From positions 1 to 38,917 of the IMG/VR virus record IMGVR_UViG_3300045927_000279: DNA of 38,917 nt; one strand, written 5' to 3'. Positions 1 to 38,917 of the stretch are shown piece after piece. Under the pieces are notes generated by a model. It was not told the origin of the DNA, searched no databases, and saw only the letters and a program-made list of their open reading frames with translations. Within the stretch, counting starts at the first letter, position 1. Every line of letters starts with the position of its first letter. The position numbers and the translations under genes are program-made. This DNA is from a virus.

Positions 1-93
1 GACTGCAGTGGGGAGGGAGCCGATCATGGCCTGTTGCGTGCTCTGCTGATAGCCGCGATTGGGGGCCACGTAATTGACGCTGAATTGCGTCGG
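1..93. repeat. Terminal direct repeat, left copy (circular-assembly overlap)
   Basis: Bases 1-93 are identical to 38825-38917. The tail-tip reading frame continues without a break from position 1 into 38824 once one copy is removed. The simplest reading is a circular or circularly permuted genome whose contig ends overlap, rather than a biological terminal repeat. Confidence 0.95.
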
Positions 94-1101
94 CAGCGCC
101 CGCTCCCGGGCACGGGGAATCTGCAATCCGGTCGTCTCTTTGTCTTCTTGATCCGTGGCATCCAGGGCGCCTTCAGGAATATGCGCCACCTCGTCCCCAC
201 TCTCCTGGCTGCGCCCCACAATCTGGAGGCCGGATTCAAACACATAAAACCGATAGGCGAAGGTGAGCGGTTCGAGAATACTGCGGACCGCCTGGACATT
301 GACCGTGGCCATCGCGATGGTGTTGGTCGGCACGGCGCTCCACTCCAGCCGTTCTGCCGGCAAGCCAACGGCGGTACAGAGTTGTGTGAGCACCTGCGGT
401 AAGGTGGGGAGCGGATCTTGGTAGACCTCGAAGTTGAAATTGGGGACGCGCGGAAACGCCCCCATATCGTAATCATTGATGACGACATAACACAGGTACG
501 GATAGCCCGGCGTATTGGCGAGGCCCAGCGCCGCACTGATCGTGGGATCGGGATTCTGATCCCCTTCGCCGCGATGCAATTGCCAGTTCGCTGGCCAGTC
601 AAGCGCCTGCGCACGATCATAAATGACGGTATTGTCGGCCCAGACGGTTTGAATGCCGTAGATAAAGCCACTGAGCAAGGTATCGCACAGCGCAATCGCC
701 AGATCCACGCTATACGTTTTGGTGATGCTCACCGCCGCGGGGCCACCCCCTTTGCCGCCTTCGGCTTCCTCGCGGTGCTCGTGCTCGATTTTGGGGCCCA
801 TCCAGATAATGTTCCCGGCGAGGCGATACCGGCCCCAGATCTGGGGGATCGGTTGCGCGTAGGTCGAGGTTTGCAGGACCAGATCGGCAATGGAGTCTTG
901 CTCATTGATTTGATCTGGCGCGGTGGCATAATCGTAGATGCCGCCGGCGATCCCGCCCACCGTCGCGCCGAGCGCCAGATAGGTGCCGATTTGCGCCACC
1001 GTGAACGGCACGGAGGCGCCATAACTCACCACCGCCAGCACCACGGCCGCGACCGCCAGCCCCACGAGCGTGCCGATTTGCCCTGCAGACATGTTGCTCA
1101 T
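1..1101 (-). CDS. Tail tip / baseplate hub protein, N-terminal part (continues at 38824)
   Basis: Residues 1-367 of a 788-residue protein that crosses the circular join. The start ATG (1101-1099) overlaps the stop of the NlpC/P60 gene as ATGA. The N-terminus reads MSNMSAGQIGTLVGL and is followed by alanine/valine- and glycine-rich hydrophobic stretches to about residue 60, as in tip proteins of the gene-transfer-agent/lambda-J type. The frame is open to base 1. Its place after DUF2460, DUF2163 and NlpC/P60 genes matches the conserved order of GTA-like tail tips, where this is the largest hub/host-contact subunit. Function is inferred from order and from the C-terminal half. Confidence 0.85.
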   Translation of the reverse strand, partial: MSNMSAGQIGTLVGLAVAAVVLAVVSYGASVPFTVAQIGTYLALGATVGGIAGGIYDYATAPDQINEQDSIADLVLQTSTYAQPIPQIWGRYRLAGNIIWMGPKIEHEHREEAEGGKGGGPAAVSITKTYSVDLAIALCDTLLSGFIYGIQTVWADNTVIYDRAQALDWPANWQLHRGEGDQNPDPTISAALGLANTPGYPYLCYVVINDYDMGAFPRVPNFNFEVYQDPLPTLPQVLTQLCTAVGLPAERLEWSAVPTNTIAMATVNVQAVRSILEPLTFAYRFYVFESGLQIVGRSQESGDEVAHIPEGALDATDQEDKETTGLQIPRARERALPTQFSVNYVAPNRGYQQSTQQAMIGSLPTAV

Positions 1102-1547
1102 GGCGCGGTCTCCTCCAGGCCGGGGACCCGATAGACGGCCATGATCCTGGGCCCCCAGGGCGCCGGGATCGGGTGGGAGAGCACCCCCCGCCGATGATCG
1201 GCATGCACGACGTCCTCCCTGGTGATGAGAATCGCCGCATGATTGGCGACGCGACCAAAACGCACCAGGAGAATATCGCCCGGCTGCCTGTCGTCCCATG
1301 CGACCACCTGACACCCGGCGCTCTCCAGGGCGTGCCGATAGCGCTCTTCGTCCTGGTGTAGATGCCACTGGGGGCTGTAAACCGGACGGGGCGTGCGTGG
1401 ATCGAGACACCCAACGGCGAGCGCGACACTATAGAGCAGATAGGCACAGTCCACCCCGCCCTGTGGCCCTTTGAGGTTTTGCAGATGTTTGTAGGGGGTG
1501 CCCACCCAGCTCAAGGCTTCGGCGACGATGGCGGCACGGGTGACCAT
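1098..1547 (-). CDS. Tail-associated NlpC/P60 peptidoglycan hydrolase
   Basis: 149 residues, a typical size for NlpC/P60 tail peptidases. The catalytic Cys lies in VDCAYLLYS near residue 34, the His in NHAAIL near residue 103, and a further His in VVHADH. This family cleaves cell-wall peptides; in GTA-like tails it opens the wall locally during DNA injection. ATG at 1547 overlaps the upstream DUF2163 stop as TAATG, and its own stop overlaps the tip gene start as ATGA, so the three are translationally coupled. It is the only wall hydrolase recognised in the genome, so a second role in lysis cannot be excluded. Confidence 0.92.
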   Translation of the reverse strand: MVTRAAIVAEALSWVGTPYKHLQNLKGPQGGVDCAYLLYSVALAVGCLDPRTPRPVYSPQWHLHQDEERYRHALESAGCQVVAWDDRQPGDILLVRFGRVANHAAILITREDVVHADHRRGVLSHPIPAPWGPRIMAVYRVPGLEETAP

Positions 1548-2431
1548 TACGGCGCCTCCGGTCGCGCAACAGCGGGCTTGAGCAGCGGATTCTCCAGCAC
1601 CCGGTCAATCCCTGGAAGGTGAGGAAATCCCCCGAAGAAGCGCGCATTGTTAAACACGCCGACGCAGGTCTCGAACCGCTTATCGTCGCCCCGAATCGCC
1701 TCGTACTGGTCGCCGACGTGACACACGAACGGCAGCGGGCGATGGAAATAAAACAGCGTCGACTCCCAGTGCCGAATATCCATCTGCTGCCCCTGATTGG
1801 GCCCACTGGTGAAGGTGATGACGCCTTCGTTGAAAAAGCCATCCGGCGCGCTCTGGTTGGCGTCGAACAGTTGGAACAGGGGACTGGGACCAAGCGCCGT
1901 GATACTTCCTGTCCGCGTATGTGGCCCGAGGGCCACCGTACAGCGACTATCCCCGAGCCGCCACGGACAGGTCGGGGCGAACACCCGGCCCACATGCACG
2001 TCCAGGGCTTCCAGTTGGCCATGGAGGGAGGTCTGCACGCGCCCGGTCTGGCGTTCGATCGTCCCCAGTGTCCCGGCCAGGAGGATGTTGCACCCCTGCG
2101 CATCGACCACGGTCGGGAGCACGTCCCAGCGCGCCTCGAAGATCAGCACCGCGGCCTCGTCCCACAGCCCGGCCTCGATGGCCTGCTCATCGCTCGAGGT
2201 GAGGAACGTGCTCACATCGAGCGTGCCAGGCATCAGCGTCGAGGTGGTCTGCGTTGCCGTCGCCAGCAGGCCGGCCGCGGCATAATAGGTCAGCCCGTCG
2301 ATCACCAGGTCCTGATCATGATCCACCCACCCAAACACCTGACCATCGCGCCGCGTGACGCGCCAGAAGGTGGCGATGCTCGTCGTCGTCTGTTGGTAAT
2401 GGGCGTGGAGTGCGGTGTTCCAGGGTTTCAA
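1547..2431 (-). CDS. DUF2163 tail hub protein (BR0599 family)
   Basis: 294 residues, full length for the family. The hallmark C-terminal motif is present (FETCVGVFNNARFFGGFPHL), as is CPWRLGDSRC near residue 158, giving a set of cysteines. In related tails (GTA, lambda gpL) equivalent cysteines bind an Fe-S cluster; that is family knowledge, not seen here. The start is TTG at 2431: the nearest ATG is out of frame and a GGGAG box lies about 9 bases upstream. It sits between the DUF2460 pair and NlpC/P60, the conserved tip order. Confidence 0.92.
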   Translation of the reverse strand: MKPWNTALHAHYQQTTTSIATFWRVTRRDGQVFGWVDHDQDLVIDGLTYYAAAGLLATATQTTSTLMPGTLDVSTFLTSSDEQAIEAGLWDEAAVLIFEARWDVLPTVVDAQGCNILLAGTLGTIERQTGRVQTSLHGQLEALDVHVGRVFAPTCPWRLGDSRCTVALGPHTRTGSITALGPSPLFQLFDANQSAPDGFFNEGVITFTSGPNQGQQMDIRHWESTLFYFHRPLPFVCHVGDQYEAIRGDDKRFETCVGVFNNARFFGGFPHLPGIDRVLENPLLKPAVARPEAP

Positions 2432-2456
2432 CGGCTCATCTCCCGAATTTGAAGAC

Positions 2457-3062
2457 CTATTCGGCTTGCAGCCTGATTTCTACAAGCTCTATGGCGTCAC
2501 ACGAATACGCGTCCGGCGCCACCCGCCGGATCGGCAGCGTGTCAATGTTGAACCGCACGGGCACCTCGAAGGCGCCCTGGGCTTCCAGCACGGCGCCTGC
2601 TGCCGGCGGGGACGGCAGGGTCACCAGACCGGTCGTCCAGTCAATGGTGTACACCACCACCTCGACGCTGTCCAGCCAGAGCGTCAGCGTCCCCACCACG
2701 GGCTTGGTCAGGACCCGCGTGCTCTGCCAGGCGCCCACCTGATAGCGCTTGACGAGCTGGAACGTGGTCGTGGTGCCATTGCCTGTGCCAATCGGGTTGG
2801 CGAACGTGCTGTCCGTGAAGTCGCGGAACCGAAACCCGTTCTGGCGCCCGACGGCCACCGCCCGGAAGAAATCCAGCAGCACGGTGATCTCGTCACGCGT
2901 GCGGTGCGTGCTGCCCACGTCGTAGCGGCAGCGGGCCTGCGCCCAGCCTCGATTGCGCCGTTCCACGCCATCGCCCTGGAGCACCACCGTGGTGCTGTAT
3001 TCCGGCCCACCAGTCGCTCCGTAGGCCAGGGCAACCGGAAACGGCGGGTCTTCCACGAACAT
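2457..3062 (-). CDS. DUF2460 distal tail protein, second copy
   Basis: 201 residues. Family features include FPVALAYGATGGPEY at the N-terminus, HRTRDEITVLLDFFRAV, and a C-terminal CDAIELVEI. DUF2460 proteins form the distal-tail ring below the tape measure in GTA-like siphophages. It is clearly paralogous to the gene just upstream (3074-3688): same length, same landmarks, diverged sequence. ATG is preceded by AGAGAGGAGAG. Two tandem DUF2460 genes are unusual and suggest an alternating or two-layer ring. Confidence 0.92.
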   Translation of the reverse strand: MFVEDPPFPVALAYGATGGPEYSTTVVLQGDGVERRNRGWAQARCRYDVGSTHRTRDEITVLLDFFRAVAVGRQNGFRFRDFTDSTFANPIGTGNGTTTTFQLVKRYQVGAWQSTRVLTKPVVGTLTLWLDSVEVVVYTIDWTTGLVTLPSPPAAGAVLEAQGAFEVPVRFNIDTLPIRRVAPDAYSCDAIELVEIRLQAE

Positions 3063-3073
3063 GTCTCTCCTCT

Positions 3074-3688
3074 CTACGATAGCTCATCCGGTTCTTCCTG
3101 CAGCACTTCGAGCAGCTCCAGGGCGTCGCAGGTGAAGGCATCGACCGAGACATACTGCAGCGGCAGCCTATCACTCCCACAGCGCACGGGCACGTCGAAC
3201 TCCCCCGACGCCGCAATGACCGCCCCGAACGCCGGCGGCACGGCAAAGCGGAGCATCCCGGTCTGGGCAAAGAGGGTGTAGTCCGTGGTGACCACGCCGT
3301 CAAGCGTCACCACGAGGGTCGCGGCCACGGGCGCCCGCAAGAGTCGATACACGCTCGAGCTCCCACTGGTATACAGCTTGCGCAGATAGTGATCGGTATT
3401 GCCGCCGTCACCCGTGCCAATGACGTTGTCAAAGGTATAGTCGGTGTAATCGTGAAAGCGAAAACTGAAGGCCCGCCCATGCGCCACGGCGCGGAAGAAG
3501 TGGAGCAGCGGGGCGATCTCGGCTGCGGTGCGATGCTGAAAACTCACCGTCCAGCGCCCCCGACTTTGTCTCCAGTGTTGCTGCCGCGCTTCGTACCCCC
3601 CAGGAGACGTAAAGAGGTCGGTCGCATATTCCGGCCCGCCGGTCACGCCATAGGCGAACTCACGGGGAAATTCGACGTCACGAAACAT
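3074..3688 (-). CDS. DUF2460 distal tail protein, first copy
   Basis: 204 residues with FPREFAYGVTGGPEY, HRTAAEIAPLLHFFRAV and CDALELLEVL in the same positions as the second copy 11 bases downstream. This is the standard DUF2460 distal-tail subunit. It starts at ATG 3688 with a GGAGCG box. Between it and the tape measure gene (ends 4940) lies a 1.2-kb plus-strand cassette. Minus-strand late transcription must cross that cassette in antisense, or this gene needs its own promoter; I see no convincing one. Confidence 0.92.
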   Translation of the reverse strand: MFRDVEFPREFAYGVTGGPEYATDLFTSPGGYEARQQHWRQSRGRWTVSFQHRTAAEIAPLLHFFRAVAHGRAFSFRFHDYTDYTFDNVIGTGDGGNTDHYLRKLYTSGSSSVYRLLRAPVAATLVVTLDGVVTTDYTLFAQTGMLRFAVPPAFGAVIAASGEFDVPVRCGSDRLPLQYVSVDAFTCDALELLEVLQEEPDELS

Positions 3689-3710
3689 TTTCGCTCCGAG
3701 GGCTTAAGTT

Positions 3711-3747
3711 ATGTCAAATGATGTCGACATAGTGTATAATGACATCA
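3711..3747 (+). promoter_or_regulatory. Promoter with overlapping palindromic operator
   Basis: TATAAT at 3735-3740 lies 20 bases before the RHH gene start; the -35 is poor (TGTCAA, 3712-3717). ATGTC half-sites lie at 3711 and 3721 and GACAT half-sites at 3726 and 3741. ATGTCGACAT (3721-3730) is a perfect palindrome, and TGATGTC/GACATCA (3719/3741) is a 7-base inverted repeat spanning the -10 box. This arrangement fits autorepression by the ribbon-helix-helix protein encoded immediately downstream. Confidence 0.65.
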
Positions 3748-3759
3748 AAGGAGGTTTCT

Positions 3760-3915
3760 ATGAAACGTCTCTCGCTCAGGATGCCGTTCACGTTGTATAC
3801 CAGGATTGCCACGCTGGCGAAGGCGGACAGACGCTCAGTTCATGCCTTCATCTTGTTGCTTCTTGAACAAGCACTTGCACAGAAGGATCACACACGTGGA
3901 CCCACAGATGTTTGA
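3760..3915 (+). CDS. Ribbon-helix-helix (Arc/MetJ-type) regulator
   Basis: 51 residues, beginning MKRLSLRMPFTLYTRIATLA. The layout fits a minimal ribbon-helix-helix fold: a beta-strand (residues 2-8) with alternating basic/hydrophobic residues, helix A (10-20), a polar turn (DRRS) and helix B (25-40, ILLLLEQAL). Such proteins dimerise and bind short inverted half-sites, and several ATGTC/GACAT half-sites overlap this gene's promoter. A strong Shine-Dalgarno (AAAGGAGG, 3748-3755) fixes the start. The next gene overlaps its end by 8 bases. It heads a plus-strand cassette facing the tail operon and is probably an autoregulator. Confidence 0.75.
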   Translation: MKRLSLRMPFTLYTRIATLAKADRRSVHAFILLLLEQALAQKDHTRGPTDV

Positions 3916-4072
3916 GCGCCTCCTCGCACTCGTCGAAGCCAATCTCTTCGTCACCGTCCTGGTCAGCAGCGTCTACGGCGTGCTGCTGGCCTGGATCATC
4001 CGCGAAACGCGCTTGAGCCATCAGGCGCTACGCGACATCGCGCAGATGGTGCGCGAGTTGCACAACCGCTAA
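3908..4072 (+). CDS. Small single-pass membrane protein
   Basis: 54 residues, MFERLLALVEANLFVTVLVS at the N-terminus, with one hydrophobic segment (about 13-31) followed by an amphipathic, charged C-terminal helix. ATG at 3908 overlaps the end of the RHH gene, implying translational coupling. No family recognised. A holin-like or superinfection-related role is possible because no other holin is evident, but early-type control by an RHH regulator argues against a lysis gene. Existence is well supported by coupling and spacing; function unknown. Confidence 0.6.
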   Translation: MFERLLALVEANLFVTVLVSSVYGVLLAWIIRETRLSHQALRDIAQMVRELHNR

Positions 4073-4095
4073 CCCCACAAAGAAAGGACACTCTC

Positions 4096-4485
4096 ATGGA
4101 AATCCTCTTCATCTGGTTCATCTGTGGCGTTATCAGTGCCGTTGTCGCCTCGAACAAACACCGCAATGCCTTTGGTTGGTTTTGTCTCGGAATGTTGCTC
4201 GGACCCTTTGGCATCATCCTGGCACTCGTGATGCAGGCAAAAACCTCGGAAGTTGAGCGCGATCTGCGTGCACATGGTCTGATTCGTGATTGTCCTTTCT
4301 GTGCGGAAACCATTAAAGCTGCCGCGGTCAAATGCCGCTTTTGTGGCTCGGATCTTCCGCCGGTGAACCACACCAACACTCCGGAAGCCTCCCAGGATCG
4401 GAGTCTACGGCAGGTCTCTGAGGATATTCACGCCTGGATTGACCGCTTACCGCCGGTCCAGTCACCTCACAACGCCTCACGCTAA
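4096..4485 (+). CDS. Two-pass membrane protein with cytoplasmic zinc ribbon
   Basis: 129 residues. Two hydrophobic segments (about 2-18 and 28-47) are followed by a short linker and a zinc-ribbon knuckle, CPFC(66-69)...CRFC(80-83). This superfamily of TM-plus-zinc-ribbon proteins is common in bacteria without an assigned role. AAAGGA precedes the ATG by 9 bases. It belongs to the RHH-controlled plus-strand cassette and lies between the small membrane protein and a lipoprotein gene. Modification of the lysogen's envelope is an inference from this company, not shown by the sequence. Confidence 0.75.
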   Translation: MEILFIWFICGVISAVVASNKHRNAFGWFCLGMLLGPFGIILALVMQAKTSEVERDLRAHGLIRDCPFCAETIKAAAVKCRFCGSDLPPVNHTNTPEASQDRSLRQVSEDIHAWIDRLPPVQSPHNASR

Positions 4486-4501
4486 CGAAAGGAACGACCC
4501 C

Positions 4502-4933
4502 ATGAAACCCTTTGCCCTCGTCGTCCTCGCCCTCGCCCTGCTCGCCAGCGGCTGCGCTACCGTCCCGCTGGCTCCCGAAACGCCTGACCGCCTTGTCACC
4601 CAGCGCCAGGCGCCTGAGACCGCGACCCTCGTGATCTACCGCCCCCCCATTCTGGGCAGTATGTTCTTGCACACCGTGACGCTCGATGGGGTCCTGGTCG
4701 GCAGCCTGGCGACCAGGACGTACCTGGAGATCCCCGTCACGCCAGGGACGCACATTCTGGGGGTCGGCGCCGAAGCCCAACTGCACCGGCGCACCCTGCA
4801 CCTGGACGCCGGCGAGACGATCTATGTCAAGTCTGGCGCCAAACCTGGCAGCATCGTGCTGAGCCAGATGGACCCCAAGGAGGGCGCGCGCGCCTTACGC
4901 CGCAGCCGCCTCGCCCAGCGCCTGGACCAGTAA
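4502..4933 (+). CDS. DUF2846-like outer-membrane lipoprotein
   Basis: 143 residues. It has a lipoprotein signal peptide with lipobox LASGC (Cys18), then a beta-rich domain with VIYRPP, VTLDG and LEIPVTPGTH landmarks resembling DUF2846 proteins. Start chosen at ATG 4502 because GAAAGGA (4486-4492) precedes it and the signal peptide begins there. A lipoprotein in a non-lytic cassette suggests lysogenic conversion or exclusion of other phages at the surface; this is inference. The gene ends 6 bases before the convergent tape-measure stop with no terminator visible between. Confidence 0.8.
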   Translation: MKPFALVVLALALLASGCATVPLAPETPDRLVTQRQAPETATLVIYRPPILGSMFLHTVTLDGVLVGSLATRTYLEIPVTPGTHILGVGAEAQLHRRTLHLDAGETIYVKSGAKPGSIVLSQMDPKEGARALRRSRLAQRLDQ

Positions 4934-4939
4934 CCCCGC

Positions 4940-7702
4940 TCAGGTTGCATACTGGCTCTGCCGCACCGCCTGCCCCATGGCGCGCTGAATTTCGCCCTGG
5001 CTGCGCAAGAAGCTCGTGGCGTCCGGTGTCGTAATATTGAAGACGATGTTCACCGCGCGCGTCCCCACCGGCACGGTTCCGGGCATGGCCGGCTTCTCGG
5101 CCGCTGGCGTCTCCCCCGGTGCCGTGGTCCATCCGGGGAGGGTCCCGCCGAACTGCCGCCCAGGCAGGCGCGCCCTGACCGCCATGCGGCTGAGGGGGTG
5201 CGAGCTCGGGAACACCATCGCCCGCCCGCCGCGGCTGACAATCGCCTCGGGGCCCGCCTCGCCAACCAGCGTCACGCCACTCCGCAGCGGGCCACCGGTT
5301 TGCGACTGCATCAGGTCTTCGAGCCCTGCCCCACTGGCCGGACTGCCCCCGCCCAGGGCGGGCGTCTGAGTCGCCGCCCCGAGCAGCCCCAACCCCCACT
5401 CCAGCGCCTTCTCCGTCCAGGTGGCGATCTTGGGCATCAAAAACTGCTGTTGCAGGATGCGGGCAAGGTCACTGATGATCGAGGTCGCCAGATCCCTGAA
5501 CGAGAGTTTCCCGCGCTCGGTCAGGTCCTGGATCGCGCGAAAGACGTTCCCGCTCAGCGAGTCGGCCAGGGCCTCAAAGGCTTCCTGCGTGCGCTTCGCT
5601 TCCTCGGCCAACGTCCCTTCCGCGCTCCGCACCTGGTCTTCGATCTCGCGTGCCGCACGGGAGATCGCGTCCTGAAACGCCGCCTGCTCTGCGATGAGCG
5701 CCAGCCCGGTCCGCCGCTCGGTATTGAGTGCGAGTAAGAGCTGATATTCCTCGTCCGTACGCGCCACCTTCCTGATCGCGACTTCTTCCTGCGCCTGTTC
5801 CAGATTGATGCCGTGTTCTTGTGCCCGGATAATCCCTTCCAGATCACTCTGCAGCGTGTCGTAGTAGGACGTATAGGCCTGGCGTGCGTCGTCGGCAGCC
5901 TGGCGCTGACGCTCCGTTTCCTGCGTCAGGGCCTGCACATTGAGTAACTCCTCGATCTCTGTCTGGCTAAATTGCAGCCGCCGGGCGCGCAAGGCGAGCA
6001 GACCCGCTTCGGATTGTGTGGCGCGGTCATAGGCCTGCGTCAGTTCATCGATGAGCTGATTTTGCTCGCGTTGCCGGTCATTGGCCGTGCGCTGCTCCTC
6101 CGTCATGCCCTCACGCCGCTGGCGAGTGGCTCGTTGCGGCGTGTTGCGCTCTCGTTCCTCGTCTTGCAGCACCTTGATGACGCCTTCGGTTGCCTCGATC
6201 TGGTCCTGCACGGCGATCGCTTGTGCCTCACGGGCTTTGCGATCGGCGTCGGTCATCGGCGTCGTGGACGCGAGCACGTCGAGATGGTCTTGCAGGACCT
6301 TGTTCAAGTCCGCCAGTTTGGCGCGTTCGCGCTCGAGCTGTGGCAGGCCGACCGTCTGCCCCACCGCGTAGCGCCGCTGCCATGCCGCCGTCTCCTGGTC
6401 GATCTGCGTCGTCAGGGTTTTCGTGACGCCGGTCGGGCCAGTCGTCGCCGCTTTGCGCCGAGCTTCCTCCTGCTCCATGGCGGTCTTCTGTGCCTGCGCC
6501 TGTTGCCGGATAAGCCCCAGGCGCTGCACTTCGAGGTCAGCGATGGTCTTGAGATCCTCGATGCGCTGCGGCATGTTCAGCGTCCGCTCGCCTTCCGTGA
6601 CGAGCTTCTCCCGCAGCGTCGCAATGCGCTCGGAGAGGCGCTGAATCTCCGTCAGCGGGCGCGGATCGAGTGCGCCGATGGCCGCGCCAAAGTCGTGTGC
6701 CCAGCGGACCGCATCCCCCAGGCGCTGCATGGCCCCCTGGAACAGAGACGACTGGCCGATGGCCGTCATGAAGTCCGTCCAGCTATTTTTCATCCGTGCT
6801 GAGGCAGATTCCATGCTGGTCGCGGCAATGCCAGCGGCTTTGGGAATCTGTTCGCCCAGGACCTGCACCAGGGGGCGTAACACGCGGTCAAGCGTCAGTT
6901 GCCCGGCCTGCATCTGGTCCATGAACGCCTGCCGGGTGAGCCCCAGGGCACGCGGCAGTGCGCTGGCCAGGATAGGCAGGGCTTCTTCGACCTGGCCTTT
7001 CCAGTTTTCCGCGTCCAGTTTGCCCAGGGCAAAGGTCTGTGTCAGGCCCCGCACGGCGTTGGCTAAGGTGTCCGCACTGCCGCCGACGAGCCGGGTCGTC
7101 GCCACCAGGCCGGTAAAGAGCTGCCTGGTCGTCTCGACGCCGAGATTGAGTCCGTTGGTGTTGGCCAGAAAGCCACGATAGGTGCTTGCCACGTCCGCCG
7201 TGGCCATCCCGAGCTGGTTGGCGGTCTGCCGCGCAAACAGCATGGCGTCGGCCCCGGCCCGGACACTGCCGGTAATGGCGTCAAGGGAGAGTTGCAACGT
7301 CTGCATGCGCCCGGCGGTGTCAAGGACACTGCGCGCCAACTGGCTTCCCAAATAGCTGCCAAACGCCACGGCGACACTGCGTGCGCTGACGAGCTGACTG
7401 CTCAGGCCCTGGACGCCACGGCTCAACGTCTGCTTGGCACGCGTTGCCTGCTGCGTCCGTACCTCGAGCGTCCCGAGTGCCTGACTCTGCTGCGTCGCCT
7501 GGCTTGTCGTGGCGGCGAGAACACGGCCGAGCGTCGTCTCCGTCTGCCCGAGCGCTTGCGCTGCGGTCTCGGTCTGCTTCGTCTGCCGCGCCAGCTGGCT
7601 CTCGGCCTGCCCCAGCTGCGTCATGGCCTGGCGCGCCTGCTGCGTGCCGCGCTCCAGGTCGGAGGTCTGGAGGGCAATCCCAACGGTATACACGTCGACC
7701 AT
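4940..7702 (-). CDS. Tape measure protein
   Basis: 920 residues. It has a long N-terminal coiled coil rich in Gln/Thr (QTKQTETAAQALGQTETT) and a tape-measure domain around 130-300 (FARQTANQLGMATADVASTY, GKLDAENWKGQVEEALPILA). More coiled coil follows, and the C-terminus is lambda/GTA-like (ERGKLSFRDLATSIISDLAR, then GPEAIVSRGGRAMVFPSSHP). This protein sets tail length and enters the cell with DNA. At about 0.15 nm per residue the tail would be roughly 140 nm, a family rule of thumb. It starts one base after the frameshifted chaperone stop, as usual for this pair. Confidence 0.95.
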   Translation of the reverse strand: MVDVYTVGIALQTSDLERGTQQARQAMTQLGQAESQLARQTKQTETAAQALGQTETTLGRVLAATTSQATQQSQALGTLEVRTQQATRAKQTLSRGVQGLSSQLVSARSVAVAFGSYLGSQLARSVLDTAGRMQTLQLSLDAITGSVRAGADAMLFARQTANQLGMATADVASTYRGFLANTNGLNLGVETTRQLFTGLVATTRLVGGSADTLANAVRGLTQTFALGKLDAENWKGQVEEALPILASALPRALGLTRQAFMDQMQAGQLTLDRVLRPLVQVLGEQIPKAAGIAATSMESASARMKNSWTDFMTAIGQSSLFQGAMQRLGDAVRWAHDFGAAIGALDPRPLTEIQRLSERIATLREKLVTEGERTLNMPQRIEDLKTIADLEVQRLGLIRQQAQAQKTAMEQEEARRKAATTGPTGVTKTLTTQIDQETAAWQRRYAVGQTVGLPQLERERAKLADLNKVLQDHLDVLASTTPMTDADRKAREAQAIAVQDQIEATEGVIKVLQDEERERNTPQRATRQRREGMTEEQRTANDRQREQNQLIDELTQAYDRATQSEAGLLALRARRLQFSQTEIEELLNVQALTQETERQRQAADDARQAYTSYYDTLQSDLEGIIRAQEHGINLEQAQEEVAIRKVARTDEEYQLLLALNTERRTGLALIAEQAAFQDAISRAAREIEDQVRSAEGTLAEEAKRTQEAFEALADSLSGNVFRAIQDLTERGKLSFRDLATSIISDLARILQQQFLMPKIATWTEKALEWGLGLLGAATQTPALGGGSPASGAGLEDLMQSQTGGPLRSGVTLVGEAGPEAIVSRGGRAMVFPSSHPLSRMAVRARLPGRQFGGTLPGWTTAPGETPAAEKPAMPGTVPVGTRAVNIVFNITTPDATSFLRSQGEIQRAMGQAVRQSQYAT

Positions 7703-8181
7703 TTAACGTCTCGCTCGCGCCTGTTTCTCGTCGTAGTAGGCGCCCCAAAGCATCAGCTCATCCACGGGGAGTGCGTCGATTTCGGCCAGTGTCTTATGCA
7801 ATGCCTCAGCTAAACTGAGTCGGTAATAGAGGTAGGAATCGTCATGGAGTTTTTTTTGGCCTCCTCCGCCGTGAGCGTCCGGCTCATCTCGTTGACGAGG
7901 CGGATAATCGTCAGGTAGTCACAGTTCGTCATCAATGCGTGCTTGTCGCCCCACTGAAACAGCGGCTGGCCCTGCGCATCCTTCGCCTTGGTAATCAGGA
8001 CGGCAACGTTGTATTCCGCCCCCGGCTTGGGATCCCGGGCGCGAATCGCGTCTTCGTCTGCCGGCGTAATCGGCGTATACCAGATGGTGAACGGATAATC
8101 ATCCGTGCTCCACTCCGGCACGGCCAGCTCGCGCGTACCGACGGCAAAAAACGCCTGGCGGACATAATCGATCGGGCGCAT
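7703..8181 (-). CDS. Tail assembly chaperone, -1 frameshift fusion (gpG-T type)
   Basis: A 159-residue product made if ribosomes slip -1 at A AAA AAC (7855-7849). Residues 1-111 match the unshifted protein. The new frame adds 48 residues beginning LHDDSYLYYRL and ending ELMLWGAYYDEKQARARR, then TAA at 7703, one base before the tape-measure ATG. The tail motif (Leu/Trp-x-x-Tyr-Tyr after IDALPVDEL) is like the T extension of lambda gpG-T and its GTA relatives. That extension binds the tape measure while the G part recruits tail-tube subunits. Position, frame and site all agree; slippage itself is inferred. Confidence 0.85.
7810..8181 (-). CDS. Tail assembly chaperone, unshifted form (gpG type)
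   Basis: 123 residues, starting MRPIDYVRQAFFAV at ATG 8181 with AAGGAG 7-12 bases upstream; a longer reading from 8292 lacks a ribosome site and overlaps the gene above. It lies between the tail-tube region and the tape measure, the fixed position of the tail chaperone. The unshifted frame runs 12 codons past the slippery site and stops at 7810. In the lambda model this abundant form coats the tape measure with the rarer G-T fusion. Confidence 0.85.
   Translation of the reverse strand: MRPIDYVRQAFFAVGTRELAVPEWSTDDYPFTIWYTPITPADEDAIRARDPKPGAEYNVAVLITKAKDAQGQPLFQWGDKHALMTNCDYLTIIRLVNEMSRTLTAEEAKKNSMTIPTSITDSV
7849..7855 (-). promoter_or_regulatory. Programmed -1 ribosomal frameshift slippery site
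   Basis: On the minus strand the codons read GCC AAA AAA AAC TCC, giving the heptamer A AAA AAC inside a run of eight A's (T's at 7850-7857). Both tRNAs can re-pair after a -1 shift. The shifted frame encodes a recognisable chaperone T-extension. I did not find a clear pseudoknot, but GC-rich sequence follows. Confidence 0.85.
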
Positions 8182-8195
8182 ACGGCTTCTCCTTG

Positions 8196-8843
8196 CTACG
8201 TGGTTTTCCGGTACAGTTCGAGCTTGTCCACGAGGCCAATGAGCATCCCGCCCGTCGAGGACGCCGCTTGCCGCACACAGGCGCCTTCCCACAGGCTGGT
8301 CAGGTAGGCGCCGCTGGTATCGGTATGGTCGAGGACACGGGTGAGGTTACTATAGTCGCTGAGCGTGCCGCGCCAGACCTGCATGCGGAGCTGCGTCGCA
8401 TTGACGATCTCCCATTGCACTTGCAGACTGAGCAGCGCCCCCGGCACATAGCCTTGCGGCGCCGTGGCGAGGATATCGCCGTTGGCCAGGTTGGTCGATC
8501 CGGTCACCTGGCGCAGCGTGATCGTGTTATAGGCCACCACGACGCCATAGCACGTGACGCTGGGCGTGCCAATCACCGCCGACTGCTGCGACTGGAAAAA
8601 CAGCCCGAAGACATTATTCGGCCACGTCGCATTCATGTCCCCCGTCACCTGGAACAGGCACCGTAAGCGCCCCTGCGTCCTGCCGTGCGGCAGGCCACTG
8701 GCGGGGGTCACCGTGAGGTCGGCGTTGCAGGTGCCTTCGTTGCCACAGGTCACCTGCACGGCCTCATTCCCCGAGAGGCCGGGGCTGGGAAAACTCGCCG
8801 CGATATTGCCCGCGAGCGCGATCGTCCATTGGTTGCGACTCAT
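8196..8843 (-). CDS. Tail-region beta-sandwich protein, function unknown
   Basis: About 215 residues, beginning MSRNQWTIALAGNIAA if started at ATG 8843, which overlaps the upstream stop as ATGA; an in-frame ATG at 8858 is an alternative. It is all-beta in character with many Thr/Val/Gln strands and ends LVDKLELYRKTT, suggestive of a jelly-roll/lectin-like sandwich. It lies between the second tail-tube paralogue and the tail chaperone. It could be a decorating or receptor-contact domain on the tail tube; no family is recognised with confidence. Confidence 0.75.
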   Translation of the reverse strand: MSRNQWTIALAGNIAASFPSPGLSGNEAVQVTCGNEGTCNADLTVTPASGLPHGRTQGRLRCLFQVTGDMNATWPNNVFGLFFQSQQSAVIGTPSVTCYGVVVAYNTITLRQVTGSTNLANGDILATAPQGYVPGALLSLQVQWEIVNATQLRMQVWRGTLSDYSNLTRVLDHTDTSGAYLTSLWEGACVRQAASSTGGMLIGLVDKLELYRKTT

Positions 8844-9589
8844 CAGGGGAGCCCCCATTCTTCGCGGTAGTCGAGCGCCCAGCCGGTCTCGCCGCCCCCG
8901 CCACCCCCTCCGCCAGCGCCGCTGAGCGGCGTAGCGAGCAGCAGGCCGTGACTCTGAAAATTCGCCGTGACGCTCACCAACTCCTGGCCGGGCGAGGTGA
9001 TGGCCAGGGTGGTGAGGACCGCCGCCCCGCCGAGGACCACCGGGCCATCGGGGCTCACGACGAACGTCAGGCCCACCACGCTGCCGTCCGGCTTGGCCTG
9101 GGTATAGCGGTTGAGCAGACTCGCCTGGCCGGGATCGCCGTAGTCGAACAGCGCCTCAAAGCTGCCTTCCCACTCGGTGAGACCGGTGCGCCGGGTGCGA
9201 AAGGCGTCGCCCTGCACCGTGGTTTCCAGCGTCTGCATCGTCGGCGTGGCGGTCCATTGCCGCGTTTGCGCCACCGAGGAGGTGGCGACGAAGACCAGGC
9301 CGCCCAGCGGAAAGCCTCCGCCGGGCGCAACGGGCGTAAACGTCACGTTCGCCAGCAGATTGCCACTCGCGACGACCGTGTTCGTCACCGTATAGGTCCC
9401 TGGGCTGCCGGGCACGGTGAAGACATCCCCAGGGAGCACGAGGCCGGTGAGAGGCGTGCCGGTGAGGGTCATGGTGCTGGCGCCTGCAGCCACGGCCGCC
9501 TGCAGCGTCGGGCTGCCACTCAGGTAGCCGCCCAGGCTGACGAGACCATCCATTCCTCGGTAGGTCTGGGGCACATAGGGTTCCGCCAT
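8843..9589 (-). CDS. Tail tube protein paralogue with inserted domain
   Basis: 248 residues. It shares with the next gene upstream the landmarks RGMDGxVSLG, LETTVxG, RTRRTGL, FDYGDxxG, KPDGxV, AVLTTxxITS and a final beta-hairpin. Between the first and second landmarks it carries about 70 extra residues (LTGTPLTGLVLPGDVFTVPG and following), which look like a small beta domain. A run of eight glycines marks a C-terminal extension ending YREEWGLP. The shared core is a tail-tube fold. The insertion may decorate the tube surface, or this subunit may form a specialised ring. Confidence 0.82.
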   Translation of the reverse strand: MAEPYVPQTYRGMDGLVSLGGYLSGSPTLQAAVAAGASTMTLTGTPLTGLVLPGDVFTVPGSPGTYTVTNTVVASGNLLANVTFTPVAPGGGFPLGGLVFVATSSVAQTRQWTATPTMQTLETTVQGDAFRTRRTGLTEWEGSFEALFDYGDPGQASLLNRYTQAKPDGSVVGLTFVVSPDGPVVLGGAAVLTTLAITSPGQELVSVTANFQSHGLLLATPLSGAGGGGGGGGETGWALDYREEWGLP

Positions 9590-9593
9590 CGGC

Positions 9594-10007
9594 TTAACTC
9601 CAGGTGATGGCCCACGGCCCGTTCGTCTGGAAACTCACCGTGGCTTCGACGATGTTGCCGAGCGCCGAAGTGATGGGAAACGTGGTCAGGACGGCGTTGG
9701 GGATGTCAATATGCTTGGGATCGTTGTCCAGCCACAGATGGAGGTCTTGGACGGCGCCGTCGGGCTTGGCCGCGGTGTACTTATCGAACAGGAGCTTTTG
9801 CCCCAGCGTATCGCCATAGTCGAAGCGCATGGTAAAGGAGCCGGAGCCATCGACTAGGCCGGTGCGCCGCGTGCGGGCGACCTCGCCGACAACCGTGGTC
9901 TCCAAAATCTCGAACTCCATGCTCATATTCCATGCTGTAATCTGCGCAACATAGTCCGGTGTAGAGCCGAGCGACACACTGCCATCCATGCCGCGAAACG
10001 TCGCCAT
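9594..10007 (-). CDS. Major tail tube protein
   Basis: 137 residues, compact, with RGMDGSVSLGSTPDYV, ILETTVVGEVARTRRTGL, SGSFTMRFDYGD and a C-terminal VSFQTNGPW strand pair. The length and beta-rich pattern fit the stackable tail-tube subunit of GTA-like siphophages. It lies after the tail terminator and before a longer paralogue, and starts at ATG 10007. Of the two paralogues, the short one is the better candidate for the abundant tube subunit. Confidence 0.85.
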   Translation of the reverse strand: MATFRGMDGSVSLGSTPDYVAQITAWNMSMEFEILETTVVGEVARTRRTGLVDGSGSFTMRFDYGDTLGQKLLFDKYTAAKPDGAVQDLHLWLDNDPKHIDIPNAVLTTFPITSALGNIVEATVSFQTNGPWAITWS

Positions 10008-10010
10008 ATC

Positions 10011-10409
10011 TTACTCACTTTCCTCTATGGTGTAGTTCACCGTGAGTAGCAGACTGTACCAGGTCATCTGGAAGTCATTGTTCTGTGCTCCACTCATGAC
10101 ATCGCAGCGCACGCCTTCCAGGTCAAGGCGGTTATACAGCGGGCGGATCTGATCCGCCAGGCGCAGCGCCGGGCCATCGCCTTGCCCCTGGGGGGCATAG
10201 ATGGTAATCCGCAATTGCCCGCTGAGCCGGTTCAGCTTCGGCGGCCGCATGGTCTCCGCCACGGCCTGGCCCCAGAGGTTCTGCACCTGGAGCCACAGCG
10301 TGCCCGCGTCGGGGCGATAGTCACTATTCGGCCACCAGACGGGCACATCCGGAAGCGCCTGCTCTAAGCGTCTATACAGCGTGCTGGTGGCACTCGCCAT
10401 CGTCGTCAT
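10011..10409 (-). CDS. Tail terminator protein (DUF4128-like)
   Basis: 132 residues. The fold pattern is a helix (STLYRRLEQALPD), a strand, FWV-like TLWLQVQNLWG, then a helix LADQIRPLYNRL and final strands, as in lambda gpU/DUF4128 tail terminators that cap the tube and join it to the neck. ATG 10409 overlaps the upstream stop as ATGA; an internal Met at 10400 is possible. It directly precedes the tail-tube gene, the expected place. Confidence 0.85.
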   Translation of the reverse strand: MTTMASATSTLYRRLEQALPDVPVWWPNSDYRPDAGTLWLQVQNLWGQAVAETMRPPKLNRLSGQLRITIYAPQGQGDGPALRLADQIRPLYNRLDLEGVRCDVMSGAQNNDFQMTWYSLLLTVNYTIEESE

Positions 10410-10837
10410 GCGCGCGCAATCTCCTGCACGATGGCCCCCATCTCCTGCTGCAGCTCCCGCACCACCGGTCCCACCACCCCGGCCGGCGCCTTGCGGCTAT
10501 GCCCCGCTTCGATGCGCCCGCTATAGGGCAGGCTGTTGGTGATATAGACCGTCTGCCCCAGCGTCATGGCGGGCAGCGCCGGCTGACTGGGCGGTGCGAC
10601 GGGCGCACCGGGCCGTCCGGCGGTCTGGCGCGTGCTGGTATTGGGGGCGCCCACGCCAATGGTCCAGTTCGACCTGTACCTGCCAGTCAGCACGACCGGG
10701 GCCAGGATGCCGGGGCTGTCCATCAGCACCAGCTTCGACCAGGCCGTGACCACGGTTTCAAATTGGAGCTGCCGTAAGCGCGTCTCCAGCGTCTGGAGGA
10801 TATGGTTCCGCCCGCTCGCCCCGCTGACCTCGGCCAT
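10406..10837 (-). CDS. HK97 gp10-like neck / tail-completion protein
   Basis: 143 residues. The C-terminal half, VYITNSLPYSGRIEAGHSRK followed by APAGVVGPVVRELQ, matches the HK97 gp10 family signature (Asn-Ser-Leu-x-Tyr-x-x-x-Ile-Glu-x-Gly-x-Ser). These are neck or tail-completion proteins. A proline/alanine-rich linker (GRPGAPVAPPSQPALP) precedes it. It overlaps its neighbours at both ends by ATGA-type junctions. Confidence 0.88.
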   Translation of the reverse strand: MAEVSGASGRNHILQTLETRLRQLQFETVVTAWSKLVLMDSPGILAPVVLTGRYRSNWTIGVGAPNTSTRQTAGRPGAPVAPPSQPALPAMTLGQTVYITNSLPYSGRIEAGHSRKAPAGVVGPVVRELQQEMGAIVQEIARA

Positions 10838-11223
10838 CAGCTCGCCTCACTGTCGCGGCGCACCTGCAGCACCCACAAACTGGCGCCGGTGTCTTGATGC
10901 ACGTCAAGCACATACCACGTCGCCCCGTCCATCTGGATACGATCGCGCACGCCGGGCACCACGCCGGGGAGTTCCGCCTGGCGGATGGACACTTTGCGAT
11001 CCGTACTCAGGACGGTATCGGGTATCAGCTCGGGGCTCCGGTACCGACTCACCAGCGCTTGCACGGGCAAGGCCACGTTGGCCCCCAGGACGGTCTCGCC
11101 GGTGAGCGTGTCGTAGCTGCCCGGCAAAAAGTCGAGGAGCACCACCTGCGCCGGGATGTCGCCGACCAGACCAAAAAATTCCTGGACCATCCCCGCCAGC
11201 TCGGCCTTACTGAAGGCGCTCAT
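10837..11223 (-). CDS. Head closure / head-tail joining protein
   Basis: 128 residues. The C-terminal half (STDRKVSIRQAELPGVVPGV, DRIQMDGATWYVLDVHQDTG, LWVLQVRR) has the beta-barrel pattern of SPP1 gp16 / lambda FII type head-closure proteins. It lies between an Ig-like protein and the gp10-like gene, consistent with the connector module. The start overlaps the upstream stop by four bases. Confidence 0.8.
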   Translation of the reverse strand: MSAFSKAELAGMVQEFFGLVGDIPAQVVLLDFLPGSYDTLTGETVLGANVALPVQALVSRYRSPELIPDTVLSTDRKVSIRQAELPGVVPGVRDRIQMDGATWYVLDVHQDTGASLWVLQVRRDSEAS

Positions 11224-11537
11224 TTCAGCACGGGCGCGTCAATGGTGACCTGCAGCGACTCCGCCGTGGCACTCGTCACGGTCACGGCGATCGTATCGAC
11301 CACGGGCACCACGCCCGCACCCAGGTCGGCATCGACGTGCACCGTCACGGTCGACTCCCCCGGCTCGCCGGAGAGGATATACGCCGTGAGCTGCCCCTCA
11401 GGGGCCACGGTGCACGTGCCGGCGGTGACCGTCCAGGTGGCGTTCCCATCAACCGGAGCGACGTTTCCAGCTTCGGTCATGGGGGCCACGGTGACGAGAC
11501 ATTTCTGCTCGGTGCTCATGGTGACGGTGCTGGGCAT
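11220..11537 (-). CDS. Ig-like structural protein
   Basis: 105 residues from ATG 11537, chosen because AGGAGG lies 8 bases upstream and the ATG forms TAATG with the preceding stop. The sequence is almost wholly beta-strand (TVTMSTEQKCLVTVAPMTEA, STVTVHVDADLG, DTIAVTVTSATAES) like a bacterial Ig-like domain. Such domains often decorate capsids or tails and bind carbohydrate weakly. Its place inside the connector module suggests a neck or capsid decoration. No exact family recognised. Confidence 0.75.
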   Translation of the reverse strand: MPSTVTMSTEQKCLVTVAPMTEAGNVAPVDGNATWTVTAGTCTVAPEGQLTAYILSGEPGESTVTVHVDADLGAGVVPVVDTIAVTVTSATAESLQVTIDAPVLK

Positions 11538-12004
11538 TACCACTCCTCCTCGGTCAAGGTATGCGTGCGCGCCGGGTCGGTCCCTGGCGCGCTCATGATG
11601 CCCACGACAACGCCCGGGGGCACCCGGTCCCCGTCCTGTTCCTGGCGCTGCATGTCGCTCACGCTGATCCCCCCGGCGTAGGGCACGGGCACGAGGCCGC
11701 CAAAGCCCGGCAGCTTCGCCTGGTTCCGCAGCTCCTGCGCCCGTGTGGCGTACGCCTCCGCCCGCTGCGACAAATCAACCCGTAGTTCGGTTTCGACGGC
11801 GAAATCGACCTGGCTGCTGTAGCGGTTCGCGAGCTGGAGACAGCCGGCAATGGCCGCCTGCAGCACGTTGCCGCCGGTAAGGCTCAGCAGATAGGCAATT
11901 TCCTCGTCACTGAGCTGCGGCGTCGTCTCGGTGGTGTCGCCGACCCAGAAGCGCACCGCGTCCCCAGGACTCGAGGCGGGATCCCCCGTGTATGTCCAGG
12001 TCAT
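11537..12004 (-). CDS. Head-tail adaptor (gp6/gp15-like connector)
   Basis: 155 residues. The N-terminal DAVRFWVGDTTETTPQLSDE and the helices that follow (EEIAYLLSLTGG, AAIAGCLQLANRY) are typical of the all-helical adaptor that docks under the portal. It is followed by a flexible C-terminal arm. It overlaps the gene upstream by four bases and leads the connector group terminating in the tail terminator. Confidence 0.85.
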   Translation of the reverse strand: MTWTYTGDPASSPGDAVRFWVGDTTETTPQLSDEEIAYLLSLTGGNVLQAAIAGCLQLANRYSSQVDFAVETELRVDLSQRAEAYATRAQELRNQAKLPGFGGLVPVPYAGGISVSDMQRQEQDGDRVPPGVVVGIMSAPGTDPARTHTLTEEEW

Positions 12005-12360
12005 CGGCTCAGATCCAGGGGCGCTTCCTGCTCGAGGCGCCGTTGCTCAGCATCGCCGGTCGTATCGATGTAGCCATACAGGCCCATGCCCGCCTCGCTA
12101 TACGTGAGATCGTCTGGGTGCCGGCCCAGCGTCCGGCCGAACTTCTCCAGATAGCCGCCCTCGATGAACTTGCGCCCGGTGGCGCCATGTTCATGATGTT
12201 TCTTGAACTTCGGGATCTCATCCACGAGGCGAAAGCGCAGCAGCAGCGCATCATTGCTATGGCCGCCCAGCTCGAAGATCTCGCCCTCCGCGATCTCCCG
12301 TCCGGCATACCCGAACGGGCGCCTGGCCCAGACCTTTTTGCCCTTGAGGTCGTCGGACAC
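12001..12360 (-). CDS. Small head protein, function unknown
   Basis: 119 residues from GTG 12360 (AGGAG 8-12 bases upstream); earlier in-frame codons lie inside the capsid gene. Reads VSDDLKGKKVWARRPFGYAG, with a beta-hairpin region then IPKFKKHHEHGATGRKFIEG and a C-terminal acidic/charged tail. It lies between the major capsid and adaptor genes, where small capsid accessory proteins are often found. Not recognised. Confidence 0.75.
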   Translation of the reverse strand: MSDDLKGKKVWARRPFGYAGREIAEGEIFELGGHSNDALLLRFRLVDEIPKFKKHHEHGATGRKFIEGGYLEKFGRTLGRHPDDLTYSEAGMGLYGYIDTTGDAEQRRLEQEAPLDLSR

Positions 12361-12371
12361 GTTCCACGCTC

Positions 12372-13352
12372 CTATTGCACGGCGGAGGCCATCAACAGGC
12401 CCGCGCGCGGCACGGTGACCCGCTGATCGTAGTACGTGTTGCCCTCGATAATATCGATCTCGCGCTCCTCGTCGCGCATCCGCTTCACATATTGCAGGGC
12501 ATTCGGCATCCGTTGCCACACGAACGTATACATCGCCGCCGGCGTAAACAGACTCGGCGTCTCGGGCACATAGAGCAGTAAGGCATTTTTGCCCCACAGG
12601 CGACTATACACGACGCTGGCTTCCGCCGTGCCTTCCGGCGAGACGGTGTGAATGGCGCGGCCAATCAGGATGCCGTTACTCGGCAACCCGACCATGGCCG
12701 CAAAGGCGTTCACATTGATGAGGGCCGGGACGCTATTGGTGCCGCCGTAGACGGTGCGCTCCAAGACCCGCGGATGGTTCATCACCTGCATCCACACCTG
12801 CTTGCCAAGGACAAGTTTATTGGGCTCCCGCCCGATGCGGGCTTCGACCTCATCGATGTAGGTGGTGATGGTGGTAATCGGGTTGGAATTGGCGTAGTCG
12901 GAAAACCACACGAAATCGCCCCCGGTCGCGGCGCCGGTTTTGTCGCCGGTCCACACGCCCGTGGTGAAATAGCGCGTGGCGAAATTGGCCTCGCGGTTCA
13001 TCTGGATTTTATCGGTGACGTAGAGCGTGGCGTCGCGGTCCAGGTTGTAGGGGCTATCGGTGTTGTCGCGCACCTCGTCGATCAAGTCGAAGCCCCACGA
13101 GTAGCGGTTGCACACGTAGGAGGTGTTCGACAGCGTAAAGCCGCCGCGCTGGCTTGGCGTTCCCGGCGCCCGCAAGGCGGCCAGGTTGCGAAACCAATGG
13201 CTCTGGTCATAGGCCGGGATGAGATCGGAGCGCTTCATCACCGGGACCAGCGGCGCAATCTGATCGGCAATGTAGCTGGGGTTATTGTAGCCCAGGGAAA
13301 TTTGCGTGAGCAGGGCGTCTACGTGCACGTCCCTCGTCGTTACCTCTGCCAA
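12372..13352 (-). CDS. Major capsid protein
   Basis: 326 residues. Features of phage major heads include an N-terminal arm (TTRDVHVDALLTQISLGYNN), a central axial-like region (DEVEARIGREPNKLVLGKQV, VWMQVMNHPRVLERTVYG), NVNAFAAMVGLPSNGILIGR, and a C-terminal strand EIDIIEGNTYYDQRVTVP. An HK97 fold is inferred from context and these patterns. The start appears to be TTG 13352 with AAAGGGGG upstream; the first in-frame ATG would remove the conserved arm. Scaffold and DUF2190 decoration genes immediately precede it. Confidence 0.9.
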   Translation of the reverse strand: MAEVTTRDVHVDALLTQISLGYNNPSYIADQIAPLVPVMKRSDLIPAYDQSHWFRNLAALRAPGTPSQRGGFTLSNTSYVCNRYSWGFDLIDEVRDNTDSPYNLDRDATLYVTDKIQMNREANFATRYFTTGVWTGDKTGAATGGDFVWFSDYANSNPITTITTYIDEVEARIGREPNKLVLGKQVWMQVMNHPRVLERTVYGGTNSVPALINVNAFAAMVGLPSNGILIGRAIHTVSPEGTAEASVVYSRLWGKNALLLYVPETPSLFTPAAMYTFVWQRMPNALQYVKRMRDEEREIDIIEGNTYYDQRVTVPRAGLLMASAVQ

Positions 13353-13366
13353 AACGGCCCCCTTTC

Positions 13367-13762
13367 TTAGCCCGCCGCAGCGGTAAAGACGCCAGCCGGA
13401 TAGCCCAGCGCCACTTCGATAATGATGTTCGCCGCGGCCGCCGCCGTCAGCGCCCGGCCGATGGTACTAAAATCCGCCGTGGCCTTTTTCACCAGCACGC
13501 CGCCAGCCGCTGGGCCGACCCAGTCGCCCACCGCAATGGCGGTGCCCGAGCCATCGGCGATGGCATAGGAGCGTCCGACGTGCATCACCGCCGCCGCTTC
13601 GCCCGCACGCGGTTTGTTCTGCAAGATGCCAATCGCGGCATCGGCCGCGGCACTGGCCACGTTCACCGTATTGGCCGCGGTCAGCTCGACCGCGTACCAC
13701 TGCTTGGTCGAGAGATCGGCGGCGGCAATGAAACTGTCTTCCCAGATGCTTACGGAGCCCAT
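13367..13762 (-). CDS. DUF2190 capsid decoration protein
   Basis: 131 residues, rich in Ala/Gly/Val, with the DUF2190 pattern: an Ile-Gly-Ile-Leu segment (AAIGILQNKPRAGEAAAVMH), SGTAIAVGDWVGPAAGGVLV and a C-terminal ANIIIEVALG. This family forms trimers on the capsid surface or cements hexamers. GAAAGGGAG precedes ATG 13762. It lies between scaffold and major capsid, the normal place. Confidence 0.88.
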   Translation of the reverse strand: MGSVSIWEDSFIAAADLSTKQWYAVELTAANTVNVASAAADAAIGILQNKPRAGEAAAVMHVGRSYAIADGSGTAIAVGDWVGPAAGGVLVKKATADFSTIGRALTAAAAANIIIEVALGYPAGVFTAAAG

Positions 13763-13765
13763 CGG

Positions 13766-14473
13766 CTACTCCCTTTCTTCGCGCTGCACGCTGCGTCCGT
13801 GCGCCTTGTACAGGTCGGGCCGCTCGGCAATGGCGCGCTCCAGGCCCTCCGCCTCGGTTTTCACCACCCCTTTGGCGACATACGAGCGTCCCAGGGCTTC
13901 GAGCTGCTGCAAGGGCGCCTCGCCCCCAGTCGGCACGCCATCGCGGCCCCAGGTGCGGGTGAGTCCGGCCTGGCGGCCAAGTTCGTCGGCGGCTTTGAAC
14001 AGCGTGTCGAGCCGCTCTTGCACCGGCTGCGGCAAGGTGGCCAGGCCCTTGAAGACTTCCCAATCGTCGTCGGGATTGACCGGCAAAAACTTGAAGCTGC
14101 GCGCCTTGGCGATGTAGAGCACCTTCTGGCGCTCGGCTTTTTCCAGGGCCACCGCCTCTTCGGCGCGTTTGGCGCGGGCTTCGGACTCTTCGACGCGCTT
14201 GCGCACGACGTCGGATACCCCCTTCCAGATGTCCTCGGGATCGGGGGGCGTGAGTTGTTTCACCTGCTCGGTGAGCGTCGCGATCTGCGCTTTGGCCTCG
14301 CCAAGCTGCTTGATGACGGCCTCATGGGTGGCTTTGTCTACCGTCTCAGGCGGCATATCCTCCTCCTCTCCTGGGGGGGCACTTTTATACAGGAGCACGT
14401 GCGCTTCCTGGTTGGCGCCTTTGGGCACCAGGGCAATTTTGGTGATGTGGAGCTGTTTAAGCCGCTGGGGCAT
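13766..14473 (-). CDS. Capsid scaffold protein
   Basis: 235 residues from ATG 14473 (GGGAGG about 9 bases upstream). The N-terminal motif HITKIALVPKGANQEAHVLL resembles the short Val-x-x-Gly-Ala-Asn segment found near XkdF-type proteases. After it come an acidic linker and a long coiled coil (QLGEAKAQIATLTEQVKQLT; VEESEARAKRAEEAVALEKA) and a helical C-terminus rich in Arg/Glu. This is the composition of internal scaffolds. It lies just after the protease gene and before the decoration and capsid genes. The assignment rests on composition and order. Confidence 0.8.
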   Translation of the reverse strand: MPQRLKQLHITKIALVPKGANQEAHVLLYKSAPPGEEEDMPPETVDKATHEAVIKQLGEAKAQIATLTEQVKQLTPPDPEDIWKGVSDVVRKRVEESEARAKRAEEAVALEKAERQKVLYIAKARSFKFLPVNPDDDWEVFKGLATLPQPVQERLDTLFKAADELGRQAGLTRTWGRDGVPTGGEAPLQQLEALGRSYVAKGVVKTEAEGLERAIAERPDLYKAHGRSVQREERE

Positions 14474-14696
14474 CCCCCTGGCCCTCCCTGGCGAGCAGTT
14501 GCGCCCGGACAAAGCAATCTTTGGCCTCCAGGAGCTTGCGCAGTCCTACCGTCAACTCGCGACTATCGGGCAGCAGCTCCACCATGTGCTGCGCCAAACG
14601 CTGGCAGGGTTCGCTCAGTGGTATGAGGTCCTGGGGCAGATGGTGCCAGGGAAAGAATCCGAGCAACTCCCGCGTGGCGATGTTACGATCCAGCAT
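14457..14696 (-). CDS. Conserved small phage protein between protease and scaffold
   Basis: 79 residues from ATG 14696 with GGGAGGA 8 bases upstream. It has the recurrent phage pattern HHLPQDLIPLSEPCQRLAQH followed by LPDSRELTVGLRKLLEAKDC. The C-terminal 'TVxLRKLLEAKDCxVR' is seen in small helical proteins of many siphophages, of unknown role. It overlaps both neighbours (14 and 17 bases), so it is translationally coupled to head-assembly genes. Confidence 0.8.
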   Translation of the reverse strand: MLDRNIATRELLGFFPWHHLPQDLIPLSEPCQRLAQHMVELLPDSRELTVGLRKLLEAKDCFVRAQLLAREGQGDAPAA

Positions 14697-15300
14697 CGTT
14701 GAGGTCCTCCCTGACTCCACGGCCTTCAATCGAAAACATCAGCAATCCGCCATCCTTCGCCATGGTATAGTCGGCCTGATCGGGCAGGTGATAGCCCACC
14801 CAGGCCCCGAGCGGCACGGTGCCGGCGGGAATGCCCATCTTTTCCAGCTTGTCCGGGGTGAACACGAGCGCTTCCACGAGCTGGCCACGGGTCGCGCCCG
14901 CATGGTCGAAGTTCAGCTCGCCGGACTCCTGGACATAGGCATACATCGCCGCTTCCAGGTCCTCGATGGCGATCACATCGCCTTGCAGGTCGATCACCGG
15001 CGTGCCGTCTTTCGCCACCGCCACGCTGGCCCAGCCAAACACGAGCTGGCGGGCATCGTCGGCTTTGCTGATGGGGATCTCCATGGTCGTGGCCGTTTTG
15101 TCGATCTCGTGCCACATCTGTGTCTCCGGGTCCTGCCGGTAGTGCTGCTTCACCTGCGCCCAGGCCGAGGCAAAGGCGCGTTCGGTGCTGAGGCCGCGTT
15201 CTTCCTGCGTATTGACGATATGCATGAACATCCGCTGTGCTTTGGCCGGAAGATGAGAGCGCACCGACTCCGGTAACTCGCTCACACTGCGATAGGGCAT
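14683..15300 (-). CDS. ChaB domain + XkdF-like putative prohead protease
   Basis: 205 residues in two domains. Residues about 1-55 are ChaB-like (MPYRSVSELPESVRSHLPAK, ERAFASAWAQVKQHY). Residues about 75-200 are XkdF-like (ARQLVFGWASVAV, DLQGDVIAIEDLEAAMYAYV, GELNFDHAGATRG, GAWVGYHL, FSIEGRGV). XkdF-like proteins are regarded as phage serine proteases for capsid maturation; the catalytic residues are not certain here. The fusion with ChaB occurs in other phages. Next gene overlaps by 14 bases. Confidence 0.85.
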   Translation of the reverse strand: MPYRSVSELPESVRSHLPAKAQRMFMHIVNTQEERGLSTERAFASAWAQVKQHYRQDPETQMWHEIDKTATTMEIPISKADDARQLVFGWASVAVAKDGTPVIDLQGDVIAIEDLEAAMYAYVQESGELNFDHAGATRGQLVEALVFTPDKLEKMGIPAGTVPLGAWVGYHLPDQADYTMAKDGGLLMFSIEGRGVREDLNDAGS

Positions 15301-15303
15301 CGC

Positions 15304-15804
15304 CTAGACCTCCAGGATGGCAAACAGCGCAGTGCCACTGATCCCGCCCCCAGGCGCTGCCGTCTGCACCTGCACAGGATAGTCGCCAGGCGTCGTCGCG
15401 GTGGCACCCACAACTATGGTCGTGAGTTCCGTCGGGCTCACGAACACGGTCGTCTCCACTCCCCCGTTAAAGACGATCTGCGAGCGTGGCGTGAAGGAGC
15501 GGCCGGTCACATGCAGCGTCACATCGGCACCGCCAGCCAGCATGCTGCGCGGCTCGACGTGGGCGATAACGGGCCTGGGCGCCTCGCCGATGTCGGTATA
15601 GTCCACGACTTCCAGGATACGGCCAAAGAGCCGCGGCAGCTCGGGGACCAGGGCCACCATGGCCGCCAGGGAATACGGCGTAGTGCCCAGCAGCTCAAGC
15701 AGCCAGTTCATGACGGGATCGGACCCGGTGATGTCGGTGTCATCGCAGGTGACGGCGTGGAGCACGTCACCAATCAGTCCGGTAATCAGGAGGGCAGGGG
15801 GCAT
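15304..15804 (-). CDS. IPT/TIG (Ig-like) domain phage protein
   Basis: 166 residues. A helical N-terminal half (MNWLLELLGTTPYSLAAMVA, FGRILEVVDYTD) is followed by an IPT/TIG-type Ig fold from about residue 78 (PVIAHVEPRSMLAGGADVTL, SQIVFNGGVETTVFV, TTIVVGATATTPGDYPVQV). These domains decorate heads or adhesins. It starts at ATG 15804, just 16 bases beyond the end of the inserted palindromic element. Its natural promoter/leader has thus been replaced or displaced by the element and by the terminator further upstream. Confidence 0.8.
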   Translation of the reverse strand: MPPALLITGLIGDVLHAVTCDDTDITGSDPVMNWLLELLGTTPYSLAAMVALVPELPRLFGRILEVVDYTDIGEAPRPVIAHVEPRSMLAGGADVTLHVTGRSFTPRSQIVFNGGVETTVFVSPTELTTIVVGATATTPGDYPVQVQTAAPGGGISGTALFAILEV

Positions 15805-15819
15805 GGGCGGTTCCCCGTA

Positions 15820-16223
15820 AGCGACCCAAGGCTGAAGCTCTTGGGCTTTGCCACTAGATGGGAGGGCTTATCATCAACATCCACCTGCGACTAAATCAGG
15901 GTGGCTTACTCTTGAGCCTGCAAGCAGACTCGATACGATTCACCCCTAGTTCCGGGCATTACACCCGGAGCGTTCCGTACAAGCAGGAAACTTCTCTGTT
16001 TTTTACCAGGCAAGGAGATTGAGTTGCCTGAACCAGCAAAACAGACTTGTCAAAGACCCAACACAAGCACAACCGTTGCTCGCCGAAGCGAGTGTCTTTT
16101 TGCTTGTACAAAAAGTGTATCCAATCCAAGCATGGCACTACCACTAAAAGTGCATCCCACCCGCGAGGCTAAAGCAAGAAAGCCTCTCATATCCCAAGCC
16201 TCAAGGCTTGGGTTTCACGAGGC
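15820..16223 (-). mobile_element. Non-autonomous palindrome-ended element, IS200/IS605-like (long copy)
   Basis: About 404 bases with no recognisable gene. One end (16193-16223) is a hairpin, CCCAAGCCT/AGGCTTGGG, followed by TTTCACGAGGC. The other (15821-15860) is a hairpin CCCAAGG...CTTGGG next to CCACTAGATGGGAGGGC. Both ends match a 94-base element at 35587-35680 in opposite orientation. Subterminal hairpins without inverted-repeat termini are typical of IS200/IS605-family ends. The inner sequence (minus strand) has the look of a tnpB/iscB-associated non-coding region, but I cannot prove it. It holds no transposase. Confidence 0.6.
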
Positions 16224-16232
16224 ATTACTATG

Positions 16233-16270
16233 AAAAAAGGCGTGCCAGAGGGATATCCCTCTGGCACGCC
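16233..16270 (-). terminator. Rho-independent terminator (minus strand)
   Basis: A perfect 32-base palindrome at 16239-16270 (16-base arms, GC-rich base GGCGTGCC/GGCACGCC). On the minus strand it is followed directly by six T's (A's at 16233-16238). It lies 22 bases after the 67-residue gene and would stop transcription of the packaging genes before the capsid genes. Confidence 0.88.
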
Positions 16271-16292
16271 TATCGGTCTTCGATTCAGCGCA

Positions 16293-16496
16293 CTATCGGA
16301 GCTGTTCGCTGATCGTCGTATAGAGACACTGCACCTGATGGTGCGTGATAATGATTTCGACGCGGCCATAGCCCTGGGCCACCACCTGCGCGACGGCCAC
16401 GCAGATTTTCTGCGCCAGGGCAGGCTCAATGGCCACAAGTCTAGCGAGATCGTCGTGTGGTGTCAACAGGTTGGACGGAGTGGCGTCCTGGGACAT
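16293..16496 (-). CDS. Small phage protein downstream of MuF, function unknown
   Basis: 67 residues, MSQDATPSNLLTPHDDLARL at the start, then a helix-rich core (AQKICVAVAQVVAQGYG) and a strand VEIIITHHQV. AGGAG precedes ATG 16496; it begins 9 bases after the MuF stop. It is the last gene before the strong terminator. The size and position fit the small accessory proteins often found after the minor head gene; no family recognised. Confidence 0.75.
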   Translation of the reverse strand: MSQDATPSNLLTPHDDLARLVAIEPALAQKICVAVAQVVAQGYGRVEIIITHHQVQCLYTTISEQLR

Positions 16497-16505
16497 GCGC
16501 TGCTC

Positions 16506-18674
16506 CTAGTCCGCCGCCAGCAGTGACGGCGTATACGGCGACAGACGACGCCGCGCGAACGTCAGTACCACGGCGCAGCGACAGGCCGGATGCGCGGCTG
16601 GATGCATGATGGGGCCAATCGGCGTCTGGAAGGGCTCGTGCAGCCCCACGCCGTCCGGGTTCATGCCTGGGATAGCCCGACAGATGGAACAATTGTGTAC
16701 GAGGATATCTTCAGCAAAAAAATGATGCTCTTTTTCTACTGTAATATCATAAACTGTTATTGTATAATTAGTTATAAGTTCTTTTATCAACTCTTGAAGC
16801 TTCTTGACATGCCGTTTACCTATTCCTGCACACATTGCAGACAACAATTCACCAGACGTGATAGTCTCAATGGAAGAAATCCGTATTGTTCTCGGAAGTG
16901 CTTTGGTCTGAAGAAAACCAAAAGATATTCTTTTACATGCGAACATTGCGGCATCATCTTTTATCTTCCAGCAAAAGGATTGCCAAAAAGACGGCGTTTT
17001 TGTTCCAGAGCTTGCTATTATGCTGGGGTAGAAAAAGAAACGGTCACGAAGATCTGTCAGATATGCCAACAACCGTTTACCATTCCCAGGGTTGTTGCTG
17101 AAAGATATACGGTCTGCTCGTTGGCCTGTCGCCATCGAGATATCATCGACATCCCCTGCCGCCAGTGCGGCACAACCGTCCGGTGGAGTCCCGCCAACCC
17201 TGATAAACGTTTCTGCTCGTTTGCCTGCTATCGCCGCTTCAGTGGAGAAACAGGGCTGGAAGAAACCATCAGAAAAGCTCTGGAACGCTTGCCGATAGCG
17301 TTCATCCAGGAGGGCAAAGTCTCCGGCATCCGCTCGACCATCGATTTCTTGCTGCCTGAACTCGGCGTTGCCCTCGAAGTCGATGGCGTCTATTGGCATC
17401 AACAGACCTTTGAACGCGACGTGCGCAAAACCACGGCCTTGCAGCAACGAGGATGGATAGTCATCCGCCTCGCCGAAATCGAGGTGCACAACGCGCTCGA
17501 TGTGACAGAACTGTTGTGTGAACGTTTGCACCTCACTCCCGATCTGCAAGGCATCAGCCCGTTGCCAATGCCCCCTGCTCCACACGAGATGGTCAGCCGT
17601 CATGATGAGCAAGCGCCCGTGCGTCGTCGCCGCAAGCACCAGGACACCACGGTAGTCCCTGGCAGTCGTGGCGAGCAATTGTTGCTGTCCTTCCTGCGTA
17701 CAGACGATGTCCCCAGGCTGTAAGGCTTCTATCGGACGTTCTCCATTGGGTGTCATAACCAGAGTGCCAGCAAGAAAACATGTTCTATCATCTGGAGTCA
17801 GAACCCACATGCGCCGTGCACGCCCACTATCGAGGAGCCCTTCCCGTTCGGCGGCCTCCCACAGCGCCTGTTGCCCGGCAGCCGCGGCGGTCATCGACTC
17901 GGTGCGGGCGATCAGCGCAGCCCGCTGGCGCAGAAGCTGGCTCGTCTGGCGTTCGACCCGTGCGACTAGCTTGTCTCCGGTCATGCCCCGGGCGATCAGG
18001 CCCTCGCGAAAGCGCTTGACCTGGCCGACCTGGCGCGGCGTCAGCCCGGTGAGGGCGCGTACGTGGCTGGCCGCCTGGGCCGGGGTCTGGAGTGGCGTGG
18101 TGATCGGCACCTGCTCGATGATGCCCCGCACTTCGCGCTGCAACTGGCCAATGGTCCGGCCATGCGCCATGGCGTCGCGCACCGCCGTCCCCAGGGCGTC
18201 GCGAGTGGTCTGGGTGATCTGGGTCACCAGGGATCCACTATGCTGCTCGGCCCACAGAGCGGCACGCGGGGCCATGAGATCGCCGGTGAGGCGTGTCGTC
18301 ACCTGCTCCGGCGGTATTCGTAATCGTTCCAGACTGGCGGTGAAGCTCGTGCGTGCTCGGATGGCCGCCTGCTGGACGATCTCCTGCAGCACGGGCTGCA
18401 CCTGCACGGCGATCTGCGCCCGCACCACGAGATCCCAGGCGTCTACGAGCGCGGTGACCATCTCCGGCTCCGAGACCGATACCAGCAGGCTCTCCAGGCT
18501 CTGCCGCGTAAGCCCACGTTGCGCCTGGGCGAGCATGTCGCGTAGCCGTCGCTGTAGCTCGGGGCGCAGCCGGTCGGCAATGGCGTGCAGGGCGCGCCAG
18601 GCCGCTTCGTCGCTCGCCGGCAGGCGCGAGACGGCCAGGGGCACGGGGGCTTTGCGGATCAGGATGGTTGGCAC
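16506..18674 (-). CDS. MuF / SPP1 gp7-like minor head protein with embedded intein
   Basis: 722 residues from GTG 18674, which overlaps the portal stop as TAGTG with AGGAGGAG upstream; an upstream GTG at 18704 lacks a ribosome site. The exteins (1-298 and 662-722) form a MuF-type head morphogenesis protein: helical N-terminal body, LIARTESMTAAAAGQQALWE, then the family's WVLTPDDRT | CSICRAIPGM and terminal HPACRC. The intein (299-661) interrupts exactly at the conserved Cys motif. MuF proteins sit at the portal inside the procapsid and can be ejected with DNA. Without splicing, the zinc-like Cys motif and C-terminus would be split, so splicing is probably essential. Confidence 0.92.
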   Translation of the reverse strand: MPTILIRKAPVPLAVSRLPASDEAAWRALHAIADRLRPELQRRLRDMLAQAQRGLTRQSLESLLVSVSEPEMVTALVDAWDLVVRAQIAVQVQPVLQEIVQQAAIRARTSFTASLERLRIPPEQVTTRLTGDLMAPRAALWAEQHSGSLVTQITQTTRDALGTAVRDAMAHGRTIGQLQREVRGIIEQVPITTPLQTPAQAASHVRALTGLTPRQVGQVKRFREGLIARGMTGDKLVARVERQTSQLLRQRAALIARTESMTAAAAGQQALWEAAEREGLLDSGRARRMWVLTPDDRTCFLAGTLVMTPNGERPIEALQPGDIVCTQEGQQQLLATTARDYRGVLVLAATTHGRLLIMTADHLVWSRGHWQRADALQIGSEVQTFTQQFCHIERVVHLDFGEADDYPSSLLQGRGFAHVAFKGLLMPIDAIDFEGNAEFRQQEIDGRADAGDFALLDERYRQAFQSFSDGFFQPCFSTEAAIAGKRAETFIRVGGTPPDGCAALAAGDVDDISMATGQRADRISFSNNPGNGKRLLAYLTDLRDRFFFYPSIIASSGTKTPSFWQSFCWKIKDDAAMFACKRISFGFLQTKALPRTIRISSIETITSGELLSAMCAGIGKRHVKKLQELIKELITNYTITVYDITVEKEHHFFAEDILVHNCSICRAIPGMNPDGVGLHEPFQTPIGPIMHPAAHPACRCAVVLTFARRRLSPYTPSLLAAD
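16692..17780 (-). other. Intein in the MuF gene (363 residues)
   Basis: Block A starts CFLAGTLVMTPNGERPIEAL (Cys1, codon 17778-17780). Block B has the TxxH motif as TADH (intein residues 61-64). Block F/G is YDITVEKEHHFFAEDILVHN with penultimate His and terminal Asn (codon 16692-16694), followed by Cys+1. All class 1 splicing residues are present. Only about residues 1-80 and 325-363 look like splicing domain. The middle 245 residues lack LAGLIDADG or other known motifs and are the exact antisense image of a plus-strand endonuclease gene. Confidence 0.92.
16809..17723 (+). CDS. Homing-endonuclease-like protein encoded antisense within the intein
   Basis: 304 residues, starting MPFTYSCTHCRQQFTRRDSL. 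Four zinc knuckles follow a CxxC-n-CxxxC pattern: Cys 7/10/27/31, 44/47/65/69, 83/86/103/107 and 117/120/136/140. A DUF559/Vsr-like PD-(D/E)xK nuclease core follows at about 150-245: STIDFLLPEL, ALEVDGVYWH, RDVRKTTALQQRGWIVIRLA. The C-terminal 60 residues are the complement of intein block B and may be passenger sequence. The gene lies wholly inside the intein on the other strand. An AT-rich leader has TATAAT at 16763-16768; the ribosome site is weak. The likely role is homing of the intein allele by cutting intein-less MuF genes. Function is inferred. Confidence 0.82.
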   Translation: MPFTYSCTHCRQQFTRRDSLNGRNPYCSRKCFGLKKTKRYSFTCEHCGIIFYLPAKGLPKRRRFCSRACYYAGVEKETVTKICQICQQPFTIPRVVAERYTVCSLACRHRDIIDIPCRQCGTTVRWSPANPDKRFCSFACYRRFSGETGLEETIRKALERLPIAFIQEGKVSGIRSTIDFLLPELGVALEVDGVYWHQQTFERDVRKTTALQQRGWIVIRLAEIEVHNALDVTELLCERLHLTPDLQGISPLPMPPAPHEMVSRHDEQAPVRRRRKHQDTTVVPGSRGEQLLLSFLRTDDVPRL

Positions 18675-19987
18675 TACAGCACCGTCTCCTCCTTCGCCGG
18701 CCACCCGGCGCGGCGGCGCACCTCGTTTTCCAGGTCACTCAGGTCGAGGCCGGCCTGAGAGTAGCGCACGATAAAATTGCCCAATTCGTCTAAGTCTACG
18801 GTCTCGACATCACCCGGTTCCAGCCTGGGCATGGTCTCGATGGGCCAGCCGTTGAGCGCCCACAAGGGCGGGAAGAGTTGCTCGCTGAAGACCTCGGCAA
18901 TGGACCAGCAGAGGGCGCCGACGCCCAGCGCCAGCAGGTTCGTCTTGCTCGACGCCAGGGCAAACGAGCCGACGCGCTCATGGCCCAGCAAGAGCACATC
19001 GGTGAGCAGGGCGATAGCTTTTTCGCGGTTGTAGAACTCCAGGATCTTCGTCGTATCGAACTGGCGCGTGCCCCCACTGGAGAGCAGTTCAAGGCGGTAG
19101 AGTTCCTTCTGCGTCGTGGGATCGTACTGGAGCGGCAGCACCACGCCTTCCTGCTCGCCCCGACGAATGTTGGTGACGATCTTTTTATAGGCGGCAAACG
19201 CCGCCTGGTCGTCCGCGCTGGCGGTCGGACTCATGATCTCGCCGGGCACGTACATGACCGGCAGCCCGGCCAGATCGCGCTCGATGCCGATGCCTTGCAG
19301 CTCCTCGATACGACGCGCCAGGTACCATGGGCGATAGACGGATCGGAGCAGGCTCCGACCCTCCGGCGAGCCTTTGTGCGCCAGCGGGCGAAACAGCGCG
19401 GCTTTGGCCATGGGAATCGTGTACAGCCCGCCGGTCACCGGATCGCGCTGCACCATGCCCCGGATCTGGGTGGTGTCGGCGTCAATGTCCCAGTGGTCAA
19501 GCGTCTCTTGCGCCCGAATCGGCAGGCTATGCCAGCCCCACTGGCCATCGGCGTAGCGGCTGCGGGTCCACGGATCCGCCGTCCAGCCCTGGCGCCGTTT
19601 GTAGATGACCTCGTGGTAGGCCCACCCCGCCCAGTTCATACTCAGGATTTCTTGCAACAAGCTATCCCAACCACCAGCCAGATCGGTCAACAGCGCGTCC
19701 TTGACCCAGTCGGCGGCCTGCTGGGCCTCTGGCGTGTCGTCGCAGGGCATCACCGTCCAGGTCACCTGGCGCACCAGCAGGCCAATGGCGAGGAGCGAGG
19801 CGCCAATGATCGGATCATTCTGGCTCATCTCGCGGTAGGCCTGGAAGCCGCGCCAGCCCTGGAGCGCTGGCAGCCATTCTTCCTGCAGCACGCCGCCCCA
19901 CTGCTTGAGGCCGGTCGTGCCCAGGATCACCGGCGGCCGCGGCCGGCGTGTCGTGGTCGTGCCGTTGGTCGTCAACGTCTCGGCCAT
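18674..19987 (-). CDS. Portal protein (DUF935 family)
   Basis: 437 residues from ATG 19987 with GGAGGGG 6-12 bases upstream. It matches the DUF935 (Mu gp29-like) portal family: SQNDPIIGASLLAIGLLVRQ, EILSMNWAGWAYHEVIYKRR, PLAHKGSPEGRSLLRSVYRP, WYLARRIEEL and the C-terminal SQAGLDLSDLENEVRRRAG. Twelve copies form the DNA entry ring. It sits between the large terminase and MuF genes in the canonical order. Confidence 0.93.
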   Translation of the reverse strand: MAETLTTNGTTTTRRPRPPVILGTTGLKQWGGVLQEEWLPALQGWRGFQAYREMSQNDPIIGASLLAIGLLVRQVTWTVMPCDDTPEAQQAADWVKDALLTDLAGGWDSLLQEILSMNWAGWAYHEVIYKRRQGWTADPWTRSRYADGQWGWHSLPIRAQETLDHWDIDADTTQIRGMVQRDPVTGGLYTIPMAKAALFRPLAHKGSPEGRSLLRSVYRPWYLARRIEELQGIGIERDLAGLPVMYVPGEIMSPTASADDQAAFAAYKKIVTNIRRGEQEGVVLPLQYDPTTQKELYRLELLSSGGTRQFDTTKILEFYNREKAIALLTDVLLLGHERVGSFALASSKTNLLALGVGALCWSIAEVFSEQLFPPLWALNGWPIETMPRLEPGDVETVDLDELGNFIVRYSQAGLDLSDLENEVRRRAGWPAKEETVL

Positions 19988-19988
19988 G

Positions 19989-21596
19989 CTATCCCCTCCA
20001 ATGACTGCGACTGGTGACACTGCCCGGCGCCACCGCCCGGGGCCGCGCTGGCGGCGCAAACGTCGTGCCCACGGCATCCGCCAGGTCCGGTGATGGCGAG
20101 CGCTCGCCTGCCGTGCCCCGTGACGCCTGGGTGAGCCGCGCCGCGATCGCCTCTTTCGATTCGACCACGATGCGGCCACTCGAATCCAGGTGACTCGTCG
20201 GTGTCGCCAGTTCCCCCGCCAAGTCCTCTGCCAGGCGCCGGTCACATGCGAACACCGGCTGCTCGTCCCGCAGCCAGGCAGCAAGTTCCAACCAGAGGTG
20301 ATCCCGCAGCGTGCGCCCCTGTGGCTCGCCCTTCGTGCGTGGTGGCGCGGGGAGGGCGACATTGACGGCGACGAGTGGCAGCCTGGACCAGCCCCGCCGG
20401 AGCATGCACGTGCGCACGGCGTCCGCCAGACCGGGCGTATGCGGCGTCAGTTCGGCCAGGCGGTCGTAGACACCGGCGCCCATGCCAATGGTATCAATGT
20501 ACACCTCATCGGCCTCCCACTCAACGAGCGCCTGCAGCACACACCCAACCGTCACCATGGTGTCCTGGCGGCTATAGATGCGGGCGTGCTCCACCAGCGG
20601 TCCCTGCCGCAAGACGAGCGCCGTGCGATTGGTCCCCATGCGTGCCACGTCCACGCCTAACCGTCTCGGGCCGCTCACCGCCTCGCACCGCGAGCGGGTC
20701 AGCGCTGCCTCGCAGTGGGCGAGCGGGATGAGCGTATCGTCGTCGGCATCGGGAAACTCCCCATCGGCTCGCACCCGGACGACGTTGGAGCCCTCGCCAA
20801 ACTTGGCCACCAGGGTGGTGCGGTAGTCGGCGGCACACAGCGGCGAGTCCTGCGAGCGAAAATGCAGCGCCGTGTACTGTGCCCGGTGTGAGCGGTGCGA
20901 GGCGGCAAAGTAGCCGGTGTTCCGGGTGGGGTTGCCGAGCATGAGCAGGCGGGCACCCGGGCTGGCTAAGGCGCCTTCCGCCACCTCGAAGATGGCATCG
21001 GGCACGCCACTCGCCTCATCGATGACAAATAATAAGGGCGACGTCTCCTGTGTCTCCAGGTGCGTGCCTGCTGCGGCCACGGTGATGGCGGTGGCATGGA
21101 AGCCCTGCAGGGCCTCGGGTGCTTCCTTGCGCGCAGTGCGTGCCACGGCGAACCACTCCAGTGGCGCCCCGCGGTCGTAGATGCGGTCCTGCGTGAGGGT
21201 AAACAGCGTCGACAGCCACAGCCGTTTCGGATCGCCGCGCTGCTGGCTGTGCAGGTCGGCAGCGCGGCGCCACTTCCCCAGCTCGCCCCAGAGCACCTGA
21301 CGTAGTTGCGCCGAGGTCGGGGCAGTGCAGGGAATGCGCGCCAGGTCGTGGGTTTCGAGTTGCCACCAGATGATGGCGGCGGCGGCCGCGGATTTGCCGA
21401 TATTGTGGCCACTGCGTACCGAGACTTTGGCGCCGGCGGGGGCCATCGCGTCAAGGATGCGGCGTTGCTGGTGCGTGGGAGTAAGCCCGAGGCGTTGGAT
21501 GGCGTACAGGACGGGATCGTCACGCCAGTAGGTACGCAGCTCCAGGTAGGCGTCGAGGTAGGCGGCGAGCCTACTCGCGTGCAGCATGCTGGCCAT
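19989..21596 (-). CDS. terL: Terminase large subunit
   Basis: 535 residues. ATPase Walker A is SGHNIGKS (62-69), Walker B LLFVIDEA (Asp-Glu 193-194), and coupling motif GNPTRNTGYF (221-230). The nuclease domain opens with GVDVARMGTNRTALVL (Asp316) and has DTIGMGAGVYD. The protein cuts concatemers and pumps DNA into the head. ATG 21596 overlaps the small-subunit gene by 26 bases; Met at 21587 is an alternative. The terminase type suggests headful or cos packaging; the sequence alone does not decide. Confidence 0.95.
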   Translation of the reverse strand: MASMLHASRLAAYLDAYLELRTYWRDDPVLYAIQRLGLTPTHQQRRILDAMAPAGAKVSVRSGHNIGKSAAAAAIIWWQLETHDLARIPCTAPTSAQLRQVLWGELGKWRRAADLHSQQRGDPKRLWLSTLFTLTQDRIYDRGAPLEWFAVARTARKEAPEALQGFHATAITVAAAGTHLETQETSPLLFVIDEASGVPDAIFEVAEGALASPGARLLMLGNPTRNTGYFAASHRSHRAQYTALHFRSQDSPLCAADYRTTLVAKFGEGSNVVRVRADGEFPDADDDTLIPLAHCEAALTRSRCEAVSGPRRLGVDVARMGTNRTALVLRQGPLVEHARIYSRQDTMVTVGCVLQALVEWEADEVYIDTIGMGAGVYDRLAELTPHTPGLADAVRTCMLRRGWSRLPLVAVNVALPAPPRTKGEPQGRTLRDHLWLELAAWLRDEQPVFACDRRLAEDLAGELATPTSHLDSSGRIVVESKEAIAARLTQASRGTAGERSPSPDLADAVGTTFAPPARPRAVAPGSVTSRSHWRG

Positions 21597-22029
21597 TGGT
21601 GTGTTGCTCTCTCGTCCGTTGCACGAGCCCCAGGAGCCCCTGCCCGAGCTGTTCCAGTGCCGCTGTATCGCCAGAGAGATCGAGCAGACTGGCTCGACGT
21701 TCCATGATTTTGAGCACGCGGTCAATGGCCAACAGGTTGCCCGTAGCTGCAGTCTGCCAGATGCCAAGGAGCAAGGCGTCGAGCCGGCTCAGGTCGAGAT
21801 CGCGCACCAGCTCGGTCGTCTCCGCCGTTCTGGCTCTCGTGCGCGCCATGGCCGTCGAGACCAGATAGTAGGCATGCTGTCGAGTAAAGCCGAGCTGCTG
21901 GCCAATCTGCTCATACGACGCCCCCGCCAGACGCAGCTGAACCGCTTTGGCTCGGTGCGCTTCTGCTCGCAAGCGGCCTTTGTCTGTCCTGGGCTGCCGG
22001 ATCTTTTTCGGTGCCTGCTCCTCTGCCAT
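21571..22029 (-). CDS. terS: Terminase small subunit
   Basis: 152 residues from ATG 22029. A basic N-terminus (PKKIRQPRTDKGRLRAEAHR) leads to a helix-turn-helix, RLAGASYEQIGQQLGFTRQH, then oligomerisation helices (LDALLLGIWQTAATGNLLAI, DRVLKIMERRASLLDL). This is the pattern of DNA-recognition small terminase subunits. A TTG at 22060 upstream is possible but overlaps the methyltransferase stop. It directly precedes terL. Confidence 0.87.
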   Translation of the reverse strand: MAEEQAPKKIRQPRTDKGRLRAEAHRAKAVQLRLAGASYEQIGQQLGFTRQHAYYLVSTAMARTRARTAETTELVRDLDLSRLDALLLGIWQTAATGNLLAIDRVLKIMERRASLLDLSGDTAALEQLGQGLLGLVQRTREQHTNGQHAARE

Positions 22030-22058
22030 GCTGGGGGGCCTCTGCCAAGGGCTAACTG

Positions 22059-22247
22059 TCAAAAGATTCTTTGTCTACCAGCCTGGGCTCCTGGCCTGTG
22101 GCGTTCTGATACCGTTGCGATGGCTTCCTCTTCCTGCGGGTCTCGGTAATTCTGGGGATGGGGCTTGAGGTCTGCCAGCGCCACCTCCTCCAGGGCCAGC
22201 GGCTCCACAGGAGGCGAGTCTGGCTGCGATCTGGCTTTGCGTGGCAT
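22059..22247 (-). pseudogene. Truncated ParB-like gene copy, in frame with methyltransferase end
   Basis: 62 codons starting MPRKARSQPDSPPVEPLALE with its own AAGGAG site, nearly identical for 35 residues to the intact ParB-like gene at 23347-23901. It then diverges into DPQEEEAIATVSERHRPGAQ and stops, lacking the ParB core. It lies in the same frame as the methyltransferase, so it is also that protein's tail. It is a relic of a duplication or insertion. Confidence 0.75.
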
Positions 22248-23417
22248 AGGCGGCTCCTTGCCTGACAGATGGGAATGGACTCTGTTGCCAGGCGTTGATG
22301 ATGTAGATTGCTGACTCCCAGCCAATAACTGCCTGACATGCTGAGCAATGGCTCGCATGAACAGAGGCGGAACAGCATTGCCAAGTTGTCCCCAGCGTTC
22401 TCCGACTGTTCCGCAGAGATGAAATTGTTCCGGAAAGCTGCTGACGCGCTTGACCTCAGGAATCGTGAGTCGTCGTGTCTTCTCTGGATGACAGCATTGA
22501 CAAGAGGTTCCACGACCATCGTCTTTCAATATCGTTCGCGACGGAAGATCCCAGCGTAGTCGTTTCAAGCCAAACATGGCTTGCCGCGGATGATAGAGAT
22601 GTCCGCTCTCTCCGGCATGCATGCATAGCAGCAAGCGATGACTCAGCGTGCTAGAGGGATAGCAGGCTTCACGGATGTCTTCAGGACTATTCCGCACATT
22701 ATGAAGAGCAACACGAAGCGTCAGCGGAACATGCAAGGCACAGGGATGTATTGGCAGTAGATCAAGATCATGACGCATACCAAGAAAGATAACACGTTGA
22801 CGATGTTGCGGTACCTGAAAATACATGACATTCATCAGTCGTGCAGAAACGTGATAACCACTCTCCTTCAAAGCCTGCATCATCTCAGCAAAGATAAGTT
22901 TCATCTTCCCCTGCACCAGGCCAGCAACATTCTCCATCACAAAAACCTTTGGCTGTAATCCTTGTAAGATGCGGACATATTCCTGAAATAAGCTATTCCG
23001 CGGATCATCCAGGCGACGTTTGCCTGCTGTGGAAAATCCCTGACAAGGCGGTGAACCATCCAGCACATCCAGCAGACCAGGCTGCACCCCATATTGCTGA
23101 ACGATCTGCTCTACTGTCAGTGTCGCAATGTCTCCATGATAGACTGGTACAGCAGGAAAGTTTGTCTGAAACGTTTCGACGGCACGGTCATTCCATTCTA
23201 CTGCCAGCAATTCCTTATAACCTGCCATGCTATACCCGAGACTGGAACCTCCACAGCCAGCAAACACACTGATAACTGTTGAAGCATTGACTGCACGTGG
23301 TGCCACATGCGCCTGCCACGCCTCGTCTAATAGCTGCTGGTAGGCTTTATTTCGGCCAGCGATGATGGCAGGATGGACATTCGAGGTATTCAACTTCCTG
23401 TGCAATGCTTTCATCAT
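22059..23417 (-). CDS. DNA (cytosine-5) methyltransferase with fused ParB remnant
   Basis: 452 residues. C5-MTase motifs: I SVFAGCGGSSLGYSMAGY (50-67), IV GSPPCQGFS with catalytic Cys125, VI ENVAGL (162), VIII QHRQRV (204), X GNAVPP (347). All are intact, so the enzyme should be active; target sequence unknown. The catalytic part ends near residue 370. The rest runs through a copied ParB start (Met391) and stops at 22059. The start overlaps the ParB gene by 71 bases; ATG 23417 or 23414. It may shield phage DNA from host restriction or replace a lost host methylase. Confidence 0.92.
   Translation of the reverse strand: MMKALHRKLNTSNVHPAIIAGRNKAYQQLLDEAWQAHVAPRAVNASTVISVFAGCGGSSLGYSMAGYKELLAVEWNDRAVETFQTNFPAVPVYHGDIATLTVEQIVQQYGVQPGLLDVLDGSPPCQGFSTAGKRRLDDPRNSLFQEYVRILQGLQPKVFVMENVAGLVQGKMKLIFAEMMQALKESGYHVSARLMNVMYFQVPQHRQRVIFLGMRHDLDLLPIHPCALHVPLTLRVALHNVRNSPEDIREACYPSSTLSHRLLLCMHAGESGHLYHPRQAMFGLKRLRWDLPSRTILKDDGRGTSCQCCHPEKTRRLTIPEVKRVSSFPEQFHLCGTVGERWGQLGNAVPPLFMRAIAQHVRQLLAGSQQSTSSTPGNRVHSHLSGKEPPMPRKARSQPDSPPVEPLALEEVALADLKPHPQNYRDPQEEEAIATVSERHRPGAQAGRQRIF
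22147..22293. repeat. 147-bp direct repeat flanking the methyltransferase, copy A
   Basis: Aligns over its whole length with 23800-23946 in the same orientation, with scattered substitutions. Covers the leader, ribosome site and first ~33 codons of the ParB-like gene. The pair brackets the methyltransferase gene. Confidence 0.88.
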
Positions 23418-23901
23418 ATTCTGGAAATTCTATCTTTGGGAGTATGTCCTGACTTTGCTCAATCAGCGCCGCCAGACTCTCTGCGTCAAATCCTGTACCG
23501 AGCAATCCCCCTGGAGTGTCTGCCAGCCCTTGGAGCAATGCTGCGAGCTGCGTCTCCTGCATGAGAGCCAGTCTGGCCGTTTCATTATCGCCCACCAGCA
23601 ACCTGATGGACTCCTCGTCCTGCGGATCCAGATCCATCCTTCGTACAGGCAAGCTCGGCATGCCGAGCTTTTTGGCGGATTCCACCAGGCCATGGCCGGC
23701 CAGGATGGTGTTGTCTCTCGCAATGACGATGTTTTTATAGACGCCAAAAGTGAGCAGACTGGCTTCCAGGTGCTCGAGCTGGTCTGCGGGATGCTCGCGA
23801 TAGTTCTGCGGATGGGGCTTGAGGTCAGCCAGGGCCACCTCCTCCAGGGCCAGCGGCTCCATGGGAGGCGGGGCAGGCTGCGATCTGGCTTTGCGGGGCA
23901 T
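23347..23901 (-). CDS. ParB/sulfiredoxin-superfamily DNA-binding protein
   Basis: 184 residues from ATG 23901 with CAAGGAG upstream. ParB N-terminal features: VALADLKPHPQNYREHPADQ, LEASLLTFGVYKNIVIARDN, ILAGHGLVESAKKLG and the GDNETARLALM segment. The C-terminus carries a CPSCHHRW zinc knuckle. Stand-alone phage ParB-like proteins are often partnered with DNA methylases, as here, where the methyltransferase overlaps its end by 71 bases. It may act in DNA modification or nicking rather than segregation. No ParA or centromere-like repeat is seen. Confidence 0.88.
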   Translation of the reverse strand: MPRKARSQPAPPPMEPLALEEVALADLKPHPQNYREHPADQLEHLEASLLTFGVYKNIVIARDNTILAGHGLVESAKKLGMPSLPVRRMDLDPQDEESIRLLVGDNETARLALMQETQLAALLQGLADTPGGLLGTGFDAESLAALIEQSQDILPKIEFPEYDESIAQEVEYLECPSCHHRWPK

Positions 23902-23946
23902 ATGGACTCCTTGCCTGACAGGGAGGAATGGGCTATGCTGCCAGGC
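23800..23946. repeat. 147-bp direct repeat flanking the methyltransferase, copy B
   Basis: Partner of 22147-22293; belongs to the intact ParB-like gene and its leader. Recombination between the two would delete the methyltransferase and ParB core. Confidence 0.88.
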
Positions 23947-23979
23947 AAGGATAGAGCAGATGAAGAGAAGGAGCAAGAT

Positions 23980-25701
23980 CTATGCGGCGGTGGTCCAGGT
24001 TAAAATGTCGCAGTAGTGCTCAGATTGCTGGTCCAATCTGGACACTACTGCGAGATTTTTGCCCAGGAGCGCAAACGGCTGGATACGGATCTTGATCTGC
24101 TTCTCTGGCAGGTATTCAATCCGAAGCCGGAGGAGGTTGAGCACATGGATCTGTTCCTCTAACGTCTCCATTCGTGCCAACTCCTCAGCAATCGTCTCCA
24201 GAATCTGGGTATGCTCGGCACGGTGCGCCTGAAGCTGCTGGCCCTGCTCCTCCTGCATCCGCAGGATATGCAGCTGGCTGGTCGCCAGGTCCTGCTCCTT
24301 GGTGAAGCGTCGCTTCTTGGCGGCATACTCGTCGGGACTCTCGCCACCGGCATAGTAGGCGTCCTCCAGCCGCTGGAGTTTGATCGCGGCCTGACGCTGG
24401 ACTTTCTCTAGCCGCTCGCACTCCTCTCGGAAGCCTTTCGATGGCATGGACTGTCCATCGGGCGTTTCCTGGTACAACAGCTCCATGGCTTTCTGGGGAT
24501 CACTGAAACGCGCTTTGACTTCACGCCAGACTGCTGCCTCTAATTTTTTGCCGGACATCTGTCGATGGCACACCTCTGGCGAGGTCGATTGACGATTGCA
24601 GCGATAGTAAATCCGCCCCTGGTGCAGCGTCCCACCCATGCCGACGCCGCAGAGACAGGTAATCCGTCCCTGGCCGAGCAGGTAGGTATGCTTGCGCTGT
24701 TTGGCCGCCACACGTTTATTCCACGCGGCGCGCTCCTGCGCCTGCTCAAAGGTTTCCAGGTCAATAAGTGCCGGGATGGTGACGTGAATCCAGGTCTCTT
24801 CAGGCGTCAGGGCCATGCGAGAAGGCTTGCCATTGGCTTTCCGTTTTGCCACGGTGCGCATCCCATAGACCTGTGTCCCGAGATAGTCCCTATTGCGGAG
24901 AATATGATGCACCGAGGAGCGGCCCCAGCCTGAGAGAGCAGGCTGCCGGCGGGCATAGTTGCGACTCGTGCTAATCGACGGGATTCCTAGAGCATTCAGC
25001 GTCTGCGCAATTTTGTATGCAGGCCAGCCGTCGACGACATACCAGTGAAAGATTTTGACGACAATGGCCGCCTCCTCAGGATGGATCTCATACCAACCGC
25101 GGGTATGTTGTTTGCGCTTGGCCTGATCGTACTGGCTTCCATCCGGCAACAGTTCTTCGACCCAGCGTAAGCCATAGGGAGGTTTTTGTTTTCTAGGGTA
25201 GCCGGCGAGAGCACGATTCCGACGGCCATTTTCCATTCGCTTGAGGATAATGGCATGCTCGTAGTCGGCAAACATCGCCAGCATGCCCAGCATTAAGCGG
25301 TATTCGTCGGTTTCCTGGCCAGGAGGGGTGCCGACTAAGCAGAGTTTTACACCAGAGCGTTGGATTTGCTTCATAAAGGGAAACATCTCGGCGGCATCGC
25401 GTCCCAGGCGGTCAATCCTGGGGACGATGAGAACCTGGATCTTGCCCGTAGGCAGGAGGTCGATCAGATTGTCCAGAGCAGGGCGATGCAGAGATTTGCC
25501 GGTAAAATCGTCCTGGAAAATATGCTCTGGAGCAACGGTCATGCCATAAGTCTCGGCATAGCGGAGACAGTCATTGACCTGGCCCGGAAGAGAGAAGCCT
25601 GGCTGATCGTCTTTCTCTTCCAGGCTTACTCTGGCATAGATGGCAGCGTTGATGTCTGCTTGGGTGGTAGCAGGATGGAGAGTGCGATTCACAGCGGGCA
25701 T
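23980..25701 (-). CDS. int: Large serine integrase
   Basis: 573 residues from ATG 25701 (AAAGGA 12 bases upstream); an ATG at 25749 lacks a site and lies in a hairpin. Resolvase domain: IYARVSLEEK with catalytic Ser26, DDFTGKSLHRPALDNLI, and PRIDRLGRD. Recombinase domain: SSVHHILRNRDYLGTQVYG. Zinc ribbon: Cys349/351/368/378. A long coiled coil (about 425-540) follows. Such enzymes integrate phage DNA at attB without host factors and need a directionality factor to excise. attP should be next to the gene, in 23902-23979 or 25750-25908; no core could be identified without the host. Confidence 0.95.
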   Translation of the reverse strand: MPAVNRTLHPATTQADINAAIYARVSLEEKDDQPGFSLPGQVNDCLRYAETYGMTVAPEHIFQDDFTGKSLHRPALDNLIDLLPTGKIQVLIVPRIDRLGRDAAEMFPFMKQIQRSGVKLCLVGTPPGQETDEYRLMLGMLAMFADYEHAIILKRMENGRRNRALAGYPRKQKPPYGLRWVEELLPDGSQYDQAKRKQHTRGWYEIHPEEAAIVVKIFHWYVVDGWPAYKIAQTLNALGIPSISTSRNYARRQPALSGWGRSSVHHILRNRDYLGTQVYGMRTVAKRKANGKPSRMALTPEETWIHVTIPALIDLETFEQAQERAAWNKRVAAKQRKHTYLLGQGRITCLCGVGMGGTLHQGRIYYRCNRQSTSPEVCHRQMSGKKLEAAVWREVKARFSDPQKAMELLYQETPDGQSMPSKGFREECERLEKVQRQAAIKLQRLEDAYYAGGESPDEYAAKKRRFTKEQDLATSQLHILRMQEEQGQQLQAHRAEHTQILETIAEELARMETLEEQIHVLNLLRLRIEYLPEKQIKIRIQPFALLGKNLAVVSRLDQQSEHYCDILTWTTAA

Positions 25702-25742
25702 GGGGTATGATCCTTTGTGAGGGAGTTTTTTTGGTTCTGGAA

Positions 25743-25784
25743 GGGCCATCTGTTGTGCAACCAGCAGGTGGCCCGCTTTTTTTT
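25743..25784 (+). terminator. Intrinsic-terminator-like hairpin on the plus strand
   Basis: Arms 25743-25752 and 25765-25774 pair over 10 bases (one G-T), followed by GC and eight T's (25777-25784). It terminates rightward transcription arriving antisense to the integrase gene. It lies in the integrase leader on the other strand, where it would also form an mRNA hairpin. Confidence 0.65.
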
Positions 25785-25829
25785 GCCTCCGACCTCTACG
25801 ACTTCTTTGTTCCTCTTCATTATCCTGTA

Positions 25830-25865
25830 TTTCCCTACTGTTTTCTAGTAAAATTTCTTATAATA
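25830..25865 (+). promoter_or_regulatory. Promoter/operator box 1, upstream of XRE gene
   Basis: -10 TATAAT at 25859-25864, 17 bases after a weak -35 TACTGT (25836-25841), 45 bases before the XRE gene. The 36-base box matches 26205-26240 at 28 of 36 positions, including TTTCCCT, GTTTT and TAGTAAAATTT in the same register. The conserved spacer core is probably the operator of the XRE protein. Confidence 0.7.
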
Positions 25866-25908
25866 GAGAGGAGACACCCGTCACCACTAGCGCGGAGGAA
25901 GGCACCTC

Positions 25909-26184
25909 ATGATGGTATTCGCAGCAGACCAGAGAAGGCGCGGAGGGAGGCCTGAGGGCACGCCGAATAAAGCGCCAGAGGGTCCTGATACAGCTCTTTC
26001 TGTCAATGCCAGGAAGCTCCTGACCCTGAGACGACAGCATCACCTGACGCAACGCCAGATAGCAGAATTACTCCTGGTCAAGACAGATACGGTCTCGAAA
26101 TGGGAGCGCGATGCGATCAATGTGCCTGATCGTGTCGTCAAACTCGCAGAGAGGCTGTTGGCCAAGAAGAAAAAAACCTCGTGA
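25909..26184 (+). CDS. XRE-family HTH regulator
   Basis: 91 residues. A basic N-terminal arm (RRRGGRPEGTPNKAPEG) leads into a helix-turn-helix, LLTLRRQHHLTQRQIAELLL with VKTDTVSKWERDAINVP recognition helix, and a lysine-rich end. ATG ATG follows GGAGGAAGG; either Met fits. The arm is an AT-hook-like or nuclear-hook style 'GGRPEGTPNK' seen in several bacterial HTH proteins. It is transcribed from a box that recurs before the next gene, suggesting that it controls both itself and that gene. Confidence 0.85.
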   Translation: MMVFAADQRRRGGRPEGTPNKAPEGPDTALSVNARKLLTLRRQHHLTQRQIAELLLVKTDTVSKWERDAINVPDRVVKLAERLLAKKKKTS

Positions 26185-26204
26185 AAGCCCATTTTTTCTC
26201 GCTA

Positions 26205-26240
26205 TTTCCCTTGAGTTTTATAGTAAAATTTACGATAACA
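26205..26240 (+). promoter_or_regulatory. Promoter/operator box 2, upstream of coiled-coil gene
   Basis: -35 TTGAGT (26211-26216), 17-base spacer, -10 GATAAC (26234-26239). The spacer core TAGTAAAATTT and flanks match the box at 25830-25865 at 28 of 36 positions. Start codon of the next gene is 50 bases downstream. Confidence 0.65.
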
Positions 26241-26289
26241 TATACGTGACGCGGCGATGGTCGCTGCGACAAGGCAAGAGGAGAGACGG

Positions 26290-26538
26290 ATGACACAGAA
26301 TGAGATGGAGCAGATGTTGCAAGCCCTGGGCGGTTTTGCCACGCGGCAACAGCAGCTCAATGAACAGTTCGGTCAGCTGGCCATCGCGCAGCAAGCATTC
26401 AACGCGCAGGTCGTGGCGCAGACCGGCCAGCTCACGCTGAGCCTGGGCCGCATCGAGGCCCGGCTGCAGTCGATGGACGAGACGCTCAAGGGGCTGCTGC
26501 CCCAGCGGCGTACCAACGGCGGCACGCAGAGCGCCTAA
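26290..26538 (+). CDS. Small coiled-coil protein
   Basis: 82 residues from ATG 26290 (AGAGGAGAG upstream), MTQNEMEQMLQALGGFATRQ at the start. Nearly all helical with heptad-like Leu/Ala/Gln spacing, a long coiled coil to about residue 70, then QRRTNGGTQSA. Resembles the small coiled-coil proteins often placed beside phage regulators; no family assigned. It has its own copy of the promoter/operator box. Confidence 0.75.
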   Translation: MTQNEMEQMLQALGGFATRQQQLNEQFGQLAIAQQAFNAQVVAQTGQLTLSLGRIEARLQSMDETLKGLLPQRRTNGGTQSA

Positions 26539-26547
26539 AACCGCAAC

Positions 26548-26585
26548 GCCCTCCTGAGGGGACTTGGCAGAACACTCAGGAGGGC
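26548..26585 (+). other. 11-bp perfect hairpin after the coiled-coil gene
   Basis: Arms GCCCTCCTGAG (26548-26558) and CTCAGGAGGGC (26575-26585) are perfect inverted repeats with a 16-base loop, but no T-tract follows. It may attenuate transcription, protect the mRNA end or mark a processing site. Confidence 0.6.
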
Positions 26586-26603
26586 ATCAAGTCACTCACC
26601 TAG

Positions 26604-27215
26604 ATGAATAGGATGCATGACTCTATGGAGACTGTAACATATTTTGCTGATTCGCATACACTCGCCTTTGACGCAGCTCTCAGGGATGCCCTGGTGGAGC
26701 TGCCCGCCATGCGTGACCTCTCCAGGGCTGGCAAGGGCCTGGTGATGGCGCTCAATGGCTTGGTGACACGCCAGAGTGACACCATCGCTCTGGTACGCAG
26801 CCAGACAGATCCTGAGATGGTCTACCAGGTCCATAGTCGTGGCGGTTGTGACTGCCAGGATGCCCAGCGGCTGCGCCGACGCTACCCGGATGGCTCTGTC
26901 GGCCAGCGGGCCTGTAAGCACTGGTATGCGTCAGTGCTGATGGCCTGTGCTCATATCAACTTGACCATCAAAGGCTATAGACCGCAAGCTGATCCTCTGT
27001 GGTATCCCGCTGTGGCATTGGATGAGGAACATTATGGCATGTCAGGCTTTGCCACGGAAAATGCGGACGGTTCCTGGTGGTTTGAGTTTCACAACCGTGC
27101 AGGAGGGTATTATACGGATGTGACGAGCTTGGAGCTGTGGGAAAGGACGCCTGTCCACCAGACGCAGTGGACAGGGGAGGTGAGAGGCTGGGAAAGGTGG
27201 TTGCAGGGACACTAG
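26604..27215 (+). CDS. SWIM zinc-finger protein
   Basis: 203 residues. Cys82-x-Cys84 ... Cys104-x-His106 (GGCDCQDAQR ... QRACKHWYAS) is the SWIM pattern CxCx(n)CxH, which binds DNA or protein. An aromatic C-terminal domain follows (DGSWWFEFHNRAGGYYTDV). Three in-frame starts are close (26604, 26613, 26625); an AGGA suits 26625 best, the longest is listed. It belongs to the XRE-controlled operon. SWIM proteins occur with replication or transposition genes; a specific role is not evident. Confidence 0.82.
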   Translation: MNRMHDSMETVTYFADSHTLAFDAALRDALVELPAMRDLSRAGKGLVMALNGLVTRQSDTIALVRSQTDPEMVYQVHSRGGCDCQDAQRLRRRYPDGSVGQRACKHWYASVLMACAHINLTIKGYRPQADPLWYPAVALDEEHYGMSGFATENADGSWWFEFHNRAGGYYTDVTSLELWERTPVHQTQWTGEVRGWERWLQGH

Positions 27216-27285
27216 CTGTCACGCTGGGCTGCTCCATGGGGGGCAGCCTGCTCCCATATCTCTCTGCCTGTGAAGGAATGTTGCC

Positions 27286-27705
27286 ATGACCGAAGTGAGC
27301 CATAACAGCCCCCGCCCCTACCTGGCCACAGTGCCCCCTGCGGAGTCAAAGGCTGAGCCGCTCGACTACCCCCAGAGTACCCTGAGTTTCAAGCTACGGC
27401 TCGGTGACGTGGAGATGAGCTGGACCCTGCGTGGTGACGACGCGGACGTGGCCCAGCGGCTCCCCAGGGCGCTCGCCACGATCCGCCAGCTGCAGGCCAA
27501 GGGCAGCCTGCCTGCTCCTGCGGAGGCTGCCAGCTCGCCTGCGACTGCTGCGGCTCCACAGCCACCCCTGGAGGAACGGCCTGACTGGTGTAGCATCCAT
27601 GGGATCTCCATGCGGCAGCAGGCCAATGCCCAGGGCTCCTGGTGGAGCCACCGGCTGCCTGAGGGCGGTTTCTGCAAGGGCAAGCGCAAGCGAGCAGGAG
27701 CCTAG
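27286..27705 (+). CDS. Zinc-binding hypothetical protein
   Basis: 139 residues from ATG 27286 (GAAGGAA upstream). N-terminal part is beta-rich (STLSFKLRLGDVEMSWTLRG), the middle is an Ala/Pro/Ser linker, and the end has Cys-x-x-His ... Cys (DWCSIHGISM ... GGFCKGKRKR), likely a small zinc knuckle. The last gene of the plus operon, it ends inside the arm of the terminator. Not recognised. Confidence 0.75.
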   Translation: MTEVSHNSPRPYLATVPPAESKAEPLDYPQSTLSFKLRLGDVEMSWTLRGDDADVAQRLPRALATIRQLQAKGSLPAPAEAASSPATAAAPQPPLEERPDWCSIHGISMRQQANAQGSWWSHRLPEGGFCKGKRKRAGA

Positions 27706-27765
27706 CCTGCTGCTGGACAGGGCCTGCTTTCCATCTCGTGTAAAGATGGTCAGCAGGCTTTTTTT
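27704..27765 (+). terminator. Intrinsic terminator of the XRE/SWIM operon
   Basis: Arms AGCCTGCTG (27704-27712) and CAGCAGGCT (27751-27759) enclose a second small stem (CCATC/GATGG), followed by seven T's (27759-27765). It ends rightward transcription just at the 3' end of the convergent repressor gene. Confidence 0.85.
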
Positions 27766-28123
27766 ATGCCTCTCCTGCTGGCTGCTCCTCTCTATAGACC
27801 TGCACTTGCTGCTCCAGCGCCTGAAGATCGGTCACGAGAGATCGGAGGCGCTGGATGAGGTCTGGAGAAACAGACAGCGTCGCTCTCTCGCTGCGTAGGA
27901 GAGCTTCCATGGCATCTTCTAAGCCTAGCAGCGTGATAGCATTGATGGGTATCCCTTCAACAACCTGCTGTATAAGGTCGAGTGACCAGGGGTATTTCCC
28001 GCGTTCAAGCCGTGACCAAATCCCTTGTGTCACCCCACAGCGTTGGGCTATCACCGCCTGGGTGACTTTTTCCTCCTTCCGCAACCGACGCAAGAAGCGG
28101 CCAATTTCCTGAGCAGTCCTCAT
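27764..28123 (-). CDS. CI-like XRE repressor
   Basis: 119 residues. N-terminal HTH, about 1-65: FLRRLRKEEKVTQAVIAQRC GV-TQGIWSRLERGKYPWS. A C-terminal helical/coiled region (PDLIQRLRSLVTDLQALEQQ) probably dimerises. No LexA-type protease domain, so not RecA-cleavable by the usual route. It is transcribed divergently from a Cro-like gene across a 260-base AT-rich region, the layout of a lysis-lysogeny switch. Confidence 0.8.
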   Translation of the reverse strand: MRTAQEIGRFLRRLRKEEKVTQAVIAQRCGVTQGIWSRLERGKYPWSLDLIQQVVEGIPINAITLLGLEDAMEALLRSERATLSVSPDLIQRLRSLVTDLQALEQQVQVYREEQPAGEA

Positions 28124-28383
28124 ACAGAGCCTGCCGCATGTGGATGGGATACAGCCGTAAAACGATGTACGAGAGCCACGCGATTTCGCACACTCAAAAA
28201 AAAAATCTCTCTTTGCTCAATTAATTTCTAAGTTTATTCAATTTTTGTCTATAAGAGTAACTAATTAAAAGCCTAATAAATACCAAGAGTTATCAAAAAA
28301 TATCCTTTACTTGTATAAAAAATTCACTATTATACCCAAATAAGATAAAGTTCTTTTCTTGAAGCCTCGCAAGGAGTCGCTGT
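28124..28383. promoter_or_regulatory. Lysogeny-switch intergenic region
   Basis: 260 AT-rich bases between divergent XRE genes, the most AT-rich intergenic stretch in the window. Rightward promoter candidate: TTTACT (28306-28311), 16-base spacer, TATTAT (28328-28333). A run of ten A's lies near 28196-28205. A leftward promoter must be here but no box stands out. Repeated TAATAA/TTATAC-type motifs may be operators; none is certain. Confidence 0.7.
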
Positions 28384-28596
28384 ATGGCATCTCTGAAAGA
28401 ACTCCGGTTCACTCGTGGCTTTGTGCAACGCGATCTGGCTACTCTCCTGCAAGTCAAACCTTCCACGATCTCCAATTGGGAAAATGGCATCTGTCAACCC
28501 TCCATGGCCAATCGTCTGAAGATGAAAAAGAAGCTTGGCCTCTCATTAGAGGAGATTCTGCGTATGTTTCCTCTCGAACCTCCACAAAGTGCCTAA
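28384..28596 (+). CDS. Cro-like XRE regulator
   Basis: 70 residues, MASLKELRFTRGFVQRDLAT then VKPSTISNWENGICQPS, a compact single HTH domain with no further domain. AAGGAG precedes the ATG. It faces the CI-like repressor and heads the early operon, which fits a Cro role in committing to lytic growth. It could also be an activator; operators were not resolved. Confidence 0.82.
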   Translation: MASLKELRFTRGFVQRDLATLLQVKPSTISNWENGICQPSMANRLKMKKKLGLSLEEILRMFPLEPPQSA

Positions 28597-28647
28597 GCCG
28601 TTCATACCGTTCAGTGGCAATGACAGGGCTGTGAGCGGAGGTGTGTC

Positions 28648-28911
28648 ATGACCAACGTGTTCCTGGACCATGGAGCGTGTCAGCCCGTACCGCGCGCCAC
28701 CATGCTGGAGGAGGTGGCCTATGAGCTGCACCAGCGCGATCGGGTCTATCCCAGGCTGGCGAAGCTGGGCCGAGTGTCCCAGGCCGAACTGGAGCGGCAC
28801 GACGGTGCCATGGTCAGCGTGCTGCGGTTCCTCCAGCGGTGGGGCCAGCTGGAGCTGTTTGCTGAGGAGGGCCAGCATGCCCGCCAAACCATCCACAACC
28901 CGATCCCGTAA
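28648..28911 (+). CDS. Early protein, function unknown
   Basis: 87 residues from ATG 28648 with GGAGG upstream: VFLDHGACQPVPRATMLEEV, YELHQRDRVYPRLAKLGRVS, a helical region then GQLELFAEEGQH. It looks like a compact DNA-binding or adaptor protein with helix-turn-helix-like spacing (YPRLAKLGRVSQAELERHDG), but I cannot name it. It overlaps the next gene by 35 bases. Confidence 0.7.
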   Translation: MTNVFLDHGACQPVPRATMLEEVAYELHQRDRVYPRLAKLGRVSQAELERHDGAMVSVLRFLQRWGQLELFAEEGQHARQTIHNPIP

Positions 28912-29080
28912 AGCCAGGCCGAGACCACCTGCGCCGCTGGCTGTGGTGGAGGTCGAGGAGGGCTACTGGACTCCCCCGACGCCAGAGGAGTGGGAGTCTC
29001 TCCGGTGGTTTCAGGCCAGGATCACCGCTGCGCTGGCACGCAAATACCCCCCACATGCTCAGGAGGAGCAATCTGCATGA
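28877..29080 (+). CDS. Small early protein preceding the replication ATPase
   Basis: 67 residues from ATG 28877 (GAGGAGG upstream), with a basic/proline-rich N-terminus (MPAKPSTTRSRKARPRPPAP) and a helical end WESLRWFQARITAALARKYP. The stop overlaps the ATPase start as ATGA, so the two are translationally coupled. Not recognised; may assist loading of the ATPase. Confidence 0.65.
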   Translation: MPAKPSTTRSRKARPRPPAPLAVVEVEEGYWTPPTPEEWESLRWFQARITAALARKYPPHAQEEQSA

Positions 29081-31092
29081 CACTCGATATGATGGCCGAT
29101 GCCATGGCAGAGACCGACCTCAAGCTTGCCAGCCTGGAGCAAGCCATGCAGGAGCTGCCCGTGAAACTGGACCAGCCAGCCCTCGAACAGGCCCTGCTGG
29201 CGGACATGGACCTGGAGGGGCAGGTGGCCTGTCTGCTCCAGGCTGAGCAGCCGACGCAGTGGACCACAGATAGTGCCCTGGCCTGCCTCAGTGCTGCCTG
29301 GGAGCATCCGCGGCACAAGGCCGTGCTGCTGGCAGCCGCGAGCCGCTGCCGCCTCTCCCCCAGGAGCCTGGAGGAATTGGTCCAGCAGTGGCGCAGTGAG
29401 CAGGCAGACCGTCTCGATTTGGACACCATTGCTGGCGATGTTCTCCTCACGACCCACTACGAGCAGCGGCAGGCAGTGATTCCAGAGGTGCTGCCGGCGG
29501 GCTGTACGCTGCTGGCTGGGGGAGCCAAGGAGGGCAAGTCACTCCTCGGCTACCACCTGGCGGCCTGTGTGGCATCGGGCCAGCCCTTCCTGCAACAGTT
29601 TCCGGTGCAGCAGGGCCACGTGTTGTTTCTCGCGCTGGAGGATGGGGAGCAGCGCGGCCAGGCCAGGCTCGAGATGCAGCGCCAGCAGCTCCAGCTTCAG
29701 CCCCAAGACCTGCATAACGTCGACTTCAAATTCTGGGATTGCCCCAGGCTGGGGGCGGGCTTTGAGCGGTTTATTACGCGGTGGCTGGCGCAGCATCCAG
29801 ACGCCAAACTCATCATTGTCGACATCCTGGAGAAGATCCGGCCCAGAGGCAGAGCCTGGCAGGATCTCTATGCCGAAGGCTACCAGGCCACAGCTCCCCT
29901 CGCCCGCCTGGCCCAGGACAACAATATTGCCCTGCTGGTACTCCACCACTCGACCAAGAACCCCCATGCTGACCCCAGGCTGATGGTCAGTGGTCCCATG
30001 AGCCTGCTCGGTGGCGCGGACAATGCCTGGCTGCTCAAACGCCCGTATGGGGAGGAGGAGGCAGAGCTGATTATTGCTGGCAGAGACATTCCTGAGCAGG
30101 AGTGGTCTCTACGGTTTGCTCAGGGGCTGTGGACCTGGCAGGGGCTCCTGAAGGAGCAGCGGCTGTCCAGGCAGCGCCAAGAGGTGTTGACCGTGCTGGA
30201 GGAGGAGCCTACGGGGCTACGACCGTACCAGCTGGCGCAGGCATTGGGGAAGAATCCCAGCAGCATCCGGAGCCTGCTGCAGAAAATGCGGCAGGATGGG
30301 GAGGTCCTGCTGGAGGAGGGCGTGTATAAGCGTCCTGGTGCCTGCACTGGACCACGATCCAGCGTCCACGCTGTCCACACTGTTGTGGCTGTTGCTGAAC
30401 CCCCAGCGCAGGAGGAGGACCGCGGAGACACGGAGGACCGTGCAGACAGCAGAGACGGTGGAGACGCGGTGGACACGACAGACGCGGTGGACGCCATGGA
30501 CCGCGGAGACACGGAGGACCGTGCAGACAGCAGAGACGGTGGAGACGCGATGGACGCTACGGACAGTGAAGACCGTCCAGACAGTGGAGACACCGCAGAC
30601 AGGGAGGACGCCATGGACCGTCCAGACGCGATGGACGCCATGGACCGCGGAGACACGGAGGACCGTGCAGACAGCAGAGACGGTGGAGACGCGATGGACC
30701 GTCCAGACGCGGTGGACGCCATGGACCGTGCAGACAGCAGAGACCGTGCAGACGGTGTGGACGCGGTGGACGCGACGGGCTGGCGGGCGGATGAGGAAGA
30801 CCCTTTCCTCTCGCCTGAGCCGTACCAGAGCCTGCCGCTGGTGCCAGCGGAGGAGGCGCCGCCTGAGCGGGACCCTCCTGCACAAGCGAACAGTCTCCAG
30901 GAAGGGGACTGGTTCTGGCCCCTGTTACCAGGCGGAGCCAGGCATAGCCCATCGCCCTGGCAAGTCGTGGAGATCGTACGGAGTCCGAATAAGCCGACGC
31001 TGGTCTATGGCCAGGTAGCTACAGGCAAGCTGCATCGCTGGCTTCTGGAGCGGTGCCAGCGGGCAGAACCGCCAGAACGCAAGGAGCCGTAA
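29077..31092 (+). CDS. RecA-fold replication ATPase/helicase (AAA_25, RepA-like) with Asp-x-x tract
   Basis: 671 residues. Walker A GGAKEGKS (148-155), Walker B LIIVDILEK (Asp249), then LLVLHHSTK (sensor-like, about 287-294), as in RepA/DnaB-type phage helicases or loaders. After a winged-helix segment (LRPYQLAQALGKNPSSIRSL, 365-385 region) there is a 40-unit Asp-x-x tract (448-567) and a conserved-looking C-terminal domain ending WQVVEIVRSPNKPTLVYGQV. A leading role in phage replication is inferred from fold and early position. The tract is very acidic with some Arg and may be a disordered linker, DNA mimic or metal-binding region. Confidence 0.85.
   Translation: MTLDMMADAMAETDLKLASLEQAMQELPVKLDQPALEQALLADMDLEGQVACLLQAEQPTQWTTDSALACLSAAWEHPRHKAVLLAAASRCRLSPRSLEELVQQWRSEQADRLDLDTIAGDVLLTTHYEQRQAVIPEVLPAGCTLLAGGAKEGKSLLGYHLAACVASGQPFLQQFPVQQGHVLFLALEDGEQRGQARLEMQRQQLQLQPQDLHNVDFKFWDCPRLGAGFERFITRWLAQHPDAKLIIVDILEKIRPRGRAWQDLYAEGYQATAPLARLAQDNNIALLVLHHSTKNPHADPRLMVSGPMSLLGGADNAWLLKRPYGEEEAELIIAGRDIPEQEWSLRFAQGLWTWQGLLKEQRLSRQRQEVLTVLEEEPTGLRPYQLAQALGKNPSSIRSLLQKMRQDGEVLLEEGVYKRPGACTGPRSSVHAVHTVVAVAEPPAQEEDRGDTEDRADSRDGGDAVDTTDAVDAMDRGDTEDRADSRDGGDAMDATDSEDRPDSGDTADREDAMDRPDAMDAMDRGDTEDRADSRDGGDAMDRPDAVDAMDRADSRDRADGVDAVDATGWRADEEDPFLSPEPYQSLPLVPAEEAPPERDPPAQANSLQEGDWFWPLLPGGARHSPSPWQVVEIVRSPNKPTLVYGQVATGKLHRWLLERCQRAEPPERKEP
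30418..30777. repeat. 9-bp GAC-phase tandem repeat (40 Asp-x-x units)
   Basis: GAC recurs every 9 bases without interruption for 40 units, coding Asp-x-x. Higher order: a block DRGDTEDRADSRDGGDA occurs three times (from 30418, 30499 and 30643), identical at the protein level apart from the final Val/Met. The frame is open on other strands too, but those readings are by-products. Confidence 0.93.
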
Positions 31093-31370
31093 TGTTTGAG
31101 AAACCGTACAATGCTGCAATCTATGAGAGCGCGGAGCGTTGTTGTCAATGTAATCGGAGGATTGTACGGCTTGCGCCGCCGTACGAAGGCCATTGGGAGT
31201 TCTATTGCCTGGTTTGTCGGGCGCTTGTAACGCCGGCACGCCGCGCTCAAGCGCTCATGGAGCGCCTTCCGGTGGAGCATCCCGGCGCCGTCGGCATAGT
31301 TGTTGCCGTTCCGTTTGAGCTACCTATCCCATGGGAGCGCCCGGCGCCTGAGGAGGAGCCATCGCCATGA
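31092..31370 (+). CDS. Zinc-ribbon early protein
   Basis: 92 residues from ATG 31092 (TAATG with the ATPase stop; AAGGAG just upstream). CCQCNRRIV ... FYCLVCRALV gives a two-knuckle zinc ribbon (about residues 13-47), followed by a proline-rich tail (VPFELPIPWERPAPEEEPSP). Coupled to the ATPase gene. Role unknown. Confidence 0.75.
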   Translation: MFEKPYNAAIYESAERCCQCNRRIVRLAPPYEGHWEFYCLVCRALVTPARRAQALMERLPVEHPGAVGIVVAVPFELPIPWERPAPEEEPSP

Positions 31371-31606
31371 CATTGCCCCGCATAAAGACTCGACGACAAT
31401 ACCGCCGCTGGTGCCATCTCGTGGATGGCCTGGATCGCGAGCGCCAGATTCCGCTCCTGGGACCCTGGTTGGTCCTGACCATCAATCCCTGGTGGTATAC
31501 GCTGGATCTGGCCGGTTGGTGGCTGCTTGCCAAGGCTCGCCATCCTAGGAGCCTGCGTCAGGGCTGGTTCGCTGGCCGCTTACGGAAAGAGGAGTCCCAA
31601 TCATGA
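31367..31606 (+). CDS. Small early protein, possibly membrane-associated
   Basis: 79 residues, joined to the gene before by ATGA and by ATGA to the nuclease after. Basic N-terminus (LPRIKTRRQYRRWCHLVDG), then a tryptophan-rich hydrophobic stretch (LVLTINPWWYTLDLAGWWLL) and a basic end. It may attach to membrane or DNA. Not recognised. Confidence 0.65.
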   Translation: MTLPRIKTRRQYRRWCHLVDGLDRERQIPLLGPWLVLTINPWWYTLDLAGWWLLAKARHPRSLRQGWFAGRLRKEESQS

Positions 31607-31995
31607 GGAAATCGATTCCATTTCCCAGCAGCCAGGCAGTCTGGGATGACTCCGAGACCATCTTGTTGGAACAAGTCCGAGATCTCGCCAGGCGTACCCA
31701 CTGGCGCACCTACCACACCTTGAGGTCTCCAGGTTCTGAGCAGGGCTTTCCTGATTTGGTGCTCTTGCGGGAAGGATCAGCAGGAGTCGAGTGCCTCATT
31801 GTGGAACTGAAATCTGCCCGCGGCACCCCGACGACCGAGCAGGCGGCCTGGCTGCGGGACTTTAGCCTGGTGCCAGGGGTGGAGACCGCGGTCTGGCGTC
31901 CTACCGATTGGCCGCAGATTGTGGAGCGGCTGACTAGGCCCAGGTTGAGCCTGCCGCAGCAAGGAGGGCCATCCCATGCCCCGCGCCTTGCCTGA
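31603..31995 (+). CDS. VRR-NUC domain nuclease
   Basis: 130 residues. VRR-NUC/PD-(D/E)xK motifs: GFPDLVLLREG with Asp51, LIVELKSARGTPTTEQAAWL with Glu68-Leu-Lys70 and Gln80, then a helical end. Phage VRR-NUC proteins are structure-specific endonucleases used in recombination or DNA processing. Stands alone, as usual in phages. Coupled by ATGA to the gene before; overlaps the next gene by 20 bases. Confidence 0.88.
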   Translation: MRKSIPFPSSQAVWDDSETILLEQVRDLARRTHWRTYHTLRSPGSEQGFPDLVLLREGSAGVECLIVELKSARGTPTTEQAAWLRDFSLVPGVETAVWRPTDWPQIVERLTRPRLSLPQQGGPSHAPRLA

Positions 31996-32230
31996 CCTGA
32001 CCGGCCAGACCTTTGGCAAGCTGACGGTCCTGGAGCCTATGGAGCATGGCGACAGGGGCCACAGACGCTACCTGGTGCAATGCGCCTGTGGCTCTGGCCC
32101 CAGAGTCGTGCTGGCGTCGGCACTGCTCCGTGGCCATACCAAGTCGTGCGGCTGTCTGGTGCAAGAGCACCTGCAGCGGATGAAACAATCCTTTGGGCGC
32201 TTTCGGCGCCATCCGCAGGGCAACGTGTAG
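31976..32230 (+). CDS. Zinc-motif DNA-binding protein (homing-endonuclease N-domain-like)
   Basis: 84 residues: DLTGQTFGKLTVLEPMEHGD, then YLVQCACGSGPRVVLASALL, RGHTKSCGCL. The 'LTGxxFGxLTVL ... CxCG ... SCGCL' pattern is found at the N-terminus of HNH/AP2 phage homing endonucleases and in stand-alone short proteins. No nuclease domain follows here, so it is a DNA-binding stub or an intact small variant. Confidence 0.78.
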   Translation: MPRALPDLTGQTFGKLTVLEPMEHGDRGHRRYLVQCACGSGPRVVLASALLRGHTKSCGCLVQEHLQRMKQSFGRFRRHPQGNV

Positions 32231-32256
32231 AAGTGTAGAAGTGTGGAAGTGTGGAC
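32225..32256. repeat. 8-bp tandem repeat, four copies
   Basis: GTGTAGAA twice, then GTGTGGAA and GTGTGGAC, immediately after the zinc-motif gene stop region and 18 bases before the next start. May be replication slippage or a small binding array. Confidence 0.75.
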
Positions 32257-32274
32257 ACCGCAAGCGAGGTGACG

Positions 32275-32565
32275 ATGATCGAGCATGCACGTACGACACC
32301 AGCAGGGCGAGCGTTAGGCTTCGCACTCGTCCAGCTGACGAACCCCACGATCTTTCGTTTGAGCCTGGAAGGCGAGCCCGACACGCGCTGCAAGAGCTGC
32401 GCCTTGACGCTGGGCACCGTCCCCAACGGCTGTCCCCAGACCATGATGGACGCCTTCAAGGCCGTCATCCCAAGGACCTCCAGGAAAAGTATTGTGGCGG
32501 GTGCCAGGCCTGGCACAGTGCATGGAAAGGATCGCCATGGAACACCTGAAAGCCAAGGCGGGTGA
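32275..32565 (+). CDS. Zinc-binding small protein, possibly frameshifted
   Basis: 96 residues from ATG 32275 (GAGGTG upstream). The N-terminal half is credible: LTNPTIFRLSLEGEPDTRCK, CKSCALTLGTVPNGC, QTMMDAFKAV. After about residue 62 the frame turns to basic low-complexity sequence. The -1 frame instead reads KDLQEKYCGGCQAWHSAWKG and stops at 32549, which places the second CxxC pair of a zinc-ribbon and gives a shorter overlap with the next gene. Either a natural frameshift mutation, an assembly indel, or programmed shift. Confidence 0.6.
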   Translation: MIEHARTTPAGRALGFALVQLTNPTIFRLSLEGEPDTRCKSCALTLGTVPNGCPQTMMDAFKAVIPRTSRKSIVAGARPGTVHGKDRHGTPESQGG

Positions 32566-32854
32566 TGTCCTGGTCCAGGCCTTCAGCCCCTTGCCCCAGC
32601 GGCTGGAGGGTAAAGGCTTTTACTGCGAGCAGCAGCCCAGCCAGACCAAAACGGTGCGTTACGTGGTGAAACGGAAGGAGGATGACACCATCCTGGGCCA
32701 CATTGCCTGGAAAGGCGCGTGGAACGGCTATGCCTTTTTCAGCACGCATGACGCAACGTACCAGCATCGCTGCCTGGGTGAGCTGGCAGAGATCCTGGAC
32801 TACCTGAGCAAACGCCAGCGGCGTGTCGTGGCCCCAGCCAGGAGGCAGGGATGA
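32537..32854 (+). CDS. Early protein, function unknown
   Basis: 105 residues from ATG 32537 (AAAGGA upstream): MEHLKAKAGDVLVQAFSPLP, with a beta-rich core (RYVVKRKEDDTILGHIAWKG, GYAFFSTHDATYQHRCLGEL) and a helical basic end. Mixed alpha/beta with many Lys/Arg. Not recognised. Coupled by ATGA to the gene that follows. Confidence 0.7.
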   Translation: MEHLKAKAGDVLVQAFSPLPQRLEGKGFYCEQQPSQTKTVRYVVKRKEDDTILGHIAWKGAWNGYAFFSTHDATYQHRCLGELAEILDYLSKRQRRVVAPARRQG

Positions 32855-33261
32855 GAAACACTCGACCATTGGATAATCCTCATATCCAGGAAGCATTAGA
32901 CCTCTTTAACATCCTCTGTGAGAGGTATGACCTGGCTGGTGCAGTGACCTTTATCGACGCCAAGGAGATGGGCTTTAGCTACCATCTCCCGGCTACCTGG
33001 AATGGCCTGGTCGATGACGAGACGACGCCGCTTGGCTTTCGTATCCGTATCAAGCAAGAGGATCTCGGACGCGAGCGGGCTGAGCAGTTTGCAGTAGGGA
33101 CTACCTGGGTTTTTGGAGCCTTAATAGATTTTGGCGAACAAACCAGGCTCTGGGGGAAAGACCTGTGGAAGATCCTGGCATCAACCGGGATGAAGATCAC
33201 GCGCCGGCCCTTCGGCGGCCAGCCGCTGCCGCGGCTCACCAGCCAACCGCCCCGTCGCTGA
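32851..33261 (+). CDS. Early protein, function unknown
   Basis: 136 residues, MRNTRPLDNPHIQEALDLFN then ILCERYDLAGAVTFIDAKEM, FSYHLPATWNGLVDDETTPL, LGFRIRIKQEDLG. The sequence suggests a compact alpha/beta fold with an Arg/Pro-rich tail. Joined by ATGA to the gene before. Not recognised. Confidence 0.72.
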   Translation: MRNTRPLDNPHIQEALDLFNILCERYDLAGAVTFIDAKEMGFSYHLPATWNGLVDDETTPLGFRIRIKQEDLGRERAEQFAVGTTWVFGALIDFGEQTRLWGKDLWKILASTGMKITRRPFGGQPLPRLTSQPPRR

Positions 33262-33283
33262 TCGCGCCAGCTAGGAGGCAGTG

Positions 33284-33562
33284 ATGAACCATCTTGAGGT
33301 GATCGAGGATGCGCTGAGTGCTCTGGAGATCTGTCTGTATAGCCATGGCCCTGCCTGTGTCTGTACATCCTGTACGGCCTCTCGCCAGGCGACAGCCCTG
33401 CTGCCCCGGCTGGCGCACGTCCTCAGCATCTTGGCGGCGTGGAGCGATGACGCGGAGGGCGAACCGTATCTGGCGCAGGATCTCGGGATGCTGCTGACGC
33501 TGCTCGAGGAGGGGAGCACGACATGCCTGACAGCCGCAACACCGAGGGAGAAGACGCGATGA
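33284..33562 (+). CDS. Cys-containing early protein, paralogue of 34164 gene
   Basis: 92 residues from ATG 33284 (AGGAGG upstream). MNHLEVIEDALSALEICLYS, HGPACVCTSC, then LLPRLAHVLSILAAWSDDAE. It shares with the gene at 34164 the pattern DDALxALxxCLxxHGPACVC and LLPRLAHVL, so the two are paralogues. CxCxxC may bind metal. Coupled to the next gene by ATGA. Not recognised. Confidence 0.75.
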   Translation: MNHLEVIEDALSALEICLYSHGPACVCTSCTASRQATALLPRLAHVLSILAAWSDDAEGEPYLAQDLGMLLTLLEEGSTTCLTAATPREKTR

Positions 33563-33696
33563 AACGCCTCTGGGGCATCCGGCATCTGCGCTACTGCTGG
33601 CACAGAGCAGCCTTGTGGCTGCTGATCGGCCCTGCTGGTGGGCTGGATCTGCATGACAGGTTGTCTTTGCAACGTCTGTGGGAGGGTGACATCTGA
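33559..33696 (+). CDS. 45-residue Trp-rich small protein
   Basis: MKRLWGIRHLRYCWHRAALW then LLIGPAGGLDLHDRLSLQRL and WEGDI. ATG overlaps the preceding stop as ATGA. Its end, an 'aromatic-x-Gly-Asp/Glu' tail after a helix, is seen in short conserved early phage proteins of unknown role. A GGAGGG near its 3' end (33681-33686) serves the next gene. Confidence 0.6.
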   Translation: MKRLWGIRHLRYCWHRAALWLLIGPAGGLDLHDRLSLQRLWEGDI

Positions 33697-33965
33697 CAAA
33701 GCTGCACTGCCCAGATGCCGGACTTTACAGCAGGGGTAAAGATGTAAAAGTCTGCCTGGGCTGTGGAGCGCTCTGGACCCCAGAGGCCGGCTGGCAGGCA
33801 CAGACGATCCGGTATTGTGCTCCTGGCCTGCACCGCTGGAGCCAGAGCCTCCCCAGGCAATGCCTGCACTGCCCGCAGGTGGAGCCTGGGGCAGGAGAGA
33901 GACGACAGTATGCCAGGAGGCCGTCGATGCAGACGCTGGAAAATACAGGGCGCAGACTGTGGTAG
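33693..33965 (+). CDS. Zinc-ribbon protein apparently starting at CTG
   Basis: 90 codons from CTG 33693: LTKLHCPDAGLYSRGKDVKV, CLGCGALWTP, RYCAPGLHRW, CLHCPQVEPG. Cys6, 21, 24, 42, 57 and 60 fit two zinc knuckles. There is no in-frame ATG, GTG or TTG between the upstream stop (33687) and the first Cys pair. A strong GGAGGG lies 6 bases before CTG, and CTGA overlaps the preceding stop exactly as ATGA does elsewhere. Ends at TAG 33965. Confidence 0.6.
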   Translation: MTKLHCPDAGLYSRGKDVKVCLGCGALWTPEAGWQAQTIRYCAPGLHRWSQSLPRQCLHCPQVEPGAGERRQYARRPSMQTLENTGRRLW

Positions 33966-34189
33966 ACCGTGCCAGGCTGCGTGCCTATCGTAAGCGCCTG
34001 GGCCTCACACAGCAGCAGCTGGCTGAGGCCATAGGAGCCTACCAGCAAGATATTTCGGCGTTGGAGTGTGGCCGCTCGACCGAGGTGAAAACGGCGCGGC
34101 TGGCCCGCCTGGCGGCGGCGCTAGGCGTGCCGATGGAGCGGCTGCTGCAGCGAGAGAGGATGCATGAGCCCCCTCGACGTCCTCGATGA
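33959..34189 (+). CDS. Small XRE-family HTH protein
   Basis: 76 residues from GTG 33959 (overlaps the previous stop); longer starts are possible at ATG 33860 or TTG 33815. HTH: ARLRAYRKRLGLTQQQLAEA, then AYQQDISALECGRSTEVKTA and LARLAAALGVPMERLLQRE. This is a complete XRE domain with little else. A third or fourth XRE regulator in the genome, in the late part of the early operon; may be an antirepressor-linked or late regulator. Confidence 0.78.
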   Translation: MVDRARLRAYRKRLGLTQQQLAEAIGAYQQDISALECGRSTEVKTARLARLAAALGVPMERLLQRERMHEPPRRPR

Positions 34190-34598
34190 CGCTCTGATTG
34201 CCCTGGCCGTCTGCCTCCACGACCACGGCCCGGCGTGCGTCTGTGCGCCGTGTAGGGCGCTGCAGGCCTCGCAGGCGCTGCTGCCCCGACTGGCGCATGT
34301 GCTGGCGATTCTGGAGGGCTGGAGCGATGACGCGGGAGGAGGACACCCCCCATGCAGAAGAATCGCCCCCGTAATCTGCTGTCCCGCCTCCCGAAGCCCT
34401 AAGCATGCCGCCGTGTGCGGCTGTCGTTGTCGTCCAGCCCGCGCCAGCCGTGCCGATCGAACACGACGCGCCCGCCCGGATCGTCCGCGCGGTGCGTGGC
34501 GCAGCCGCAGCAGTGCAGGCAGAGGCCGGTGTTCTCCCTGTGGGTCTCCCAACAGAGGAAGTCCACATGCTGCGCGTGCTGGCACCGGTCGCAGGTAA
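34164..34598 (+). CDS. Paralogue of 33284 gene with divergent, overlapping tail
   Basis: 144 residues from ATG 34164 (GAGAGAGGA upstream). The first 60 residues are homologous to 33284-33562 (LDVLDDALIALAVCLHDHGP, ACVCAPC, LLPRLAHVLAILEGWSDDA). The rest is Arg/Ser/Pro-rich and lies antisense to the convergent gene at 34399-34626, so it is probably a read-through tail. A 16-codon ORF at 34352-34402 inside the region has its own AGGAGG. The start is trustworthy; the true end is not. Confidence 0.55.
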   Translation: MSPLDVLDDALIALAVCLHDHGPACVCAPCRALQASQALLPRLAHVLAILEGWSDDAGGGHPPCRRIAPVICCPASRSPKHAAVCGCRCRPARASRADRTRRARPDRPRGAWRSRSSAGRGRCSPCGSPNRGSPHAARAGTGRR

Positions 34599-34626
34599 AA
34601 TGCACGGGGATCTCCCGCAGGCTCAT
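34399..34626 (-). CDS. Zinc-ribbon small protein at the end of the late strand
   Basis: 75 residues from ATG 34626, which overlaps the previous stop as ATGA: MSLREIPVHFTCDRCQHAQH, VDFLCWETHR, LCLHCCGCATHRADDPG. Cys12/15 with Cys25, and Cys37/40/42 nearby give at least one zinc site. The 3' half lies opposite the tail of the convergent plus-strand gene. Not recognised; one of several small Cys-rich genes in this cluster. Confidence 0.65.
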   Translation of the reverse strand: MSLREIPVHFTCDRCQHAQHVDFLCWETHRENTGLCLHCCGCATHRADDPGGRVVFDRHGWRGLDDNDSRTRRHA

Positions 34627-34835
34627 AATGCCTCCGCAATCAAGAGCGCCAATTCGTCTAAGTGCTCCCAACACAGTCGCAGGCAGCCGCCCGTACGCGT
34701 CAACACCCCCTGCGGGAACGGCAGGTCGTGCTCCCACAGCACGACGTAGAGCGTCGCGTGCGGCGTCTCGCGGTCCAGCGGGCAGACCATGCAGAGCTGG
34801 GCATGCCCCCCGGCTTCGATGCCCACGGTGAGCAT
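34623..34835 (-). CDS. Small Cys-containing protein
   Basis: 70 residues: MLTVGIEAGGHAQLCMVCPL, then HATLYVVLWEHDLPFPQGVL and LRLCWEHLDELALLIAEAL. A CxxC pair with a later Cys-Trp-Glu-His may bind zinc. It begins one base from the gene before and ends in ATGA. Not recognised. Confidence 0.6.
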   Translation of the reverse strand: MLTVGIEAGGHAQLCMVCPLDRETPHATLYVVLWEHDLPFPQGVLTRTGGCLRLCWEHLDELALLIAEAL

Positions 34836-35036
34836 CTAGAGGTCCTCCGGCCGGAAAGGGCAATCCAGCGCGCAATAGTCCGATACCCAGTACCGACACC
34901 CCCCATTGCTATAGCCACACTGATCGCGTAAGTAGGCCATGGCCTCGGCCTCCGTGCTGTCCGGGTCCAGTTGCGCCCGCATCCAGGCCAGCTCTTCGTG
35001 CAGCCGATGCGCCAGGAAACGTGCCACGTGATCCAT
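34836..35036 (-). CDS. Small Cys-rich protein
   Basis: 66 residues from ATG 35036 (ATGA with the lipoprotein stop): MDHVARFLAHRLHEELAWMR, then YLRDQCGYSNGGCRYWVSDY, CALDCPFRPEDL. Four Cys in CX(6)C ... CX(3)C spacing. Helical N-terminus. Not recognised; cluster with the other small genes after the fibre. Confidence 0.6.
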   Translation of the reverse strand: MDHVARFLAHRLHEELAWMRAQLDPDSTEAEAMAYLRDQCGYSNGGCRYWVSDYCALDCPFRPEDL

Positions 35037-35260
35037 CAGGGTTGCTCCCGCACCGGGCACTCGATGACCAACACCCCGCCGCCGTGCGCGCGCTTCAGCC
35101 CCACGACAATCGTGGGGCCCCTGGGGCACGGGGCAATGTGCGCCACCTCGGCCATACGGCGCAGTTGGTCCTCGCTGACGTGGTAGGTGTGGCGGGTGGG
35201 ACCATGGCACCCGAGAAGTACGGGACTCGCCAGCAGCCCCAGCCCCAGCAGCCGCAGCAT
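35036..35260 (-). CDS. Small lipoprotein (possible spanin-like)
   Basis: 74 residues from ATG 35260 (AAGGAG upstream). Signal peptide with lipobox LLGC (MLRLLGLGLLASPVLLGCHG), then TYHVSEDQLRRMAEVAH and a Cys near the end. Small late lipoproteins can be outer-membrane spanins, but this lacks proline-richness and an embedded i-spanin partner is not seen. Alternative: exclusion or lysogen lipoprotein. Confidence 0.65.
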   Translation of the reverse strand: MLRLLGLGLLASPVLLGCHGPTRHTYHVSEDQLRRMAEVAHIAPCPRGPTIVVGLKRAHGGGVLVIECPVREQP

Positions 35261-35271
35261 GGCGTGACTCC

Positions 35272-35529
35272 TTACAAAATAAGCTTATACATATTGGTCG
35301 AATGCCCGGTTGCCATGAAATTCACGATGGCTTCGACGCTCGCTACCGCGTCCTGCAAGGTGGGCAGGTCGATGTCATCGTTGGGCGGCGCAAAGTCCTC
35401 CGGCGTGAGCGTCGTCGAATAGCCCAGCGCATCATACTGCTGCCTGAGCGCCTGGAGCTGGTTGAGTACGTTCAGGTAGCCGGTCACGGTTTCGCGGTAC
35501 CTACTAATCCAAGCAGCATCCTGTGCCAC
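35272..35529 (-). CDS. Conserved small protein after the tail fibre
   Basis: 85 residues from GTG 35529 (GGAGGGG upstream): ISRYRETVTGYLNVLNQLQA, LRQQYDALGYSTTLTPEDF, then LQDAVASVEAIVNFMATGH and TNMYKLIL. The pattern 'LRxxYDALGYxTTLTxEDF ... AVxSVEAIxxxMxxGHxTNxYKL' is a short phage protein often found beside tail fibres in siphophages. Helical, function unknown. Confidence 0.8.
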   Translation of the reverse strand: MAQDAAWISRYRETVTGYLNVLNQLQALRQQYDALGYSTTLTPEDFAPPNDDIDLPTLQDAVASVEAIVNFMATGHSTNMYKLIL

Positions 35530-35586
35530 GCTCCCCCTCCTCTCTGCGGGGCCGGATACCCCCCGCCTGCAAGTCGATCACAGATC

Positions 35587-35680
35587 GCCTCGTGAAACCC
35601 AAGGTCTCTGACCTTGGGAGATGTTGGGGGACATGCCCCTCCATCTAGTGGCAAGCCCCTGGATTTATCCATGGGGTCAC
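35587..35680 (+). mobile_element. Non-autonomous palindrome-ended element, short copy
   Basis: 94 bases between the tail-fibre stop and the next gene. GCCTCGTGAAACCC precedes a perfect 9-base stem CCCAAGGTC/GACCTTGGG (35598-35618). Then GATGTTGGGGGACATGCCC, CCATCTAGTGGCAA and a second hairpin ending GGGGTC. Both ends match the long copy (15820-16223, opposite strand), so this is an internally deleted version. Confidence 0.6.
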
Positions 35681-35711
35681 GCTGACCTCCCGTCATGCCC
35701 GCTCCTCCCTT

Positions 35712-37547
35712 CTACACGAACACCCAGCCCTGCGCCGGGCTCATGATGTGCCAAAAGCCGTTGTTGATACACACGATGGTCATGTAGTCGCCGGAGACCT
35801 GCGACTGGATAGCCTGATTCGCCGCCCCGGCGGTGCTGGCGAGCTGGATACGCCCGCCGGTCCCCGGCACGATGCGGGTGCCTCTCGGGCTGGCCTGGTA
35901 GTTGCCGATCACGTAGTAGAGTCCCCAGGAGGAGGGGTTGGGGCAGAGCGGCAGTTGGATGACACCGAGTTCCGTGGCGTTGTTGGAGATGAGGAGCTTG
36001 CCCGACATCTCGGCGGTGAGCACGTAGGGGGAAGACACGCTATGCGTCGTGAGGGAGCGCCCGACCATTTTATGGAGCAGGCCGTTGCCGATGGTGGTCG
36101 GGGCAATGGCACCTTCCGGCCACACCAGCAGGGAGGCAGCGGTCGCGCCGCTTTCAAAGTCTTCCACCCAGGTTTCAACGGCATCTGGAAGCGTCGCGCT
36201 CGGACGGGCGCCGATTTTGAGCGCCAGGCCGGCCTGCAAGCCCGTGGTGATGTTGGCACCGGTGGTGGTGAGATTGCCCTGGCCGTCGATCCGCAAGCGT
36301 TCCACCACCCCCCCACTGGCGGCCGGATTGGTAAAGAAGGCGAGGCGGCCACCAATCCGCCCCTGGGCGTCCACACTGTCCACTTCGGAGCGCATGAGGG
36401 CCGTCTGCACAAAGATGTCGGCCGTATCGGCGCCATTGCGCGCCCAGCCCTGAAAGGTCAGCGCCCCGGTATAGTCGCCCAGCGTCACCATGCCGGGAGC
36501 CGCCATCGTGCCCCGCCCGCGCCGCAGGATGAGGGCGGCGTTGCCGTTCGCGTCGTGGTACGAGAGGGCCGTGACCTGTCCGGCCTGGACCGTATCGCCC
36601 TGCACCTGGAGTGCGGTGGTCGGGGTACTCAGGCCGATTCCCAGCCAGCCGGTGGCCGTGGTCCCCATGCCAGGGGTGGCTTCGAGCGTCGTGCCGCCGG
36701 CGCCGTAGCGCGTCACACTGAGCGGCGTGCCGGCCGGCACGCGGGCATCCAGCGCCGCTGTGACGCCGGCGGCATGCGTGGCACGCGTCGTGTCGGTCCC
36801 GGTCACGGTCTCGGCCGGGGTATTCAACTCGACGATCCCGGCCACCGTCTCGGAGGCCGGCGCGGGGGCGGGCGCGCTGAGCGCCCCGCCACTCATCGTC
36901 AGGCCACTGCCAATACTCACTTCTTCGACCACGCCCGCCCCGGCACTGCTGCGACCCAGCAGACGCGGGCTGGCGCTGATGGCTTGCAGCTTGGCATAGG
37001 TGACTGCGCCGTCGGGGACCTGTGCCGCGCTCTGCCCCACGGTGGCATGGTTCCAGGTGACCGTCGCCGTATCCGTCACCACCCGCTCCCCGGTGAGCAG
37101 GCTATGCGCGGCACTCACCAGGTAGCTCGCGTCTGTCGGCGCTCCCTCCCCACCTGCACCCCCAGCAGTCCCCACCGGGTAGACGTTCGTGCCATCGCAA
37201 TACAGGAACGTGCGGTCGGCCTGCGGCACGGCAAAGCCGCTCCCGGTGGCGGTTTTCACCGTGACCGTAAAGGCACCGGTGGTGCGGTTATCGACCACGA
37301 ACACCCGGCCCTCGGCGGGCACGAGCAGGTTGACGTTGGCGGTCAGGGTCCCGGTCAGCACAAGAATCATGTGCATGGCCTGGCCCTGGTTATCGGTCGT
37401 CAGCGTGTAATCCGTCGCGGCGAGGGGAATCGTCGTGGCGCCGGAGATGCCTAAGGCGAGATTCTCCATGCCGTCATTGGACAGCACTTCCTTGCCCAGG
37501 CTGCCCACGAGCATGAGATCGATCTGGCGCACCGTCGTCGTTGGCAT
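35712..37547 (-). CDS. Tail fibre protein
   Basis: 611 residues from ATG 37547 (AAAGGA upstream). A virion-attachment N-terminal domain (about 1-130, VLTGTLTANVNLLVPAEGRV, VFVVDNRTTGAFTVTVKTAT) is followed by long Gly/Thr/Ala-rich beta repeats (GIGLSTPTTALQVQG, ALILRRGRGTMAAPG) as in trimeric fibres. The C-terminus is a compact domain (SGKLLISNNATELGVIQLPL, RIQLASTAGAANQAI, GFWHIMSPAQGWVFV) resembling the tip domains of other fibres. It follows the tip protein by 11 bases and ends the large tail operon before an inserted element. Confidence 0.88.
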   Translation of the reverse strand: MPTTTVRQIDLMLVGSLGKEVLSNDGMENLALGISGATTIPLAATDYTLTTDNQGQAMHMILVLTGTLTANVNLLVPAEGRVFVVDNRTTGAFTVTVKTATGSGFAVPQADRTFLYCDGTNVYPVGTAGGAGGEGAPTDASYLVSAAHSLLTGERVVTDTATVTWNHATVGQSAAQVPDGAVTYAKLQAISASPRLLGRSSAGAGVVEEVSIGSGLTMSGGALSAPAPAPASETVAGIVELNTPAETVTGTDTTRATHAAGVTAALDARVPAGTPLSVTRYGAGGTTLEATPGMGTTATGWLGIGLSTPTTALQVQGDTVQAGQVTALSYHDANGNAALILRRGRGTMAAPGMVTLGDYTGALTFQGWARNGADTADIFVQTALMRSEVDSVDAQGRIGGRLAFFTNPAASGGVVERLRIDGQGNLTTTGANITTGLQAGLALKIGARPSATLPDAVETWVEDFESGATAASLLVWPEGAIAPTTIGNGLLHKMVGRSLTTHSVSSPYVLTAEMSGKLLISNNATELGVIQLPLCPNPSSWGLYYVIGNYQASPRGTRIVPGTGGRIQLASTAGAANQAIQSQVSGDYMTIVCINNGFWHIMSPAQGWVFV

Positions 37548-37558
37548 TACGGTCCTTT

Positions 37559-38917
37559 CTACGCCGCCTGGCGCGACACGCCATCACGACCGACCTGCAC
37601 CACCGTCGCGGTCAGCGTCGTCTGCGGCGCGCCAAAGTCGGTCGTCTGGTCGGCCACGGTATAGGTCGACGTGTCTGCCTCCTGATACTGCCCGGCCTCG
37701 GGCACGTCGATCGCTCGCGCGAGCGTGGTCCGGGTCGCATCCGTATAGATCAACACGCGATAGGCGAGCAGATCCGGGTCTGGCGTCGCCTGGCTGCCGT
37801 CGACCCACGTCCCGGTAAACCGCGCACGTCCACGCCAGGCAAACAGCCAGTCCCCGTTCGTCTGCAGCGTCAGGTGCAGATTCGCCACCGTCCACGGCGT
37901 GAGGTTCTCCGCCGGCGCAGCATGGGTCTGCGCGGTCGCATCGGCGAGCGAGAGCCCCCGCGTCACCGTCTTGTAGGCGCGCAGGACCGCACGCCAGGTC
38001 AGGGGCAGCTCCAGCCGATACACGCCCTGGTCGAGCACCGTAAACGGTTCGCCCGCCGCATGCGTCCCTGTGGCCCATTCCGTGCCACGCCGGCCGCGCC
38101 AGAAATGCCGCAGCTCATAGGTGTCCGGGGCGACCAGCACCGCATCACGAAACTGCACGAGCTCACGGCCCAGCAGGGCCACGTTGCCCCCGAACTGGAA
38201 GGCCTCCGGGGTGATCGAGGTGAGGCTGCCATGGTGCAGCACGACAGTCACCACCGAGGTGGTATCCGTCCAGTGCGCCGGGGCATCCGGGAGCACGGTC
38301 GAGGCGTCGCCCCAGAGGCCTTCGAGCGTGCCGGTGTGCCGATAGGTATAACTCTCCCCGCCATCGGGGGAGGCCCAGAGCGACCCGCCTGGCCAGCCCG
38401 TCGTCCCGGTCGTGGGATAGGTATAGACCCAGTGCAGGCGCGGCGCGGTATCCTCGGCGGTGAGCGCTGGCAGCTCCAGAAAGCGCGCCAGCGTCGGATC
38501 CAGGAAGTCCAGATCCTGCCCGGTAGCGGGTCCCGTCCCGGGCGCAGCCCCGGGGACCCACATGACGGCCGCGCTATCGCCCCGTCCCTGGCATTCGAGC
38601 AGGCCCGGTCGGCCATAGGAGAGCTGGCCGAGATTGATCGTATAGAGCGCCTCGCGGCTCTCCACGGTCAGGCGGTCGCCGGGCTCCAAAAAGGCCCAGG
38701 GACGCCCCACCATGAACCGGTAGGAGGTGCGTTCGATCCAGATTTTATCGAGGGTTTGTTGCGCCAGGTCTTTGGCCTCCCCGTCATCCAAAGCGAGCAC
38801 GGTCGAGACCGCGCGCGGTTGTTCGACTGCAGTGGGGAGGGAGCCGATCATGGCCTGTTGCGTGCTCTGCTGATAGCCGCGATTGGGGGCCACGTAATTG
38901 ACGCTGAATTGCGTCGG
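37559..38917 (-). CDS. Tail tip / baseplate hub protein, C-terminal part (continues from 1)
   Basis: C-terminal half of the 788-residue tip protein; residues 368-788 lie at 38824-37559, and 38825-38917 repeats bases 1-93. Motifs such as GRPWAFLEPGDRLTV and, later, RELVQFRDA followed by LRHFWRGRRGTEWA resemble the phage-tail_3 / GTA orfg15 family. Those proteins form the central hub or tip and contact the cell surface. A fibronectin-like C-terminal end (YRVLIYTDAT onward) is plausible. The tail-fibre gene follows 11 bases downstream on the same strand. Family assignment is good; receptor function is inferred. Confidence 0.85.
   Translation of the reverse strand, partial: PTQFSVNYVAPNRGYQQSTQQAMIGSLPTAVEQPRAVSTVLALDDGEAKDLAQQTLDKIWIERTSYRFMVGRPWAFLEPGDRLTVESREALYTINLGQLSYGRPGLLECQGRGDSAAVMWVPGAAPGTGPATGQDLDFLDPTLARFLELPALTAEDTAPRLHWVYTYPTTGTTGWPGGSLWASPDGGESYTYRHTGTLEGLWGDASTVLPDAPAHWTDTTSVVTVVLHHGSLTSITPEAFQFGGNVALLGRELVQFRDAVLVAPDTYELRHFWRGRRGTEWATGTHAAGEPFTVLDQGVYRLELPLTWRAVLRAYKTVTRGLSLADATAQTHAAPAENLTPWTVANLHLTLQTNGDWLFAWRGRARFTGTWVDGSQATPDPDLLAYRVLIYTDATRTTLARAIDVPEAGQYQEADTSTYTVADQTTDFGAPQTTLTATVVQVGRDGVSRQAA
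38825..38917. repeat. Terminal direct repeat, right copy
   Basis: Exact copy of bases 1-93. Removing it gives a unique circle of 38,824 bases and joins the two halves of the tail-tip gene in frame. Confidence 0.95.

Follow-up and report, generated by a model that had tools for sequence, protein, structure and literature searches.

Fractured genes, in which split inteins occur together with Vsr-like endonucleases, were reportedly described by Dassa et al. in 2009 (cited in PMC12350094). In the literature, intein endonucleases are described as fused to the intein when translated (PMC3943268, Fig. 1 legend) and as placed at one conserved point of inteins (PMC6801210). Antisense homing endonuclease genes are known from nuclear group I introns of myxomycete rDNA (Dsq.L2066 and Dir.S956-2; PMC9548176), and introns are also the setting for which collaborative homing has been described, i.e., a nuclease that stands free of the nuclease-less element but is already adapted to its insertion site (PMC2988022). 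Our search of the open-access literature returned no antisense endonuclease in an intein and nothing on an intein with MuF, in agreement with a first, sequence-only reading of this DNA that knew of no described example. Within the open literature, we found antisense homing genes only in group I introns, and the two-strand intein element reported here is apparently undescribed.

The element lies in the window, by which we mean the whole stretch of 38,917 nucleotides of IMG/VR record IMGVR_UViG_3300045927_000279 that was analysed. The intein and the 304-codon plus-strand ORF inside it have the coordinates assigned by the sequence-only reading, with the refinement that the conserved nuclease core is 16809-17540: homology stops near 17540, and the final ~60 codons of the plus ORF are read-through facing N-terminal HINT codons. 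The features are as follows:

16506 to 18674, minus strand: MuF-type head morphogenesis gene, 722-aa precursor including the intein, GTG start (PHROG 3517, E 5e-20; Pfam Phage_Mu_F, E 1e-6)
17781 to 18674, minus strand: N-extein of MuF, 83% identical to the intein-less siblings L002-L006
16692 to 17780, minus strand: intein of 363 aa, Cys1 to Asn363, directly 5' of the MuF CxxC cysteine (Hint_2, E 2e-10; Intein_splicing, E 8e-7; intein_Cterm, E 9e-7; empty sibling site)
17541 to 17780, minus strand: N-terminal HINT segment, 80 aa, with Cys1 in block A and T61-x-x-H64 in block B (C1, T61 and H64 invariant over 24 inteins; pLDDT 92-97 for residues 1-100)
16815 to 17456, minus strand: intein residues 109-322, a linker antisense to the nuclease, predicted to be disordered (pLDDT < 50)
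16692 to 16808, minus strand: C-terminal HINT segment, 39 aa, VYDITV...ILVHN (VHN invariant in 24 inteins); the plus strand contains the putative nuclease promoter
16506 to 16691, minus strand: C-extein of MuF, from the +1 Cys of the CxxC motif (CSICRAIPG) to the stop codon, abutting the N-extein in L002-L006
16809 to 17723, plus strand: antisense nuclease ORF, 304 aa, with CxxC zinc knuckles and an EDxHD/Vsr-like nuclease (DUF559, E 2e-5; Vsr, E 2e-3)
16763 to 16768, plus strand: TATAAT, a -10-like hexamer for the nuclease within intein codons, without a good -35 (consensus match only)

MuF is a single uninterrupted frame running from the GTG at 18674 to the stop at 16506, with the intein as residues 299-661 and the C-extein kept in frame downstream. 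The intein is continuous, as had been proposed, and the two separate coding frames of a split intein or fractured gene are not present: there is one 722-aa frame with 0 internal stops. The residues of a class 1 intein are in place (C1, T61xxH64, H362-N363 and the +1 Cys), and all are kept in 24 aligned inteins. Five sibling contigs (L002-L006), whose MuF is ~80-83% identical, carry intein-less alleles with exactly joined exteins, their flanks being contiguous at ...VLTPDEKL|CSICRAIPGMNPDG; in the DNA alignment, 1096 bases of the window do not align, made up of the 1089-bp intein and 7 diverged bases, and the siblings have 7 in their place. A group I ribozyme was not detected, with 0 Rfam matches in the window at the gathering score. 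AlphaFold, run on the alignment of 24 inteins, predicts a HINT fold with high pLDDT at both ends (~93-95 for the last ~25 residues) and values below 50 across the stretch common to both strands, and the best Foldseek match of the HINT model is the gp41-1 intein (6QAZ, E 3e-7). The predicted splicing domain consists of about 80-100 N-terminal and 39 C-terminal residues, close to the earlier estimate of about 80 and 39, and inteins seem to tolerate a disordered insert of ~200 residues. Judging from these sequence features, the intein would be expected to splice.

In the plus ORF, CxxC zinc knuckles are followed by a DUF559/Vsr-like nuclease, the two parts under which the protein had first been described. 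Besides the domain matches in the window (DUF559 is found in 23/24 nuclease members and Vsr in 11/24), the family profile matches PDB 3R3P (I-Bth0305I) with E 3.5e-16, and the nuclease model aligns to 3R3P with a TMt of 0.77 in Foldseek, where Vsr was also matched. The zinc knuckles are presumed to be the DNA-binding part, and from its sequence we infer that the nuclease would cleave the MuF site. Many new zinc-finger EDxHD-type endonucleases are indicated by this family.

How does the locus compare with the described systems? As in fractured genes, so far as these are reported, a Vsr/EDxHD-type endonuclease lies between intein halves, and the nearest fold here is that of the gp41-1 intein; unlike in fractured genes, host gene and intein form one uninterrupted frame and the nuclease overlaps it in antisense. 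The large inteins with an in-frame endonuclease, such as PI-SceI, share the HINT domain and the location of the endonuclease DNA between its N- and C-terminal parts, and the insertion point here is apparently their conserved endonuclease insertion point (PMC6801210). Unlike in the PI-SceI type of fusion (PMC3943268), the endonuclease has its own gene on the other strand: it is not translated in the precursor frame, and the minus-frame linker facing it is predicted to be disordered. This contradicts the textbook view, in which an intein carries its endonuclease as a domain within one polypeptide. The nuclease domain is homologous to that of the EDxHD homing endonuclease I-Bth0305I (PDB 3R3P, 'mobile intron protein'), which is intron-encoded, whereas the domain here is intein-embedded, antisense and joined to CxxC zinc knuckles. 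Dsq.L2066 and Dir.S956-2 also have a homing gene of opposite orientation, expressed on its own, inside a self-splicing element (PMC9548176), but there the gene resides in an RNA intron of rDNA rather than in an intein, with no opposite-strand protein frame to keep open. Compared with collaborative homing, the present case would involve an intein and antisense entry.

The arrangement recurs. A nuclease search with an alignment that included two mycobacteriophage relatives gave 80 viral loci; among these, the loci nearest the window copy likewise have an intein on the strand facing the nuclease. A motif scan (CSExCRRPP) yielded further loci, leaving 24 after removal of near-copies (near-identical loci are 0 or 1 base apart), and a scan for the MuF-intein start added L199, L201 and the truncated L196. 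In total, 26 intein loci with an antisense nuclease (27 with L196) were obtained from many metagenomes, all of them picked by nuclease homology or the intein start motif and not by an open antisense frame. All these inteins are at one MuF site, 5' of the CxxC cysteine, and all are codon-aligned with the nuclease; typical junctions read D-x-R-T/V|C...VHN|CxxC, with AHN in L201. Where Pfam recognises the host protein, it is MuF or a portal-MuF fusion. Intein length among the 24 loci runs from 363 to 467 aa, and the G+C of their nuclease genes ranges from 30 to 66%. Every intein-borne case stems from IMG/VR contigs and none was found among 50,697 GenBank phage records, which may be why the arrangement has been overlooked so far; nuclease homologues elsewhere reach a best E of 2e-12. 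Viral contigs scanned with a single protein, either the nuclease or the complete intein, yielded 0 relatives, and the N-intein as a single query matched only Hint proteins and mini-inteins within large tail-like proteins. The family, the different allelic states at one site, the stop avoidance, the register constraint and the promoter-like sites in intein codons described below all go beyond the sequence-only reading.

Three side observations concern further inteins and nucleases. In L020-L035, from many metagenomes, a very large phage protein that resembles a tail-tip protein has a mini-intein after a stretch rich in glycine. Besides the intein with the antisense nuclease, MuF of L040 (2870-5836) seemingly has one more at a different conserved cysteine motif (...AHPL|CLPGD...VHN|CRCS). 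The contig of L045 (G003) contains a second, partial family nuclease with two in-frame stops (C1:17181-17678), probably a decayed copy.

With high confidence, the locus is best explained as a homing intein with an endonuclease that is expressed on its own from the other strand. MuF would be translated with the insert, and the HINT domain would fold, excise itself and join the exteins, leaving the antisense-coded middle as a disordered linker constrained only to lack stops. The nuclease would be made separately, in many relatives from a promoter and ribosome site within the C-terminal HINT codons, and would cut the uninterrupted CxxC site in the intein-less MuF of co-infecting phages; repair after the cut would then copy the entire intein into the empty allele. 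Homing, and the timing of nuclease expression, are likewise deduced.

Several allelic states exist at the same MuF site. In addition to the empty alleles of L002-L006, L205 has a nuclease-free mini-intein of 160 aa. The mini-intein of L193 (162 aa; around 4265-4293, start motif on the minus strand) retains ~50 codons of the nuclease C-terminus in antisense, as a remnant (E 3e-7 among 8 frames). L195, L202 and L203 have a 363-aa intein in which a related EDxHD-type nuclease is in sense and in frame (E ~1e-14). Together with the antisense inteins, these empty, mini, remnant and sense forms at a single site make it possible to test directly how homing inteins arise and decay. Close relatives of the nuclease are also found convergent to, and directly downstream of, an uninterrupted MuF (L039, L046, L169 and L174), 3 of them with 2 to 4 antisense stops. 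A nuclease gene in this convergent position likely entered a mini-intein where endonucleases are usually inserted, which would explain the origin of the element; antisense orientation derived from a convergent neighbour gene may be, by analogy, a form of collaborative homing (PMC2988022).

These same loci bear on a different, rather unlikely reading, in which the nuclease is an independent selfish gene that uses the intein as a safe harbour and cuts elsewhere, the intein spreading, or not, independently of it. Since the four free-standing nucleases adjoin an uninterrupted MuF, the target need not be the intein site; in a quick tree they are intermixed with intein-borne ones (e.g., L174 with L156 at 99), and the mini-intein of L205 has no nuclease. 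However, similarity of the nuclease tracks that of HINT (r 0.68) more than that of the extein (r 0.44), and close pairs are more alike in HINT and nuclease than in the exteins (58, 58 and 44%, respectively, for L176/L159), as expected under horizontal spread of the element. Moreover, every intein-borne member is at the one MuF site, and the free nucleases adjoin MuF as well, which makes MuF the likely target under both readings.

Very improbable, in our judgement, is that the nuclease frame is a non-expressed relic which the intein retains merely as a linker. The window copy has no close homologue in the bacterial genomes searched with the nuclease, and L193 provides an example of an inactive remnant. 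Against this, the zinc cysteines and the nuclease motif are invariant across 24 members despite ~40% identity, and over the same codons the nuclease frame is far more conserved than the intein frame. E147, E151, D179, E190, D192, H197 and D204 are invariant in the nuclease family and are candidates for the EDxHD catalytic residues, although H197 is opposite a non-His in 3R3P. The sequence-only reading had named a plus frame that is not translated and has no homologues as a separate protein as grounds for dropping the arrangement; the plus frame has many homologues, both free-standing and intein-borne.

Promoter-like sites argue against a relic too. In many loci they occur on the nuclease strand within the C-terminal HINT codons, upstream of the nuclease start (L157 has TTGACT-17-TATAAT and L161 TTGACG-17-TATAAT, for example). 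An AGGAG/GGAG ribosome site lies ~13-14 nt 5' of the start in several loci. The mean promoter score of the nuclease strand is 9.29; shuffling of synonymous codons lowers it to 7.62, and the highest of 300 replicates reaches 8.54. The C-terminal HINT segment has 28% G+C in the window versus 69% in the extein, and its G+C is below that of the extein in 24/24 loci. For the window copy itself, a stricter promoter scan listed none near the nuclease start, and no Shine-Dalgarno sequence was seen upstream of the start codon.

The homing intein also accounts for the coding pattern of the shared stretch. Where antisense frames are codon-aligned, minus-strand stops correspond to plus-strand TTA, CTA and TCA, and in the window the nuclease and intein frames have identical codon boundaries. 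The probability that the window nuclease has no antisense stop is ~8e-4 with the gene's own third-base usage and ~0.06 with the Leu/Ser usage of the phage; given the latter value, the window locus alone is only suggestive. Across 24 divergent loci, a first pass gave 0/726 Leu/Ser codons that are antisense stops versus 98.2 expected (log10 P -48.9), with the expectation based on each phage's own codon usage and codons treated as independent; a re-run with a second (family) profile, restricted to the 23 loci with enough reference codons, gave 0/652 versus 91.6 expected (log10 P -45). As a control, 59 homologues whose antisense frame is closed contain 535 antisense-stop codons versus 472 expected, a set defined by closure whose total stays near expectation once open ones are included. 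The avoidance is mostly absent in homologues outside inteins. Summed over the 24 proteins, unavoidable antisense stops number 0 in the codon-aligned register versus 61 and 97 in the other two. Identity between members is 40% in the nuclease frame and 21.3% in the antisense frame, where 20.8% is expected after synonymous shuffling, so there is hardly any selection on the antisense-coded linker beyond staying open; by this sequence comparison, the common stretch of the intein would need only to lack stops.

These numbers make it highly improbable that the MuF frame opposite a real nuclease is a shadow ORF open by chance, in a broken gene whose product does not splice. Codon-aligned antisense is indeed the easiest register to keep open, the linker is no more conserved than the nuclease dictates, and the chance of openness is about 0.001 to 0.06 for the window alone. 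Yet no antisense stop occurs in the 652 codons of the re-run, and C1, TxxH, VHN and the +1 Cys are present in all 24 aligned inteins, with the C-extein still in frame. An assembly chimera or sequencing artefact, the other worry raised for the MuF frame, can be practically dismissed: the window is a single metagenomic contig, but its junctions are clean against five siblings and the same arrangement recurs in 26 loci from other datasets.

A homing intein with an opposite-strand endonuclease could carry a further layer of control. Speculatively, and in our judgement less likely than not, three layers overlap (the intein, the opposite-strand homing endonuclease in the only permissive register, and its promoter inside splicing-domain codons), and the opposed transcription of late MuF and nuclease would time the nuclease by antisense interference. 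In phages, two proteins encoded opposite each other over a long stretch are rare; in this element the pattern has very strong statistics and follows a simple rule (TTA, CTA and TCA are avoided, and the frames are codon-aligned). Gene callers that bar long antisense overlaps could overlook such elements.

The distant mycobacteriophage relatives of the nuclease were considered as the same arrangement and rejected: they are antisense between two methylase-gene parts and no intein end motif was seen, so we treat them as a separate group. Related nucleases in L008, L009, L012, L013, L062, L065, L074 and L088 (and L057, L071) are antisense between two parts of a phage DNA methyltransferase gene or after its first codons, and intein end motifs are absent there too. 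The antisense frame of such methyltransferase-borne nucleases is open, with 1 antisense stop versus 32 expected in 11 genes, a set defined by openness; one idea is translational coupling across the insert. In mycobacteriophage Donovan, the antisense frame opposite the nuclease is annotated as gene 58 and overlaps its neighbours.

Elsewhere in the window, 252 bp (14453-14704) have no counterpart in L002-L004 and L006, which have about 30 bp there. A 416-bp insertion (15817-16232), missing in L002-L004 where the flanks are contiguous, contains CCCAAGCCTCAAGGCTTGGG-like palindromes, has 0 Rfam matches and looks like a small mobile element; a stretch 67% similar to it is present elsewhere in L006 (8859-9023).
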